Assembly (NCBI GenBank): GCA_026770025.1
Contig: JAMXDE010000012.1
Location: forward strand, 310,001 to 374,000
Length of the DNA: 64,000 nt
From: Craspedostauros australis
Taxonomy: Eukaryota > Bacillariophyta > Bacillariophyceae > Mastogloiales > Achnanthaceae
Reading direction: 5' to 3'
The translations under genes were made by a program, and so were the position numbers. The notes beneath the pieces were generated by a model, which made no database searches, had not been told where the DNA came from, and saw only the letters and a list, made by a program, of their open reading frames with translations. Shown in pieces: positions 1-64,000 of this stretch (position 1 is the first letter of the stretch; the number at the start of each line of letters is the position of its first letter).

Positions 1-695
1 GCGCACGCGGCGCTCTCCCAAAAAGTTTCTGATCTCAACATTTCCGGCCGTCAAAGTAACATTGATGGGGAAATGGCTGTACACAAAGCGCATCTTGTAG
101 AGGAATCCGCGGGTGACACCGACGAAGAGATTCTCGATGTGAGAGCAGATGGTACGCACGCAGGCGAGCTGCTTTCGCGTGGCGAACCAGATGTCGACCT
201 TGACGAGCTTCTTCTCGGTATCGGCCGCCTCATCCTTCTCGGTATCGGCCGCCTCATCCTTCTCGGTGATGATCTGCAGCTCCATGGAGACGTGCTTGAA
301 GTCACGCTCGAGGGTTCCCAGAGGTCCGGTGACCTTCATCTGGCGGGAGCCGAGCTCCACCTCGACTGCGCAAGGTCAAGAACAAGCCAAGTTGTGTTGG
401 TTTTGGATACAGCGTTAGAACGAGGCCAACAGAAAGTGAGTGTCTTGTTGGTTGCTGCGAGCATACAGATTCTCGGTTGATGCATTGCTTGTCGTGATGG
501 ACCATGAGTACGTGGCTTCCCCATCGCAGCGCACAGCCAAGCATCCACGTTCACCGTTGCCTCGATACAAACGGGGTGTCGTCCCCACGATGATCACAAC
601 AACAACAATCACAATCACGACATCAGATGCATACGATGTGGCTGCGTACCTCCTTCCGGGATCTCGACGGTTCTTGATGCGAGGACAGTCTTCAT
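1..695 (-). CDS. RPL9: 60S ribosomal protein L9 (uL6), 5' part; runs off the left edge
   Basis: Large-subunit ribosomal protein uL6. Exon 1 is 695..650 and encodes MKTVLASRTVEIPEG. A GTACGC donor opens an intron (649..366) that ends in GCGCAG, and exon 2 runs from 365 through position 1 and beyond. The codon for the next Val is split across the intron (G|TC), giving EVELGSRQMKVTGPLG, then VRTICSHIENLFVGVTRG, YKMRFVYSHFPIN and VEIRNFLGE, all hallmarks of eukaryotic uL6. The start is fixed by the short first exon matching the family N-terminus. An odd feature is an acidic insert, two copies of DEAADTEK, where the family normally has a short basic stretch. The 3' half lies outside the window. 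An early first intron is common in ribosomal protein genes. Confidence 0.93.
211..267. repeat. 24-bp in-frame tandem duplication inside uL6
   Basis: Two perfect 24-bp copies (211-234 and 235-258) are followed by a 9-base partial third copy. Read on the minus strand each full unit encodes DEAADTEK, so the duplication adds whole codons. Perfect identity suggests it is recent. Confidence 0.9.
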
Positions 696-1908
696 GGTTG
701 CTGTTGTTTAATCTATCGTTACTGCTGTTAGCACGATGCGTGTGGCGGACCTGTTCGCGGGGGTTAGTTTTGTTGGAGCGTTGTCGGATGGTGCTCTTGT
801 TGGGTTTCTTGCGGGTGGTCGTTGGCACCAACAAGAGTTCCAGCACCAATCTGTCGCGGTTGGTTTTCATTCGCTGACTCTCCGTCACTGCTGATTGTTT
901 CGTTTTGTGTTGTCGCAGTTTTACCGCTCTACTATTCTCAAACGGTCGATTGAATCGACTGTGGGCAATGAAACGTGAATGACTGTTCCAAGACTGAAGT
1001 TGAAAACTGATTTTTCGGAAATGCGAAAGCTAAGGTCAGGTTCCCGCCAGTGCGCCCCAATCTCTCTCTCTCTATGCCTACCCAGCTTCCCAACTTCCCC
1101 GATCACCAAGGTATGATCCATCTCTCTAATAACACACAAATGGATTCTCTTCGGAGGACTTGTCGGGTAGTTGACCTCACATTCTTCACACCGTCCCATG
1201 ATCTGACCGGAGGATGGAAAGAAGGGCAATCTTGGGGTCAGCGCAATCATTCATTCTTCGTGAAGATGTGTAGAGTCGAGAACGGATTTCTCTGCTATGT
1301 AAATGGCATACTCGCACTCAGTGAATTGGGTTGCAGGAAAAAGTTGGGAACTAATAGAGAAGAGTGCACATGTTATGGTACGCTCGTTTCCATTGCATTT
1401 TGCTGCAGTCCCCCCTGCGTTGGTTTGGTATGTGGTATAATAGTTTGGTAGTCGTAGCTCCTGCTGATGGTGTTGCGTTTCGCGTTGCAGGAGGTCTTGC
1501 TTTTTACAGTCTCCTCATTTGTGGTTCGTTCACCCGTTAGTTGTCGAGTGGGTTTGGTTTGGTTGTGCATCGGAGAGTGCGCCGAGCGATGCATGTGAAG
1601 GCGAATCGTCGCCTTCGCACACGTGATGGCCCATGATTCTCTCTGATGCTTCGTTGGTGTTGTTTGCATTGAGGCGCTTGTGTCGCTCTGCTTGCGCTTC
1701 AACTTAATATGCTTGTTTGTTTTTGGCTCGGCCTGTTCGAGCTGAAAGTGGAACGGGCGTCGATATTTGCGTTTGCGTTTGATGCTCCTGCTGTCGTCGC
1801 CATCCTCACATGTATGGTACACGTGCATGCGCACGGTACACGCTTTCCACCTCAATATGGCATGGGTACAAGTCCTCCCATTGGGTGGGTGTACTCGTGG
1901 CACTCCGC
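696..1908. other. Intergenic: uL6 promoter side and eIF4E 3' flank
   Basis: No open frame here resembles a known protein. The part next to 695 should hold the uL6 promoter and 5' UTR, and the part next to 1909 the 3' UTR of the eIF4E-like gene. I see no recognisable element. Confidence 0.5.
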
Positions 1909-3147
1909 TTAGACATGATCCTTCCAGCTAAATCTTGGGACAGTTCTGTTCGCAGAATCCTGTCCGTTCACAGCGACGTCAATGAGGCGCTGCTTGACGC
2001 GATCTCGCACGACGGCGTCGCGCGTGTTGATCCACACCTCCAGACGGTACTGGGGGAGCGATCCTCTCGACTTGTCCACCACCCGGACGCCATTCAGGTG
2101 ATCGTTGCCCTTGCTGTCCGAGTTGATCGCATCCTCTATGGTCTCGCCGACCAATCCCATGACCAGGTTGATCCAGTACAGATCGAGGATCTCCAATTCG
2201 AACGACTGTCTGCAAAACCATTCTCCTCCGATCGTATTCTGCGGGTCGCTCCATTCCGGTTCTATACCTTTCTTGAACAGGGAGTACTCGGCCACAGTTC
2301 TGCCATCCTCTCCGATCTTCTTTTTGCATTGGCCATCAAAGAACACTTCCGATGGCTTGGGCAGATTGTTGAAGTTCTGCCAAAACTCCTCCATGGTCGT
2401 GAACTCGCACAGCTGCTTCATATTCTCCTTCCATTTTGTTGGATCCTTCGTGGTACTTGATTTGTGCTCCCACAGAACCCAGGCTGCGCCGACGCATGTT
2501 TCCCCAACAGCATGCAGGGAGCGAGTCAGAGGGGAGGGGAGTGAGTTGAGTAGCGGGAATGGAGCAAGGTTAGATGAGAACAAGCAAGGAAGCAAGCAGG
2601 CCATGGCAGGGTTGAGCAGGATATGAGGATCGCGGAGAGGGATCCGGTATCTTGTGCTGAAGCATGCAGTGCAACACGGCAATGACCCAATCGATCGCCC
2701 AGGGCACTACCACAAGGACATTCAGCACATGCACGTAGCGTTGGCGACCGTGCTTCCGATCCTGTTCACCGGCCACGGTCGTAGATCATCGACCATCGAC
2801 CACCACCGATCACCATCTCTCGAATACCCACTCGTGCACTCATGCACGTATGAATGTCTGAATGTATGTGTGGCGATGTGATGTAATGCAATATGATGTA
2901 CCGTCATGTGCTGGGCCGATTCTGCTTTTCCCATGCAAGCCGACGAAACCCATGGCGGGAACGAGAAGAAGATCCGATGCAATTGCATCCCATCACCACC
3001 ATCCGATCCTCTCATCTCGTGAACGATCCACGTCGTTTGGGAGAGGCGAACAATGGCTTGCGACTACCATCGCATGATCACGATAGCGCAACCGCACAAC
3101 CGCACACCACACGCACCATTCTGCAAGGGATGTAAACTCTCCGTCAT
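1909..3147 (-). CDS. EIF4E: eIF4E-family cap-binding protein
   Basis: Cytoplasmic mRNA cap-binding translation initiation factor or a close relative. Exon 1 (3147..3117) encodes MTESLHPLQN. Its donor is GTGCGT, the intron is 3116..2484, and exon 2 (2483..1909) continues with AWVLWEHKSS; total 201 residues. The joined HPLQNAWVLWEHK is the canonical eIF4E opening, which supports both the start and the splice. Cap-stacking tryptophans are present (TKW near residue 28, GIEPEW, LEVWINT), as is the EEFW eIF4G-contact region. At the position after the GIEPEW tryptophan, where the family normally has a cap-bonding Glu (WED), this protein has Ser (WSD). It could therefore be a divergent paralogue and not the main initiation factor. 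Confidence 0.9.
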
Positions 3148-4182
3148 CCTTCCCTCTGAAAACCAAAGAGTTGTGTTGTCAGGGATGGGCTTTGTCACAA
3201 GTCCCAACCAGCCAACCCTGTTTTTGCGTTCCTCTCGCTTCTCGATGCTCCCCTCCCTTGCAGACAACAACAGCCGACACGAACAACACGGAGAACACCA
3301 CGCCACACCAAACCACACCGCACCCACCGACGACGTCTCTTCTCTCGTTGGTGACAAGCTTCGGCGATTTTCTTTGGTTGGTTTTTCTTGGCTGTTGTTG
3401 ACGTTCTGGTTGTTGGGACGTTTAGTCGCCTTAGTCAAAGCGTCTCCCGCGCGATCTTCGCGCTGATACTTTGCGCCGTACCCTAGACAGCTTCGTGGAA
3501 GATAGAAGATAGACATGCAGGAAGCAGATTGTAGTACGACAACGAGCGGGCACTTTCCGTATATTATCATGTTATAGTAGGGATCAGAGCACCATCGTGC
3601 AATCATAATCTAACGATAAACCTTTCCGAACAAGGGAACTGGGATCGCGGCGATCACATAGAGTAGAGTAGTCGTATGTAGAATCAGAGGAGATCTCTTG
3701 TTCGACGTGGGCATGGCCAGTAAAACGGCATGGCAGGACGAAACAGCACTGAGCATCCAGCGCTCTACTCGCACGTTCAACGTTCCACGGTCGAGCTTTT
3801 GCGGGTATGAGGGGGGAGAGAGAGAGAGAGTAAGGTGCCTTTCGACTGGTCTACGCAGTGCACTCTACTATACTCGTGGAGTAGAGCATGCTCAATCCTT
3901 GTTGTTCATAGTCGTACCAGTACTGCTCGAACAACTATGGCGCATGCTGCGATCAGACTTGCCAAAGCGCACTATTCTCATCTAATGACAAAACAGGAAT
4001 TGGGGATAGACGGTGGTGCTCGACGAGAGTATGCTGGTGGAAATATTATGTGCTATATCGAGTTGATGCGGCAGTATGCAATACGAGTAGTATGTTGCGC
4101 GATGTTCCTGCTGTCCCGTGCTACTCCTGCCACTCTTTGCCGTGGTCGTACCATACTCGCAGATCATTCCTCATTTCACTCC
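3148..4182. other. Intergenic: eIF4E promoter and myotubularin 3' flank
   Basis: No supportable gene. It contains a short GA run (3816-3830) and several GAGTA/TACTC-type words around 3660-3910 of the kind seen in other gaps of this window. Confidence 0.5.
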
Positions 4183-7100
4183 TCATTGGTTGCATTTCAA
4201 CGTCAGCTTGGGGCTGTACCTGCAGTGCTTCTCCTTCCACAGATGCACCCCGCGAAGGAGCATGGGCAACGGCATCAGCAGGACGTCCTGCGGCGCGCTG
4301 TCCGATTCTCGGAAGGATGGATTCTTCAGGCCCTGCTTTTCCTCCAGGTAATCCCAAACGGAGAAGGTCCTTTGGCGGATGTTGGCGAGCACTTCCCTCT
4401 CCCTCTCGGAGTCGCAGAGCATGTTGCCGAAACGGCAGGAGTAGATGCTGTTGGACAATTCGAGGACGTACGACGTGTTGAACTCGAAGCATTCTGGGAA
4501 GAGGGCAACGATTTGGTACATGCAATCCATAAATTGCAGGAAGATGGGCGAGGTCTGGCTCTCCTTGCTCTGGTTGCTTGTGCGGCCAGATGTCGCGCTG
4601 TCGCTACGACCCTCACCATGCGCACAGCGCAGGTGGAATGGATGCCCGAAGCTCATAAAGTCTTTCTCGACGAGCGTCGCAAAACCCTTGCATGTTCGGT
4701 AGTGGGGATCGAGCAAGATCTGCGCCAGGACGCAGACCTGAGATGTCCGGTCCCATCCGTGGCTGCAGTGCACCAGCACGGGCAATCGCCAGATGTGGGT
4801 CCAGTACGCGGTCTCCCACGCCGCAGCGAGGATCAGGCGCACGTGGGACAGCCACTTGGTGTCTTCCACCAGGGAATTCCAGCTGACGTCGGCTGTGGTC
4901 ACGTTGTTGCAAACGGAGCACAGACGCTGGTAGCTATCGCGAACGGCATGGATGTTGCCGATGTTGCAAAACTGCAAAGTGGTGTTCAGGTAGTTGGATG
5001 TGTTCTCGTATCCGTATCCTGTGAATAATTGTTGGGCATTTGTGTTTGGATTTCATGGAGTATTTTTCATTTGTCGTTGCCGTTGATGTCGAGAGAAAGC
5101 AGAATAGAGCAAGTGATTTGAGAATGCAAACAAGCCAAGGACAAGAGTGAGGGAGGTGCTAGTGTACGAGTGATGATGCGGTCGAAGATGGAATTGACCT
5201 GGAGAATTCAGCCACACTTCGCAGCGATATGCAGTACTCCACAAGCTTCGTGTGTAATACCATCCATGATGCTCCAACTTCACACAATGGTAAATACAAG
5301 TACCCAAAACAACCAACCAACCAACCAAATGAACGAACACCCAAAGGTCGAACACGCAAGCACTTGAGGACTGACCTCCGGTTCTGTTGGCCATCGCCGA
5401 TGCGCGCGGTCGCAGATCAAGGATCTTGAGGCCGCAAGTTGTTTCGGGCGCCCAATCTTTGGTGTAGTCGCCGGTGAGATGCTGGAGGATGTTTCGTGGG
5501 AGCGACGGTGGTGCTTCCACCATGGCGTTGGCGCTCCTTGCTGACTCCACCACATGACGCAAGAAGACTTCGTCCGCAGAGCTGCGGTTGCCCTGCAGCC
5601 CAACCTTCGGCTGCGATGCTCTCCAGATGGAGGCTCCGCCAGCACCGCACCAGGTCAACGATGGCAGACGCTGCTCGCTGCGGAATGCCGCGCATTGGCG
5701 GATCGTGTGCAGCGCTTCCGGTTTGGTCTCATCGAGCGATGCAGGCCCCGCCAACACGGATGGGTACGAAGCGGAAAGGCGGTACTCGCTGTTGATGGAC
5801 GGCCACACGCTCCACGGACACTGTGCTGCGCCTGTGTGTTGCAGCAATCTGGAGTACTCGGCCATGGCATCAAATCGTTTAGGCGTTGGCGGTATCGTGA
5901 TCGTCTGCTTCTGGGTTGTCGGGTCGACCTGGATGGACGACATGACGAGCTCACGCTTTCGTTCGAAGGCGAAGAGATAGCCCAGGTGCTGCCGACCAGG
6001 GAAGGCGTAGGAATTGAGGGACTCCAACGCACGCCCGGTGTCCTGGTAGCTGCTGGTCGAAAAGCGTATCATGCGACAGTTCTCCTTGGACGTGATGACG
6101 AGTCCCATGAAGGAGCTGCCGCCTGCCTGGTACACGGTCTTCTCGAGTCTGTCGATGGAGGCCAGCGGCATCTCGATCTTGCTGCGGTCCTCCTGCTTGC
6201 CCATCCAGCATCTGTAGTCCCAGCCAGGGGGGCAGGCCACGGGGATGGTCTTCTCAGTGTTCGTGGCGAATAGAATGATGCGGTAGATGGTGACGACGCA
6301 GCACCACATGACGTCCTTGCTTGCGCTGGTTTGGTTGGCAAAAAAGGATATTCCTGACGTCTCGTTGACGTGCAGAAGGTTGGAGAGGAACATGACCGTC
6401 TGCTCTCCCTCCAGAGTGTCCCCAACGTGGTTCTTGATGAGGGTTTCTTTCTGGTCCTTGGTGAGGTCCGCCGGCATCGCCAGGGTGGGCATTCCATTCG
6501 CCGGCATGGGCGGTTGCATTTGCGCGGCGCCCATCCCACCCATGATCCCGTTGGCAATTCCACCAGCGATAGACGGTTGCGTCATGGTTGCGGATGACGC
6601 TGTCGACACGGTGCTGCTGACCATGCTTGCTCCACCGACTGATCCGTCCATGGCCATACCTACGCCCATGCCCATGGCCATGCCGGGGCGTGAGACGGGT
6701 TGCACGGCGGTGGAGGCTGCCATCTGGCCAGCCGCCGCGACCTGGCTGGCCGCCTGCTTGGCCATCGACGCGAAGCTGGAGGCAAATCTGGAGGTGTGCT
6801 GCGTCCAGCGATCCACCGCTGCGGACGTCCCCGAAGGTGAGATGGCGCCTCCCGGTGTCAAGGGCGTGACCATGGTGCCGCTGGCGCCGTTGACGTTGAT
6901 CCCCGGTGCTCCCGTGGCCATCGCCCCTCCCGGGGTCGTCGTCGGCGCATTGCCAGATGCCGGCGCTGGCGGTGCTCCCAGCATGACCTCAGACAGCGGG
7001 TGGTCCATGTCTTCGCCCAGGTCATCCTGGAGTGGATCCTGATTCTCTGCAGTGGCGGCAGCAGGAGCGGATGCAGGCGCAGCACCATTGTCATCTTCGC

Positions 7101-7269
7101 CGTCGCTGTCAATCGCGAATCCATCGATCACCAGTCCGGCGTCTGAATCGAGATCCACCCCCAGCTCTTGCAGAAGAGCGTCTGCTTCTTGAAGAGCATT
7201 GTCGTTGTCGTTGTCGTTGTCGATGTCAATGGCTTGCGCATCGCCTTCGCCCTTCCCTTGGTCTTGCAT
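4183..7269 (-). CDS. Myotubularin-family phosphoinositide 3-phosphatase
   Basis: Predicted to remove the 3-phosphate from PI3P or PI(3,5)P2 on endosomal membranes. Exon 1 is 7269..5376, the intron 5375..5019 (GTCAGT donor, TTCACAG acceptor), exon 2 5018..4183; 909 residues. Residues 1-265 are low complexity (a Asn-Asp repeat near 17-24, then Ala/Met/Gly/Pro-rich). A PH-GRAM domain follows at about 285-425, then the myotubularin catalytic domain, with hallmarks SASYPSVL, AAFRSEQRLPSLTW, ANRTGGYGYENTSNYLN and the Cys-x5-Arg loop HCSHGWDRTS (Cys716, Arg722). The usual loop is CSDGWDR, so His replaces Asp at 718, while the Asp before Arg is kept. No FYVE domain is visible. A long GA/CT run lies just upstream of the start. 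Confidence 0.93.
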
Positions 7270-7990
7270 ATTGCCACTGCGAGTACTCTCTCTCTCTCTC
7301 TCTCTCTCTAAGAAGGAGGAGGAGGGTCTTCTATACGAGCATGCAATCCTTGCTCAATGTGACGGCTGGCAGTTGCGCAGGTGTCGGATACTTTCTCGTC
7401 TTGGTGGGTTGTGGTGGAGAAAAAGAATGCTCAGATCTTCTGTTGATCTTCTGTTGATCTTCGCCTCAAGCACTCCCCCAGTTGCTCTCTTTGGTCTTTC
7501 GTCTTTGCTCTTTGTGCCTGCCTTGTTGTGTCGCGTCACAGACAACTCGTGTGTTCTTGTGTTTTCTGCACGAGTCGACTCGTCTGATTGATTTCCGACA
7601 ACACAGAACATTCAAAGACGGACGAACGACGGACGCTGGGCCAACAACCCACAACGAAACAGCGACCGACAAACTACCCGCAAAAACCGATGAGCAACAA
7701 ACAATGAGATGTTGATCAGGTGGTGGGTTTTGGGCTCCGATCTCCTCGTGGGTGCATCGGTGGGTTGCACAATCTGGGATGAACCAAAGATCAAAGATCA
7801 AAGATCGTTGCCTTCGTGTTTGCGACAGCATCAAATTGCTCGTGCAAGGTGGCTCGTGCGATAAGTACTCCTCTATTCTACTGGAGTCGTACACATCCCA
7901 GTTGGAACAACAAGGACAAGGAGAGGCTCTGTCGGAAGACATCGGGGAGGTCGCCAACGTGGAACGAAGCTTGGAATCGCAGAAGGAGAC
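7270..7990. promoter_or_regulatory. Divergent promoter region between myotubularin and NCBP1
   Basis: These 721 bp separate two head-to-head genes, so both promoters must lie here. A GAGTACTC palindrome (7281-7288) runs into a 24-base CT tract (7286-7309) about 12-40 bases upstream of the myotubularin ATG. No coding sequence is seen. The promoter role is inferred from position only. Confidence 0.55.
7286..7309. repeat. (CT)12 microsatellite
   Basis: Pure CT dinucleotide run. It reads GA in the sense of the myotubularin mRNA and sits within 40 bases of its start codon. Confidence 0.95.
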
Positions 7991-10900
7991 TTGAGGAAAG
8001 GGAAGATGGACAAGCCACTGTCGCACGGTCGGGACGACCAGTCCTCGGGTGGACCCCGCGACAATGATCATTACGGCGGTGGTGGTCGATACCGCAGCTA
8101 CGGCAGAGGCCGCGGTCGGGGACGCGGAGGTGGACGTGGCCGATACCGCGGTCACCAGCCATACCGCAACGACAGATCCCGTGGGCCGCGCGGTGGCAGA
8201 GGCAACCGATTCGGTGCCAGCGCCGTGTCGCAGGAGGAGCTGATGCTGCGCCAGATCTACTCCCTCGTCAGCCGGGTGGGCGAGCTCAAGAACATCGCGA
8301 CTTCCGCCGATGCCACGCAGGGCGAAGCTCTGCGTCCAGTCGAGGCAACCACCGCCAAGAACATCATGGACATCACCGGTGCCCTGTGCGCGCCAGACAG
8401 GATGAACACCCTCTTTGCCTTCAAGACGGCAGAGGATGGATCGGAGGATCATGGCAAGCTGGTTTCGCTCGTCGTCAGTTGCGCCAGCAGCCTGCCCTTG
8501 CAAACGCCCTGCTACGCTGCCTTGACGCTCGCCATCCACGAGCAGGTCAAATCCACCGAGTTCGGCGGTTTCTCGCAGCGCTGCATAGTGCACGCGATGC
8601 GACACATCGGGCGCGATCTGGATCTGATCCTGGTGGAGGGCGCCAGCACAATTGCGAATGCCGAAGCCATCTGCAGGCTCAAGTTGTTGCTTCGGTATCT
8701 CGCAATGTTGGCCAAGATGAACATCGTCAGGGCTTACGACGACAGCGACGCTGCCGCTGGAGGCGATGCCACAAGCGACGGCTCCCAAATGACATTCACT
8801 GGCCTAGTGTGCAGACTTGTCATGGCCGCGTCAACCGCGTTTGGAACCCTCAGCAACCCAACCGTCGCGGCCATTCTGGCACAGCTCGTGCTCAGCACCG
8901 TCCCGTACATGGCCGGTGCCACGCCACCCGCAGTACTGGAAGAAAGAATATTGCAACCGCTCGAGACCTTCCTGGGATCGTACCAATCCAGCTTCGTGCC
9001 TGGCAAAGGATGCAACGCCATCCTCACGGGCTCTACCATTGGCGACGACGACGACGACGACGATGATGATGATGAGGAAGAGGACGACGATGATGAGGAA
9101 GCGCCCGATGCATCGAAACAAGTTTGCGACAGCTTGCAAGACACAATGAGAGCGACAAGGCTCATCATGAAGACTGACGACGGGGCGGGTTCCCGATACT
9201 TCCTCCCCAAGGATTCGCCATGGCAAGGTCTGGCCAAAGAGAGCGTGTTTGCAGAAGCACCGGGACAACTCGGCGCGGAGGCTTCGTCGGAAAAGATCGT
9301 CTTCACGGACGATGCCATCCATCTGCGTTTCCCACAGCCATGCCACGCGCTCGACTTCCTGGAGCAGGGTACCGGGGACTACAAACTGCAATGCTTCAGC
9401 GTGGACGGTGTCATCTTCGGCCGCCTTCCCATCTTCGGCCACCCGCACGATCCCAAAGCCGAAGCCGCAGGAGATGGCGGAGACGATGACGATGATGATA
9501 TGGACGACGCCACGCAGAAGAATGAGCAACTCATGGCGTACCGCAACACCTTCGGCCTTGTCGATCGCAGCTTCGTGTTTGAAGCGCTGCGAGACTGCCT
9601 CATCGCACATCGTCCGATCATCACCAAAACCGGATTGCTGCAGGGCACCCCCAAGCAGGTCGCGGAGGAATTGATGAGCATTCGTTACCTGCTCACGAAC
9701 GAACCCACCTGCAAGGGGCTGGAATACGCCATCATCGAAACCGTGTTCGGCCTCATCGCCCAGGCGTCCGATCTCACCCCCCTCCGACGGACCTTCCTGT
9801 CGCGGGTGCTGCTCGAGTTGGTTCGCCTGCATCCAGGCGAGCTATCTCCGGCCCTCGCCATGGGCATGACCAACCTCTTCGGGGACTACATCCCAGCGCT
9901 GTCGCCGAGTACGCAGGAGAATTTCAGCCAGTGGTTCGCCTTCCACTTGTCCAACACCGAGTACCAGTGGCCAGCGGCGTTCTGGACTGTGTGGGCGCCC
10001 AGCGTGACGTCGACCAAATTCAACGCCCGCGGCCAGTTCCTCAAGCAAACGATCACAGCCATCAGCGAGAACACGACATCGATCAGATCCATCATCGACG
10101 ACTGCCTCCCCAAGGACAGCCCGCTCGTGGCTTCGATATCAAGCAGCGGGACATTGCCCCTGGCCGCGGTGCCGAAGGATGGACCGATCGCCGCGATCGG
10201 AAGGGACATCAACGATCGGGTGTGGGGAACAGGCGATGCCGTGGAAGAACTTATTGAGACTCTCACTAGCAATGAAGCCTCAGAATCGGTGTCGCCCACC
10301 ATCAACTACGAGGGCGACAGCCTGGATCAGTGCTGGTGGAGGACATGCGTCGCCACCCGGGTGGTGTTCGACCCGCTCCGGCAAGACGGCGATCGTCGCA
10401 AGGCCGCCCTCGAAAAGGCCCTCAATCCATCCGACGACGATATGGATGAGCAGGAGCAGTCAGACCCAGATACCTTGGGTATGCTGAAGGATTCATTGTC
10501 CAACTATTCGCGAATGATCACGAGCGCGATCACGGAGGACAGCAAAGCGCTCAACGCGCATCACAACAGGGGCGAAAATCTGAATGAATACGTCTTGGCA
10601 GGAGAGGTGTACATTCTGGAGCAGATCGACTCTCTGGGAGGTTACAGCCGAGGAATGGTCGAGGCCTGCATTCAGCTCCTGATCCAGCACGAAATCGTGT
10701 CGTGCCTGGCAGTTGCGCGCTGGATGTTGGGGTACGAAAACGTGAACAGCGTGCAACGATCCCCCATCGATCGCTGGTGGACGATGGGATGTCTCGCCAC
10801 TCGTCTCTGCGTGCTGAACGCCATCGACAAGAACAAGAATGGGATGGCAAGCGATACAGACGCGGCCAACGGGGACCAACAAGCCGCGTCCCAAATCCTC

Positions 10901-11155
10901 AATGAACTCATGGAGATCATCAAGCATGTCGTCAAGAAAGCAGAGAGCCTGTGGGAATCCACACCTTCCGAAAAGAACGAACGGTTGGGCCTGGTGCACC
11001 AATGCAGAAATCTGCTGTCGTTCTCACGCAAGATGGCCGCAAAGGAGATCGCGGCGAGCAAGATCGTGCCCGCATGGCAGCTTGACAGCCTCCTGGTGGA
11101 TGCATTCGAACCCCAGGAGGCGGCCCTTCGTTCGCTCGCCGAACGGAAGTTCTAG
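7991..11155 (+). CDS. NCBP1: Nuclear cap-binding complex large subunit (CBP80)
   Basis: Large subunit of the nuclear cap-binding complex, which holds the small cap-binding subunit on new transcripts for splicing, export and decay. It is one exon of 1054 residues, versus about 790 in human. Recognisable blocks include LRQIYSLVSRVGEL, LPLQTPCYAALTLAIHE and VLLELVRLHPGELSPAL, then FSQWFAFHLSNTEYQWP and the C-terminal LIQHEIVSCLAVARWML, which parallel MIF4G-like repeats of NCBP1. Two features are unusual: an RG/RGG-rich N-terminus (about residues 28-75) and an almost pure Asp/Glu run (about 350-372), with smaller acidic inserts later. An in-frame Met five codons in is an alternative start. It is head-to-head with the myotubularin gene. 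Confidence 0.9.
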   Translation: MRKGKMDKPLSHGRDDQSSGGPRDNDHYGGGGRYRSYGRGRGRGRGGGRGRYRGHQPYRNDRSRGPRGGRGNRFGASAVSQEELMLRQIYSLVSRVGELKNIATSADATQGEALRPVEATTAKNIMDITGALCAPDRMNTLFAFKTAEDGSEDHGKLVSLVVSCASSLPLQTPCYAALTLAIHEQVKSTEFGGFSQRCIVHAMRHIGRDLDLILVEGASTIANAEAICRLKLLLRYLAMLAKMNIVRAYDDSDAAAGGDATSDGSQMTFTGLVCRLVMAASTAFGTLSNPTVAAILAQLVLSTVPYMAGATPPAVLEERILQPLETFLGSYQSSFVPGKGCNAILTGSTIGDDDDDDDDDDEEEDDDDEEAPDASKQVCDSLQDTMRATRLIMKTDDGAGSRYFLPKDSPWQGLAKESVFAEAPGQLGAEASSEKIVFTDDAIHLRFPQPCHALDFLEQGTGDYKLQCFSVDGVIFGRLPIFGHPHDPKAEAAGDGGDDDDDDMDDATQKNEQLMAYRNTFGLVDRSFVFEALRDCLIAHRPIITKTGLLQGTPKQVAEELMSIRYLLTNEPTCKGLEYAIIETVFGLIAQASDLTPLRRTFLSRVLLELVRLHPGELSPALAMGMTNLFGDYIPALSPSTQENFSQWFAFHLSNTEYQWPAAFWTVWAPSVTSTKFNARGQFLKQTITAISENTTSIRSIIDDCLPKDSPLVASISSSGTLPLAAVPKDGPIAAIGRDINDRVWGTGDAVEELIETLTSNEASESVSPTINYEGDSLDQCWWRTCVATRVVFDPLRQDGDRRKAALEKALNPSDDDMDEQEQSDPDTLGMLKDSLSNYSRMITSAITEDSKALNAHHNRGENLNEYVLAGEVYILEQIDSLGGYSRGMVEACIQLLIQHEIVSCLAVARWMLGYENVNSVQRSPIDRWWTMGCLATRLCVLNAIDKNKNGMASDTDAANGDQQAASQILNELMEIIKHVVKKAESLWESTPSEKNERLGLVHQCRNLLSFSRKMAAKEIAASKIVPAWQLDSLLVDAFEPQEAALRSLAERKF
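9043..9108 (+). repeat. GAC/GAT/GAA/GAG run encoding a poly-acidic tract
   Basis: Trinucleotide-rich segment inside NCBP1 that encodes a nearly unbroken Asp/Glu stretch. The mix of GAC and GAT suggests old slippage with later point changes. Confidence 0.85.
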
Positions 11156-11649
11156 ACAGACTGACTCATGAGCGTGTGTGGGACTGGGGCGCGATGGAAC
11201 AAGGGGCGCCCACCAGTCCACTGCATACGACTGTCTCGAGAGCAGCACGTATGATACCGAATGGTACAAGTGCTTGTGCCATCCATACCCTCACTTCGCC
11301 CCATCGCGAAACCAAACAAGCATCAGTCAATCGTGAAACAGCCAGGGCGCGATGGAGAGCCGCGGATTCAGACAACAAAACAGCAGTGAATAATAGTCCA
11401 AACGATTAATGTGTCCGATTCCATCTGCATATTTCTCTTCGCCCTTCCTCGAAGTTGAGTTGGGGCTTTCGTGGTTCCTGTTGCTGAGATGTCGCTAGTT
11501 GGTTGATTATGTTTTCGCTCCAACATGCACCACTCTCATGGTTTCAGAGCTGCCAGTCTGAAGTTGCATGGGTTTCGCCCGCCCTGCCATCGTATGCGGT
11601 TGGCGATGCTCCGCTTCAGCTTCCACTGACACTGACACTCTTGGCTCCC
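11156..11649. other. Intergenic: converging 3' ends of NCBP1 and an ankyrin gene
   Basis: Both neighbouring genes end here, so the stretch should hold two 3' UTRs. No coding signal or clear terminator-like structure is seen. Confidence 0.5.
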
Positions 11650-14034
11650 TCAATTCAATTTCATACGCTTCTTTGCACGTGTGTTGTCCAACAACTTCGC
11701 AATAGCAAAGCGATTCTTCTTCTTCTTTGCAATGTCCAGCACCGTTTCGCCATCGTTGTTCTTGATTTCTGAATCAACTGGTTCATCATAGTGAGCGAAC
11801 AGCATTGCCCATACACCCGCGTCATCATTCCTACTCGCCAAATGCAATGGTGTATCGCCATCATGATTTTTAATTCTCACGCCCGTTGGTCCGCCTGAAT
11901 CCCTCAAGGAGTACGCCATGCTGAGAAAGCCCTTTTCGGCTACGTGGTGCCACAGCGTGTTGCCATTCTTGTTCTGAATGTGCGCCAGTGGCTGTGCTGA
12001 TGAGATCAAGAGATCCATCGCATCCCCGCTTGCGATTGAGCAAACTTGATCCAAGTTGCGATGCGGAACGATCCTCATTCGGAGTAGATCGTACAGTTTT
12101 GTAAGCTTCGCTTCTCCGTGGATGGGGCGGAATGAGCGATCCTTGGAAGCAAGGTGGAGAGGGGTATCGCCATCCTTGTTTTGGATGCTTAGGTCAAACC
12201 GATGTTCGTGAAAGCTTTCCAAGTGATTCAGAAACTCGGATGACCCACTTTGGAACGCAAGATGGAGTGCTGTGTTGCCGTCGTTGTTCTGCGCATTGGC
12301 ATCCACCTTCAGTTTGTACAGCCGAAGCAGGCTGTTGAGAAGCTCAGTGTTTGTGCCCATGCACGCAATGTGGAGCGGAGTGTTCCCGTCGATGTTTCGG
12401 ATGGTGCCATCAACGTCACCAGAACTCGATTCCACCAGGCATTCCAAGCTTTCGTTGGAACCATATCGCGCTGCAAGGTGAAGCACTGTGTCGCCGTCTT
12501 TGTTCTGCAGTGCGATATCGAAATTGGTGCAATTGGTCTCCATCAAACGCCGTAACGAAGAGTGACGTTTGTTGATGATCGCAAGATGGAGAGGCGTGTT
12601 GCCGTCGTCATTTTGTAGAGCCATGACGGCGTCGTCTCTGTCCAATGGAAGCAAGTACTCCAGCATTTCTTGATCATCGTGGGCGCAAGCAAGATGGAAT
12701 GGTGAATTGCCAGTCTTGTCTCTCGTGTAGACACCGACGTCCGCCCTATCCGATTCAATGAAGTAGCTCACGATGTCCTTGTTCCCATTGTTGCAGGCGG
12801 TATGAAATGGTGTCTGGCCATCTTCATCCTGGGCGTACAAGTCAATCTTGATTTCCTTTGATCCCACGAGGAATTGGATGACTGTGGTGCTCCCATACGT
12901 GGACTCACAACAGCAGTGAAGTGGTGTCTGACCGAATTTGTTCCGCATATTGCATGCGCCGTTGAACTGTCCCAATGCGAGTGCCGCCAACCTTCTCAAC
13001 AAATCAACAGATCCCCTTTCACACGCGTGATGGATCGGTGTGTTTCCGATGTCGTCTTGTGCGCTAAGATCGATGGTGGTTGGGCTCATGTCGATCAGAT
13101 ACAATGCCACGTCTTGATCAGAGTTCGCGCATGCCATATGTAGTGAGGTTTGGCCGAACCCATTCCTTCTCTTGAGATCGACCTTCATTTTGCCCGACTT
13201 CACAATGAGCTCAATCAACTCTCTGGATGCACACTGCCAAGCCAGATCGACAAGCGTGCTGCCATCCGAATCCAAAAGACCGAAATCAACATCTATCCCG
13301 TCTGTTTGAAGCACATGCCTCATCCACTGCCCATCCCGAAAGCCACATGCGTAATGGGATGGCGTTCCGCCATATATATCTTGGATGTTGGCATCAAGAT
13401 TGGACCGGCAGGAGTTGATGAGGTAATCCACCATGTCGCCATCATTGTGTCTGCATGCATAGTGCAGTGCCGTACGACCCATGCGATCTGTCGCGTTGCA
13501 GATTGTCTTGGTTCCATCGGCTTTCACCAGGAACTTGACCGCGAACAGGTCCTTCCTTGCGCACGCGATGTGAATTGGCATGTCACCGCTACGATCTCGA
13601 ATGAACTGATCGACGGTCAACTGCTCTGTTTCGCACAGGTACTTGATGGCACCGGGAGATCCGTTGTGGCATGCAAGGTGCAATGGCGTCTTGTAGTATT
13701 TGTTTTGAACGTTGGGGTCAACGTCGATTTGGATCGATTCAGCCAGGTACGCCACAACCTCCGCATTTCCGCTGCAGCAAGCGTCATGAAGCACCGTGTT
13801 GCCGTCGGTGTCTGTGAGCGTACCATCGACGGGCAATGGGCTTGCTTCGATCAGGTCTATGACCTTGTCAATATCTCCGCGACGACAGGCCTCCATCAGC
13901 GTCGTTCGTCCGTATTTGTCACGTGGGAGAGTAGTGAAGGGATCATTCGATTGGTCTGTTTCGACCACTTGTTGGGCTGCCCTGGGCTGTCCCCTCTGGC
14001 GTGCGCCGCGCGAAGCTCGATTCAGATCGGACAT
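11650..14034 (-). CDS. Ankyrin-repeat protein with about 20 repeats
   Basis: About 794 residues counting from MSDLNRASRG at 14034; an upstream in-frame Met at 14049 is possible. After a 40-residue Arg/Gln-rich head the protein is almost wholly ankyrin repeats. I count 20 units with the core N.DGNTPLH.AC, from DKYGRTTLMEAC to NNDGETVLDIA, each about 35 residues and often followed by L(I/V)ESS..DVD. It ends in a lysine-rich tail (AKKRMKLN). There is no membrane segment, signal peptide, kinase or other catalytic domain, so it is probably a protein-binding scaffold; the partner is unknown. The ankyrin gene at 53.7 kb uses the same unit style and may be a relative. Confidence 0.92.
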   Translation of the reverse strand: MSDLNRASRGARQRGQPRAAQQVVETDQSNDPFTTLPRDKYGRTTLMEACRRGDIDKVIDLIEASPLPVDGTLTDTDGNTVLHDACCSGNAEVVAYLAESIQIDVDPNVQNKYYKTPLHLACHNGSPGAIKYLCETEQLTVDQFIRDRSGDMPIHIACARKDLFAVKFLVKADGTKTICNATDRMGRTALHYACRHNDGDMVDYLINSCRSNLDANIQDIYGGTPSHYACGFRDGQWMRHVLQTDGIDVDFGLLDSDGSTLVDLAWQCASRELIELIVKSGKMKVDLKRRNGFGQTSLHMACANSDQDVALYLIDMSPTTIDLSAQDDIGNTPIHHACERGSVDLLRRLAALALGQFNGACNMRNKFGQTPLHCCCESTYGSTTVIQFLVGSKEIKIDLYAQDEDGQTPFHTACNNGNKDIVSYFIESDRADVGVYTRDKTGNSPFHLACAHDDQEMLEYLLPLDRDDAVMALQNDDGNTPLHLAIINKRHSSLRRLMETNCTNFDIALQNKDGDTVLHLAARYGSNESLECLVESSSGDVDGTIRNIDGNTPLHIACMGTNTELLNSLLRLYKLKVDANAQNNDGNTALHLAFQSGSSEFLNHLESFHEHRFDLSIQNKDGDTPLHLASKDRSFRPIHGEAKLTKLYDLLRMRIVPHRNLDQVCSIASGDAMDLLISSAQPLAHIQNKNGNTLWHHVAEKGFLSMAYSLRDSGGPTGVRIKNHDGDTPLHLASRNDDAGVWAMLFAHYDEPVDSEIKNNDGETVLDIAKKKKNRFAIAKLLDNTRAKKRMKLN

Positions 14035-14922
14035 GTTGCTTCGCAGCATTCGATGCAATCTGTTCGTGTAAATGCATGCGCACATGCATGAATGTATGGA
14101 TGACGATGAATCGGGGGTGGGAGATGGGCGAAATGAAAGGGACGAGACAGCAGTGTTAGCCTCTTGGCGAAGCTGCATCTTTCATCGCCTCGTCCATCAG
14201 AACCATGCCAGCATGCCTCCAGCCAGACAACCAACCAGGTGGGCAACCAGGTGGGCAAGAGACGCAAAACACAACACCGCTCACCTACGTATGGTATCGT
14301 GTGGTGCAGAGGATAAGATCGATGTGCCAACGTCGAGGAGCGATAGATTCCTTCGTGTGATGATGATGGAGAAAGGTCGACGAAGTCGCGAGCGTCGCTT
14401 CCCGATGTTTTGGGTGTCAGGTGCGGGCAGCTTGGTTGTCCCCTTTCTGGGGTTCGTATCGTTGGAGCACCTGGCTGCCTTCCCGACACGCGACTGCGCC
14501 ATGGTCACACATGACTCCAAGGGCAGCAGTCTTCGAGCACGCTACGAGTGCGAGTATTGGTACATCTCCTCCACGCACACCGTACTCGCATCTATTGTTC
14601 GTCCTCTACGTATGGATTACATAGGATTACATTATGTAATATTTGATACTGGTAAGCATCGTTCATGTTTGAGAAAGACGAAGAAGGCGATGTCCCGTTC
14701 TCTACAGAGACAGAGAGAGGTGTTCGAAGCATCATTGCCACAACACGAAAGGAGCTCATTTGTTGTTGTTGGTTATTAGGAGTGTTATCGGTAGTGTTAG
14801 ATGTTCATGTGATGGTGCATTTTGTTTTCTCCAGGGTTTGTACTCAAATGGGAAGATGTAAGTATCTTGCTGTGTATTGGCCCGCTGGTGTGGTTGTCCA
14901 TTGCCCCACAACTCTAAATCAT
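14035..14922. other. Intergenic: ankyrin promoter side and WW gene 3' flank
   Basis: No supportable gene. GAGTA and TACTCG words recur around 14540-14590. Confidence 0.5.
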
Positions 14923-17400
14923 TCAGTAGTCAGGTCCGAGGCCGGGGTGTGACCATGGGTTGGTGAGTTCGGTGCCCTCCGGCTTGGGCTGCGGCGGGCG
15001 CTGCTGCTGCTGTTGTTGTTGGGGTGGTGGTTGCTGCTGTGGCGGACGTCCATCGTAACGACGTTGCTGTGGCGGCTGTCCCATGGGACCGCGTGGTGGC
15101 ATTTGCTGCTGCTGCGGTGGATAACCCTGTTGGGAACGCGGCGGCATCTGCTGTTGCTGATGCTGCTGTGGAGGGTAGCTCCCTTGCGGAGGGCGCATCT
15201 GTCCCTGCGGGTGACGGTCCATTCCGTTTTGTGGAGGGAACTGACGCGGATCTCTCTGTCCAGGTGGTGGCATGCCTTGGCCTCTTGGTGCACCAGGATA
15301 TGGTGGGCGGCCGTAGTTGCCTGGATATTGTTGCTGTTGTTGTTGCTGCTGCTGTTGCTGCTGGGGTGGCATGCGTCCTGAGTTGCCTTGCATCTGTGGC
15401 GGCTGGTTGCGGGCACCTTCAGGACCAGGTGGCTTGTATTGGCCGCTCATGGAATATCCTCCGGGATGCTGCTGTTGCTGTTGTGCAGCGGAACCTTCAA
15501 AGACACTTCCGACGGAGGTCTTGACTTGACCCCACAAGCCTGATGCATCAGAGAATTGCAAATTAGAGCAGAGCGAAATGCAAGGAAAAGTCCAAAGAAG
15601 TGCGAGTGTGAGAAGAGGAGGAATGGGCGCAAAGATGCATCTTGTATTGCACGTTCGTTTTCATGACTCACTGGTGCTGGTCTCTCCGAGGGTCTGGCTG
15701 GCTGCTGTGGCGCCGGAAACGACGCTTTCGCGTGCCGTTCCGACCACCTCCTTGGTGCGGTTGCCGAAGCCCATGAGGCTCTGCCAGGACTTTCCGAAGG
15801 CCTCCTTGACGGCGTTGGTGCCCTGCTCCATTCTTTGCGTGAGGGCGGCGGATGTGTCTGCGGCGGCGGGTTGATTAGGCTGCTGCTGGTTGTAGTAGCG
15901 AGGATCGGCTTGGCCGTATCCTGGACCCTGTGGCGTGTTGTGATATCCGTAACCGTTGGAACCGGGGTATGGCTGACGCGGTGGATGGCCTTGCTGAGCG
16001 CCTGGATACGGTCGGTTGGGTTGGCCTTGACCTTGGCCAGGGTACGGCCCGGATCCACGAGGTGGGCCCTGTCCCTGTCCCCGACCTTGGGCTGGATACG
16101 GTGGCTGTCGTTGGTGCTGTTGCTGCTGCTGGCGGTACTGTGGGACGTTCCCTTGCGGCTGCTCCATGCCATTCCCACTTGGTCCCGGCGGAACGAAAGC
16201 TGGTTTTTGGGCGGATGGTTCAGGGGCTGCAGCCCGGTCTCCTCCTGGTTGCTGCTGCTGCTGCTGCTGCTGCTGTGCTTGTGGAGGGAATCCCTGGTTG
16301 TGGTACGGCTGCGGAGGGGTCTTCAGTGGTTCGCTGCGACGCTCCGGTGCTGCGGCTGAAGGATCATCGCGCCTTGGCTCATTTGGATTTGGTCGTCCCC
16401 AGGCACCAGGTGGGGCGTTCTGGCCCTGCCGGGCACCGGCTGCTGGACCCTGGTTCGTCCATCCTCCCGGTTGGTTGTTGTACTGCAGTGGAGCGTCGTT
16501 CTGTCCAGGCTGCTTCACACCCCAAGCAGGCGGTTGGTGTTGCTGCTGCTTCTCTGGCTCCTGCTGGGGTGGTACATCTTCCTTCGGTGGGATTTGCTCC
16601 TTGATGCCATAGTCATCCTGAGTCTGGGACGGCACGTCGACATCAACGTCCGCGGCCTGCTGTCCCGGTCCAAAGCGTCCGTACTCCGGCTGGACATTCT
16701 GCTGCTGCTGCTGCTGCGGAGGACGCTGGGACGCCGGCACTTCCTGGCCACCAAAGTCGGGACGTCCAGCCTCGCCTTCCGGCTGCCCCCATTGGTTGGC
16801 ACTCTGCTGCTGAGGTTGTCCAGCGTACTGATGGTCCCTCTCTGGTGCGGCATTGCGGTCGGGCGCGACATCGGCCGGGGCACCAATCTGCGGCTGCGGC
16901 ACGGGATTCTCCTGCTGCGGGATGCTGTCTGCAGCTGAGGTTGCGTTCATGGTCTGCGGCGCGACATCGGCAGGCTCCATCGGCGCCTGTGGTTCCGGGA
17001 CAGCAGGCTCGTCCACAACCGGCGGAGCTGGACGATCCCACGTGGTGGTGCCATCCTGCGGGTTGTAGTAGTAGCTCAAACCGGAGGCTTCGTCAAAGTA
17101 CTCCACCCATGGCTCTGGGAGAGCAGGTGGGTCAGCATCCTCTGGCTGGGTTGGCTCCTCCGCTGCAACGGTGGTGGAGATCTGCTCCGGCTGTTGTTGT
17201 TGCTGCTGCTGCTGAGTGTACTGCGCAGGCTGGTACTGCTGTTGGCCCTGCTGCTGCTGCTGCTGCTGCTGGTAGTACTGCTGCGCCTGCATCTGCTCCG
17301 AACCGGAGTAGTAGTAGCCACCGCCCGGCATGCCACCGCCAGTCGAGCCGTGGACCGGCACTGCCGCAATCACGGCGAACACGATGCTGCTGAACTTCAT
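14923..17400 (-). CDS. Secreted-type WW-domain protein rich in Pro and Gln
   Basis: Exon 1 is 17400..15672 and exon 2 is 15539..14923, with an intron opening at GTGAGT and closing at GCATCAG; 781 residues. The start MKFSSIVFAVIAAVPVHG opens a clear signal peptide. Two poly-Gln blocks follow, then a WW domain (about 96-127: PWVEYFDEASGLSYYYNP, Trp98 and Trp121). The rest is mostly Pro/Gln/Gly-rich. It is broken by a short amphipathic-looking segment with QRMEQGTNAVKEAFGKSW and GSVFEG, which the intron interrupts. There is no Phe after the predicted cleavage site, so secretion or the endomembrane system fits better than the plastid. WW domains bind proline motifs and this chain carries many, so self-association is possible. 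Function unknown. Confidence 0.85.
15000..17285 (-). repeat. Multiple CAG/CAA arrays encoding poly-Gln
   Basis: Several CTG/TTG-rich runs on the plus strand (near 15000, 15330-15360, 16250-16275, 16700, 17200-17280) encode Gln blocks in the WW protein. The codons are mixed CAG and CAA. Confidence 0.85.
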
Positions 17401-18027
17401 CTTGGGATACTCGTACGATGAGTGCAGGACTCCACCAAACGTATACTGTACTTGTGCTGCGTTGCAGTGTCTGCGGGGGACTTTCCTTTGCTCTTCCCTA
17501 TCCACAACTGCGCCGATGCTCGTGAAAATGAGATGTTGGTGTTGTTTCAATTTGTGCAGTTTGGTTTTGTGGCTCTCCGATCATCGTTTGTGTGCGTGTG
17601 CGTGTGTGCGTTGTGGAAGTGGAACCCTCGTCACGCCACATGTGATGCTGGTGATTCCCACACAAAGATACGAGCCGCGACAAACATCATGATTCCCCAA
17701 TTTGTTCCACGTGTCGGACGCAGCGTGATTCAAGAGTGTCCTTTTTTACACAAGACTCGTGTCGTGACTGATGTTGGATGAGAGTGTCCCATTCTGATCG
17801 TGGAATCGCTTCTCAGCTCTTCGCCACTCCTCCAATGACCACAAACTCGAACAGATTCGTCGAAACACGCTGATCGACCATGTTCACAAGTTGTTCCTTG
17901 GTATAGTAAGGCCATCAGATGTTGAGGTCACATTGGCAGTACATGCTTGCGAAACCTGCGAGCACACAACCGCATACCAATACACATCGGTGCCATACTA
18001 CTCGTTGTACGAATACAAGTGCTGACG
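17401..18027. promoter_or_regulatory. Divergent promoter region between the WW gene and PCYT2
   Basis: This stretch separates two head-to-head genes and must hold both promoters. No gene or strong motif is seen beyond scattered TACTCGTACGA-type words near 17410. Role inferred from position. Confidence 0.5.
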
Positions 18028-19509
18028 ATGAGAGAAGCCTGCGCGCAAGATGAGAATGGAGGCAAAGAAGTGCGAATCTTCGTTGACGGGGTCTTCGACC
18101 TGACGCATTACGGGCACATGAATGCCTTCCGATTGGCCAGGTCGCTGGGAACGCATCTCATCGTCGGCGTCAATTCGGAGGAGACTATCCGCCAATGCAA
18201 GGGTCCGCCGCTGTACGAGGAGCAGCATCGCATCGCCATGGTCGGGGCCTGCAAGTTCGTGGATACGGTCGTGCCGGACTGTCCCTACATCATGAACAAG
18301 GAATACCTGGAGTGGGTCTTTCGGGAGCACAACATCGACTACATCGTGCATGGCGACGATCCCTGCATCGTCAATGGTGAGGACGTCTACGCCACGGCCA
18401 AGCAGACTGGAAGATTCAAGAGCATACCCCGCACCGAGGGGGTTTCCACCACCGACGTCATCGGCCGGATCCTGGAGCTCGGCGACATGCAAGACGGCGC
18501 GCCGTGCGATGTGGCTTACCTTGGTCAGAAGTCGAGGTTCTTGGCGACAGGCCGTCTCCTTCGCCAGTTCGCCTCATCCAAGGAGCCGGCAGCGGGCGAT
18601 CGCGTCGCCTACATCGCTGGTTGCTGGGATATGTTCCATCCCGGGCATGTGGCCATCCTCAAGGCTGCCAAATCGGTACGAACAAATCGTCCCGCTACCC
18701 TGCATGGTACTCTCTTTCCACAGACTGTGGTACCATCCATTATCCCCAGTGATGTATTGTGCTGTGTTGTGCTGTGTTGTATTGTGGTGCAACGTTTGGT
18801 TTGGTTTGGTTTCCGCGACACCGGGGGTGTCTATCACATTGGCGTGCTACCGTACTCGCAGCCAAGTAGTTGGGAGAATGGCAGTGCCCGCGCATTGCGA
18901 ACTGCATCGAAGACCATCATTCATGATTTGAACCGCTTCTCGCCGCTCACCTCTTCCCGCCCCATCGTCCTTTTGTTCCATAACATTCTACTATCTATCT
19001 CATGCCACGCCACGGTGCGCCACCGTGCGGATAATCTGATCCAACACACCCGCATTTGGTACCCCAAACCAACAAAACAACAGCGATGCGACTACCTCAT
19101 CGTCGGCGTGTACGGAGACTCTTTGATCCAACAACGCAAGAAGAAAGGATTCCCAATCATGAACCTCAATGAGCGCGCCTTGAGCGTCATGGGTTGCAAG
19201 TTCGTGGACGACGTCGTGTTGGATCCATCCCCCACCATTTCCCCGCAGATGGTCGCTTCTCTCAGCTTATCGGAGGTCCTCCACTGCCCCACCAAGGATT
19301 CGATATACGGTCCCGACGATCCAATCTACACGACCGTCAAGATGGACAATGTCTTCCACTGTATGGACGCACCGACGACGATGCATGTGGGGGACGTCGT
19401 CGCAAAGATCGAAGCCAATCGAAGCGCCCTGCAGACGAAGTACAAGAAGAAGAGCGATGCGGAGAATGCATTTTACAGAGACAAGTATGGGCTCAAGGAA
19501 GAACCGTAA
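18028..19509 (+). CDS. PCYT2: CTP:phosphoethanolamine cytidylyltransferase
   Basis: Makes CDP-ethanolamine from CTP and phosphoethanolamine in the Kennedy pathway to phosphatidylethanolamine. Exon 1 is 18028..18675, the intron 18676..19083 (GTACGA to AACAG), exon 2 19084..19509; 357 residues. Two nucleotidyltransferase folds are visible: VDGVFDLTHYGHM with IPRTEGVSTTD in the first, and GCWDMFHPGHV continued by DYLIVGVYGD in the second. The second lacks a clear RTxGxSTT motif, as in animal PCYT2. MREACAQDEN is the chosen start; Met at 17947 is in frame but adds an unlikely leader. The 408-nt intron is a multiple of three and has no in-frame stop, so an unspliced transcript could encode a 136-residue insert between the second HxGH and its strand. 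Confidence 0.93.
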   Translation: MREACAQDENGGKEVRIFVDGVFDLTHYGHMNAFRLARSLGTHLIVGVNSEETIRQCKGPPLYEEQHRIAMVGACKFVDTVVPDCPYIMNKEYLEWVFREHNIDYIVHGDDPCIVNGEDVYATAKQTGRFKSIPRTEGVSTTDVIGRILELGDMQDGAPCDVAYLGQKSRFLATGRLLRQFASSKEPAAGDRVAYIAGCWDMFHPGHVAILKAAKSVRTNRPATLHGTLFPQTVVPSIIPSDVLCCVVLCCIVVQRLVWFGFRDTGGVYHIGVLPYSQPSSWENGSARALRTASKTIIHDLNRFSPLTSSRPIVLLFHNILLSISCHATVRHRADNLIQHTRIWYPKPTKQQRCDYLIVGVYGDSLIQQRKKKGFPIMNLNERALSVMGCKFVDDVVLDPSPTISPQMVASLSLSEVLHCPTKDSIYGPDDPIYTTVKMDNVFHCMDAPTTMHVGDVVAKIEANRSALQTKYKKKSDAENAFYRDKYGLKEEP

Positions 19510-20020
19510 AGCAGATGGGGACAAATGAGAAGCACAACTGTATTCGTGGCATGCTACTTGTGCACTACTCGTAGTACGGCATGAACAATCATCTGCTAGA
19601 AACATGGTTACTCCTCATTGTACTCGTGTGGTCCATGCCATGCTCTCATCTTTGTAGTATTTGACATCATCAATGCTATTGTGAAGGTGTCTCCATGGAC
19701 GAATCAAAAGCAATATCAGCACAAAGGCTACTTCCCCACATCACCGTTGCCTGCTCAGTTGAGATCGCAATCTATCAGCTGGAGAGGTGGATGGTGGATG
19801 AGCCATGTCGAGAAGAATGCGTCCATAGTTGTGGTTAATTTCGTTTGTTAGAATGTTTATTTGTAGTTGCAATTGTAGTTGCAATTGTACTTGTTTGTTT
19901 TGCCTGCTCAGTTGTTTGCTTCTAAATTCCACCTTGCTTGTTTGAAAAGGCGTGGGTGGTGTGTTGATTGGATGATATGTTGTGTTGTGATTGTGTCGCA
20001 GCGTGCCTGCAATCAGGGAG
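19510..20020. other. Intergenic: converging 3' ends
   Basis: 3' flanks of PCYT2 and the KGKWT-domain gene. A direct repeat of TAGTTGCAATTG occurs near 19864-19890. No gene seen. Confidence 0.5.
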
Positions 20021-23000
20021 TCAGCGAGTTGGCATCCTGATGCCGCCGCGACTTCCTTGCCCGTTGGGACTTCCGCCATCGTCGTCATTGTCGCTATCCG
20101 GTCTCTGCTTCAACCGGGGCCGTTTCCTCTTGTACCTTTTCCTTGGAGGTCCTTTGTTCGTGGTGCTTTCCACCACAATGTCACGCTCCTCTTCGCTGCT
20201 TGTTGCGGCCTTGTCACCGTCGGACTTGTCTGACTTGGAATCGGTTTCGTCCATGGAACTCGTGGAGCTTTCGTTTGGCTGAGACGACGTTCCAGATGAT
20301 GTCTCCGATCTGGACTGGGCAGACGTGTCAGTGATGGACACGGCATGGGACGAACGCCCGGCGGCCAGCGAGGAAAGGTTCTGCGACAGGGTTCTTGAAT
20401 TGTCCACGGGCAGCTTTGTGTCCCGCAGATCTGTGATCTTGACGCCGGTGGAGGATCGATTTAAGTTTGACGAAGCAGAACCATTGATGCCACCGGCACC
20501 GGGGTAGCCTTTCCGCAACTTCGACCCATTCTGGTCGATGGCATCGTCGTAGTTGCTGCGTAATGAGTTCAGGAAGTCAAGCAAAATGCCAGCCTCGTGA
20601 CTGTCAGGACTGGTGGGCTTGATGTTCGTGCCTTCCGTGATCTTCGATGTCCGTGCTTGTTTGCGCGGCGCCTGTGCATCGGATACCTTCCGCTTTTCGC
20701 TACGCTGCTCTGCTGCATCGACATGGGACTTTTGTGTGCGAGCAGAAGGCTTGGCAGGAGCGGCAGTTACAGTTACAGTTACAGCTGCAGCGAAATTGGA
20801 TGCGGGGGGAGCAACCGAGGTCGGGGTGGGCGGAGGTGCGGCGGGTGGTGGAATCGAAACAGGAACAGATGATGCCCGCGTTGTGGCACTTGGCAGGATT
20901 GGAGCTGTGGAGCTCTGTGGTTTCTCGTTTGGAAACTTCCCGATGGACTTCAGATGGGCTTGGTAGCTTTGTTGCAGCTGTTCTGACGGTGACAACTTAG
21001 GAACCGCAGGGATGGGGGGTGGGATGGGTGCAACGGCAGGCGCTGGTGTTGATGCCGAAGATACGTTGACCATCATGTTTGCCATCACGCCTGCGGCTGA
21101 TGCGGCGGCAGGAGGGGCAGGCGATGGTCCTGCGCTGGGTGCAGTTGGTGGAAGCGACTGTGGTCTATTCGCATGCGAGGCAGCGCTTGACGGCGGTTGA
21201 GCCAAAACTGGCTTGCTTGTTTGCCGATCGGCAACAGCCACTGGTTGAGGCCTGGCCGATGGTGTCGGTGCGGACGATGGCGCAGATGCCGACGCCGATA
21301 CCGCTGGCTGCGAGGCACCAGTTGCCTTGATATGCTCTTCGTATGCCAAACGCAGCTGTTGTTGCTGTTGTTGGATGTTGGCTGCCGCCAGTTGGTTCAG
21401 TGCGGGCCCCAATGACGCCGCTGCTTGCGCCCATGCAAGCGAAGTCACCGCGTTGTTGATTGCGTGGGCGTGGCCATTCGGTTGGTTGCTGCGTGAGAAA
21501 GTCGAATCGATTGGAGTGGAGCGAATAGGAATCAAAGGAGTGAATGCACACAAAATGGATAAGCTTTGGGTCATGATGTTCAATCGGGAGGCAACCACTG
21601 CGCAGACGAAGCATGATGGCAAAGCCAAGGTCAATGTTAAAGGTCGTACCTTGTTGGTAGTGTTGCTGCTGCGGCAGCAGCTGCTGCTACCGCGGCGGCT
21701 GCTTGAGTCGGATTCCTGGTGTTGGCTGCGGTGGGCACAAGCCACTGATTTTGGATTCTATTCAAGTTCCATGTGGACGCTGCGATGTTCATCGGAGCTG
21801 GTGCCACGGCGTTCTGACTTGGGATCTGCCCAGCTGCTGCCAATGCTGCCGTTGATTGCACTGTCGCAAGCTTCTTCAGCCAGGATGCAGTCGCTGCAGT
21901 TTGCAAGTTGTTCACGGCCGGGTACAGGTTCCCCAATGCAGATGGTTGCGCCAGCAACAGATCCTGCCGTCTGCTCGACAGCGGGGTGCCGTTCTGGTCA
22001 TGCTCGATTCTCATGCGGAACCGATGCTCCAGACGCTCCAGGTCGGCTCGTGCCATGTCGATTTCGGCCTGCGTCACCTGGGGTCTTTCCCTCAGATGGT
22101 AGACACGCCTGCCAAGGCAACATGCGCCGGTAAACTTCTTCGTTATCCTCATTGGGTCGCAATTCAGTTTCTCTGCCAGGTATGATCTCGGTGTGGATCC
22201 TTCCGGCAATGTGAGCAGGCCGATCCGTACGTAGTGGAGTATCTTGGATGTATACTCTTCCTCCTCAACCTAATGAAGCGAGGATTGCGTTCGCAAACAA
22301 CAGTGTTGTTTTGTTTGGCACACATATGCAGAAGCACAAGTGCGAAGACAAGCAACAACGACAAAATGAGGATGAAAGGCGATGGAAATGAGCGGGAAGC
22401 AAACCCGGAAGCGTACGTTTCATGTGCAGGCGCAGGTGACGGTGTTGATGAAAGAGAAGCAGAAGACAGACAAAGATGAAGAGGATGAAAGAGTGCAGAA
22501 GCAAGTAAGATCTTGATCGAAACGAAAGCTGGAATTCGCAAAGGCCGACGTCGTAGACACAGCAATGAAGTGGAGTCTCTATCTTTCGCGCTCTAGGCCA
22601 AGAAGCCAAGCAGGGTGGACACTTGGTTCTGTCCTCCTGATTCTCGGCTCCGCTTTCGCTTCCGTTGAACAGAGGCGTGGGTACCCAATGAGGGGTATCG
22701 GGGCTGGGCTTGGCTTGCATCCAACGGAGCCATTGGAGATAATGAGACAGCATCCTCCTGTTACAACTTCGGACGAGGCTCCATGCGCTCATCGTTGTCG
22801 AACATTCATAGAGAACCAACCATACATACAGCCCAAGCAGCTCAAACAACCACACGCGGCACAGCCACGAAGACACGCACAAGGAAAGACGGAGCGGTAC
22901 GCACACAAGCAAACAAGCAGCAACGTGTAAAACTTACGGTCCATTTCCCCTTTCTAAGCTTCGAACGATCCTTCTTCGAAGCCTGCTTCTTCTTTGACCC

Positions 23001-23477
23001 CTGTGTTCCGCTCGAAGCTGACAGCTTGCTCTGTTCCTTCTGTGACTGACTTTCGCCGCCAGGACTCTGGCGTGGCTGATGTGCCGGTTTTCCCTGCTGA
23101 GGCTTCTTCTTTTGTGGTTGTTGTTGTTGTTGTTGTTGCTGTTGTTGATGTCCTTCAGTTGATGAAGGTAATGACTGTCGAGGTGACAATGACGGTGATG
23201 GTCCCATACTCTTTGAAGCGCCATTGCCTCTTCCATGGCCAGACTGTGCTGGTGGATGTGGATGAGTAGGGGAAGAAGCCGACGGCGATGCCGCTGCTTT
23301 GATTGACGATGGAGTAGAGTCTGTTTGTGTCGTTGATGCGTTGCTGTTGTCGCTGGCTCTCTTCTTGGATGAAGACGATGTTGACAGCGAGGATGCCGCG
23401 ATCGCCCGAGACGGAGAGTCGTTGTCGGACACATCACCATCGTCATCATTGTTTGCTGCATGGGTTGACGAGCCCAT
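20021..23477 (-). CDS. KGKWT-EEE / LNCDPMRI domain protein, stramenopile-type, function unknown
   Basis: Three exons: 23477..22938, 22269..21650 and 21488..20021, separated by introns of 668 nt (GTAAGT donor, TTCATTAG acceptor) and 161 nt (GTACGA donor, CACGCAG acceptor); 875 residues. Residues 1-170 are Ser/Thr/Pro/Gln-rich with a poly-Gln run. At about 175-242 lies the one ordered block, assembled across intron 1: KGKWT, EEEEYTSKIL, IGLLTLPEG, RSYLAEKLNCDPMRITKKF and CCLGRRVYH. I recall this arrangement from many uncharacterised diatom and oomycete proteins. The remainder is Ala/Pro/Ser/Gln-rich and ends in a basic, possibly nuclear-localising segment (PRKRYKRKRPRLKQR). A nuclear regulatory role is a guess. 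A second in-frame Met at 23573 is possible. Confidence 0.82.
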
Positions 23478-26056
23478 GCTCCGATGTCTTGTGAAAGTAG
23501 GCGTCGGCTGTTTGCTTATTGATTCGATCCTTCTGTGACGGGCACGCAATCCATATTCATGCTCGATGCACACGCGATTTGCTTCTGCGGTGGGTAGAAG
23601 AGGTGAGTGTAGTTGTTGGCGTGTGGTCCAACGTGCGTAAGGTCTGCAGTTGCCTGTCTCTGTTTGCTAACGACGCAGCTCGTGTGTCTGCTCTCGATGC
23701 TCTCTCAGCCTGTTTGGTGCTTGTCTGTTTCCGTTTGATCACTGCTGCTCTATCGCTGTTGATGATGCTTGGAGAGTTGGTGATGGGTGATGGGTGATGA
23801 TGGATGGTGAATGAAGGAATGACGAATGTATGGATGAATGAATGAACTGGAGTGGGATGGTATCAGCACGGCCCTGTGTCCACAGCCTGCTATAGGAGTT
23901 GTGGTGCGAGAGTGCGCTCAGCTCTCTTCGACGGAAACAGAGAGTAGCCCTTGCGGCAGGAATCGACGCAACAGCTGGAACAATGTCTTTCTTTGTGTGT
24001 ATTGGAATTGCGCGGAGCAGCGCGAGCTAATGCAAAAAGGCACCCCCCGCCAGAGCAGACTTCTGCTTGCCCCAATCCGGTTGTTGATGTACACGCAGGA
24101 AGGTTGCTCCTGACAGCGCTTGAATTGAATTGAAGTAGCACCTGGTGTTCCCGATCGCCTTTCCCGCTTCTTGTGCTGTTCGTTGCCACACTCGCCTCGC
24201 CTGACCTCTTCCTGAATTGCCTTGGCCTGTCTTGTGCTTTGTCCTGTCCTGATCTCTCCTGACCTGCCTACCAATACTGTCTGTCACCCTCTTCCACACC
24301 TCTCTTGTGCTTGTACCCCGGCACGAATACTGGGCAGATCGGTGAGGAGGTGTCAGGAATACGCCAGAAGCTCAAACTCACGCACGTATTTGCACACACA
24401 CTCAACACCAAGGGCTACTGTGATGTATGGAAAGGCTTTGTCTGGGAGACACCGACATTGAGGGTGACGACCGTAACCAGTTCGAGCAAAAACAGCTCAC
24501 AGCGATGCGCAGAAGACGGGGACGAGCATCGTAGACGCGGCAATTACGGCGATGACGATGATGTTGTCACAAACCGGCTGGGAAAAGGCTTGTGGATGGC
24601 TCTCGGAAAGGAACGATATGTCTGCCTCGGGTTCGCAGCTTGCACGTTAAGTAAAAAACTGAAACAACGATGACAGATACATACGTCAATGCAAACGGTT
24701 GTGCGTACTTAACAAGTTGCAGTGTAGACGAATCAACGTGCAAGCTGCTTTTTCGATCTGGTCTGTACACTGCACGATTGCCGTTAAGTAAAATAATGGT
24801 ACGCACTTTTTCGATGCTCGACGTGTGTGATGATTCTCGCTGATGAGGCACGCTGTCCACAGACTCCAAAAACAGATGGTCTTGGAAGTGGACACACGTG
24901 GTTGCTGAAACTTCTGAGTGTCTCCATCTCATACGTTGGTTCTCGTTTCTGCCAAACGACGTGGGTACTCGTGTGCGCGAATGCCATTCCGGCGGCCAGT
25001 GACACGAGATGACAACTTCAATCTTTTTGTCCTCCTGCGATGCATCCATGCGAGTGCGAGTACAAATACGAGTACACGTGCTCGGGCTTGGACTTTGTCA
25101 ATTCGTATTTTGCGCCCACAAGAGTGCAATGGCGGCAAGTACGCACTTTCCCATCAAGTCGTGCCGAGAATGTCGGTTCTTCTATCGTGGGTTGCACCTT
25201 CCTTGTTTTTGACGACAGGTGCGATGGGAGTGAAGATGACGGTAACGATGATGATGGCGTTCGCTGTTCCTTCTCTTGTCACCATGGCGTTTCCGATTTG
25301 GGTTCTGTTCTTTGCGCTAACCACGCTCAACCAACACGCTGATCCTGTCCGTTCTGGTCCTGGTCGTGCTCCTTTCTCGCTTGGCCTTCTCGGTGCTATT
25401 CACCAAGTGGATGGTCGGCAACAAGCGCGACGCAAGTGACAGAGGAGAGTGCATACCAAACACAAGGAATGCCACACAAGAGCACGTCTACCTGCTCTGC
25501 GGATCGTCCTAACCCAGCATGGTATTCTATTCTACTTGCGCTCGCTCCAAATCCAGGAGGAGGACGTTCTGTACCATGAAACAATCACAATCGCATCAAC
25601 ATCGTTTCCTCCATCTCAACTGCTGGTGTTGCCGTTGGTACGAACACAATATTGGAATACGAACAGGGATGGATCTTCGTATGGTGGAACCGAGTGCGAG
25701 TGGTCTCTCCCTCTCTCTGGAGTAGTCGGGTCTGTTCGTAACCGTAGGTACATTGGAGTAGAGAAGGGATACATCATGCTCCATGAACATTCTGTGCACA
25801 ACGCAACTCGATACGAACAGCTCGCACTGGTGCAGCACTCGACGACCAAGCACCAATAGCGGATCAGAGAGTGCTACGTACCCATGCAGAGAGCGAACTG
25901 GGCAAAACCAGAAGAATGGGACGCTCGTTTTGTGAGCAACATCCGGGTCATCCTGACATCATGACGCCACGTTCGCGATTGATGAGATTCAAGACTCAAC
26001 CAATCGTGAACTTGTTTGTGGCTCACGCGTTCACGAGCGAAACATGAGTCGTACCG

Positions 26057-26152
26057 GTCAATTGACGGATCGCGGCGCATGTTCGGTCAAAGCGATCAAT
26101 CGTTCCGAGTTGACACGATTGACCGTTCAAACCGTGTTTTGCGAATTGACGC
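26057..26152. promoter_or_regulatory. Cluster of TTGAC half sites upstream of the aureochrome
   Basis: Six TTGAC or GTCAA cores occur within about 95 bases, including the perfect palindrome GTCAATTGAC (26057-26066), GGTCAA, AGTTGAC, ATTGACC and AATTGAC. TGAC is the half site of many bZIP proteins and TTGAC of WRKY factors. Binding is inferred only. Confidence 0.4.
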
Positions 26153-26533
26153 GATTCCATTGGTGAATTCTGGCCGAATGAGATCCTTCGGAGGCAGCAA
26201 GCTTCAAGAACAGCACCTGGTTTGGTGGTCTGTTTTGTGTCTCACCTGCGATGAGCCCATGTTGCGCGTGTGTGTGTGTCTTGTTGTGCCCTTGTGTGTG
26301 TCGATGAGGAGGAGCGGAAACAAGCGATGAGACAGCACAGAAAACGACAAAGAAACTGACAGCGATGCAAGCGCGGTTGCAGCAACAGCGCTTCTCCCCC
26401 TCTCTCTCCTTCTTGGCTTGACGTGTCTCCACTCAGAGTAACAAAGGTGTTGCGCGACGGCAAAGAAGCTGAGAGGCCGCTGGTTGCGAACAGTCGCAGA
26501 AGACCGGCAGCTTCACTGAATGATCCTCCCATC

Positions 26534-26589
26534 AACGCAACAAGGCAACGACGCAACAAGGCAACGACGCAACAAGGCAACGACGCATC
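26534..26589. repeat. 16-bp tandem repeat, about 3.5 copies
   Basis: The unit AAGGCAACGACGCAAC is repeated about three times with a partial leading copy and a changed last base. It lies about 520 bases upstream of the aureochrome ATG, probably in its leader or promoter. Confidence 0.85.
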
Positions 26590-27108
26590 GAGAAGCACCA
26601 AAAACGAAGAGAGGAGGCAACAGCTCCGTCCGCCCCTGTCCTCCTGTTTGGCAGCGCAGCATCAATCTCAGCACTTTATCGACCTCTGCAGCCCAAGGCG
26701 ACAAGGGTTGTCGAGAGACGGCTTCTCTGTTCTACTCTACTTTACGGAAATACTCGGAGTGCCCTCTGTTGCAGCACGCGGCACCCTCACGAGAGACGAC
26801 GGCGGCGAACTTGGGCCGTCCACACCATCCGCAGCGTTCGCCTGTAGCTCCATTTCGGATCCTTGTTCTGTATCCGAATTCTGCATCAAAGCGCAGCAGT
26901 TCGTATCAGGACCATCGCCATCAAGCGTCAACACTGAACACTCAACAACGGAGAGGTCATCGGACTTTCACTGCAGACCCATCCGCAACCAACCCAGATT
27001 GTGCACATCCGTGTCACCAAACAGGGAAGGGAGGCAGAAGAACCACACGAAACTTCCACTTGGAACACATATCAGCGACGAAGCACCTGAACGACTACAT
27101 CAGACAAC

Positions 27109-29688
27109 ATGACCAATGAGGTCCAGAAACCGTTGTTTGCTGCGGCGTCGGCCACCCAGGGACAGAACCAGGTAAGTCGCTTTCAAAACCATCGCGCTGT
27201 TGGCATGTGCTTGCAGCTGATGCTTCAAATGCCATTGCGGAGTCACACGCGCAATCGCGACCGCTCTGCACACTTCCAGGTCTCTCCCATTTAGGAGTCA
27301 TTCGTTGGCCTGTTCGGCTCTGAAGTATGTCTGGAGTGTGGTGCCATACACACATCTCTGGATGGAATGACGCGGTGGAGGGGTCCTTCGTCTATTAGGA
27401 TTCCTCCGATGACTACGCACCATGCTAGGTCACCAGAAGCCAATCCCCAAACAATTGCCTCATGAGCTATTCTCCATTCCACTCTCCCCTCCTTCAATTC
27501 ATTTCATTTCTTTGCACACTCACCATCGCGTGCTCCAACTCGGCTATCTTCAATGGACTTCCGCCTTGTTGTTCGTGTGTATGACTACTTGGCTTCCCTT
27601 ACTCCGGCATGATGCGACTTCATTGCCCCACCATGCACAACATGCATGGTCAATGACACGAATGACACACATAACCTTCACGACCTATCCTTTGCAAATC
27701 ACAGGATGACTTCGACCTCAACGAGATCTTCCAGGACTACTTCATTAGCGAAGGCTTCGAGGACCCGTTGAACGCATACACCAGCTCGATGGCGAACTAC
27801 GGCGGTGGAGCAGCATCCATCGCCATCACTCAACAAGCTGTGGCAACAGCGCCAGCTGCAGCAGTTGCAATCGCACCCGCCCAGGTGCCCGGGATGGACC
27901 AACCTGCGGGAATTGCGATGGGACAACTCCAGCCAGCATCAGCACCAGTACCAACGCAGTTTGCACCCACAGGGGTGGCACCAGGGACGGCGATGGTCGC
28001 AGCACCAGCGGGAGTTGCCATCCCAGGACAGGCGATGGTGACGGGGCTAGCCGGCACCAATATTATGGCACAGCCAGCACCGCAACCGGCAGCGGTAGCC
28101 GGGGCCCCAGCACCGAACAAATTGCCAACGGGTGGAATCAAAACGACCTTCCATGCCACGGCAACGCAGCAGGTGCCACAGGTAGCCGCCGCACCAGGCA
28201 TCCAGCACTACCAGCACATCGCACCACCGACGAAACGCACCAAGATACAAGCTCCGTTGGCAGCGCCTGGTGCCGGAGGACTCACGAGCAGGCTTGGCGT
28301 TCCGTTCCCAGTCGCCGCCCCAGGTATGGCGAGGACGGGGATGGTGACACCAATGGGCGCCCCTCATCTGGGAGCACATACAGCAACAAGCGGCATCTCT
28401 CTGCCGATCGGTGTGGGCATTCGGCTTGGTGGAATGGGCGGCGTAGCACCAGCGACGGCACAAGCGGCGAGGACGAGCGCACCGGGACAGTTTCACATGT
28501 GGGGCGCACCGCAAGGGGGAGCCATGACAGATCAGGCCATCGCGGAACGTCGGCTGCGGAACCGCGAACACGCCAAACGCAGCCGCGTCCGCAAGAAATT
28601 CATGCTCGAATCGCTTCAGGAGCAGGTGCTGCAGCTGCAAAAGGAGAATCAACGACTCAGAACGCTCGTTCAGGACAATGTACCGGAACACGCGCAGAAG
28701 ATAATATCCGAATGCTGCCAGTCCAGCCCGCTGTTTGCAGACGGCGAGCTGGAAATAGAGGCGGAAACGAAACCAAAGCCCGCCACCACGCTCGTCAAGT
28801 CAGACTTTTCTCTCATGACCAGCCTCTCGTCGGGCCAGCAGAACTTCGTCCTCTCCGATCCCAGGTTACCAGACAACCCCATCGTTTTCGCGACGCCGGG
28901 ATTCTACAAGCTCACTGGCTACACGCAAGAGCAGGTGCTCGGACGCAACTGCCGCTTCCTCCAAGGTCCTGGGACCAACCCGAAGCACGTGGATATCATC
29001 CGCAAAGCGATTGCCACGGGAGCGGACTGCACGACGTGCATCCTGAACTACAAGGCAGATGGAACACCGTTCTGGAACCAGTTCTTCGTCGCGGCACTTC
29101 GTGACTCCGACAATTGCATCGTCAACTACGTAAGTGCATGCAGCTGTGGTGCAATGCAGATGAATGCCGTTGTTGTTGGTGTTGTTGTTGTTGTTGTTGT
29201 TTGTCCGATGACGAAGACGCCATGCGGGTGTGTGTTGGAGCGCAAGCTTCACTATAACTCGTATAGTATGTCTGCCCATTCGCCTGCGTTTGTGCATATT
29301 GGATGTCATACAAGTCATCACGTGCAAATGGCTGTCACACCGATGACTCATCCCACTCACAATCGCTCACTGCAATTATTTCCCCACCGTCATCATTTCA
29401 TCGTTTTATTTTATGCAACAACGCACAACAATGCAGGTTGGCGTGCAAACGGAGATTGAGCCTGAAATGGGAGCAAACGCACTGGAGGATAGAGTTAATG
29501 CTGTGTTGCCTCTGCAAAACAAGGAGGACGAGGGTATGGCGGAGGACGGAACACCCATCCTCGCTGCGCCAGCTGTTTCTGGCCAAGCGGCTGTTGCAGG
29601 AGCAGCACCCGCCGCCGTTCCCCAGCCTACGGCTGCACCTGCTGTCGCCACACAGCCGACGGACCCCGCCAGTATGAATGTATCGTAA
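27109..29688 (+). CDS. AUREO: Aureochrome: bZIP transcription factor with LOV blue-light sensor
   Basis: Blue-light-regulated nuclear transcription factor. Exons are 27109..27171 (MTNEVQKPLF...), 27705..29129 and 29437..29688; 579 residues. Introns use GTAAGT donors and CACAG / ATGCAG acceptors. Exon 2 opens with an acidic DDFDLNEIFQDYFISEG, likely part of an activation region, then a long Ala/Pro/Gly-rich stretch. The basic region RNREHAKRSRVRKK and leucine zipper lie at about 302-350. The LOV domain spans about 400-510, with GRNCRFLQG carrying the flavin-adduct Cys437 and the closing strand IVNY|VGVQTE restored by splicing of intron 2. bZIP before LOV is unique to aureochromes. The chain is longer than the roughly 350 residues usual for the family because of the Ala/Pro N-terminus and tail. 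Confidence 0.95.
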
Positions 29689-30754
29689 AAGGAAAGCTTC
29701 GGACCTGGCTTGTAGTGACTTCAAAGGGGACCCGCGATGAGTTGGACTGAAAGAAGACAGGCGTCGACGGGTTCGTCGCCGCAGTCGCCGAATGGGATTG
29801 TGCAATAGCAAGATTGGATGAAGCATTCCATCAAAGCCAGAGTCATCATACACTCAATTGTGCCAGAACAGTCACATGGATTGATACTATATGATGCTCT
29901 CTTCGTGTCGGTGTAGAAATAGACGTGGATGCAGTTGGTGCTTCCCCATCGCGATTCATCTTTGTGTATAAAACCAAAAAGCAAGACTCTCCCTTTCTCC
30001 AGAGAGAAAGATAATCGCATGACAAACACACGCACACATGAGCAGCCGTCGGGCTGACCTCTTGATCCGTGACGCATTGCTGCGTAGGTTGGTCCAATCC
30101 AAGGATACGGCGTCATGTACAATCCGGTTGGATGCATGAATTGAATACGTTCGCCACATGCTTGAGGCTCGAGTAGTATCATGTGTAACTGTGTACAACG
30201 AGTATGTACGTATCATCTGTGTCGCGATACAGCATGCTCACTTCCAATGATCAATGTCGACGATGAACGAGACCGTGGGCTGGAGTACATACTCTCCAGA
30301 GTAGATCACTCAACGGCAATGATGTTGCAGTGGTCCTATGTGCTTTGTCTCATGGTTGTCAAGAGAGATAATTATCTACGAGTACTGTGGCTGGCTGGCT
30401 GGATGTTGTACTCGTGCACAAGACGAAGATGAATATGAATGGAACGACATGGCATATGGTGGCATGGGACAATCCTCTGGAGGAGTTAATCTTAGCATGA
30501 GATCCAGACTACTCTCACGAAGATCGCATGCCACACGTGTTTTACACAACTCCGATCAATAGTCGCCATCGCACAGAGTGCGGCTACAGCTTCTCTACTG
30601 ATTTGATACGGTGTGGCACGGCAGGTGCGGTGCATGTACTTCACTATTCCGGAACTGCATTCGCTCGATGTTAGCGAGAGAATGGATCTTTGGCAACTTG
30701 GCAGGATGAACGCAACTGCAGTTGCCAACATCGTATTCATCAGAGAGCCACAGT
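29689..30754. other. Intergenic: converging 3' ends of aureochrome and MED6
   Basis: No supportable gene. The segment 30270-30310 holds a near-palindromic GGAGTAC / TACTCTCC arrangement, one of the recurrent GAGTAC words of the window. Confidence 0.5.
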
Positions 30755-31600
30755 TCACCCACCTCCAACCGTGGGCGTGCTTGGTTTTGTCGGCGTTCCA
30801 GTGGCCGGCGTGATCGTGGGTATCGTGGCTGTGGATTGCATCGTCGTTGAGGATGCCGCCGTTGCAGCCGAAGTAACCGGCGCAGAAGACGAGACGAAGC
30901 GGCTTTTGCTCAGTCTCACGAGGATCTGATCGATGGCCAGCGACGCGCGCAGACCTTCCTCTTCAGCCTCCGTTCTTTCGCCGGGCGCCCTGCCGTCGAG
31001 GATCCTGCGACGTCGCACTGCCTTCTGATTCTTGAGCTGCTGCACGGGATCCACCGTGTCATCATCATCCGCGAAGTTCCAGCTGTAGTCGAAGGACGGC
31101 TGATACCGTGCACACTGCGAGAGCGCGGCGCTCGCGCCCGCCAATCCCTCGAGAGTCCGAGCGACGTTGGTCTTCATCAACGATCGCATGGAAGGGGATT
31201 TGTAAATGACACCTTCCACCACGTAGTAGATGCCCAGGACCTTGACGTCCGACACCCTGCGGCCCGTTCTGAGAACGTGGCGGATGGTATAGAGCGGCGA
31301 TGGCTGGATGTAGAAGGCGGGGTCGACGGGCGGCATCAACTCGTACTGCTCCCCCGTCAACCGCGTCAACGCTCTCGTGTACTCCTCCTCTGCTGCCTGC
31401 GGCGTCATGGGGATTCCGTTGGTGCCCTGCTGCACGAGAACGCCGATGGCGATGCCCTGCATCCCCAGCACCTCATTGCTCGTGTTGACCTTCGTGCGGA
31501 AGGGATTCAGCGGATGCAGGAAGTAATCCAGCACGTTCACTCTGGACAGCCCGAACCGCGCCAGAAAGACTGGATCGACGAAGGAGGCTGTATCTGACAT
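30755..31600 (-). CDS. MED6: Mediator complex subunit 6
   Basis: Head-module subunit of Mediator, which links transcription factors to RNA polymerase II in the nucleus. Single exon, 281 residues (human about 246). Family features in order: FLARFGLSRVNVLDYFLHPLNPF, with a shortened spacer before NEVLGMQG; LYTIRHVLRTGRRVSDVKVL; GIYYVVEGVIYKSPSMRSLM; then FDYSWNF. The last 50 residues are Ala/Thr/Pro-rich and not part of the domain. The start MSDTASFVDPVFLARF matches the usual short lead before the first conserved helix. Head-to-head with the MFS gene. Confidence 0.93.
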   Translation of the reverse strand: MSDTASFVDPVFLARFGLSRVNVLDYFLHPLNPFRTKVNTSNEVLGMQGIAIGVLVQQGTNGIPMTPQAAEEEYTRALTRLTGEQYELMPPVDPAFYIQPSPLYTIRHVLRTGRRVSDVKVLGIYYVVEGVIYKSPSMRSLMKTNVARTLEGLAGASAALSQCARYQPSFDYSWNFADDDDTVDPVQQLKNQKAVRRRRILDGRAPGERTEAEEEGLRASLAIDQILVRLSKSRFVSSSAPVTSAATAASSTTMQSTATIPTITPATGTPTKPSTPTVGGG

Positions 31601-32872
31601 CTTGTGCGAATCGTATTGCTATTACAGTATAATGGTATTGTACGAGTGGACAGAGAGGTTGGAGAGTGTTGTATCGCTGATACTACGACTGGCGCTTGAT
31701 ATGATTGACGTATAATAGATTGCAAGCCGCTTCGGAGCACTCGCACTCTATCAAACGATGATGATCGGTGAGGCGGCGGCAGATGCGATGCGGAATGATC
31801 GAGAGGGAACCGGCACAGGAACGCTGCCTTGCTTCATTGAGTGCTCCAGGAAGATTGTTGTTGTGTTTGGATCCCCCTTCTCTTCCACGAATTCGCGACA
31901 AAGTTCTACTTTTTGCCGCAGTCCTCCCAACATCGTGACAACCAAAACAAGAAACACGGCTGGGCCACCTCTCACATCCGCACAACTGGAAGGTGACGAT
32001 GAAGCCCTCTACTTGACGTATCCTCCCCTCGCTGTCATCGAGCTGAATCCATCAACCTCGATCTGACATTTGCGCATGTAATGGTGCAGTTTGTGCTCTG
32101 CATGTACGGGTATGCATGTGGAGTAGTCTGGATGTTTTATGAATCAATTCCACCATGTTTATCTAGACTTCTTATGTAGCCTGGAAGTCGTGGGTGGGCG
32201 GATCACAGGCCAGTCCCGTTTCCAACCGCAACGCTTCCGCTTTCACGTGTGGACGCGAGCCAGCCACGAACTAGACACTATCTATGATACGTGACTGAGA
32301 TCGCTTCATTCGTGTCCGTGTCCATCACACACGATGCGCTCGACCTCTTTGCGTGTGTGTGGTGTCTGATCAAGTATCGGTGGTTATGTGGTCATTGGTT
32401 GGAGCTGGAGATGGAGCTGGCCAAGGCTGATGAACGAAGCTGCCAGACCACTATTATGTATAGCAAGTTACTCATACTGTTAGTACATATTATACCATAC
32501 TCGTAGAACAGAGAATAGAAGAGAATAGAAGAGACTAGCAAAGCAAAGAATTGCACAACGCAAGCTACATTTGTGGAAAAGACAAAAGAGACAACAGCAA
32601 CAGAAGTGCCAACCAAAGCAGGGGAGAGCGATTTCCCATGCAGCCAACAAACACAGAGTAATCGCATTGGTGGGAGTGGATGGAGAGGGAAGTGAACACG
32701 CGGAACCAAGCCAGGCCACGACTGCGGATACTGCCACGCACAGCGCCTTTGCAGTCATCGCATACTCGTATGCATACGAAAGGAACGGCGAGCGTGGAAG
32801 GCAGAGTGCCAATATCGAGTAATACCTAGGGTACTTGGAGGTTGAGCGATTTGGGTTGGGAGGGGAACGAAC
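31601..32872. promoter_or_regulatory. Divergent promoter region between MED6 and the MFS gene
   Basis: 1.27 kb between two head-to-head genes. Open frames present are short and unrecognisable. AATAGAAGAGA is repeated near 32514-32536. Promoter role inferred from position. Confidence 0.45.
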
Positions 32873-35236
32873 ATGGAGGCTTCTGACGATGGAGATCCAA
32901 CATCATCAGGATCGACTTCGCAGTTTCATTCACCGTTGCATTCACCATTACATGCAAGGTCGCAAACTCCCTCGTCTCTTGCAGTGCACATTGAGGACTA
33001 CGCATCACCAAGTCAGAAATCAACACGCATGCTTGCATCCACGCTATCACCATCGACCTCTTCAACAGCCAACGATGCCGATCAAGGCTATGGCACCACA
33101 CTCACCAGCTTTACCACCAACATGAGCAACAGCAACAAGCATGCGGGCGTGCATAGCCAAATGCGAATGCACACACGCATGCAGAGCAGCATGGACAACA
33201 GTGACGACAACGAAAATGAAAGTGCCGATCACGGCAATCCTGATGACGAGAACGATAGCATCGGTGGAAGCTGGGCCATCCCATTGCCTCGACGCCCGCT
33301 GCATCACACCGTCGGTCGCCGATCGGGCTTTCTGCAAACCTCATCGACCAGGCTCATCCAAACGATTCACCGCATACGGCCACAACAGACAAGGCCCAAC
33401 ACAGATCAGCAACGACGCCAGCAGACACCACGTGCACGATACAGGAGCGGCGTTTCATCAATGTCGACGTCAGCGTCAGTGTCGACGGCGTCGTCGTGGT
33501 CGCCGTTGTCATCGGCATCAATTCGTGGATATCGCACAACTACAGATACCGAGTCTCCTCGTCGCTTCAGTACCAACGCGAACGAAGTGCTTTGGGGTAG
33601 CGACAACATCCAGGATGGCAAGTTATCGGCTAGTAGCGCTGCGAGAAGGACGAGGAAACAACGGCTGGAGGAGTCCTTCACAAGCCACGAGGAAGAGACC
33701 TTCGTCGCAAAGATGCTCGACTTCTTCTTCGGCTTCATGTATGAAGATGACGAGCCGACCGTTCCGGTTGATTACTACAGACGCAATGACGAACCAACTG
33801 TGTCCCTCTTCTCTGCCGGTGCATGGAACAAGCTCAACATGGCGCTTTTCGCGGCCTACTCGCTCGCAACGCTGGCATCGATGGCACCTGTCATCCTCGT
33901 GCCAATCATCAGCGATAAATTCCATGCAGCGGACTCCGTTCAAGGGACGGCCTTCGCCTCGCACGCAGTTGCCTCGTCCGTGCTTGGCACTGCCTGTGGC
34001 AAGTTTCTGAATGGACCCGCTGGCGACGTGTTCGGAGCGCGGCGAACGCTGTGGGCTTACTCCATGATGCTGTCACTGGCTCTGATGTACCTATCAGCAT
34101 CGCAATCGTCCAATCACGCACTGTGGGGATGTTTCATGGTCGACTTCTGCCAGTCCGTGCAATGGCCTTGCGTCCTCATCATCCTCTCCTCCCACTACAA
34201 CTCCGACGAACAGAGGCAACGATCATTCCATGAATATGAGAATGCAATCAATATCCTCTCCATCGCCGCAAGGCTGGGGTCCCTCGTCGGCATCTCCATG
34301 TTCTCGAACTTGCTTCAAACGCTGCACTGGAGGGTGGTGTCGTTGGGCGCAGCTTGGGCGTCGCTGATCGCGTCATCCATTTACTTTCTGTACGTGACGG
34401 ACTCGCCCGATCAGCTCAATGCCGCAAAGAACGGCATGGATCCCTTGCTCTCCGCCAAGCTGGAGTCCGTGAAATGCTGGGCAAATCCCCTGCAATCCAC
34501 CATCCTCGTGCTCCGAATCTTCCAATCCTTTATCCGCAAGAACCTCATCCCGTCCCTCAGCATGGTCCTGAAGAGCGGGGCGTTCTGGATCTTTTCGTTG
34601 GCACACACGGGATCGTCCATGATCCGGTCTTCAGACCGTATGCTGGGAGAGTACTACTACAGCACATCCGATGGCACGCTCACGAAGAACGAAGCAGCTG
34701 GCATGGCGGCCTATCTCTCGTTCGGGAACATCATGGGCCTGCTGATTGGCGGTCAGATCTTTGCGAACCAAAGCGAGCGTCAGCGCAAGTGGATCGTCTC
34801 CCGCATGTACGTCGTCACCATCTGCTCCGTGTATGCGCTGGCGTTCCTTGGCCATTCCAAGACCAAGCAGACTATCAACGAACCTGGCCTGGTGTCATTC
34901 CTGCAGGTGCTGTTCTCGTTCACCATGGGATGCGGCATCGCCATTATGCTGTACATCCTGCCAGGACTGGCGGGCATCATGTTTGGCAGCAACACGGGGC
35001 TCTTCGCATCCTACTCGGATGGTGTTGCGTACGCAATGGCCTCCATCGTCTGGAGGATCGTTGGTAGCGCGGTAGACAGCGACCAGCAGGGAGGCGATGG
35101 CTGGGCCTATGGATGGGCCGCTGTGGCTCTGTTGATGATCCTCTGTGCCGTTCTGATGCTTGAGTTTTTGGAGCATTACTTTGTGCGACCAAGCGGCCAG
35201 GTCAGCGGAACTTACGAGACGATCATTCTGGCGTAG
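32873..35236 (+). CDS. Major facilitator superfamily transporter with long cytosolic N-terminus
   Basis: Membrane transporter of unknown substrate. Single exon, 787 residues. The first 315 or so are hydrophilic (Ser/Thr/His-rich, with a basic RRTRKQRLEESF segment). About 12 hydrophobic segments follow, starting at LNMALFAAYSLATLASMAPV. FLNGPAGDVFGARRTLW sits where the MFS loop 2-3 signature (G...D..GRR) belongs. The segment FCQSVQWPCVLIILSSHY resembles sugar-phosphate/organophosphate antiporter members, so a phosphorylated or organic anion substrate is possible but unproven. No plastid presequence is visible. The long N-terminal domain could be regulatory. Confidence 0.88.
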   Translation: MEASDDGDPTSSGSTSQFHSPLHSPLHARSQTPSSLAVHIEDYASPSQKSTRMLASTLSPSTSSTANDADQGYGTTLTSFTTNMSNSNKHAGVHSQMRMHTRMQSSMDNSDDNENESADHGNPDDENDSIGGSWAIPLPRRPLHHTVGRRSGFLQTSSTRLIQTIHRIRPQQTRPNTDQQRRQQTPRARYRSGVSSMSTSASVSTASSWSPLSSASIRGYRTTTDTESPRRFSTNANEVLWGSDNIQDGKLSASSAARRTRKQRLEESFTSHEEETFVAKMLDFFFGFMYEDDEPTVPVDYYRRNDEPTVSLFSAGAWNKLNMALFAAYSLATLASMAPVILVPIISDKFHAADSVQGTAFASHAVASSVLGTACGKFLNGPAGDVFGARRTLWAYSMMLSLALMYLSASQSSNHALWGCFMVDFCQSVQWPCVLIILSSHYNSDEQRQRSFHEYENAINILSIAARLGSLVGISMFSNLLQTLHWRVVSLGAAWASLIASSIYFLYVTDSPDQLNAAKNGMDPLLSAKLESVKCWANPLQSTILVLRIFQSFIRKNLIPSLSMVLKSGAFWIFSLAHTGSSMIRSSDRMLGEYYYSTSDGTLTKNEAAGMAAYLSFGNIMGLLIGGQIFANQSERQRKWIVSRMYVVTICSVYALAFLGHSKTKQTINEPGLVSFLQVLFSFTMGCGIAIMLYILPGLAGIMFGSNTGLFASYSDGVAYAMASIVWRIVGSAVDSDQQGGDGWAYGWAAVALLMILCAVLMLEFLEHYFVRPSGQVSGTYETIILA

Positions 35237-35811
35237 TGCAGGAGGGAAGGTTGCTGCTAGGTGTTGGCGATTGGCGATTGAAAGATCGTTCATAGAGCCA
35301 GTTGCATCTTTCTCTCTTTGAGAGACTAGCTCGTAGGATACAAAATACAATTAGTGCAAGTAATAGATTCGGTTCGAGCCGAATAACAAGAAGCAAACTT
35401 TCCGTAACCGTGTGCACTCAGCAATGGAACGGGCACCACCCTCAAGTACTATTTGCTGCGACAGTCATCTGAGCAAGTAACATTCATAGAACTTCAAAGG
35501 ACTGCTTGTGTGCACAACCTATTCTACTATTATGCTGTGTTGGTGAAGTACAATGGGACCATTCATATCATTTCTGCTCCGGTCTGCTGCGATTGTTGGT
35601 GTTTCGCATAGCAGACTGAAGGCTGATGTGTTTCCTTGCTTTGTTCATCTCATGGCTCAACACAGCTGTGGACGCCCCACCAATGCACACATGGCACCAC
35701 GTCATCTTCGAAAAAGCTCCAAAGAAGCACTCTACCGTTTCTTACGTATTGCTAGATGGTCCTCATCTCGCGACTGCGGCTGCGTCGTCGCAATTCATCA
35801 TACGATTGGTG
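35237..35811. other. Intergenic: converging 3' ends of MFS and ISCA1
   Basis: No gene seen. It contains the perfect inverted repeat ATTCGG-TTCGAG-CCGAAT at 35367-35384, about 130 bases after the MFS stop. Confidence 0.5.
35367..35384. repeat. Short hairpin-forming inverted repeat
   Basis: Six-base arms ATTCGG and CCGAAT around a six-base TTCGAG centre. It may form a hairpin in the MFS 3' UTR. It superficially resembles a tRNA B box but cannot make a proper T-arm. Confidence 0.6.
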
Positions 35812-36838
35812 CTATACGTTGAAGGACTCGCCACAGCCGCATTCACCTTTGGAATTGGGATTGTTGAAGGTGAATTCGCTGGCCAGTTCATTCTCCTCCC
35901 AATCCACGACGGTTCCAACAACGTTGAACAAGGCCATCGGCTCGATGAAGATGTTGACCCCGTGCGACGTCATCGCAGTGTCCTTCGGCGGCTTTTCAAA
36001 TGCGTAATTCAATGTGTAGGACAGTCCGTTGCATCCTCTTCGTTTGACGCCCAGCCGTATTCCCAATGCGCCTTCCGCATTGTCGCTGGAGAGCAATTCC
36101 TGTATCCTTTCTGCTGCCCGGTCCGTCTGAAAACAGTACATGGAATCAGAAAAAGAACGAGGAAAGAGTGGGTGTCCGTATCCGATATAAACAACATGGG
36201 GAATGGAGCACATCACATTCGATTTGCCCAAATGAATAAATGAACGAGTGAATGGACGAATGATTGAAGGAAAGAGTGGGACAGGTCAGATGAGCGTTTT
36301 GTTGCTGATCACGAGTGGAATGATCCATAGCATGCGTACGGCATGGCGCTACAGAATGTTTGGCCGCAACCCAGATGATTCGCATTGCGCATTACACATC
36401 GAGTTGTGTGCCTTGCACACTGCATCATGGGATGTTGCCTCACATCACATCACATCGCATCGCCGTTTGTCCAGTTTGCTCCTCGTCGTTTTCTTTTCTT
36501 TTCCTCTGTCGTTCCTGCAGTTTGGTCCAATTATAGAGATCGCAGACCACATGACAAGTCAAGCTGAGGTATTCATCAAACGACGAGCAGCACATGCTCG
36601 GATAGGCACTCACCAGCTGGATGGGATCCTTCGTTTCCAGAATGCGCCGTCTTCGTGGCTTCTTCTGTGGAACAGCGGAGAAGGATCTGCTGTTGATAAC
36701 ACCACCATTGCTGCTTGCGACTCCATTCAAGAGAGACCCTGCATGCGCTGCAGAAGCTCCGTTGCTGGAGAGGAACCTCCGCGCCACATTCGCGGAGACG
36801 GCCGCTGATGGGAAGCGGATCAACCTTGTGGCATTCAT
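35812..36838 (-). CDS. ISCA1: Mitochondrial iron-sulfur cluster assembly protein, A-type
   Basis: A-type carrier that helps mature [4Fe-4S] proteins. Exon 1 is 36838..36614, the intron 36613..36127 (GTGAGT to TTTTCAG), exon 2 36126..35812; 179 residues. The N-terminus [10 protein letters not shown]...ARRFL is Arg- and Ser-rich without acids, typical of a mitochondrial presequence. The domain starts at [12 protein letters not shown]. All three ligand cysteines are present: Cys107 in [10 protein letters not shown], and Cys171 and Cys173 in GECGCGESF, with the usual spacing. The chain reads through [17 protein letters not shown] as expected. ISCA1 is preferred over ISCA2 because of the [13 protein letters not shown] context. 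Confidence 0.94.
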
Positions 36839-37544
36839 GTTGTCTGCGATTTCCTTCTCCCGAGAGAGAAAATGTCTTGGTGTGTGATATCTCCTGCGTT
36901 GACAGCTAGAGTCTTGCGATTGATGTTTATTCCGATAGTCCTTGCTGCAATGCTTGTCGGTGTCGCTCGATGATCTCCCTTGCTGATGCCTGATGACGAC
37001 CTTGATGATGGTCTTGACTTTGAGTATGGCCTGTTAATGTCACGATTGCTGTCTCTGTGTTTGCCGTGACCAGATTGTGGATGGAGGCCGAGAGGAATCC
37101 AGAACATCGCCCATTCCTTCGTTTGTTGCGCGCTCATCATCGTGTTTCGGCACGTCGAGAGAACTTTGTCGAACTTCATCTAATCATATGAGTCGAATAT
37201 TGCACACGTCATCATAAACTGCACAGATAATCTATACAAATAAAATATACAAATCCAGCAAACAGCCCCAAGAGTTGCCAAGCCACGACACTTGTGTGGT
37301 ATTCTTGGATGAATGGTAATACGTTCGTATAATACTTTAAATATGACACTCGTGCTTCGTTGCTCCTTATGTATTATACCTACGTAAGCGGGTGTGCTCT
37401 ACTTTTACTCTACATTCATTTGCTTCGATGGTTGCGGGTGCGCTATGTACACAGCTGGATCAATGGCTGGTAGCTACTCTTCAACAACTCCCTCCCCTTT
37501 TCTCACTTCCGAGCAAATCGCATTATATAATATGTACGTACTCG
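36839..37544. other. Intergenic: ISCA1 promoter side and RING gene 3' flank
   Basis: No supportable gene. An AT-rich segment (37200-37390) with TATAAT-like words is the most AT-rich stretch nearby. Confidence 0.5.
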
Positions 37545-39557
37545 CTAGGAATGCAGGGACGACGCCTGCTTGGCAAGGATCTGGCCCAATCTGGCGAACG
37601 CCCACGATGGAACGGAGCCATCGGAGCAGGTGGAGTCTTGCATCGGGTCGTGGATCGGCAAGCACATCGCCGATGCCTCCTTCTTGCAGGTCGGGCATCC
37701 GCTGGTGTAGCATTCGTCGAAGGAGTGGGACCCGGCCAGCCACTTGTCGATGCAGCCGACGTGGAACAGATGATCGCACGGCAGCACCCGCAAACGATCC
37801 CCGTGCGAAAAGGTCTCCATGCAGATCACGCAGCCCGCGCCGTTCGAAACAAACGGGGATGTTGCGTCGTGTTGGATCGTGCTAGTTGCAGCCCCGGCTG
37901 ACGGTGGTGCATCATCCAGCGGCATGCCTTCGCTGATGATGATCTGTCCACCGTCTTCGGTCTTGGTTTTCGTGATCGCTTCGTGCGGGGCCTTGTCACT
38001 TGAGACCATCATCCAGCTCCAGCTCTCTCGCGAGGACGGCTCGTCTTCCGGGATGGTGGCCACCGTTGGTAGCATTGATGACGATACCAGCACCGACCGT
38101 CCGGATGGCGAGGACGCTGCTGCTCTAGTTGCTGAGGTAGTCTCACTTTGTCGAGCTCTTGGTGAAATCTGCTCGTAGCTGTGGTCGGTCGCAACATCGT
38201 TGCGAGTGCTTGGAGAATTGAGGGACGGCGGCGGAGCTGCGTGTGAAGACGATATCGACGTCGACACCGTCGTCGACATCGACGATGAAGTCTGTTGTTC
38301 CGTTTGAGTGTACGTGATGGTTGGTAGCTTGAGGATGCTGTCGACATCGAGGTGGCGGGACGCATTGCGGGCCATCCGGGCGATGTCCATTTGGCTGATG
38401 ACGTAGTCCAACTGGTTGCCGTCGCTGCTTTTGGAGGCATCGGCGTGATCATTTCCGCTTGATGGCAATGCGGCGATGTGCTGAGTTGCTTGGTCGGGAT
38501 AGCAAGTCTTGGCGATCTCTGACAGAGAAAGATCGAAGCGCTCGCTCTTTGCGATTGAAGCGAGTGGGGTGGATGGTGATGACGATGATGTCTGTGGCTT
38601 TACGAGTGATGTTCCATCTTCTGCAGATCTTGACGAAGAGAGGTAGATACTGGAGATTCCATCCCCGGTTTCCTTTTCATCACCGTCGTCCGACAGCGAC
38701 GAGCAGTCCGATCCAGCATCGCAGCAGTCATCTGCGCTTTGGGGATTGTGTCCGTCGTAGTCATAATCGTAGTCGTCATCATAATCGTCATCTTCACGTT
38801 CGCTCTCTGTGTAGTCAGGTGGGTTCAAGCTATCATCTTCGTACTCATTGATGCGTTGCAACGGCCCCAACGATCGCTGCTGATTTCGTGAAGTCGATGT
38901 TGCTGGAGAGGGAGCGGACGCGTCCTGCACGAGCCACGATCCGAAGCGCGCAAGCACCGAGTCATTGGTTTGTGCCAGAGACGAGGTTGCTTTGTGGTGC
39001 TGGGGGTGCATGTAGTCCTTGCCACCGCCGAGCAGGCGACCATCGACGAGCTCGAGCAATGGAAGGAAGCCGTCTTTGGTGAGACGTGGAGACTTGGAGT
39101 GGTGGATGGCGGTCACTGAAGCCGATGCCACGATGAGGGCAAGTTGCCGGCAGTGCTCCAGCAACATTTCATTCTGATCAATGGCATTTGTTTTGGAAAT
39201 GGCGGAACTGCGGCCGTTGTTGGTGTTGTTGTAGTTCTGTGAGTTTTGACGAAATGAAGGAGGCGCGTGGCGGAACCAGCCGACGTAGGGTGACCGCTTC
39301 TGGGCTTTGGAAGACAGAGGCGAAGACCGAATCCGGATGTTGGCGCGGACGTTGACGCTCTTGGAGGTTGTGCACGTCATGGTCGTACCCAAGAAGCAGG
39401 AACGGAAGGTCGACGGTGGGGAGTGACGGAAGGATCCGACGTAGGGATTGGTCTTTTGGAGACGACTTTTGACCAGGAGGGAAGTGGTGTGAATTCCGTA
39501 CTTCGATGGCAATGAGGTCCTTCGTCGCAAGGTGCATTTCGCGTTTGGATTGTCCAT
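37545..39557 (-). CDS. RING-H2 protein with a duplicated PYVGxFRHxPPS module
   Basis: Probable ubiquitin ligase; 670 residues, one exon. Near the C-terminus (about 575-632) is a RING-H2 finger: CVICMETFSHGDRLRVLPC, DHLFHVGCIDKWL and CPTCK. A longer than usual loop separates the sixth and seventh ligands, and two further Cys/His residues lie in that loop. The N-terminus carries two related blocks 52 residues apart: NPYVGSFRHSPPSTFR (from residue 37) and SPYVGWFRHAPPSFR (from residue 89), each preceded by a basic Ser-rich stretch. A more ordered segment follows (HCRQLALIVASASVTAIHH), then an acidic, Ser-rich linker with a Tyr-Asp repeat. No membrane segment is visible. Its substrate is unknown. 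Confidence 0.88.
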   Translation of the reverse strand: MDNPNAKCTLRRRTSLPSKYGIHTTSLLVKSRLQKTNPYVGSFRHSPPSTFRSCFLGTTMTCTTSKSVNVRANIRIRSSPLSSKAQKRSPYVGWFRHAPPSFRQNSQNYNNTNNGRSSAISKTNAIDQNEMLLEHCRQLALIVASASVTAIHHSKSPRLTKDGFLPLLELVDGRLLGGGKDYMHPQHHKATSSLAQTNDSVLARFGSWLVQDASAPSPATSTSRNQQRSLGPLQRINEYEDDSLNPPDYTESEREDDDYDDDYDYDYDGHNPQSADDCCDAGSDCSSLSDDGDEKETGDGISSIYLSSSRSAEDGTSLVKPQTSSSSPSTPLASIAKSERFDLSLSEIAKTCYPDQATQHIAALPSSGNDHADASKSSDGNQLDYVISQMDIARMARNASRHLDVDSILKLPTITYTQTEQQTSSSMSTTVSTSISSSHAAPPPSLNSPSTRNDVATDHSYEQISPRARQSETTSATRAAASSPSGRSVLVSSSMLPTVATIPEDEPSSRESWSWMMVSSDKAPHEAITKTKTEDGGQIIISEGMPLDDAPPSAGAATSTIQHDATSPFVSNGAGCVICMETFSHGDRLRVLPCDHLFHVGCIDKWLAGSHSFDECYTSGCPTCKKEASAMCLPIHDPMQDSTCSDGSVPSWAFARLGQILAKQASSLHS

Positions 39558-39638
39558 GGTTCGCAGTAATTATCAGTATGACACTCTCTGTCGAAGAGTG
39601 CGCTGTTGCTGTGTGGGTGATGCTGTGTTCCGGGGTGC

Positions 39639-39654
39639 TCTCTCTCTCTCTCTC
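39639..39654. repeat. CT microsatellite upstream of the RING gene
   Basis: Sixteen-base pure CT run, GA in the sense of the downstream RING mRNA. Position and orientation match the run in front of the myotubularin gene. Confidence 0.9.
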
Positions 39655-41240
39655 GTGTGACAAGATGGAATTCGGGTCAGTTGTTCTGTAGTTCTCCAGT
39701 CCACACAGTTTGGTGCGTGCCTGATTGGGAGAGTCTGACCAGAAGAGTCTAAGAATGACGACGAAGTTCTGTGTGGACGAGAAGGTGATGAAGAACAGTA
39801 GCAGCAGCAGCAGCAGCAACATCAGCAACAGGGACAGCAATTGTTTTGGCGATGACGATGGAGACGGCAAACGATGAAAGATGAGTGATGAGACAGGTGA
39901 TGAATGAAGAGTGCTTGTGAGGGGTGTGAATGATGAAAGTCATTTGGTGGCAGACGAAGGAGTCGACGACTGGATACATAGGTCGTACAAGTACCGAGGA
40001 ACAGGGGCGTGGGTGGATGACTGGGGAATTCAGCGGAGTGTGATGCAATGCGATGCCGTTGGATGTCGTTTTTCGAGATGCGCGGCTGGTCTTCGATGAG
40101 AACATTGCCGAAAACGCACGAGAAATGACCACTCGCAACCACCCAGCGTTCTGCTTCGCAGGATTGGCGGCAAGCATGCTTCCTGATCGATCAACGACAC
40201 GAGTGTCACCGTTTGCGCTGCTGCTCTGTCTTTGCGACTGATGCTCTTGTTTCCTGCACTCATTGCCTCGAGAAGTGCATCGCCACAGCCAGTTGCATCC
40301 CCTCCCATTGTGACAAGGCCTGCTCTATTGCCTGGTGGCCGTCACAGTGTCGATTAGCAAAGACAGGACAAGTGCACCCTTCGGTTCATGCGCTTCTTGT
40401 TCCCCCTTCCAGTCTTGTTCATTGCAGCTCACAGACTTCACCATCTGAGTACTCTCTGGTTGGCTTCACTCACCTCTCCAGTTCAATAAAAAGATGGGTC
40501 TTGTGATCAGGTGAAGTCACTCAGCTCTATGGTCGCTCCTTCGGAGAGTGCGGTATTGGTATGAACGTTCGACAGTGTACTACTACGGATGCGAGTACCA
40601 ATAGAGGAGATACCTGTGCTCTCTGCCGCAATGTCCAATGCGAGTGTTGTTCTTGTTGTTGCCAATGTTGATGTATTGCCTCGTCGCAGCGATGGTTTGA
40701 ACTCAGCTCTCTCCCAACGTCTTTCGCTTTGCTGGGGTGTGTTGTGGCGCAAGCCTGGTTTGTTGTTGCGTTGTGCTACTGCAGCTCGTATAATACTACT
40801 GAAGAGTGTGGTGGTGTGTGTATTGATGTGCTCCAGCCTGCTTCCTTCCTTTTGATTTGCGCTTCGCCCAGACTTCTTGCGTTTGATGTTCTGCGTCCGA
40901 ACTTTGGTTTTTGTTCTGTGGGAAGTTGTCGCAGCTGGTTGCGCGCGCAATCCGCGTGTCGTGGCAAGGAGAGCTGATTGGGGGAAGAACACGGACGAAG
41001 AAGATGTCAACAATTCGTTTGTGATGTGACACGTCTCCGACACCAGAACTGTCACCCCCACACACCAGAACGTTCACCACAAAGACCACAAAAGATACCA
41101 AGCTCAACCAATTGACATCACCCACCTCCTCCCAGACGCACCCCTGTCACCCGCCAAGAGCGTGGTCACCACGCCGCACCTTTCGACACCACAGATCTTC
41201 TTTCACATCGCGATAGAGTATTAGTACTCCACCAGCCGAT

Positions 41241-41258
41241 CTCTCTCTCTCTCTCTCT
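41241..41258. repeat. (CT)9 microsatellite
   Basis: Eighteen-base pure CT run in the gap between the RING and PAP genes, flanked by TAGTACTCC on one side. Confidence 0.9.
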
Positions 41259-41643
41259 GCTGATCGAGAGAGCATTCTATTATGTTGTATCTGCATTCAC
41301 ACACGTACAACTACGAAGGAGCATGTATTACTACTCCACGTGATAAACAAGAGAAGATCAGAGCACGGATGCAGCATCCTTTCATGGAAGGCGCGAGGAT
41401 ATCGTGCTCCTGAGATGCCACGGCATTACTTTCCTCTTCAGCTTCCCTTCTTCCCTTTCCCCGTCATGTATTGTCTTCGAATTGCATTCCAGACTCCAAG
41501 GCCGGAACAATTGTTCTACGTTCCTCTACTCTCTGTTGGCATTCTCCAGTATTGGCCACTCTGCGACTTGCCTCCAACCATGCTAGTGCATCCATACTCT
41601 CTGGAGCGAGGGAGAGAGCATCCATGCTCTACACAACACATCA

Positions 41644-44205
41644 TCAGTATGCCGTGTTGGACGGCACGACGACTTTCTTGCCAGTACGATAGTAACCCAA
41701 TCCGCGCTCGCCCAGCTTGAATTCGAACCCAGCCCTCCTGCCGATCCATTTCTTGCTCGGTCGGAAGTCCTCATCGCCCTTGTCCACGACATGGCCGTAC
41801 TCGTCGAGCTGTACCATGTCAAAGTTCGATTTGAACTTGATCTTCAGCGCCTGCGGTGGTAGGTCCACGTCGCCCACGATGGGGCGGAACGGAGCTGGCA
41901 TGTTGCCGCCGATCACCTTCGTCTCCTCTTCGGCATCAGTCACGATGTGGAATCCAACCTCGCGCAGCGCGGCGATCTCCTTCTCCTGCATCTTCAGCGC
42001 CCGCGAATCGCGGAACTCCCGATCCACCCCAGCACCGCCCGTGGAGGATCGATTCAGCATCACGTTGCGTATCGCATCTCCGGTGTACCCCATGTCCTCC
42101 TCGTCGCTGGCCACGTAGTCTTCGGCATCATTCAGCATGGAGTCGCCCTGCAGCAGCTTCTGTCGGTCTGCCTCGGCTTCTTCACGTGTCTTCGTGGCAC
42201 CAGTGTCGTCCTGAATGTAATCCAACGCACTTTCCAGCTGGTTGGCCTCCTCTCCCTCCAGTGGAGTCTGACCATCACCATCACCGTCACCACCAGCATC
42301 GCCATTTTCGTTGTCACCTACTTGCTCTTCTGCCTCCTCCAACTTGATCCTCTTGGCAGCTTCGCCATCGGCATCTGCGTCTTCGTCGGCTCCTTCCTCG
42401 CCAGCCGCTTTGGCTGCTTCGCTTCCACCATCTCCTTCCTCCTCGCCTTCCTGGGATCGCTTCCGCTTCTTCTTACTCTCTTCCTTGCGCCGTTGGATTT
42501 CTGCCATCTTGGTCTTGAGCTCCTCCAGCTTCTTCAATCGCCTTCGCTCCTGCCGTCGAGGATCTGCGTTGCGCAGCGCTCGTCGTCGCTTCATGGCACC
42601 CTCCTTGCCACCATCGTACATTTCGAACACCATCTTGGGCAGGTGTTTGCACTTGAAGCTCTTGGCCAGCAGATCCATGCCGTTCATCAGCGGTTGGAAA
42701 CGCGACAGCTCCCACTCTCTGAATTTGTTCATCTGCACCTCCACATTGAGCTGATCACCTCTCATGCGCATCTTGTCGACCTTGAAACCGACAAAGTAGG
42801 TGATCGAGTTCATGCGTTGCGCCGTCGTGAGGAGAGCGGAACGATCGGCGATGCAGGCCTCCGTCTTCTTGGGCCACAGCTGGATCTTGGACAGCGGCAA
42901 GGAACGTCCCAGGAGATCGGACACCAGCTTTCGGAGCCTGGACTCCACGAAACCTGCCCAGGCCTGTGCATCGGCTTGGGTCGGTCCCACGATGCAGAGG
43001 CTGACGTAGTACGGATAGGCGATGAAGAAGTCGGACGGGCGGAACAGCTCGTTCCAGTCCAGCTCCTTGGAGGGATCCTGCTGATGCTCCTTCCACAGCT
43101 TGTCGATGATGATGTGCCCACGGCAGAACTCTTCGTGCAGGATCTGCAGCGTCTGCCGGCTCACGGCCAAGGTGGAGTTCATGGCCGGGTAGGCGGGCGT
43201 CACCATGGGCGCCACCTGCCGTGCTGTTTGCATCGAACCAGGCTGCCACACCGGCAATCCGTAGCCCGCATCGTGCGGCTTGGTCAGCAGGACGGGGTTC
43301 GGCCATCTCCACGTCTTGAAGACGAGGAAGAACTTGCGCAGCAACGCCGCCGGATTGGCGGTGGGATACAGTTGAACACAAAGGGCGACGCCGATGTTGA
43401 TGTTGACTCCACCCCAGTATCCCATCTTGTTGCTGTACAGGCCACGTGCCTTGGCCCACTTCCTCACGCACCGGACGACCGCGAGGAAGGTATCATACCG
43501 CTGCGGGTTTCCCCCGACGAGCGCGGCGATGAGGTTGGTGACACGCGGGCCGTTGAGGGATTTCTCCGTCGCGCTGTCGACGCCATCCAGCACCATGTCG
43601 TTGTCGATGTCAAAATCGGTCGGCACGGTGACTGTGTTGAGCCTCGCGAAGAGAAGGTCGATGTTGACGCCTTCCCAATCGAACGTGAGAATGGGAACCG
43701 CCGCACCTTCCACGGGGACGAAGTTGGTGACATCAGGATGCACGCGGATACGCTCCGCCAACGACTCCGGATCTCGCAGCGGCTGATCCGTCGAGTCCTC
43801 ATCCTGCGGGATGGTGCCGAAGAAGTCCTGCTTGGTGCAGACGTTGGGAGCCACGAGGATGCAGTCGATGTCGGCACCCGGTTCGTGGACGCCCAATCGG
43901 TAGGAACCCGACGTGAAGAGCTGGCCACCCGCGCTTGCCACCAGGTCCGCCTGCAGCTTGCGCTTGACGCAGACCGATCGGATCCAGCTGCGCACCAGCG
44001 CTCCCATCCGGTTCAGCACCCTCTCTCGCCTTTGGATTCCCTCCACGGGCTCCAGAGGCACGTTTTCATCCGTCCACGTCTTCAACGAGGCCTGGAAGGA
44101 TGCCTCCAGCGGCGTCGGCTGGTTCGAATCCACCACGGGGAATGCAGGCTGCACTATCCGCCCTCCGATCTTCGTGGACAGATCCACCAGATGCTTGGAA
44201 CTCAT
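41644..44205 (-). CDS. PAP: Nuclear poly(A) polymerase with extra C-terminal region
   Basis: Adds poly(A) tails to mRNA 3' ends in the nucleus. Single exon, 853 residues from MSSKHLVDLS at 44205; the frame extends further upstream but that part is low-complexity leader. The catalytic domain has GSYRLGVHEPGADIDCILVAP-like motif residues (Gly100-Ser101, Asp112 and Asp114) and the third acidic residue in NIDLLFARL (Asp183). The central domain follows (VTNLIAALVGG, WAKARGLYSNKMGYWGGVN) and the RNA-binding part (SITYFVGFKVD). After about residue 520 comes a Lys/Arg-rich coiled coil and an acidic stretch. The last 160 residues (EDYVASDEEDMGY to GFEFKLGERGLGYY) look ordered and are not part of the canonical enzyme. 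Confidence 0.95.
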   Translation of the reverse strand: MSSKHLVDLSTKIGGRIVQPAFPVVDSNQPTPLEASFQASLKTWTDENVPLEPVEGIQRRERVLNRMGALVRSWIRSVCVKRKLQADLVASAGGQLFTSGSYRLGVHEPGADIDCILVAPNVCTKQDFFGTIPQDEDSTDQPLRDPESLAERIRVHPDVTNFVPVEGAAVPILTFDWEGVNIDLLFARLNTVTVPTDFDIDNDMVLDGVDSATEKSLNGPRVTNLIAALVGGNPQRYDTFLAVVRCVRKWAKARGLYSNKMGYWGGVNINIGVALCVQLYPTANPAALLRKFFLVFKTWRWPNPVLLTKPHDAGYGLPVWQPGSMQTARQVAPMVTPAYPAMNSTLAVSRQTLQILHEEFCRGHIIIDKLWKEHQQDPSKELDWNELFRPSDFFIAYPYYVSLCIVGPTQADAQAWAGFVESRLRKLVSDLLGRSLPLSKIQLWPKKTEACIADRSALLTTAQRMNSITYFVGFKVDKMRMRGDQLNVEVQMNKFREWELSRFQPLMNGMDLLAKSFKCKHLPKMVFEMYDGGKEGAMKRRRALRNADPRRQERRRLKKLEELKTKMAEIQRRKEESKKKRKRSQEGEEEGDGGSEAAKAAGEEGADEDADADGEAAKRIKLEEAEEQVGDNENGDAGGDGDGDGQTPLEGEEANQLESALDYIQDDTGATKTREEAEADRQKLLQGDSMLNDAEDYVASDEEDMGYTGDAIRNVMLNRSSTGGAGVDREFRDSRALKMQEKEIAALREVGFHIVTDAEEETKVIGGNMPAPFRPIVGDVDLPPQALKIKFKSNFDMVQLDEYGHVVDKGDEDFRPSKKWIGRRAGFEFKLGERGLGYYRTGKKVVVPSNTAY

Positions 44206-45096
44206 GGTGCTAATAGTATGAGCACGAGTATTAGCACGAGTATTAGCACGTAGTGGTGTTGCGACGGAATGCGATTGTTGCACCGTCGATTCTTCTCTTC
44301 GCTGTTCGTTGCGTTGTTGCCTTCGATGTCTGTGCGCAATTCGTAGAAGCAGTGAAGTACGCGTACGACCTATTTTATGATGGCTCGTGGCTCGCAGATG
44401 CTGGGCCCACCAACGTTGCGAGAAGGAGGTTGCTGGTGTGGATGCGGATCGCGTTGTGGCTGTGGTTGTTCTCGTCGTTGCCTTCGCGATGGTTGTGTTT
44501 GGAGCCGCCTGTCGCGACTTTTCGGTCTTGTTTGGTTCGGTGTTCGTGAATCGAATACTGCGACTGAACCAAATGCAGGATGAATCAATTGAGTCGAATA
44601 TCCCATCATTTTGTGGGAGGAGCAGCGGTCGAACCAATCGTCTTCGCTATCGGCCGGCTCGGCTCTCGCCAACCATGTCGCAAGACTGGCTTGCCAACGG
44701 CTACAAATGTCTCATTGCGCTGCGCCATGTTGTGTGCTGTGTCGTGTTGCGTGGTGCTGTTTTGTCAATGCTTCGTGCTTCTCGTGTGTGCGTGTGTGTT
44801 TTTGTGCGTGTGAGTGGTGATGGAGATTTGCTGCAGTCCTTTCCGTTGCTTCTGTTGCTGTTGCGTTCTCCCCTTTTCTCTTCCCGACTTTGTGCCTCTC
44901 GACTTTGTTCCTTGCGATCGGACGGAGCAAAAGCGCAAGAAGAGCACCGCGGGCAACAAGGACGCCGACGGCAGCATCGAAAACAGCATCATCACCAACC
45001 GAACGGTTCCGCATCGCAACACCCATCGTCAACAGCGTTAATACTGCGAACGTCAACAACAACCGCTACACCACAGCGTAGGCAACAGAGACGACC
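44206..45096. promoter_or_regulatory. Divergent promoter region between PAP and V-ATPase C
   Basis: 891 bp between two head-to-head genes. A 12-bp tandem repeat (44221-44250) lies just upstream of the PAP start. Promoter role inferred from position. Confidence 0.5.
44221..44250. repeat. 12-bp tandem repeat, AGCACGAGTATT
   Basis: Two perfect copies and a partial third, 16-45 bases upstream of the PAP ATG. Each copy contains CGAGTA, the word recurrent in gaps across this window. Confidence 0.85.
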
Positions 45097-47290
45097 ATGA
45101 GCTACTTCATCGCTGCGATCTCCAATGGCGGGGGTGCCCCTGAGCAGGCCTACCGCAAGATGCAGGCTGCCGGCGCCTGTCCGGAGAAGCCATTCGCAGG
45201 TGCGTTTCCTTCGGTCGTTTTTATTCTCGTCGGCGTCACGTTGACGTTGCGTTGGCCTTGCATTGGGCTTGCGTAGGGCTTGCGTAGGGCTGGGCCGGTT
45301 GTTCATGATGTGCCGAAAAGGGCCATGCAAGGGGTTGAACAAATGAACAGATGAACGAAGGATGATGGAGTGGCTTGGTGGTTTGCGAACCGGATGATTG
45401 GTGCGTCGTCATTGGTCATTCCTCACATCATATCACATCACATGGTTGTTCTCTCTCTTTGCTCGCTTCCACCATTCCTTCCATCATTGCATGGCAATTG
45501 GGTATGTCGATCAATTGATGTTTGCGACGCTATCGTGATGTCATTGGCCGCATCACACCACGTCTATGATGTCAACACTAACATCGACAACGACAACAAC
45601 GTTTGGATTCGGTGATGAAACAAAACCACCCGTGGCATTGCGATACTCGGCTTCCAGAGATGTTCAAATTCGAGGTGCCATCGTTGACTGTTGGAACGCT
45701 TGATACTTTGATGGTAAGATGGCTGTGCGGTTGCAAATCGCGTTCGACGTGCAGCGTCTTGTTGACGGATTTCGTGAACAGAACTGAAGCATGTGAGAAA
45801 GACGCTGCGGTCGGGGTCATTCGTGTCGGCATGCACGTTACTCTGCACCCAACGCCACAGCTACGGCGTGCCATACTACGTACGGCATGGTGCCATGTGA
45901 TGTGATGTGAAGTGAAGTGGAACGAGCGAAGTAGCAAGAGGTGGAATGTGCACGCAAGAACACTCGATTCAACCCAATCCAATCTAATGAAGGGCATCCG
46001 ATGGAACCACATCGTATCGCGAATACAACTGAAACTAACCCAACATCCGTGCACGCATGACAACACACCTGAAATGAAATACCACGAAACAACTGCCACA
46101 CGCCTCAATGCAAATGCAATGACTTCCCATACGCACTCCATCTCACCCCTTCGCAACACCTGCCACCCACCTTGCACTCTTCATTCGAACAGAACCTTAG
46201 CGACGACCTCACAAAGACCGACACCATCGTGGAGGGAATTGTGCGCAAGATAGAGCGAACTGGACATGATCTGTTCCAGAAGCAGGCAGACCTTTCGGTC
46301 GGCGGTGTCCCAGCAGCACGATACATCCAGCAATTCGCGTGGGACAGTGCCAAATACCCAAACCGCAGACCATTGAAGGAGCTTGTGTCTCTGATCGCTG
46401 GTGGAGCCGCTGCCGTCGAGGAGGAGCTGAAGCAGCTGACTGCATCATTCGGTGAGAAGCAGACCGCCCTCGCCGACTCCAAGCGTCGTCAGGGTGGAAA
46501 CCTCATGGTTGCCGACCTCAACGATGCGTTGAATGCGGATCTCATGCGCGGTGTGGATGTCGTGGACTCGGAATACCTGAAAACGATGTTCATCGCCATC
46601 CCCAAGGGTATGAAGGATGAATTCGAGAAGAAGATCGAGAGCCTGGGAGGATCGATGGTCGGCTACGGCGGACCGGACTGGAGCCGCAACCCAGGCAAGC
46701 TTGGCAAGCCAACCCACTTCGGTGCCAACCTGGACAGACAGAAAAAGACCGGTTCACCAGTCGTCCCAGGATCCCTCCAGCAGATCCACAACGACAACGA
46801 CAGCATCCTGTACACCGTGACCATCCTGAAGGGCCAGTACGAGGCCGGATACTACGAAGGCGACACCTTCCAGGCCGGCAAGAAGACGGACTTCGAGGCC
46901 GACTTCGTGAAGCTGTGCAAGGAGAAGCGATACATCGTCCGCGACTTCAAGTGGGACGCCTCCCAGGCGTCCAAGTCCGCCATGGCCCGCGAGCAGCTCC
47001 AGGTGGAGGTGGACGGCATGAAGAGCGCGCTGATGCGATGGTGCAAGACCCACTACGGGGATGCCTTCGTCGCGTGGATGCACATCAAGGTGATCCGGGT
47101 GTTCGTGGAGAGCGTCCTCCGTTACGGCCTCCCAGTCGACTTCACCGCCGTGCTGTACAAGGTCCACAACGGCAAGGAGTCCGAGCTCACACGAACGCTG
47201 GACAAGGAGCTTGGCAACGAAACCGAAGACTTGGGCGATGAAGGCGAGGATGATTACCACGACTTCGTCCTTCTGAAGTTCGAACCATAA
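45097..47290 (+). CDS. ATP6V1C: V-type proton ATPase subunit C
   Basis: Subunit of the peripheral V1 stator that couples V1 to V0 in vacuolar and endosomal proton pumping. Exons are 45097..45199, 45658..45713 and 46193..47290; 418 residues. The 56-nt middle exon encodes EMFKFEVPSLTVGTLDTLM and joins MSYFIAAISNGG...KPFA to NLSDDLTKTDTIVEGIV, reproducing the family order. Later hallmarks are FAWDSAKYPNRRPLKEL, DSEYLKTMFIAIPK, ERY-type YIVRDFKWD and the most conserved HIKVIRVFVESVLRYGLPV. An insert of about 40 residues (YGGPDWSRNPGKLGKPTHFG) before the ILYTVTILKG strand is longer than in animals. Donors are GTGCGT and GTAAGA. Confidence 0.95.
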
Positions 47291-48338
47291 ACCTTGGCTG
47301 ATGCTTGACAGCCAGAGTCGTGTAGGCATAGTACTTGACGAGTCATGGAGCACAGTGCGAGCATGGTCTGCCCGCTTTGACCATTGGATCTGATCTGAAC
47401 CTATGCTCGACTGACTGTGGATGATTTCGGCAACACCAATACTAACGCAAGCAAGGAACCAATATGAAATGAAATGAGACATCAAACACAACCACAATCG
47501 CTTTGCCGGAGATGTTGTAAGGATTCGAGGAGCTGCTGTTTGTCTTGTTGGAATGGACGATCAATGCACTGTTTTGTGAGGTTTGCGAATGTCCATCTAC
47601 CTCCGTTGTGCGTGGCATGCTTCTGATCGAAGAAGTCAAGAAAGCAGTGACATCGCAGTTGTTTGTATTTCTCCGCAACCCCGAGATGACGGATTGCGTG
47701 ACACGACTTCAACAAAACCTTCTGCTGAATGGATTTTCCAGCACAGCGTCGTGGCCGTTTGCGTGGCGTATGTCATGTGTTCTCTTGTGACCGTTGTTGG
47801 CGTTGTCGTGAGTGTTGGTGTTGGTGTTGGTGTGGGCGAGGAGAGTGTTCTCGTGCGGCGGATCAGCCTGTCTTGCGTCGGCGTTTGGATTGATTCCGTT
47901 TCGCGTTGTGGGCGTTGTTGCCATGTCATCCATTGCATCGTCATCGTAGCTTCATAGCATCGTGGTTGCGACTTGCCAACGCAGATACAATCCGTGTGCT
48001 ATACCCGTACAACAGAGTGCTGCATACTATTCTATAATACTATATCACCATCGTCGTCAAAGCCTGCCACGACTTCCTCATCAACACGTGCGCCAATACA
48101 CGCACCAATCCAACCGCACCAACCAAGAGAACACGCGGAGACAAGATCCTTTGTTGAGCGAAGGCGCATCGGAAGCTCATTCTCTGCTTGAGATTCTCCA
48201 TTCTCTGCTGTTCCAACAGAATACGCTGTGCAGCACAGAGTGAGTACTCTACCATACGATACTTGCAATCAAGGAGAAGATCCCCTTATTCGTAGTCGTG
48301 CTCGTATTCGTGCTCGTCTCAAACCCAAACAAACCACC
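47291..48338. other. Intergenic: V-ATPase C 3' flank and PP2C promoter
   Basis: No supportable gene. It contains a GTTGGT run (about 47808-47840) and a GAGTACTC palindrome (48241-48248) about 95 bases upstream of the next ATG. Confidence 0.5.
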
Positions 48339-50321
48339 ATGGCGAGAACGATGCCAGCGACGCAGCGACTGTCCTCGTTGGCTGTGGTTGCCGCAATTCT
48401 GTCGGCAAGCTCCTGCCTGATCCCCACAACGCACGGCTTCGTGCCGATGCACCACACAGCGCGCAGACACGTCGTGCTGTTCGACACCCCGGAGCCGCTG
48501 GCCACGCAGGGCGACTGGCAGGCCTTCCTGGACGAGGAGACGACTGGCCTCATCTACTACTTTGACACCGTCACGGGAGAAAGCCGATGGGAGCCGCCCA
48601 CGGAGTCCTTTCCCGCCGTCAAGCTGCCGCGTCGCAAGCAGCGCGCTGCCGACAAGCTGCGCACGGCCTACTTGGAGCAGCGCAAGCTCGAAGAGGAGGG
48701 GCAGGCCAGCAGCGTGGAGGATGCCGTCCTGGTGGCGGACGACGAAGCGGAGAAGGGCGGCGGCGGCTGGATGGGAGGCTTCCGACCGGACGTGTTGGCG
48801 GGCAACTGGAACAAGAAGGATTCCACGCCAGCACAAGCGGAGCTTCCCGCGTCGGCCGACAAAGCAGCGGCGGAGCAATCGGCATCCACGCAGGACGCCA
48901 ACGGGTCGACGGGAGGTGGCTTCCTTGGTGGCGTGTTCGGAAGCGTGGTGGCTGGCGCCAAGCAAGCGCCGGAAGCGGAACAGGCTGCTTCGGCGGATGC
49001 AACCAAGAATGCACCTGTCAACGGAGCAAAAGCCACAGAGGTGGATGCCGACGAGGCCAAGGCCAACGGCGTTGGTGGCATCCTGGGAGGTACGGCCTCG
49101 GGTCTCGGAGACATGCTCAACTCCCTGCGGGGACAGAAGCCCGATGATGAGGCTGCGTCAAAGGCCGCGGATGCCGCAGCAACAACACCGGCTGCATCTG
49201 CATCTTCCAAATCGACCGCCTCCAAGAAGGCGAAGGATCAAGGCGCTGCAACCGCCGTTGTAGAAGACAAGGAAGATATCAAGCCCAAGCTCCCAGCCTT
49301 CATGGGAAACATCTTCTCATCGGATGCAACTGCTCAGACAACGTCGGATGACAAGGTGGAAGACAAGCAGGCCGAGAAGAAGAAGAAGCAGAAGCAGAAG
49401 CAACAACCGAAACAGCAGAAGCAAAAGCAGGAACCGAAGCAACAACAGCAACAGCAACAACAACAAGAGCAGCAGAAACAGCAGCAGCAGAAACAGGTGA
49501 AGCAGCAAAAACAGAAGCAAAAGCAGCAGCAGAAAGAAGAGGAGGAAGAGGATCTGTTTGACGTGGAGTTTGTTCCGCGACCGATCAAGACGGAAATCGC
49601 CGGCTTCGTTTCGCCGCATCCAGAGAAGGTAAGGTGGGGAGGAGAGGATGCGATCTTCATCAAGGGCAAGAGTTTCGGCGTCTTCGATGGCGTGTCCGGT
49701 GCCGAGAAGGAGAAGGGATACCCGCTGTACTCCAAGACCCTCGCCAACGAACTCAAAAAGACCGTCGGCTTCGACAGTCTCTCCATCCCCGAAATGCGCC
49801 TGCTGCTCACGGAGGCGGCCGAAGTGGCAGACAACACCTCCACGGGCGCATCCACCGCGATCATGGCATCCATCAACAGCGAGGGATTCCTCCAGGTGCT
49901 CAACGTCGGGGACTCCGCCTGCGTCGTGGTGCGCGGCGACCGCATCACCGCCAGATCACGCGAGGTCAACCACTTCTTCGACTGCCCCTACCAGCTGTCG
50001 GACTACTCCCAGGATCGTCCCAAGGACGGATCCACGCTCTACATCGAGCTCGTGGCAGGCGACCTCGTCCTCATGGGTTCCGACGGCATCTTCGACAACC
50101 TCACCGACGACCAGATCATCGAGCTCGTCACCACCAAGCAGCAGCAACGATCGGGAACGCTCGCGCGCAAGATCGTCGACCTGTCAAGGAAGATCTCGCT
50201 CGACGTCGATGCCAAGACGCCCTACGCCAAGCAGGCGAGGTTGCGCGGTGACAAGGAGTATTCCAACGGCCTCGGAGGCAAGGTGGACGACGCGAGCTGT
50301 ATAGTGGTGTCCTGCAAGTAG
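48339..50321 (+). CDS. Plastid-targeted WW-PP2C phosphatase
   Basis: Predicted Ser/Thr phosphatase of the PP2C superfamily, closest in style to PPTC7/Ptc7-type enzymes. Single exon, 660 residues. The start MARTMPATQRL sits in an ACCATGG context. A signal peptide ends at TTHG with Phe34 just after, the mark of import into complex plastids (FVPMHHTARRH). A WW domain follows at about 58-92 (WQAFLDEETTGLIYYFD, ending RWEPP). Next are a low-complexity Ala/Gly region and a Lys/Gln run (about 344-403). The phosphatase domain fills about 423-660: GVFDGVSG, STAIMASIN, LNVGDSACVVV, GSDGIFDNLTDDQI and DDASCIVV, so the metal-binding Asp residues are present. WW plus PP2C in one plastid preprotein is unusual. 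Confidence 0.9.
   Translation: MARTMPATQRLSSLAVVAAILSASSCLIPTTHGFVPMHHTARRHVVLFDTPEPLATQGDWQAFLDEETTGLIYYFDTVTGESRWEPPTESFPAVKLPRRKQRAADKLRTAYLEQRKLEEEGQASSVEDAVLVADDEAEKGGGGWMGGFRPDVLAGNWNKKDSTPAQAELPASADKAAAEQSASTQDANGSTGGGFLGGVFGSVVAGAKQAPEAEQAASADATKNAPVNGAKATEVDADEAKANGVGGILGGTASGLGDMLNSLRGQKPDDEAASKAADAAATTPAASASSKSTASKKAKDQGAATAVVEDKEDIKPKLPAFMGNIFSSDATAQTTSDDKVEDKQAEKKKKQKQKQQPKQQKQKQEPKQQQQQQQQQEQQKQQQQKQVKQQKQKQKQQQKEEEEEDLFDVEFVPRPIKTEIAGFVSPHPEKVRWGGEDAIFIKGKSFGVFDGVSGAEKEKGYPLYSKTLANELKKTVGFDSLSIPEMRLLLTEAAEVADNTSTGASTAIMASINSEGFLQVLNVGDSACVVVRGDRITARSREVNHFFDCPYQLSDYSQDRPKDGSTLYIELVAGDLVLMGSDGIFDNLTDDQIIELVTTKQQQRSGTLARKIVDLSRKISLDVDAKTPYAKQARLRGDKEYSNGLGGKVDDASCIVVSCK
49372..49548 (+). 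repeat. CAG/CAA/AAG run encoding a Lys/Gln tract
   Basis: Low-complexity coding repeat giving alternating Gln and Lys blocks between the WW half and the phosphatase half of the plastid PP2C protein. Confidence 0.9.
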
Positions 50322-50851
50322 AGTATGCAAGTAGTACAGCACTCTGCCACACTCGATTCTGGCAACAGGCGATGGCATGCGATGCCACCGAAGCACGGCA
50401 CCGCGTACCAGCAACGTGGGTTGCGCCGCACCGATCATTTGCAGGGCAGTGCAAGCAGAGTAGAGTACTCCAGAGTGGAGCGATGTGGAGTATTCTTATG
50501 AATTTGTAGGAACGTTCGTCCGCGCATGTACGATGGTAGCATGATTACGACCTATGGAATGAAATCAAAATAGCATGCAGTCCACTCGTATTACATAACA
50601 TTAGTCCACCAGCATCTTCTCCACTCCGGAAACGAACCAAGCCGATTGCGATGGCAGTTGCAAGAGCAACTGTGAAACGTAGATATACCTGTACGCAGGC
50701 AGATACTCTTCCAATCTATTATAATAGTATGCTAGTATCCTAGTCGTGTCTACCCTACTCGTGTTCCATCTCTGCCGATCGATCATTTCTGGAGCTCCAC
50801 TCCGCAATCCGCTTCAAGCAAACCCTCGGCGCCACAAGCCCGCAGACCCGC
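50322..50851. other. Intergenic: converging 3' ends of PP2C and SGT1
   Basis: No gene seen. AGAGTACTCC near 50463 and GGAGTATTC near 50488 are further examples of the recurrent palindrome. Confidence 0.5.
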
Positions 50852-52156
50852 TTAGTCATCGTCTTGCATCGGCAACTTCTTGCCCTCCCAGCTTTTCCAC
50901 TCCACACCTTTGGGCGCCGTGCGTTCCTTCTCGTAATCCTTCTTGGCGACCTCGTCCCAGTTTGTGGACAGGACCGTGCCGCCCGAGGTCTGGTAGGACT
51001 TGATCATGGCACGTTTGGTGTTTTCATCAGCATCCTTGTAGATGGTCTGGAAGAGCTTGTTCATGGCCTCGTCCCCGACAGGCTTTTCATCGCTCTCCTC
51101 CTTGTCGAGCGTCTTCTCGATGGCATCCCAGTCGCGGTGGCTCGCGTACGGCCGCGTCTTGGCGGATTCCTTGACGATAGGAATTTCGCCGTCCTTTGCA
51201 GCTGCCTTCGTGGTGTTGGCAGGCTTGACGGCATCCCGCTTGTCCTCCTTGCCCACCAGCTCGCGCCATTCGAACTTCTCGTCGACCTTGCGGAGCTTGA
51301 CGAGCACCTTCTCCGTCTTGATGACCGTCTTGCTCTTTTCCGGGTTGATCTCCGAGTACAGCGATCCCGCAATGACGGTGAAGTTGGCGTTGCCCTTCTG
51401 CAAGGTGATGACGAGGCGCTTCGGCTCAAAGGTGACGCCGATGTCGGCTGCGGATACGTTGGGTTCCAGGATCGAGATGGTGAGGAACTTGTCATTCTGC
51501 CACCACTGGTACTTGGGCATTTGTGGCTTCTTCGTCTCGGCCGCGCGTGGCTTGGCGGCAACTGGTTGCGCAGCGCTGGCTGCGGGAGTTGCAGCCGCAG
51601 GAGTAGATGAATCAGCCTGCGCCACCTTGTCAGTTGCTACTGCCTTGGTTGCTGCAGTTGTGGTCGTCGCGGGTTTGACAACGTGGATCTTGTCATCGCA
51701 TTTGCGGAGCCATTCGGTGAAGACATCGATGCTCCTGCCATTGAGCTTGGCCAGCTGCGATGCCTGCTGCATGGCCTCCTTGGCGTCTTCGTACCGCCCA
51801 AGATGGAACGCCGCCATGCCGCATCGCCTGTGGCACATCTCGCCTTCGCCAGGTCGCAATGTGGTCTGCGACGATGCCATGGTGGATATGAGCGACAGGG
51901 CCTCCTTCGCATCTGCCAGAGCCTCCGCGAAGCGTTGCAGCCGCAGGAACGTCGCCGAGCGATGCGACAGGGCGCGGATGCGGACAGCAACTTCACCTTC
52001 GCGCGACACGGAGATGGCCGCTGTGTACGCGTCCGCCGCTTCGCCGAGCTCGTCGTCCACGAAGAGAGAGTCCGCGAGGCTCAACGAAGCTGCTGCCGAC
52101 AGGTCTTCGCTCGCGGTTGTGCTTGCGCTTTCAGTGGGCATGGTTGTGCTCGTCAT
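50852..52156 (-). CDS. SGT1: SGT1 co-chaperone (TPR-CS-SGS)
   Basis: HSP90 co-chaperone that also works with SKP1-cullin ligases and, in plants, immune receptors. Single exon, 434 residues, the usual length. An N-terminal TPR region (about 20-155: ADSLFVDDELGEAADAYTAA and later GRYEDAKEAMQQASQLAK) is followed by an Ala/Thr linker. The CS domain lies at about 210-303 (KYQWWQNDKFLTISIL, LVITLQKGNANFTV, YSEINPEKSK and VLVKLRK) and the SGS domain at the C-terminus (KTRPYASHRDWDAIEK, MNKLFQTIYKDADENTKRAM, GGTVLSTNWDEV, KGVEWKSWEG). Start MTSTTMPTES is the first Met of the frame. A GA/CT-rich run (52218-52252) lies about 60 bases upstream. Confidence 0.95.
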   Translation of the reverse strand: MTSTTMPTESASTTASEDLSAAASLSLADSLFVDDELGEAADAYTAAISVSREGEVAVRIRALSHRSATFLRLQRFAEALADAKEALSLISTMASSQTTLRPGEGEMCHRRCGMAAFHLGRYEDAKEAMQQASQLAKLNGRSIDVFTEWLRKCDDKIHVVKPATTTTAATKAVATDKVAQADSSTPAAATPAASAAQPVAAKPRAAETKKPQMPKYQWWQNDKFLTISILEPNVSAADIGVTFEPKRLVITLQKGNANFTVIAGSLYSEINPEKSKTVIKTEKVLVKLRKVDEKFEWRELVGKEDKRDAVKPANTTKAAAKDGEIPIVKESAKTRPYASHRDWDAIEKTLDKEESDEKPVGDEAMNKLFQTIYKDADENTKRAMIKSYQTSGGTVLSTNWDEVAKKDYEKERTAPKGVEWKSWEGKKLPMQDDD

Positions 52157-52622
52157 TGTGCTTGGCTTTCGTTCGTTCTGTTGTCTTGTGTTCTTGTGTC
52201 CTGGAGCTGGTCACTGCAGACAGAGAGACAGAGACAGAGACAGAGAGAGGGAGTTATCTGTTGACGTTCAGAGATTATGATTGCGGCAACGAAGCCAAAT
52301 GATTCTGATTGCGCGCGGTGCATCGCGCGTTGTCCCAAACACTCCAGCGAATCCACGGTTCGCAACACGACACGCTTCGCCATCGAAATCTCTCTCTGGC
52401 TCTCGCCAAACGTGTCAACGCAGCGAAATTCACAAAGAGAGCTGATTGGTGGCAGTCGGAGATCAACTCATTCCAACCCAAGTCTGCGAAAGAGACAAAG
52501 GCTACAAGGTGCCAACCACGTTTTCAACAGCCTCAACAGCACGATGATGAATGCAATCTGTGTGTGTGAGAGAGAGGAGTATCCTCAAAGTATGCCCCAA
52601 GTACACTCGGAGACGTTATCAC

Positions 52623-52653
<31 letters not shown>

Positions 52654-53673
52654 GCAGGTGTTACCCATACGACCGAACTATTGGAGCGAAACCAGTCACG
52701 AGGACTCGGCTGAGTCACGAGCAGCAGCAAACGACAACAGCCACAGAAAAGGCACAGAAGGTGCAACGCAAAGAAAAGGAAAAAGAAACAAACCGGACAC
52801 AATCCGCAAATCAACACACTAAGATACGACTTTATACCTACCACCGTCTCCGTTTCAATACGAACCAAAGACTGGTCGAACGTGTCAAACAGTGCCGTCA
52901 TCGATGTCGGTGCCCCACCATCAACGGTACCATCCAACAGCTTCGGCAATAATCAGGAACGTGGAGTGCCTGTATCGTTCCCACATGAATGGGAGCAGTT
53001 GCACGAGTACGACGTTAAAGCGTGGAGTACTCCCACCTTCACGCTGCAGCAACCAGCTGTTGTGAAAACCCATTCGTTATGGTGCTGCTCGATTCCAAAT
53101 CAATACTGTGAACTAAGGCAGGGCGTGGAACATCCCTCGATGCAATCCAGTCAATAACACTACGGACGTTAGCTCAGCGAGAGATCGCGAGGATGAGATC
53201 CATTGCAAACGTATCTAGCAATCTGTGACACCGCCCTGCTCCACAGCGATCATAGAATACATAAAGTCCCATCGATCCATTCTGCCCCTGCTCCACACCA
53301 GTTCAGACGAGCAGTCTCAAATCAGCCACAACAACAACAACAAGCTCCGCACGAACAGAACTAGATCAGATCGAATCCAATCCGATCCAGTTCTATCCAA
53401 TATCCGATTTCACTTCCATTCTGGAGGGTGAGTGGCACTGAGCCTGAGTGAGCAGCATGCGCAATCAGCATGCCGATTGTGAGATGTTGCCATCTGTGTG
53501 CATGTGGTTGGTATGACTTCGTTGCTTTGTCACTTCGTTTTTCGCTGGGTTGGAACCATCACTGGTTGGTGAATTCATTTCGCATGGATGCTTTGCACAT
53601 CCCAACTCTTCTCTCACAACGCCACAATCTTTACCGTCCCATATTCGTTGTGCCTGTCTCTCCCGTGTATTCC
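52157..53673. promoter_or_regulatory. Divergent promoter region between SGT1 and an ankyrin gene
   Basis: 1.5 kb between two head-to-head genes. It contains a GACAGA-type run (52218-52252) and an ATC triplet array (52618-52653). No recognisable coding sequence. Confidence 0.45.
52618..52653. repeat. (ATC)n microsatellite
   Basis: Twelve ATC triplets with one ACC variant near the start, in non-coding sequence. Confidence 0.9.
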
Positions 53674-54657
53674 ATGACGCAACAGCATTGGCTGACTGCG
53701 AGTCCAGCGATTGAGTCACCAATATCCACTGGCGAATACGCCTGGACCATCAGCGATCGAACAGAAGCCAACAGCGCCCAAGATCACCCCAGGATTGGCC
53801 AAGGTATCATGCCGACTATCACAGACAAGGAAGTCACGCGTGCCGCTTTGAGAGGTGAATTGCACATCGTCAAGGAATGGAGGGAACAAACTGCAGGAGT
53901 TGATGTCGACAGCACCACGAAGTTCCATACGGTGGCTAGCGATGCACTTTATGATGCATGTCACTCGGGCGAGCTCGATGTTGTGCAGTACTTGGTGGAA
54001 TCTTGTGGTGCCGATGTGGAGTCTCGAGCCTGGTGTGGTGAGACTGCTCTTCATAAAGCGTGTAGACGGGGTCATAAACGGATGGTCGAATACCTTGTGG
54101 AATGTTGCAATGTTGATGTCGATGCTCAAGACAACCATGGTAACACTCCACTTACTGCCAGTTGTATAAGCTGTCTGCGTTGCTCTGAAACAGCTGTTGC
54201 ATACCTAGTGGACTTCTCTGGTGCCAACCTCAATATTCAAGACAACTACGGCCGCACTGCACTTCACTTCGCATGCAATCGCTTCTCCAGGCTGGCATTT
54301 GCGGAACTTCTCATAAAATCGAGCGAGGTGGACCTGAACATCCAAAACATTGATGGCGATACTGCGCTTCACATTGCATGCCAAAACAGCTGCTTTCAAA
54401 TTGTGAAATGCCTTGTAGCATCCAGCGACATTGACCTGAACATCCAAAATAATGATGGCGACACTGCGCTTCACATTGCATGCCGAGAGAATCACAAATA
54501 CCTTGTGAAAATCTTGATGAAGTCACCCAATGTTGACACAGGCATCGAAAACAACGACGGCGACCTGGCTATTGAAGTTGGGAATCGTTCTGCGTGGGCA
54601 AGGATCCTCGCGAAGCGTTATGCTGCCCTGGTCTTGCAAAAGAAGTCATGTAGCTAA
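53674..54657 (+). CDS. Ankyrin-repeat protein with about seven repeats
   Basis: 327 residues from MTQQHWLTASP at 53674; a shorter start at 53809 (MPTITDKEV, 282 residues) begins right before the first repeat and is equally possible. About seven ankyrin units follow, for example CGETALHKACRRGH, DNYGRTALHFACN, NIDGDTALHIACQ and NNDGDTALHIACR, spaced by segments such as LIKSSEVDLNIQ. The last unit is degenerate. Two adjacent units near 54330 and 54429 are almost identical in DNA, a sign of recent duplication or conversion. No other domain. The unit style (LV.SS.VDVD...NNDGDT.LH) matches the larger ankyrin protein at 11.6-14.0 kb. Confidence 0.88.
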   Translation: MTQQHWLTASPAIESPISTGEYAWTISDRTEANSAQDHPRIGQGIMPTITDKEVTRAALRGELHIVKEWREQTAGVDVDSTTKFHTVASDALYDACHSGELDVVQYLVESCGADVESRAWCGETALHKACRRGHKRMVEYLVECCNVDVDAQDNHGNTPLTASCISCLRCSETAVAYLVDFSGANLNIQDNYGRTALHFACNRFSRLAFAELLIKSSEVDLNIQNIDGDTALHIACQNSCFQIVKCLVASSDIDLNIQNNDGDTALHIACRENHKYLVKILMKSPNVDTGIENNDGDLAIEVGNRSAWARILAKRYAALVLQKKSCS

Positions 54658-54973
54658 TCGCACTTGTACAGGCGTGGATTGAGCAGCATCCTATTGGGCG
54701 AACGACGCATCAGAAGTATGGCGTTAGGAACGCTTCGAGGCGCTCACGCCTCACTTCATGGTACCACAGCTCGTACAGAAAATGATCACCATTAAACGAG
54801 GTTGGCTCAAAGGGCTTTCAGCCAACTAGACGGCTATGGAATGAGAGATCATACCAAGCTGGAGCATCCACCTTGTGTAGACAACATGAAGAACTATTAC
54901 ATTATAATCGACGTTACATCCATCCTGTATTCGCCTTGATCACGTGGAAACTATCATTTGGTTAGATGGTTGG

Positions 54974-55031
<58 letters not shown>

Positions 55032-55914
55032 CGTTGGAGGACCTCAATAGCATTCAGAAAAGCAGGAGCAGGCCACAGCCACGCGAGTTCGTCATGGGAT
55101 TGGTCACGAATGATGAAGCTGCGACGCTCTCCAGTCAAGACAGTGCCCTCTTCCAATCACGGGGACACTTGGCATAAATTACTCCTATTGTTGAATGAAG
55201 TTACGATGTGCCAAACGTGGACCATGGAGGCCGTTGCGATAGATTACGAATCGAGTACTTTCCCAACCCTACTTTCCGTGACGAGAGTCTTCGATGTCGT
55301 GGCCCCCGACGACTCACAGCTCGGTTTGCTTTCGTGTTTTTGTTGTGGGCGGTTGCTTCATCTTTATCGTTGTGATACGCCCTCATATTCATTCAGGAAT
55401 CATCTACAGAGACGTTTGCGATGGGATTTCCTATCCGCTGCACATAAGGTGTGGAGCAGACTTGAGAAATGTTTGGAGTGTGGATCTTGCAGAGGTAGTC
55501 CAGACAAAGCAGTCCCTTCGTCGCAAGCGGTGTACGAGAATAGCCGAGCTGCGACAGCTGTTGGACTGTTTAGTTGCTTGTGATTCCATTGTCTTTGGCT
55601 GATACACAAAGGCTCTTTGGGTTGGGGCTCATGGATAGCTTATGCGAGCATGACGCAGCCCTTCCAAGGCATTGTTCAACCCAGAGTCGATGCCTACCAT
55701 CTTTGCCTGTCTGTCTCGCCGAGTTCGGCATGGTAGATTACAGCGTGGAATTGAAGCCGTATGCAACTGAGATCCTCGCAGTGCTTAAAGTCAATGAACG
55801 ACGCACAAGTTGAGAGAGCTCCGGTGCAAGCAGGACGGAGATGGTTGCTGTCCCATGGCAGAACAGATTGCGTTCGAGAAGTGTTTGAATCGAGATGATC
55901 ACACAGTCCTCCCG
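54658..55914. other. Intergenic: converging 3' ends
   Basis: No supportable gene. Shortly after the ankyrin stop are two small inverted repeats (GAGGCG/CGCCTC near 54738 and GTTGGCT/AGCCAAC near 54804), then a GATT tetranucleotide array. Frames at 55026-55583 and 55574-55813 do not resemble known proteins. Confidence 0.5.
54976..55028. repeat. (GATT)13 microsatellite
   Basis: Uninterrupted tetranucleotide array of about 13 units flanked by GGTTG variants, in non-coding sequence. Confidence 0.95.
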
Positions 55915-58806
55915 CTAATCACCGCTTTGTTGGTGATGATGGCTGACGTCGAATGGTGTGCTGGGATGGCCGGAGACTGTTGATGTTCCCCAAGGGCTAT
56001 CAGAAAAGCCAAGGAGTGAGGTGGTTGCAATGCCGGATCCGGGGCTTGCACCTCCTAGCCCTATCGGTGTCGTTGTACCGGGGATCCCCCAATCTGTGAC
56101 GTTGGTGCTGATGATATCGCCACCACCGCTATTGTCGGCGACGGCGTTGTTGCTGCCGCTGCTTCCCCACGTCGACCCCGCTCCGAATGCGAAGATGTTG
56201 CTAGTTGCCGCCGAGGCCGCCTGAGTTCCGAACGCGGGCGACTCGAGTGACAACGATGAGAAGTTGACATTGTTCAAACCCTTCACGGGAGTGCTGTCTG
56301 GTGGGCGGAGGGTGGACTCCATGTGGATCGTTGGGTCAAAGCCGAGCCCAAGCTCGAGGTTGCCATCGTGCTTTTGAGCCTTTGTGGTGTCATGGTACGG
56401 ATGTTGTCGTTGTTGTTTTGTCAAAGTGAGGGGGCGATGGTCGTTGGTTGTGGTTAGAGTCAGGGGTTGAAAGCCAAGCCAATTCTCAAGGTCGAATCTC
56501 AACGGAGTCATCAGCACAAGTGCCATGTTGGCGTGCGTCGTTTTACTTACTGAGTTGGTGTGCGGATTGGAGTGGAAGCTGCTGCCATCACTCATGGTCT
56601 CTGCTGGTGATTTGCGGCTGGGCGTGTGGACAGATGAAGCAACACTTGCCCCGCCTTCCCCGTTACCAATGCCATAAACGTTTGCAGTGTGATTACTGTC
56701 GTTGTTGCCGCTACTCTCGCCATTGTTACTGGTGTTGTTGTTGTTGTTGTTGATGATGATGCTGCTGGTACTGTTGATGGGGGTTGGAGCCGTCGCGTCC
56801 GCCATGCGTTTGTCCGGCGCTTCCGACATTACGGACGACGCGAGAACCTCGTCCAAGCCTGGCATGGGCTGGGTAACAGTTGGCTTGGTTGGTGTTGTCA
56901 CAAGAGTGGAAGTGGCAGCAAGTGCTGCCTTGCTCGGTGCCCATTCCTTCGCCGTCGCCTGAAGCATTGGCGAGTCGTCCACTCCAGTGACTAGCTCGAT
57001 CTTTTCATTCGGTTTCAACCAGGCCACGTCTTGTGGGAAGTCAGCAGATTGCGCATCATCGCCAGTTCCAGCTCCGCCGAATTCCATGTCGCCGTCGGCA
57101 GCATCGTGACCAGGTAGACCAGCGGAGAAATCGATGCAGTGAACCCCTTCCGAATCGGGTCCGCCATATTGCTCAATGACCTCCAGTAGCTCATCGTACG
57201 CGGATTCATTCTTGGTTCGCCCACCCGGGACGCTATGCGAACCATACCCCAAGTCTCCATCGCATCCATCGACGCAGTAAAATACGGCCTTCTTCTCACG
57301 CGCAAACATCACCCCACAGGTCCTTGGCAGCTTCCTTTGCTTGTTCAAGTCCTTTTTCTTCTTTCCGGACTTCTGCGAAGAGTTGGAGCCTGACTTCGCT
57401 TTCGCCTTTGTGTTGCCGCCATCATCTTTCTTGTTCTTGGCGTCCTTGTCGGAAGTTGGTTTGTCGCTGGACTGAGCTTGGCCGTGCTTGGATTCCCTGT
57501 CGCGATTCTGCTTTGCTTTCTTCTTCTCCTTCTTCGTGCGACCACCGTTGGCCTCCTGATTCTGCTTGACAGCGACGAGCGAGCCGCTCTTTGGGTCGTA
57601 GAGCATCCTCTGCCCTTCCATCGCTCTGCCTCCACGACTTCTATCCTCATAACTTGATAAGTGGATGATGCCATCCGGCAGCATGCCTGCCGGGTTGCTC
57701 GCACTGTTGCTGACAAAGCCTACGTTGCTCGGAACGTTCCCTTGGGTGTTGTCATTCATGTGCGTTTGGGTGTTCCCGCCAACGAAGGTTCCGGTATGAG
57801 CGTTCGAAGGTGCGAGTTCCACGTGGCTCCTGGCATTGGCTTCGTTGCGAGTTGCAGTCACGGACGCTTTGTTACCACCGCTGCTGCTGCTGCTGGGTTT
57901 CGCACCTGTCCATGCCGAAGCCTTTTGACTGGTGTTCGCGCCCGTGCCCTGTTTTTGGTTTGCCTTCTGGCTCTTCGATTCTGCAATCTTCACAGGATCC
58001 ACCTCCCTGAACGTCCCCGTCAATGGATCATAGAGTGTCGGCTGACGGGATGGTGCGTTTCCTGCCGGCTCCTCTCGAGGCGCATGCGTCGCTGATCTGG
58101 TCGGTGAGTGCGATGGGTACTGTGATCTTCCATTGCTGCTGCCTGCTTTGTGAGGCAGGCCTTTGGCCATTCTTCCGGAATCCTGATTCGCTGCTGTCCA
58201 CGTGACATCTGCGCGGCTCTTCAGCTTTGAGGCGCTGCTGCTGCTGTTGTTGCTGTTGCTGCTTGTGTTTTTTGGCTTGTTGGTGTAACTGCTGCTGGAG
58301 TTGCCTTTGTTCGTAAGATCTGATGAAGTGGTGCTGTCTGAGCGTCTCTCCAAGCTCCTCCATGCATCAGGGGTTGGCTTCGATTCTCCAAACGAACGGT
58401 ACATGTGTTCACCGCCCTGTGTTCGGAACGATGGATTCGATGATCTGTTCCAAAGGCTGCCCGATGCTGATGGTGCGTTGGATGCGCTGCCCGATGATGA
58501 TCGCTTGTTGGAAAGCCTGGTTAGACCATTGATCGCGCCCGGCTGTGATCCTCCGAGGTTTGCATGCAATGAGGACAGGCTCCCAGGCGCAACGTACGCG
58601 GCTCCGCTTGTGTTGGCTGTTCCATGTGGTCGAGATTGTCTGTTCAGGCTCCTTTCGAACTTATTCTTTGGAGATGTAGCGCTACTCGTACCGAAGGCTG
58701 ATGAATGTGCAGCAGCTCTGTTGAAGGATGGAGAAGACGAGGATGGTGATGGTTGTGATGATGGTGTTTGCGACAGCGAAGACGGTTGGAAATGCGACCC
58801 TTTCAT
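55915..58806 (-). CDS. Large Ser/Asn-rich protein with two LYDP motifs and a PAM2-like motif
   Basis: Unrecognised protein, 963 residues as one open frame. Mostly disordered (Ser, Asn, Gly, Lys). Two related short motifs stand out: LYDPLTGTF (about residue 255) and LYDPKSGSLV (about 400). A Lys-rich stretch precedes an ordered block at about 494-550 (RTCGVMFAREKKAVFYCVDG and YDELLEVIEQYG). At about 612 the sequence MLQATAKEWAPS resembles the PAM2 motif that binds the MLLE domain of poly(A)-binding protein, with Trp in place of the usual Phe. An RNA-granule role is therefore conceivable but unproven. Inside the frame, 56550..56380 begins with GTAAGT and is 171 nt, so it may be an optional intron, although its acceptor (AAAG) is weak. 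Confidence 0.75.
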   Translation of the reverse strand: MKGSHFQPSSLSQTPSSQPSPSSSSPSFNRAAAHSSAFGTSSATSPKNKFERSLNRQSRPHGTANTSGAAYVAPGSLSSLHANLGGSQPGAINGLTRLSNKRSSSGSASNAPSASGSLWNRSSNPSFRTQGGEHMYRSFGESKPTPDAWRSLERRSDSTTSSDLTNKGNSSSSYTNKPKNTSSNSNNSSSSASKLKSRADVTWTAANQDSGRMAKGLPHKAGSSNGRSQYPSHSPTRSATHAPREEPAGNAPSRQPTLYDPLTGTFREVDPVKIAESKSQKANQKQGTGANTSQKASAWTGAKPSSSSSGGNKASVTATRNEANARSHVELAPSNAHTGTFVGGNTQTHMNDNTQGNVPSNVGFVSNSASNPAGMLPDGIIHLSSYEDRSRGGRAMEGQRMLYDPKSGSLVAVKQNQEANGGRTKKEKKKAKQNRDRESKHGQAQSSDKPTSDKDAKNKKDDGGNTKAKAKSGSNSSQKSGKKKKDLNKQRKLPRTCGVMFAREKKAVFYCVDGCDGDLGYGSHSVPGGRTKNESAYDELLEVIEQYGGPDSEGVHCIDFSAGLPGHDAADGDMEFGGAGTGDDAQSADFPQDVAWLKPNEKIELVTGVDDSPMLQATAKEWAPSKAALAATSTLVTTPTKPTVTQPMPGLDEVLASSVMSEAPDKRMADATAPTPINSTSSIIINNNNNNTSNNGESSGNNDSNHTANVYGIGNGEGGASVASSVHTPSRKSPAETMSDGSSFHSNPHTNSVSKTTHANMALVLMTPLRFDLENWLGFQPLTLTTTNDHRPLTLTKQQRQHPYHDTTKAQKHDGNLELGLGFDPTIHMESTLRPPDSTPVKGLNNVNFSSLSLESPAFGTQAASAATSNIFAFGAGSTWGSSGSNNAVADNSGGGDIISTNVTDWGIPGTTTPIGLGGASPGSGIATTSLLGFSDSPWGTSTVSGHPSTPFDVSHHHQQSGD

Positions 58807-60529
58807 GACGGAGCTCGCCGTTTGCAGCCGTCAGCGCCTCTGTTCTCTAAGTTTGAATCCAGATCAAGAAGGTCTGCTCAACTCGCAGATCTTGCAACGC
58901 GTTGTGGTCTCAAGATGTCGGTTGATCCTGACGATCCTGATGAAGGTGATGATGGAAGTATGGAGATTCCGTTGGTTGGTGTGGATTTCTGCTCCAACTG
59001 CCCACCTCGACGAACCCGGCAGCCAGCACCAGCGCCACCAGTAACTTTGTTTTGATGTGCTGCCTCCGGAAGCAAGGATGCGCCTTCAATCTCCAGCAAT
59101 CAAGCAGCAAGGCCAGGGATGGTCGAATCGATCGATCGATCGATTAACCGATCAACCTCCTGCTGATGGTAACCAGCAAGTATAATAGAAAGATGGAGAG
59201 CAAGGGCTCTGTTCTGAGAGTCCCGCTCCGTGACAATCGATCGTCCGGTCCCCTCTCTTGCGCCCCCCATGCAAAAGCAATGCGGTGCGATGCGATTTAC
59301 TCCCGAGGAGTATAATATGATATGATGTTGATATGATCGACACACTGCAATGGCCTGCCGTATTGTGCGGACCGTTGCTCGGATGCAAGCCTTTTGCGTC
59401 AAGGGATGACGACCGAAGGGGGTTGTCGATGTCGATGTCGATGGCGATGTGGGCGTGTGTTCTCCCACTGTTGTCGTCTCGGAGACCAATCCTTGCACAC
59501 AGTCTACACGCACAACACAGAATTTATCGATTCGACACAAACACGATTTCTCGGTGCGACTCTCGGCTCGTGCGGACCAGCGCGTGGCTCTCCCCCTTCG
59601 AGCACAAAAACGAAAGGCAACAACAGCGACAACAACGGGAACTCTGTTGGATCGATTGGATGAGACTGTTTCAGTCCCGAACAGTCACTACGGAAACTAG
59701 AACAAGAAACATGGAGAAGCGTTGCAACCAACGCGGTGAATTCCACGAACACTCCAACAGATGATTACCAATAGATTGAGCAAGAGAAAGAACGTACGCT
59801 GCGAGTATGCACCACGCGCATGGAATTTCCCCAGATGTATACATTAGAGCAGAGCAGAGTAGAGTGAAGTGGAGTACTCCAGATTCTCAAGTATTCCATA
59901 ATGCGTGCAAATATTGAGTTGGTAGACAACCGTCGCGGGTAAGGCCCCATGCATGCGGGTAACGTACTCCTTATGCTCTGCAGAGTACTGCAGCACATTC
60001 CATCAGAGGCCAGTCCAACGTGTCTCAAGCAAGTATGCCTTCCTTTCTTTCCAATGCTATCCTTCTGCGGCGATTACAAAAGCAGAACGAGGATAAGAAC
60101 ACTTGTGCTAATACAAAGCCGCAGCCTCGTGAATGGTACACTACCGTGGAGTATATGTAACCTCCATACGCGAGACATGGAAACCAGCATTTGTTTTCGT
60201 TTGCACTAGGGCAGACGAAAGAGGGGAGCATCGGTGGAAGCAACCGACGCTGCCATGGCCTGGGCGATGATGGGGCGGCTCATTTCGTAGGGACAGAAGT
60301 GAAGCTAACTCAGCTTTGTTTGTATCATTTAGTAGGAGTAGAGTGGAGGATTGATGTTTGGGAGAGTTAACCGTAGATGATCGACCAAGGCTCGTTGGGT
60401 TGCAGTCTTTGTTCGGGAGTTTTTACAATGCAACCGCCGATTGGGGCACGATTAGCACAAAGTTCGCTGGTGCTTGGATCATGCTTGAAGGACGACCGCC
60501 AGGCGGGAGAGGGTGCGACACCGCATCCT
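58807..60529. other. 1.7 kb intergenic: promoter of the LYDP gene and delta-COP 3' flank
   Basis: No supportable gene. It contains a GATC repeat (59119-59142) and GGAGTACTCC (59871-59880). Confidence 0.5.
59119..59142. repeat. (ATCG)n short tandem repeat
   Basis: About five units of ATCG in non-coding sequence. Confidence 0.85.
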
Positions 60530-62146
60530 CTAAATGCACTGGTAACTCTGTGGCGTGAAGCTTCTCGTGGTCTGGTTTGGAACGGCGGTTCCGTTGGCGC
60601 TGTTGGCAACATTCGTGATTTGCAACGGGCAAAGCATGGTCTCAGATCGGAATCCAATCTGGACGGGGAAGAAGGCCTCTGGGTTGCTTCCTGCAATGGA
60701 GAATTCCAGACTTCCGGTGGAGTTGGTGTTGGCATCCACCGTGTCGAAGTGCCAGCACATCATGCCGGATGCCGGGTCGTGTCTGTACTGGCCATCAATT
60801 TCTGCGATGACCGGCGGGTCGGTGGTTCCGAGGGGCAGCAGGATATTCACATCGTGCAGGACCATGTCGGTGCGGGTGAGCTCCATCTCGATGTTGACAT
60901 TGACGGTGCCAGATCCCTCATCTTCAGGCCAGCAGTTGATAGACAACGGAGCAGCATCCTCGTTGCCGTAAGCCCAGCGAAGGATACCGACGGGCTTGGA
61001 GACTGGGAATGCCTTGCCGCCTCTGAGCGACAACACCCCGTCCTTCTCGTAGACCTTCTTGTCGATCTTCGGGTGTGTGGCGAATTTGAAAGTCCCCGGC
61101 ATCTGCGCCTTGTTGACGGAGACGACGGCAGCAGATCCAGCCTCGGTGTTGGCTGTGAGCGTGAGGGTTCCCTTGACCTCGCATGATTCGATGGATCCTT
61201 CCCGTGTCATCGTGCATGTCAGCTTCTCCTCAAGCACCAGGCTGAGCGGAGTGGATGGAGCCGCGACCGGTGGGGCCACAGCAGCTCCGAGGTTGAAGGC
61301 ATCTCCGACGGATCCCTTGCCGCCCATGGGGAGGAGGTTGTCTTCCGCGGCCATGGCAGCCATGAAGGATCCCTGCTTTCCAGCAGAGCCACCGCCACCG
61401 AGCTTCATACCGCCCTTGGCAATGACCTTCGGTGCGACGGGAACAGGTGCCGATTGCTGGAGTGATGAGTATGGGTCGTATTCCTGCTGCTGCTGCACGG
61501 CTCCGTTGGCGTCGGGGTTGAACTGGTCCATGAAGCCACCGGCTGCCTGTGGTGCGCCACCGCCACCGAAGCCTTCCATGCGTCCGGGGGCCATGCCAGC
61601 ACCGCCCTGGCCGAAGGTGTTCTTGAGCTTTTCGTCCTGCAAACTCTTCGCCTTCTTCTGCATTTCGACTCTGGCGGCCCGTTCCTTCTCCTCTTGCTGT
61701 GCGATGGCGATCTTCTCCTCGTAGGAGTCCATGATGAGGTTGTTGCGGATGGAAGAAAGCGTGGCGTCCTCCTTATACCCCCCAGCAGCCAGCACCTCGT
61801 CGAACGCAAAAATGAGATCAAACGCGCTATCACTGATGACATGCTCCTGAAGACCCCCCGCGACGTCAGGGACGACCTTGGCGAGAAGACGGAGGGTGCC
61901 CAGATCCTCGACGATGTTGGATGCCTTGGTGGTTATCAGAAGCAAGTAGAGGTTGTTTTCCAAAGGCTGGTAGACATATCGCACTGCATCCGTCTCCACG
62001 AAGGTGTGCTGCTTGGCATGTCCGATGAGTTTAGGGAAGGCGGCCAGCAGACCCTCGACACGGAGACGGTTCATCTCGACGAACTGACGGGACAGCAGCG
62101 CCTTGCCCTGCCGCGTGCACACTGAAGCTGAAAGAACCACCTGCAT
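60530..62146 (-). CDS. ARCN1: Coatomer subunit delta
   Basis: Delta-COP, part of the adaptor-like subcomplex of the COPI coat on Golgi membranes, needed for retrograde transport to the ER. Single exon, 538 residues (human 511). The N-terminal longin-like part reads LSASVCTRQGKALLSRQFVEM, RVEGLLAAFPKLIG, TFVETDAVRYVYQPLENNLY and FDLIFAFDEVLAAGGY. A short coiled coil (SYEEKIAIAQQEEKERAA) leads to a Gly/Ala-rich linker. The mu-homology domain starts near 275 (LVLEEKLTCTMTREGSIESC) and continues through HPKIDKKVY, LRWAYGNEDAAPLSINCWPE and the C-terminal strand FPVQIGFRS. All family parts are present. The start MQVVLSASV matches the family N-terminus. Confidence 0.95.
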   Translation of the reverse strand: MQVVLSASVCTRQGKALLSRQFVEMNRLRVEGLLAAFPKLIGHAKQHTFVETDAVRYVYQPLENNLYLLLITTKASNIVEDLGTLRLLAKVVPDVAGGLQEHVISDSAFDLIFAFDEVLAAGGYKEDATLSSIRNNLIMDSYEEKIAIAQQEEKERAARVEMQKKAKSLQDEKLKNTFGQGGAGMAPGRMEGFGGGGAPQAAGGFMDQFNPDANGAVQQQQEYDPYSSLQQSAPVPVAPKVIAKGGMKLGGGGSAGKQGSFMAAMAAEDNLLPMGGKGSVGDAFNLGAAVAPPVAAPSTPLSLVLEEKLTCTMTREGSIESCEVKGTLTLTANTEAGSAAVVSVNKAQMPGTFKFATHPKIDKKVYEKDGVLSLRGGKAFPVSKPVGILRWAYGNEDAAPLSINCWPEDEGSGTVNVNIEMELTRTDMVLHDVNILLPLGTTDPPVIAEIDGQYRHDPASGMMCWHFDTVDANTNSTGSLEFSIAGSNPEAFFPVQIGFRSETMLCPLQITNVANSANGTAVPNQTTRSFTPQSYQCI

Positions 62147-64000
62147 TGTCGCAAACGCATATCAGATGACGATTGTGTTGAGTTGTATTGCAGATAAGAT
62201 GGAGTGGTCGTTGTTGTTGTGGTTGTTGTTATGGTGGTGGCGACCATCGTTGGTTGGTTGATCGTGTGTTCAGGTTGTGTTATGTTCGGAGGGTGGATGG
62301 TACAAGGTACAAATCGTGAACGGAGAAGAGAGAGAGTGTGAGAGCACCACCGAACCAAGGATTTGACGGGACATCGGTTGGTTGCAGTCATGGAAGGAAG
62401 GGAGGAATGAGTGGAGGCAGATGATGTGTGAGATCAGGCTGGAGTGAACATGTATGAGAAGGTATGTGGATGCAAACATGAACATGAACGTGTACAGATG
62501 ACAAGTCATTGGTTTGATTTGATTGGGTTTGATCTGGCTGCGACTGCGGTTGTTGGTGCAAGGGTTTGATCGATGGCTGGATCTTTGCGTTCTGTTGGCA
62601 TTTCGGTGGGTTTCTCAACAAGGCTCTCTGGAGAGATTTGTTTGTCGGTGGTTGGACGCGTTTGCGAATCCATCCAATGATCGATGGATCCGATGCGCTT
62701 GCCTCTGGTCGCGCATTGCTGCGCAATCTCTCTCTCTGCTCTCGTTCATCATCACATGATGATGATGACAATGCTGATGGAGAAGGCATGCCACGGGCAT
62801 CAGAGGCAGTTTGCCAACGGTCATTGTGCAGATGCTGCGCCGTTGGAGCCCAGGCACCCAAAACACCAAAGCCGATTACCGCCAACTTGGATCGGCATGA
62901 GAGCAATGACCGCATCGTATCGCGGCGTGGCGATAAAGTTGCTGCCATGCTGGCAACGCCTTTGGGTTTGCCTTGTGTTGCCGAAGTTGAGATCCTGCCC
63001 TCGCGGGACTTGGAGTGAAGTTGCAGTCTCCAAGTGCCAACCCGTCATCGCGACCGTCACCTCTGCCGTCATTGTCGATCCTTTGCCGCCGTCGACAGAT
63101 ACCCACCATCGTTGTTACTCGTTGCTCGTTGCTTGTCGTTAGTTCTTGCTGGTTGCTTGTGTTGACTTTTGCTATCACGGGTCACAGATGAGCAGAGGTC
63201 CGATGAATGCAGTGCGAAGGAGAGCTGTGACGGGGCCGGTGATGCTGATGCTGTTGTCAATGCTCTGTGTTGGTAGTGTCGTTGGTGTTTGTCTCTCCCT
63301 CTCTCTGTTGGTGGATGACCTCTTCGTTTACCCAAACAGGCACAAAGGCGTGAGCATGTCTCTCTTGGTCAATCTGGCCTGTCGAGGCGGAGAGCGTGGA
63401 GAGATCCTCGTTGGAGCTTTGCGGTCGTTCTGTTGGCGCACGGGGTTTCGCGATTGCGACACTCAACGCTAAAATACTGCCCAGAATCAATTCAACGTGT
63501 CGTACCACGACACAGACAGTTTGTGGCTGGCATTTCGCGGTGACCGCATCGAATGGCGGTTAGGACACACCCATCCAATCGGACAGGGAAACAGCGCCAC
63601 AACGAATAGACCGAAACGATCAGTTCGATCTCAAAATGAGTCATTTAATTCCCGCAGGACTGCGTCGATAATGACCGCGCTCTTTGGTTACTCGCAGCAT
63701 CGCGCGCTGTTGCGCATTCGAATGTTCGCCACATGGTGGAATCCTTGTTTTGAGTTTTGTTTTGTGTCATGTCGTGGCTTGTACCTTGGGCAAGTAGCCG
63801 TTGTCAGGGGCTGCGCGAGGTACACTGCGCGATCTTGTTCGCTTTGTATCGTGTGTTCTGTGGTGCGCGGCATTGTTTCTCGATCGTTTGTGTTGCTGTT
63901 GGCGGGAACGAATCTAACACGGCACAACGCGCAACCAGCAACGAACGAGGAAGAAGACTGGGACAAGAATTGAAATCTAAAAATCGCCGCGGCCGCGCAT
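62147..64000. other. 1.85 kb gene-free right end
   Basis: Upstream of delta-COP, so its promoter lies here. No frame on either strand resembles a known protein. The last 16 bases are a GC-only run that includes a NotI and a SacII recognition sequence. A gene starting beyond the window could have its leader here. Confidence 0.45.

Follow-up and report, generated by a model that had tools for sequence, protein, structure and literature searches.

What kind of protein is encoded on the minus strand between positions 23477 and 20021 of the window (the whole 64,000-nt stretch of DNA analysed here), and what might the conserved block in this protein be doing? Blocks of the KGKWT/CDPMRI type probably recur in diatoms and oomycetes; among eukaryotes, the searches here covered the window's own genome and the PDB. 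The original prediction assigned the present one to a family without a known function, and indeed searches of Pfam and NCBIfam return no named family for it. No relatives were found in the viral_contigs and phages collections, and the search of prokaryote genome_contigs gave a single 15-residue match. In the open-licence literature, which leaves out most subscription papers, no description of the block was found.

A predicted three-exon gene with a split block

Spliced, the three exons of the predicted gene encode 875 residues followed by a stop codon (Table 1). The model is based on splice consensus (both introns are GT-AG), on open frames and on the joined block, which matches uninterrupted genomic copies. 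Left unspliced, exon 1 reads into a stop codon at 22842, and exon 2 reads into one at 21637. The conserved block spans residues 176-238. As KGKWT closes exon 1 and VEEEEYTSKIL...RRVYH opens exon 2, its halves join only upon removal of intron 1. The block had been described as visible only after splicing; this holds for the joined block, although its longer part is readable in exon 2 alone.

Table 1. Parts of the predicted minus-strand gene, in window coordinates
Feature	Positions	Strand	Remarks
Exon 1	22938..23477	-	residues 1-180; Ser/Gln/Pro-rich; basic stretch and KGKWT at its end
Intron 1	22270..22937	-	668 nt, GT-AG, phase 0; interrupts the block after KGKWT and before VEEEE
Exon 2	21650..22269	-	splice model
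Intron 2	21489..21649	-	161 nt, GT-AG
Exon 3	20021..21488	-	Ala/Pro/Ser-rich
Conserved block, first part	22938..22958	-	residues 174-180, LRKGKWT
Conserved block, remainder	22096..22269	-	residues 181-238, VEEEEYTSKIL...LNCDPMRITKKF...CLGRRVYH
Conserved post-block stretch	22003..22077	-	residues 245-269, VTQAEIDMARADLERLEHRFRMRIE; helix in predicted model
Short motif SWLKKLATVQ	21856..21885	-	echoed in C7 paralogue
Short motif EAGILLDFLNSLR	20558..20596	-	echoed in C7 paralogue
Basic cluster RKRYKRKRPRLK	20108..20143	-	residues 836-847

The protein contains 126 Ser, 123 Ala, 85 Pro and 64 Gln, together with 5 Trp and 5 Phe. From this composition, disorder outside the block is plausible and even likely. 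On a crude residue scale, however, the block is not singled out from the remaining protein, and residues about 281-440 and 681-760 are no more disorder-prone than the block itself. The earlier image of an otherwise disordered protein is plausible from composition. Basic clusters are present before the block and near the C-terminus. The C-terminal one (residues 836-847), which confirms the basic C-terminus proposed earlier, is a possible nuclear localisation signal.

A family of at least eight loci

We searched the window's own genome (74.8 Mb, 90 contigs) with four different family blocks as queries. The 96-residue window block matched other loci at 1.1e-22, 1.8e-22, 2.9e-12 and 5.1e-5, as well as weaker ones that were confirmed with other family-block queries. 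Eight loci make up the family: the window gene, C7:683k, C15:439k, C10:1099k, C10:1759k, C10:1764k, C2:3055k and C6:1646k. Two queries recovered all eight, a third recovered six, and the last also recovered six, namely five family loci and a C36 locus, which was rejected as a spurious match. Because the search handles exons singly and scores only the best candidates, eight is a lower bound for family size. Judged by its recurrence at seven further loci of the same genome, the block is not a product of chance.

Identity between the window block and the seven other loci ranges from 22 to 57% in the eight-member comparison, and pairwise identity from 30 to 71% among the seven members of the trimmed alignment. 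Similarity among relatives extends beyond the block, to about residue 269. The C7 paralogue is the nearest relative of the window protein (60% identity in the block), and both proteins have SWL and EAxxLLxFLxSLR motifs downstream of the block. When all eight loci were scanned for these patterns, EAxxLLxFLxSLR occurred only in these two proteins, and the SWL motif in both of them plus once in an L034 frame. L034 (C10:1764k) and L033 (C10:1759k) are separated by about 5 kb and lie on opposite strands; with 71% identity in the block, they form an inverted duplicate pair.

Block sequences and accompanying domain matches divide the family into three branches. The CDPMRI/CAPMRI branch comprises four proteins, including the window protein. 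The KSKQSRLTKK/CKSSRLTKK branch comprises three, each with a weak-to-borderline C-terminal match to the GAF-like bHLH-MYC_N domain, and the third branch consists of one divergent C6 protein with a sub-threshold match to Agenet (Tudor-like). In pairwise comparisons of profiles built from four, three and one sequences, the first two branches match at 98.6% over 93 columns, while the C6 protein matches the CDPMRI branch at 96.9% and the KSKQSRLTKK branch at 89.0%. Invariant in the seven aligned members, a count that leaves out C6, are R2, G4, W6, T7, E10, G24, G31, L38, L42, R48, K51 and K52. The R, K and K of the RxxKK basic stretch are common to seven of the eight members overall; C6 has neither these three residues nor the block W.

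Only the first helix motif of the block resembles Myb/SANT

The start of the block had been likened to a Myb/SANT helix, and several comparisons point in this direction. The W-T-x-E-E/D motif of helix 1 is present in seven of the eight members (C6 has no W). An eight-member profile matched c-Myb (E 0.0037, a value that sums over three repeats, each E 18 or worse singly) and SNAPC4 (0.017) in the PDB, via its first 30 or so columns. The seven-member profile without tail matched the same proteins at 0.027 and 0.031. All 12 PDB matches of the eight-member profile up to E 10 are of Myb type, as are 6 of the 8 of the seven-member profile, compared with none of the 4 obtained with the reversed seven-member profile, whose unrelated matches start at 0.22. 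Finally, against a genomic Myb profile built from 34 of the 49 places at which PF00249 matches this genome (E up to 10), the family scored 26.2 over 16 columns with hhalign, whereas 100 column shuffles reached at most 15.8 and the reversed profile 9.7.

The resemblance stops there. None of the 49 PF00249 places coincides with any of the eight family loci, and the Pfam searches gave no Myb match for the eight members or for two hand-made consensus sequences. When the second half of the block was aligned with hhalign to the part of Myb that holds helices 2-3 (WxxIAxxLxxRTxxQCxxRW), 10 of 150 shuffles matched or beat the real score. A Myb/SANT domain as such is not supported, as PF00249 misses all eight loci and the second half shows no Myb signal. 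At the sequence level, only the first 16 columns of the block resemble Myb/SANT helix 1, which bears out the Myb-like start proposed originally and nothing beyond it. A motif so short can arise by convergence.

The block may still descend from Myb repeats, as a highly diverged Myb/SANT domain with a longer loop between helices 1 and 2 and with the tryptophans of helices 2 and 3 lost. We regard this as a tentative possibility; it concerns origin and overlaps with the nuclear-regulator reading developed below. Besides the helix 1 similarity seen in the PDB profile matches and with hhalign, the hydrophobic spacing of TLRxFLSxxLxCDPMRIxKKF would, by eye, recall that of the Myb pattern. However, the best ungapped placement differs from the eyeballed one, a second-half alignment no better than shuffles and the lack of a Pfam Myb match argue against shared descent, and a forced global alignment of block and Myb has a probability of 14.8%.

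Predicted structure and a possible interaction role

AlphaFold, run without an alignment on a 94-residue stretch of exon 2 that excludes KGKW, gave a pLDDT of 74.7, with helices at 2-15, 27-35, 44-59 and 67-93 in fragment numbering. PDB fold searches with this model returned no significant match; the homeodomain protein PBX1 appears at rank 33 (E 4.2) in the Foldseek list of this weak model, which speaks neither for nor against a homeodomain fold. The 63-residue core, also predicted from a single sequence without KGKW, reached a pLDDT of 53.6, and its only predicted helices are at 2-19 and 27-35.

In another explanation, the block would be a protein-protein interaction module and no DNA binder, either binding histones or co-regulators in SANT-like fashion or dimerising via the helix at residues 245-269, and the proteins would be co-regulators. 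SANT domains bind histones, and the conserved post-block stretch is modelled as a helix of 27 residues. In addition, the CDPMRI branch has little positive charge in its basic stretch (net charge +1 to +4). Set against this are the net charge of +6 in the KSKQSRLTKK branch and the invariance of R, K and K in all seven aligned members. We find this explanation rather doubtful.

Regulator-type domain matches in the relatives

Four of the eight family members match regulator-type domains, at weak to borderline scores. For example, bHLH-MYC_N (PF14215) matches L033, L034 and L035 at E 4.5e-6 to 1.3e-5 (26-27.5 bits; cut-off 30.2), and a genome scan at E up to 1 found it at exactly three places, all three in KSKQSRLTKK/CKSSRLTKK members, one of which attains the curated cut-off in that scan. 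One of these relatives weakly matches EGL1 in the PDB (E 0.54), and it also matches GAF_2 at 0.0079. All three also carry, N-terminal of the block, a CPAC motif followed by a P-M/L-x-F stretch; this motif is perhaps half of a zinc site. L035 has a PHD-variant match below cut-off (E 0.02), and the Agenet (PF05641) match of the C6 protein (E 0.0013) is likewise below its curated cut-off. The suggestion of a DNA-binding or chromatin-linked family gains some support from these weak-to-borderline matches to domains of regulator and chromatin type.

As some relatives carry domains of gene-regulator type, the family probably consists of little-known nuclear regulatory proteins. We consider it somewhat better than an even bet (probability about 0.55) that the window gene encodes such a protein, with a small block binding DNA or nucleosomes and with recruiting arms. 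This estimate counts the eight-locus family, the domain matches of relatives, the Myb-like helix 1, the RxxKK stretch and the basic clusters. Between long Ser/Ala/Pro/Gln-rich arms, the protein would carry a single small domain, helical and about 65 residues long. This domain would begin with the WT-EE helix, continue through a G-L-L loop and another helix around TxRxxLxxxL, and close with the basic stretch CDPMRIxKKF; a further helix would follow the domain. The basic clusters would provide nuclear entry, the block would contact DNA (or nucleosomes) through its basic MRIxKKF stretch, and partners may be recruited by the arms and by the EAxxLLxFLxSLR motif. That the protein is instead a cytoplasmic or organellar scaffold without nuclear role, its block serving another function, fits the Ser/Ala/Pro/Gln-rich composition of much of its length but is improbable given the bHLH-MYC_N and Agenet matches in relatives and the basic clusters of the window protein.

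Within the nuclear-regulator reading, a bolder proposal is that the block represents a separate class of DNA-binding domain, the lineage's own counterpart of Myb. Diatoms would join it to a GAF-like domain of MYC type, giving a MYC-like factor in which this domain has taken the place of the bHLH. We offer this as speculative; if true, catalogues of diatom regulators lack an entire transcription-factor family. Should the block bind DNA, searches with known domain models would overlook at least eight regulators of this genome, three of them with a MYC-type sensor or partner domain. Since diatom regulator lists rest on such models, a family absent from them would be a tangible omission. One catalogue of microalgal transcription factors (PMC4827209) does not use the terms GAF, DUF or RWP-RK, at least in its main text.

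Neighbouring genes and genome context

The block gene lies tail to tail with a cytidylyltransferase-like gene (17926-19506, plus strand). Further along, a plus-strand frame at 27675-29456, in which an intron seems to start at about 29130, matches bZIP (3.6e-8) and then PAS (6.4e-15), and contains the letters GRNCRFLQ, which we take to be the LOV domain motif. The order bZIP then LOV is that of aureochrome, and this gene appears to be aureochrome-like. Aureochromes are factors lineage-specific to photosynthetic stramenopiles, as stated in the above catalogue (PMC4827209). Other features of the window include a MED6 mediator subunit (30758-31618, minus strand; 1.9e-17), one open frame with a WW domain and a PP2C match (48192-50318, plus strand) and a 971-residue open frame without Pfam match at 0.001 (55918-58830, minus strand). 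In the genome, the light-harvesting family yields 61 matches, and one translated protein has FCPI-7 (6ly5) and Lhcr11 (6l4u) as best matches, both presumably entries from the diatom Chaetoceros gracilis. Together with the aureochrome-like gene, these matches point to a diatom as host.

Comparison with known systems

In plants, the bHLH-MYC_N domain lies N-terminal of the bHLH domain. The plant MYC/EGL1-type bHLH factors share PF14215 with three relatives but not with the window protein, in which the Pfam search found no match. In these relatives the domain lies C-terminal of the block, and the open frames scanned contain no bHLH match at E 1. For the Tudor-like Agenet domain, the divergent C6 relative gives a weak match, below the curated cut-off, and the window protein none. 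With Myb/SANT (PF00249), the family block shares a first helix motif, G-[KR]-W-T-x-E-E, as well as a small, basic character. It differs in its later part, which has no conserved W, and in a wider spacing with a G...G loop; where Myb/SANT has its recognition helix, the family block has CDPMRIxKKF or SRLTKKM.
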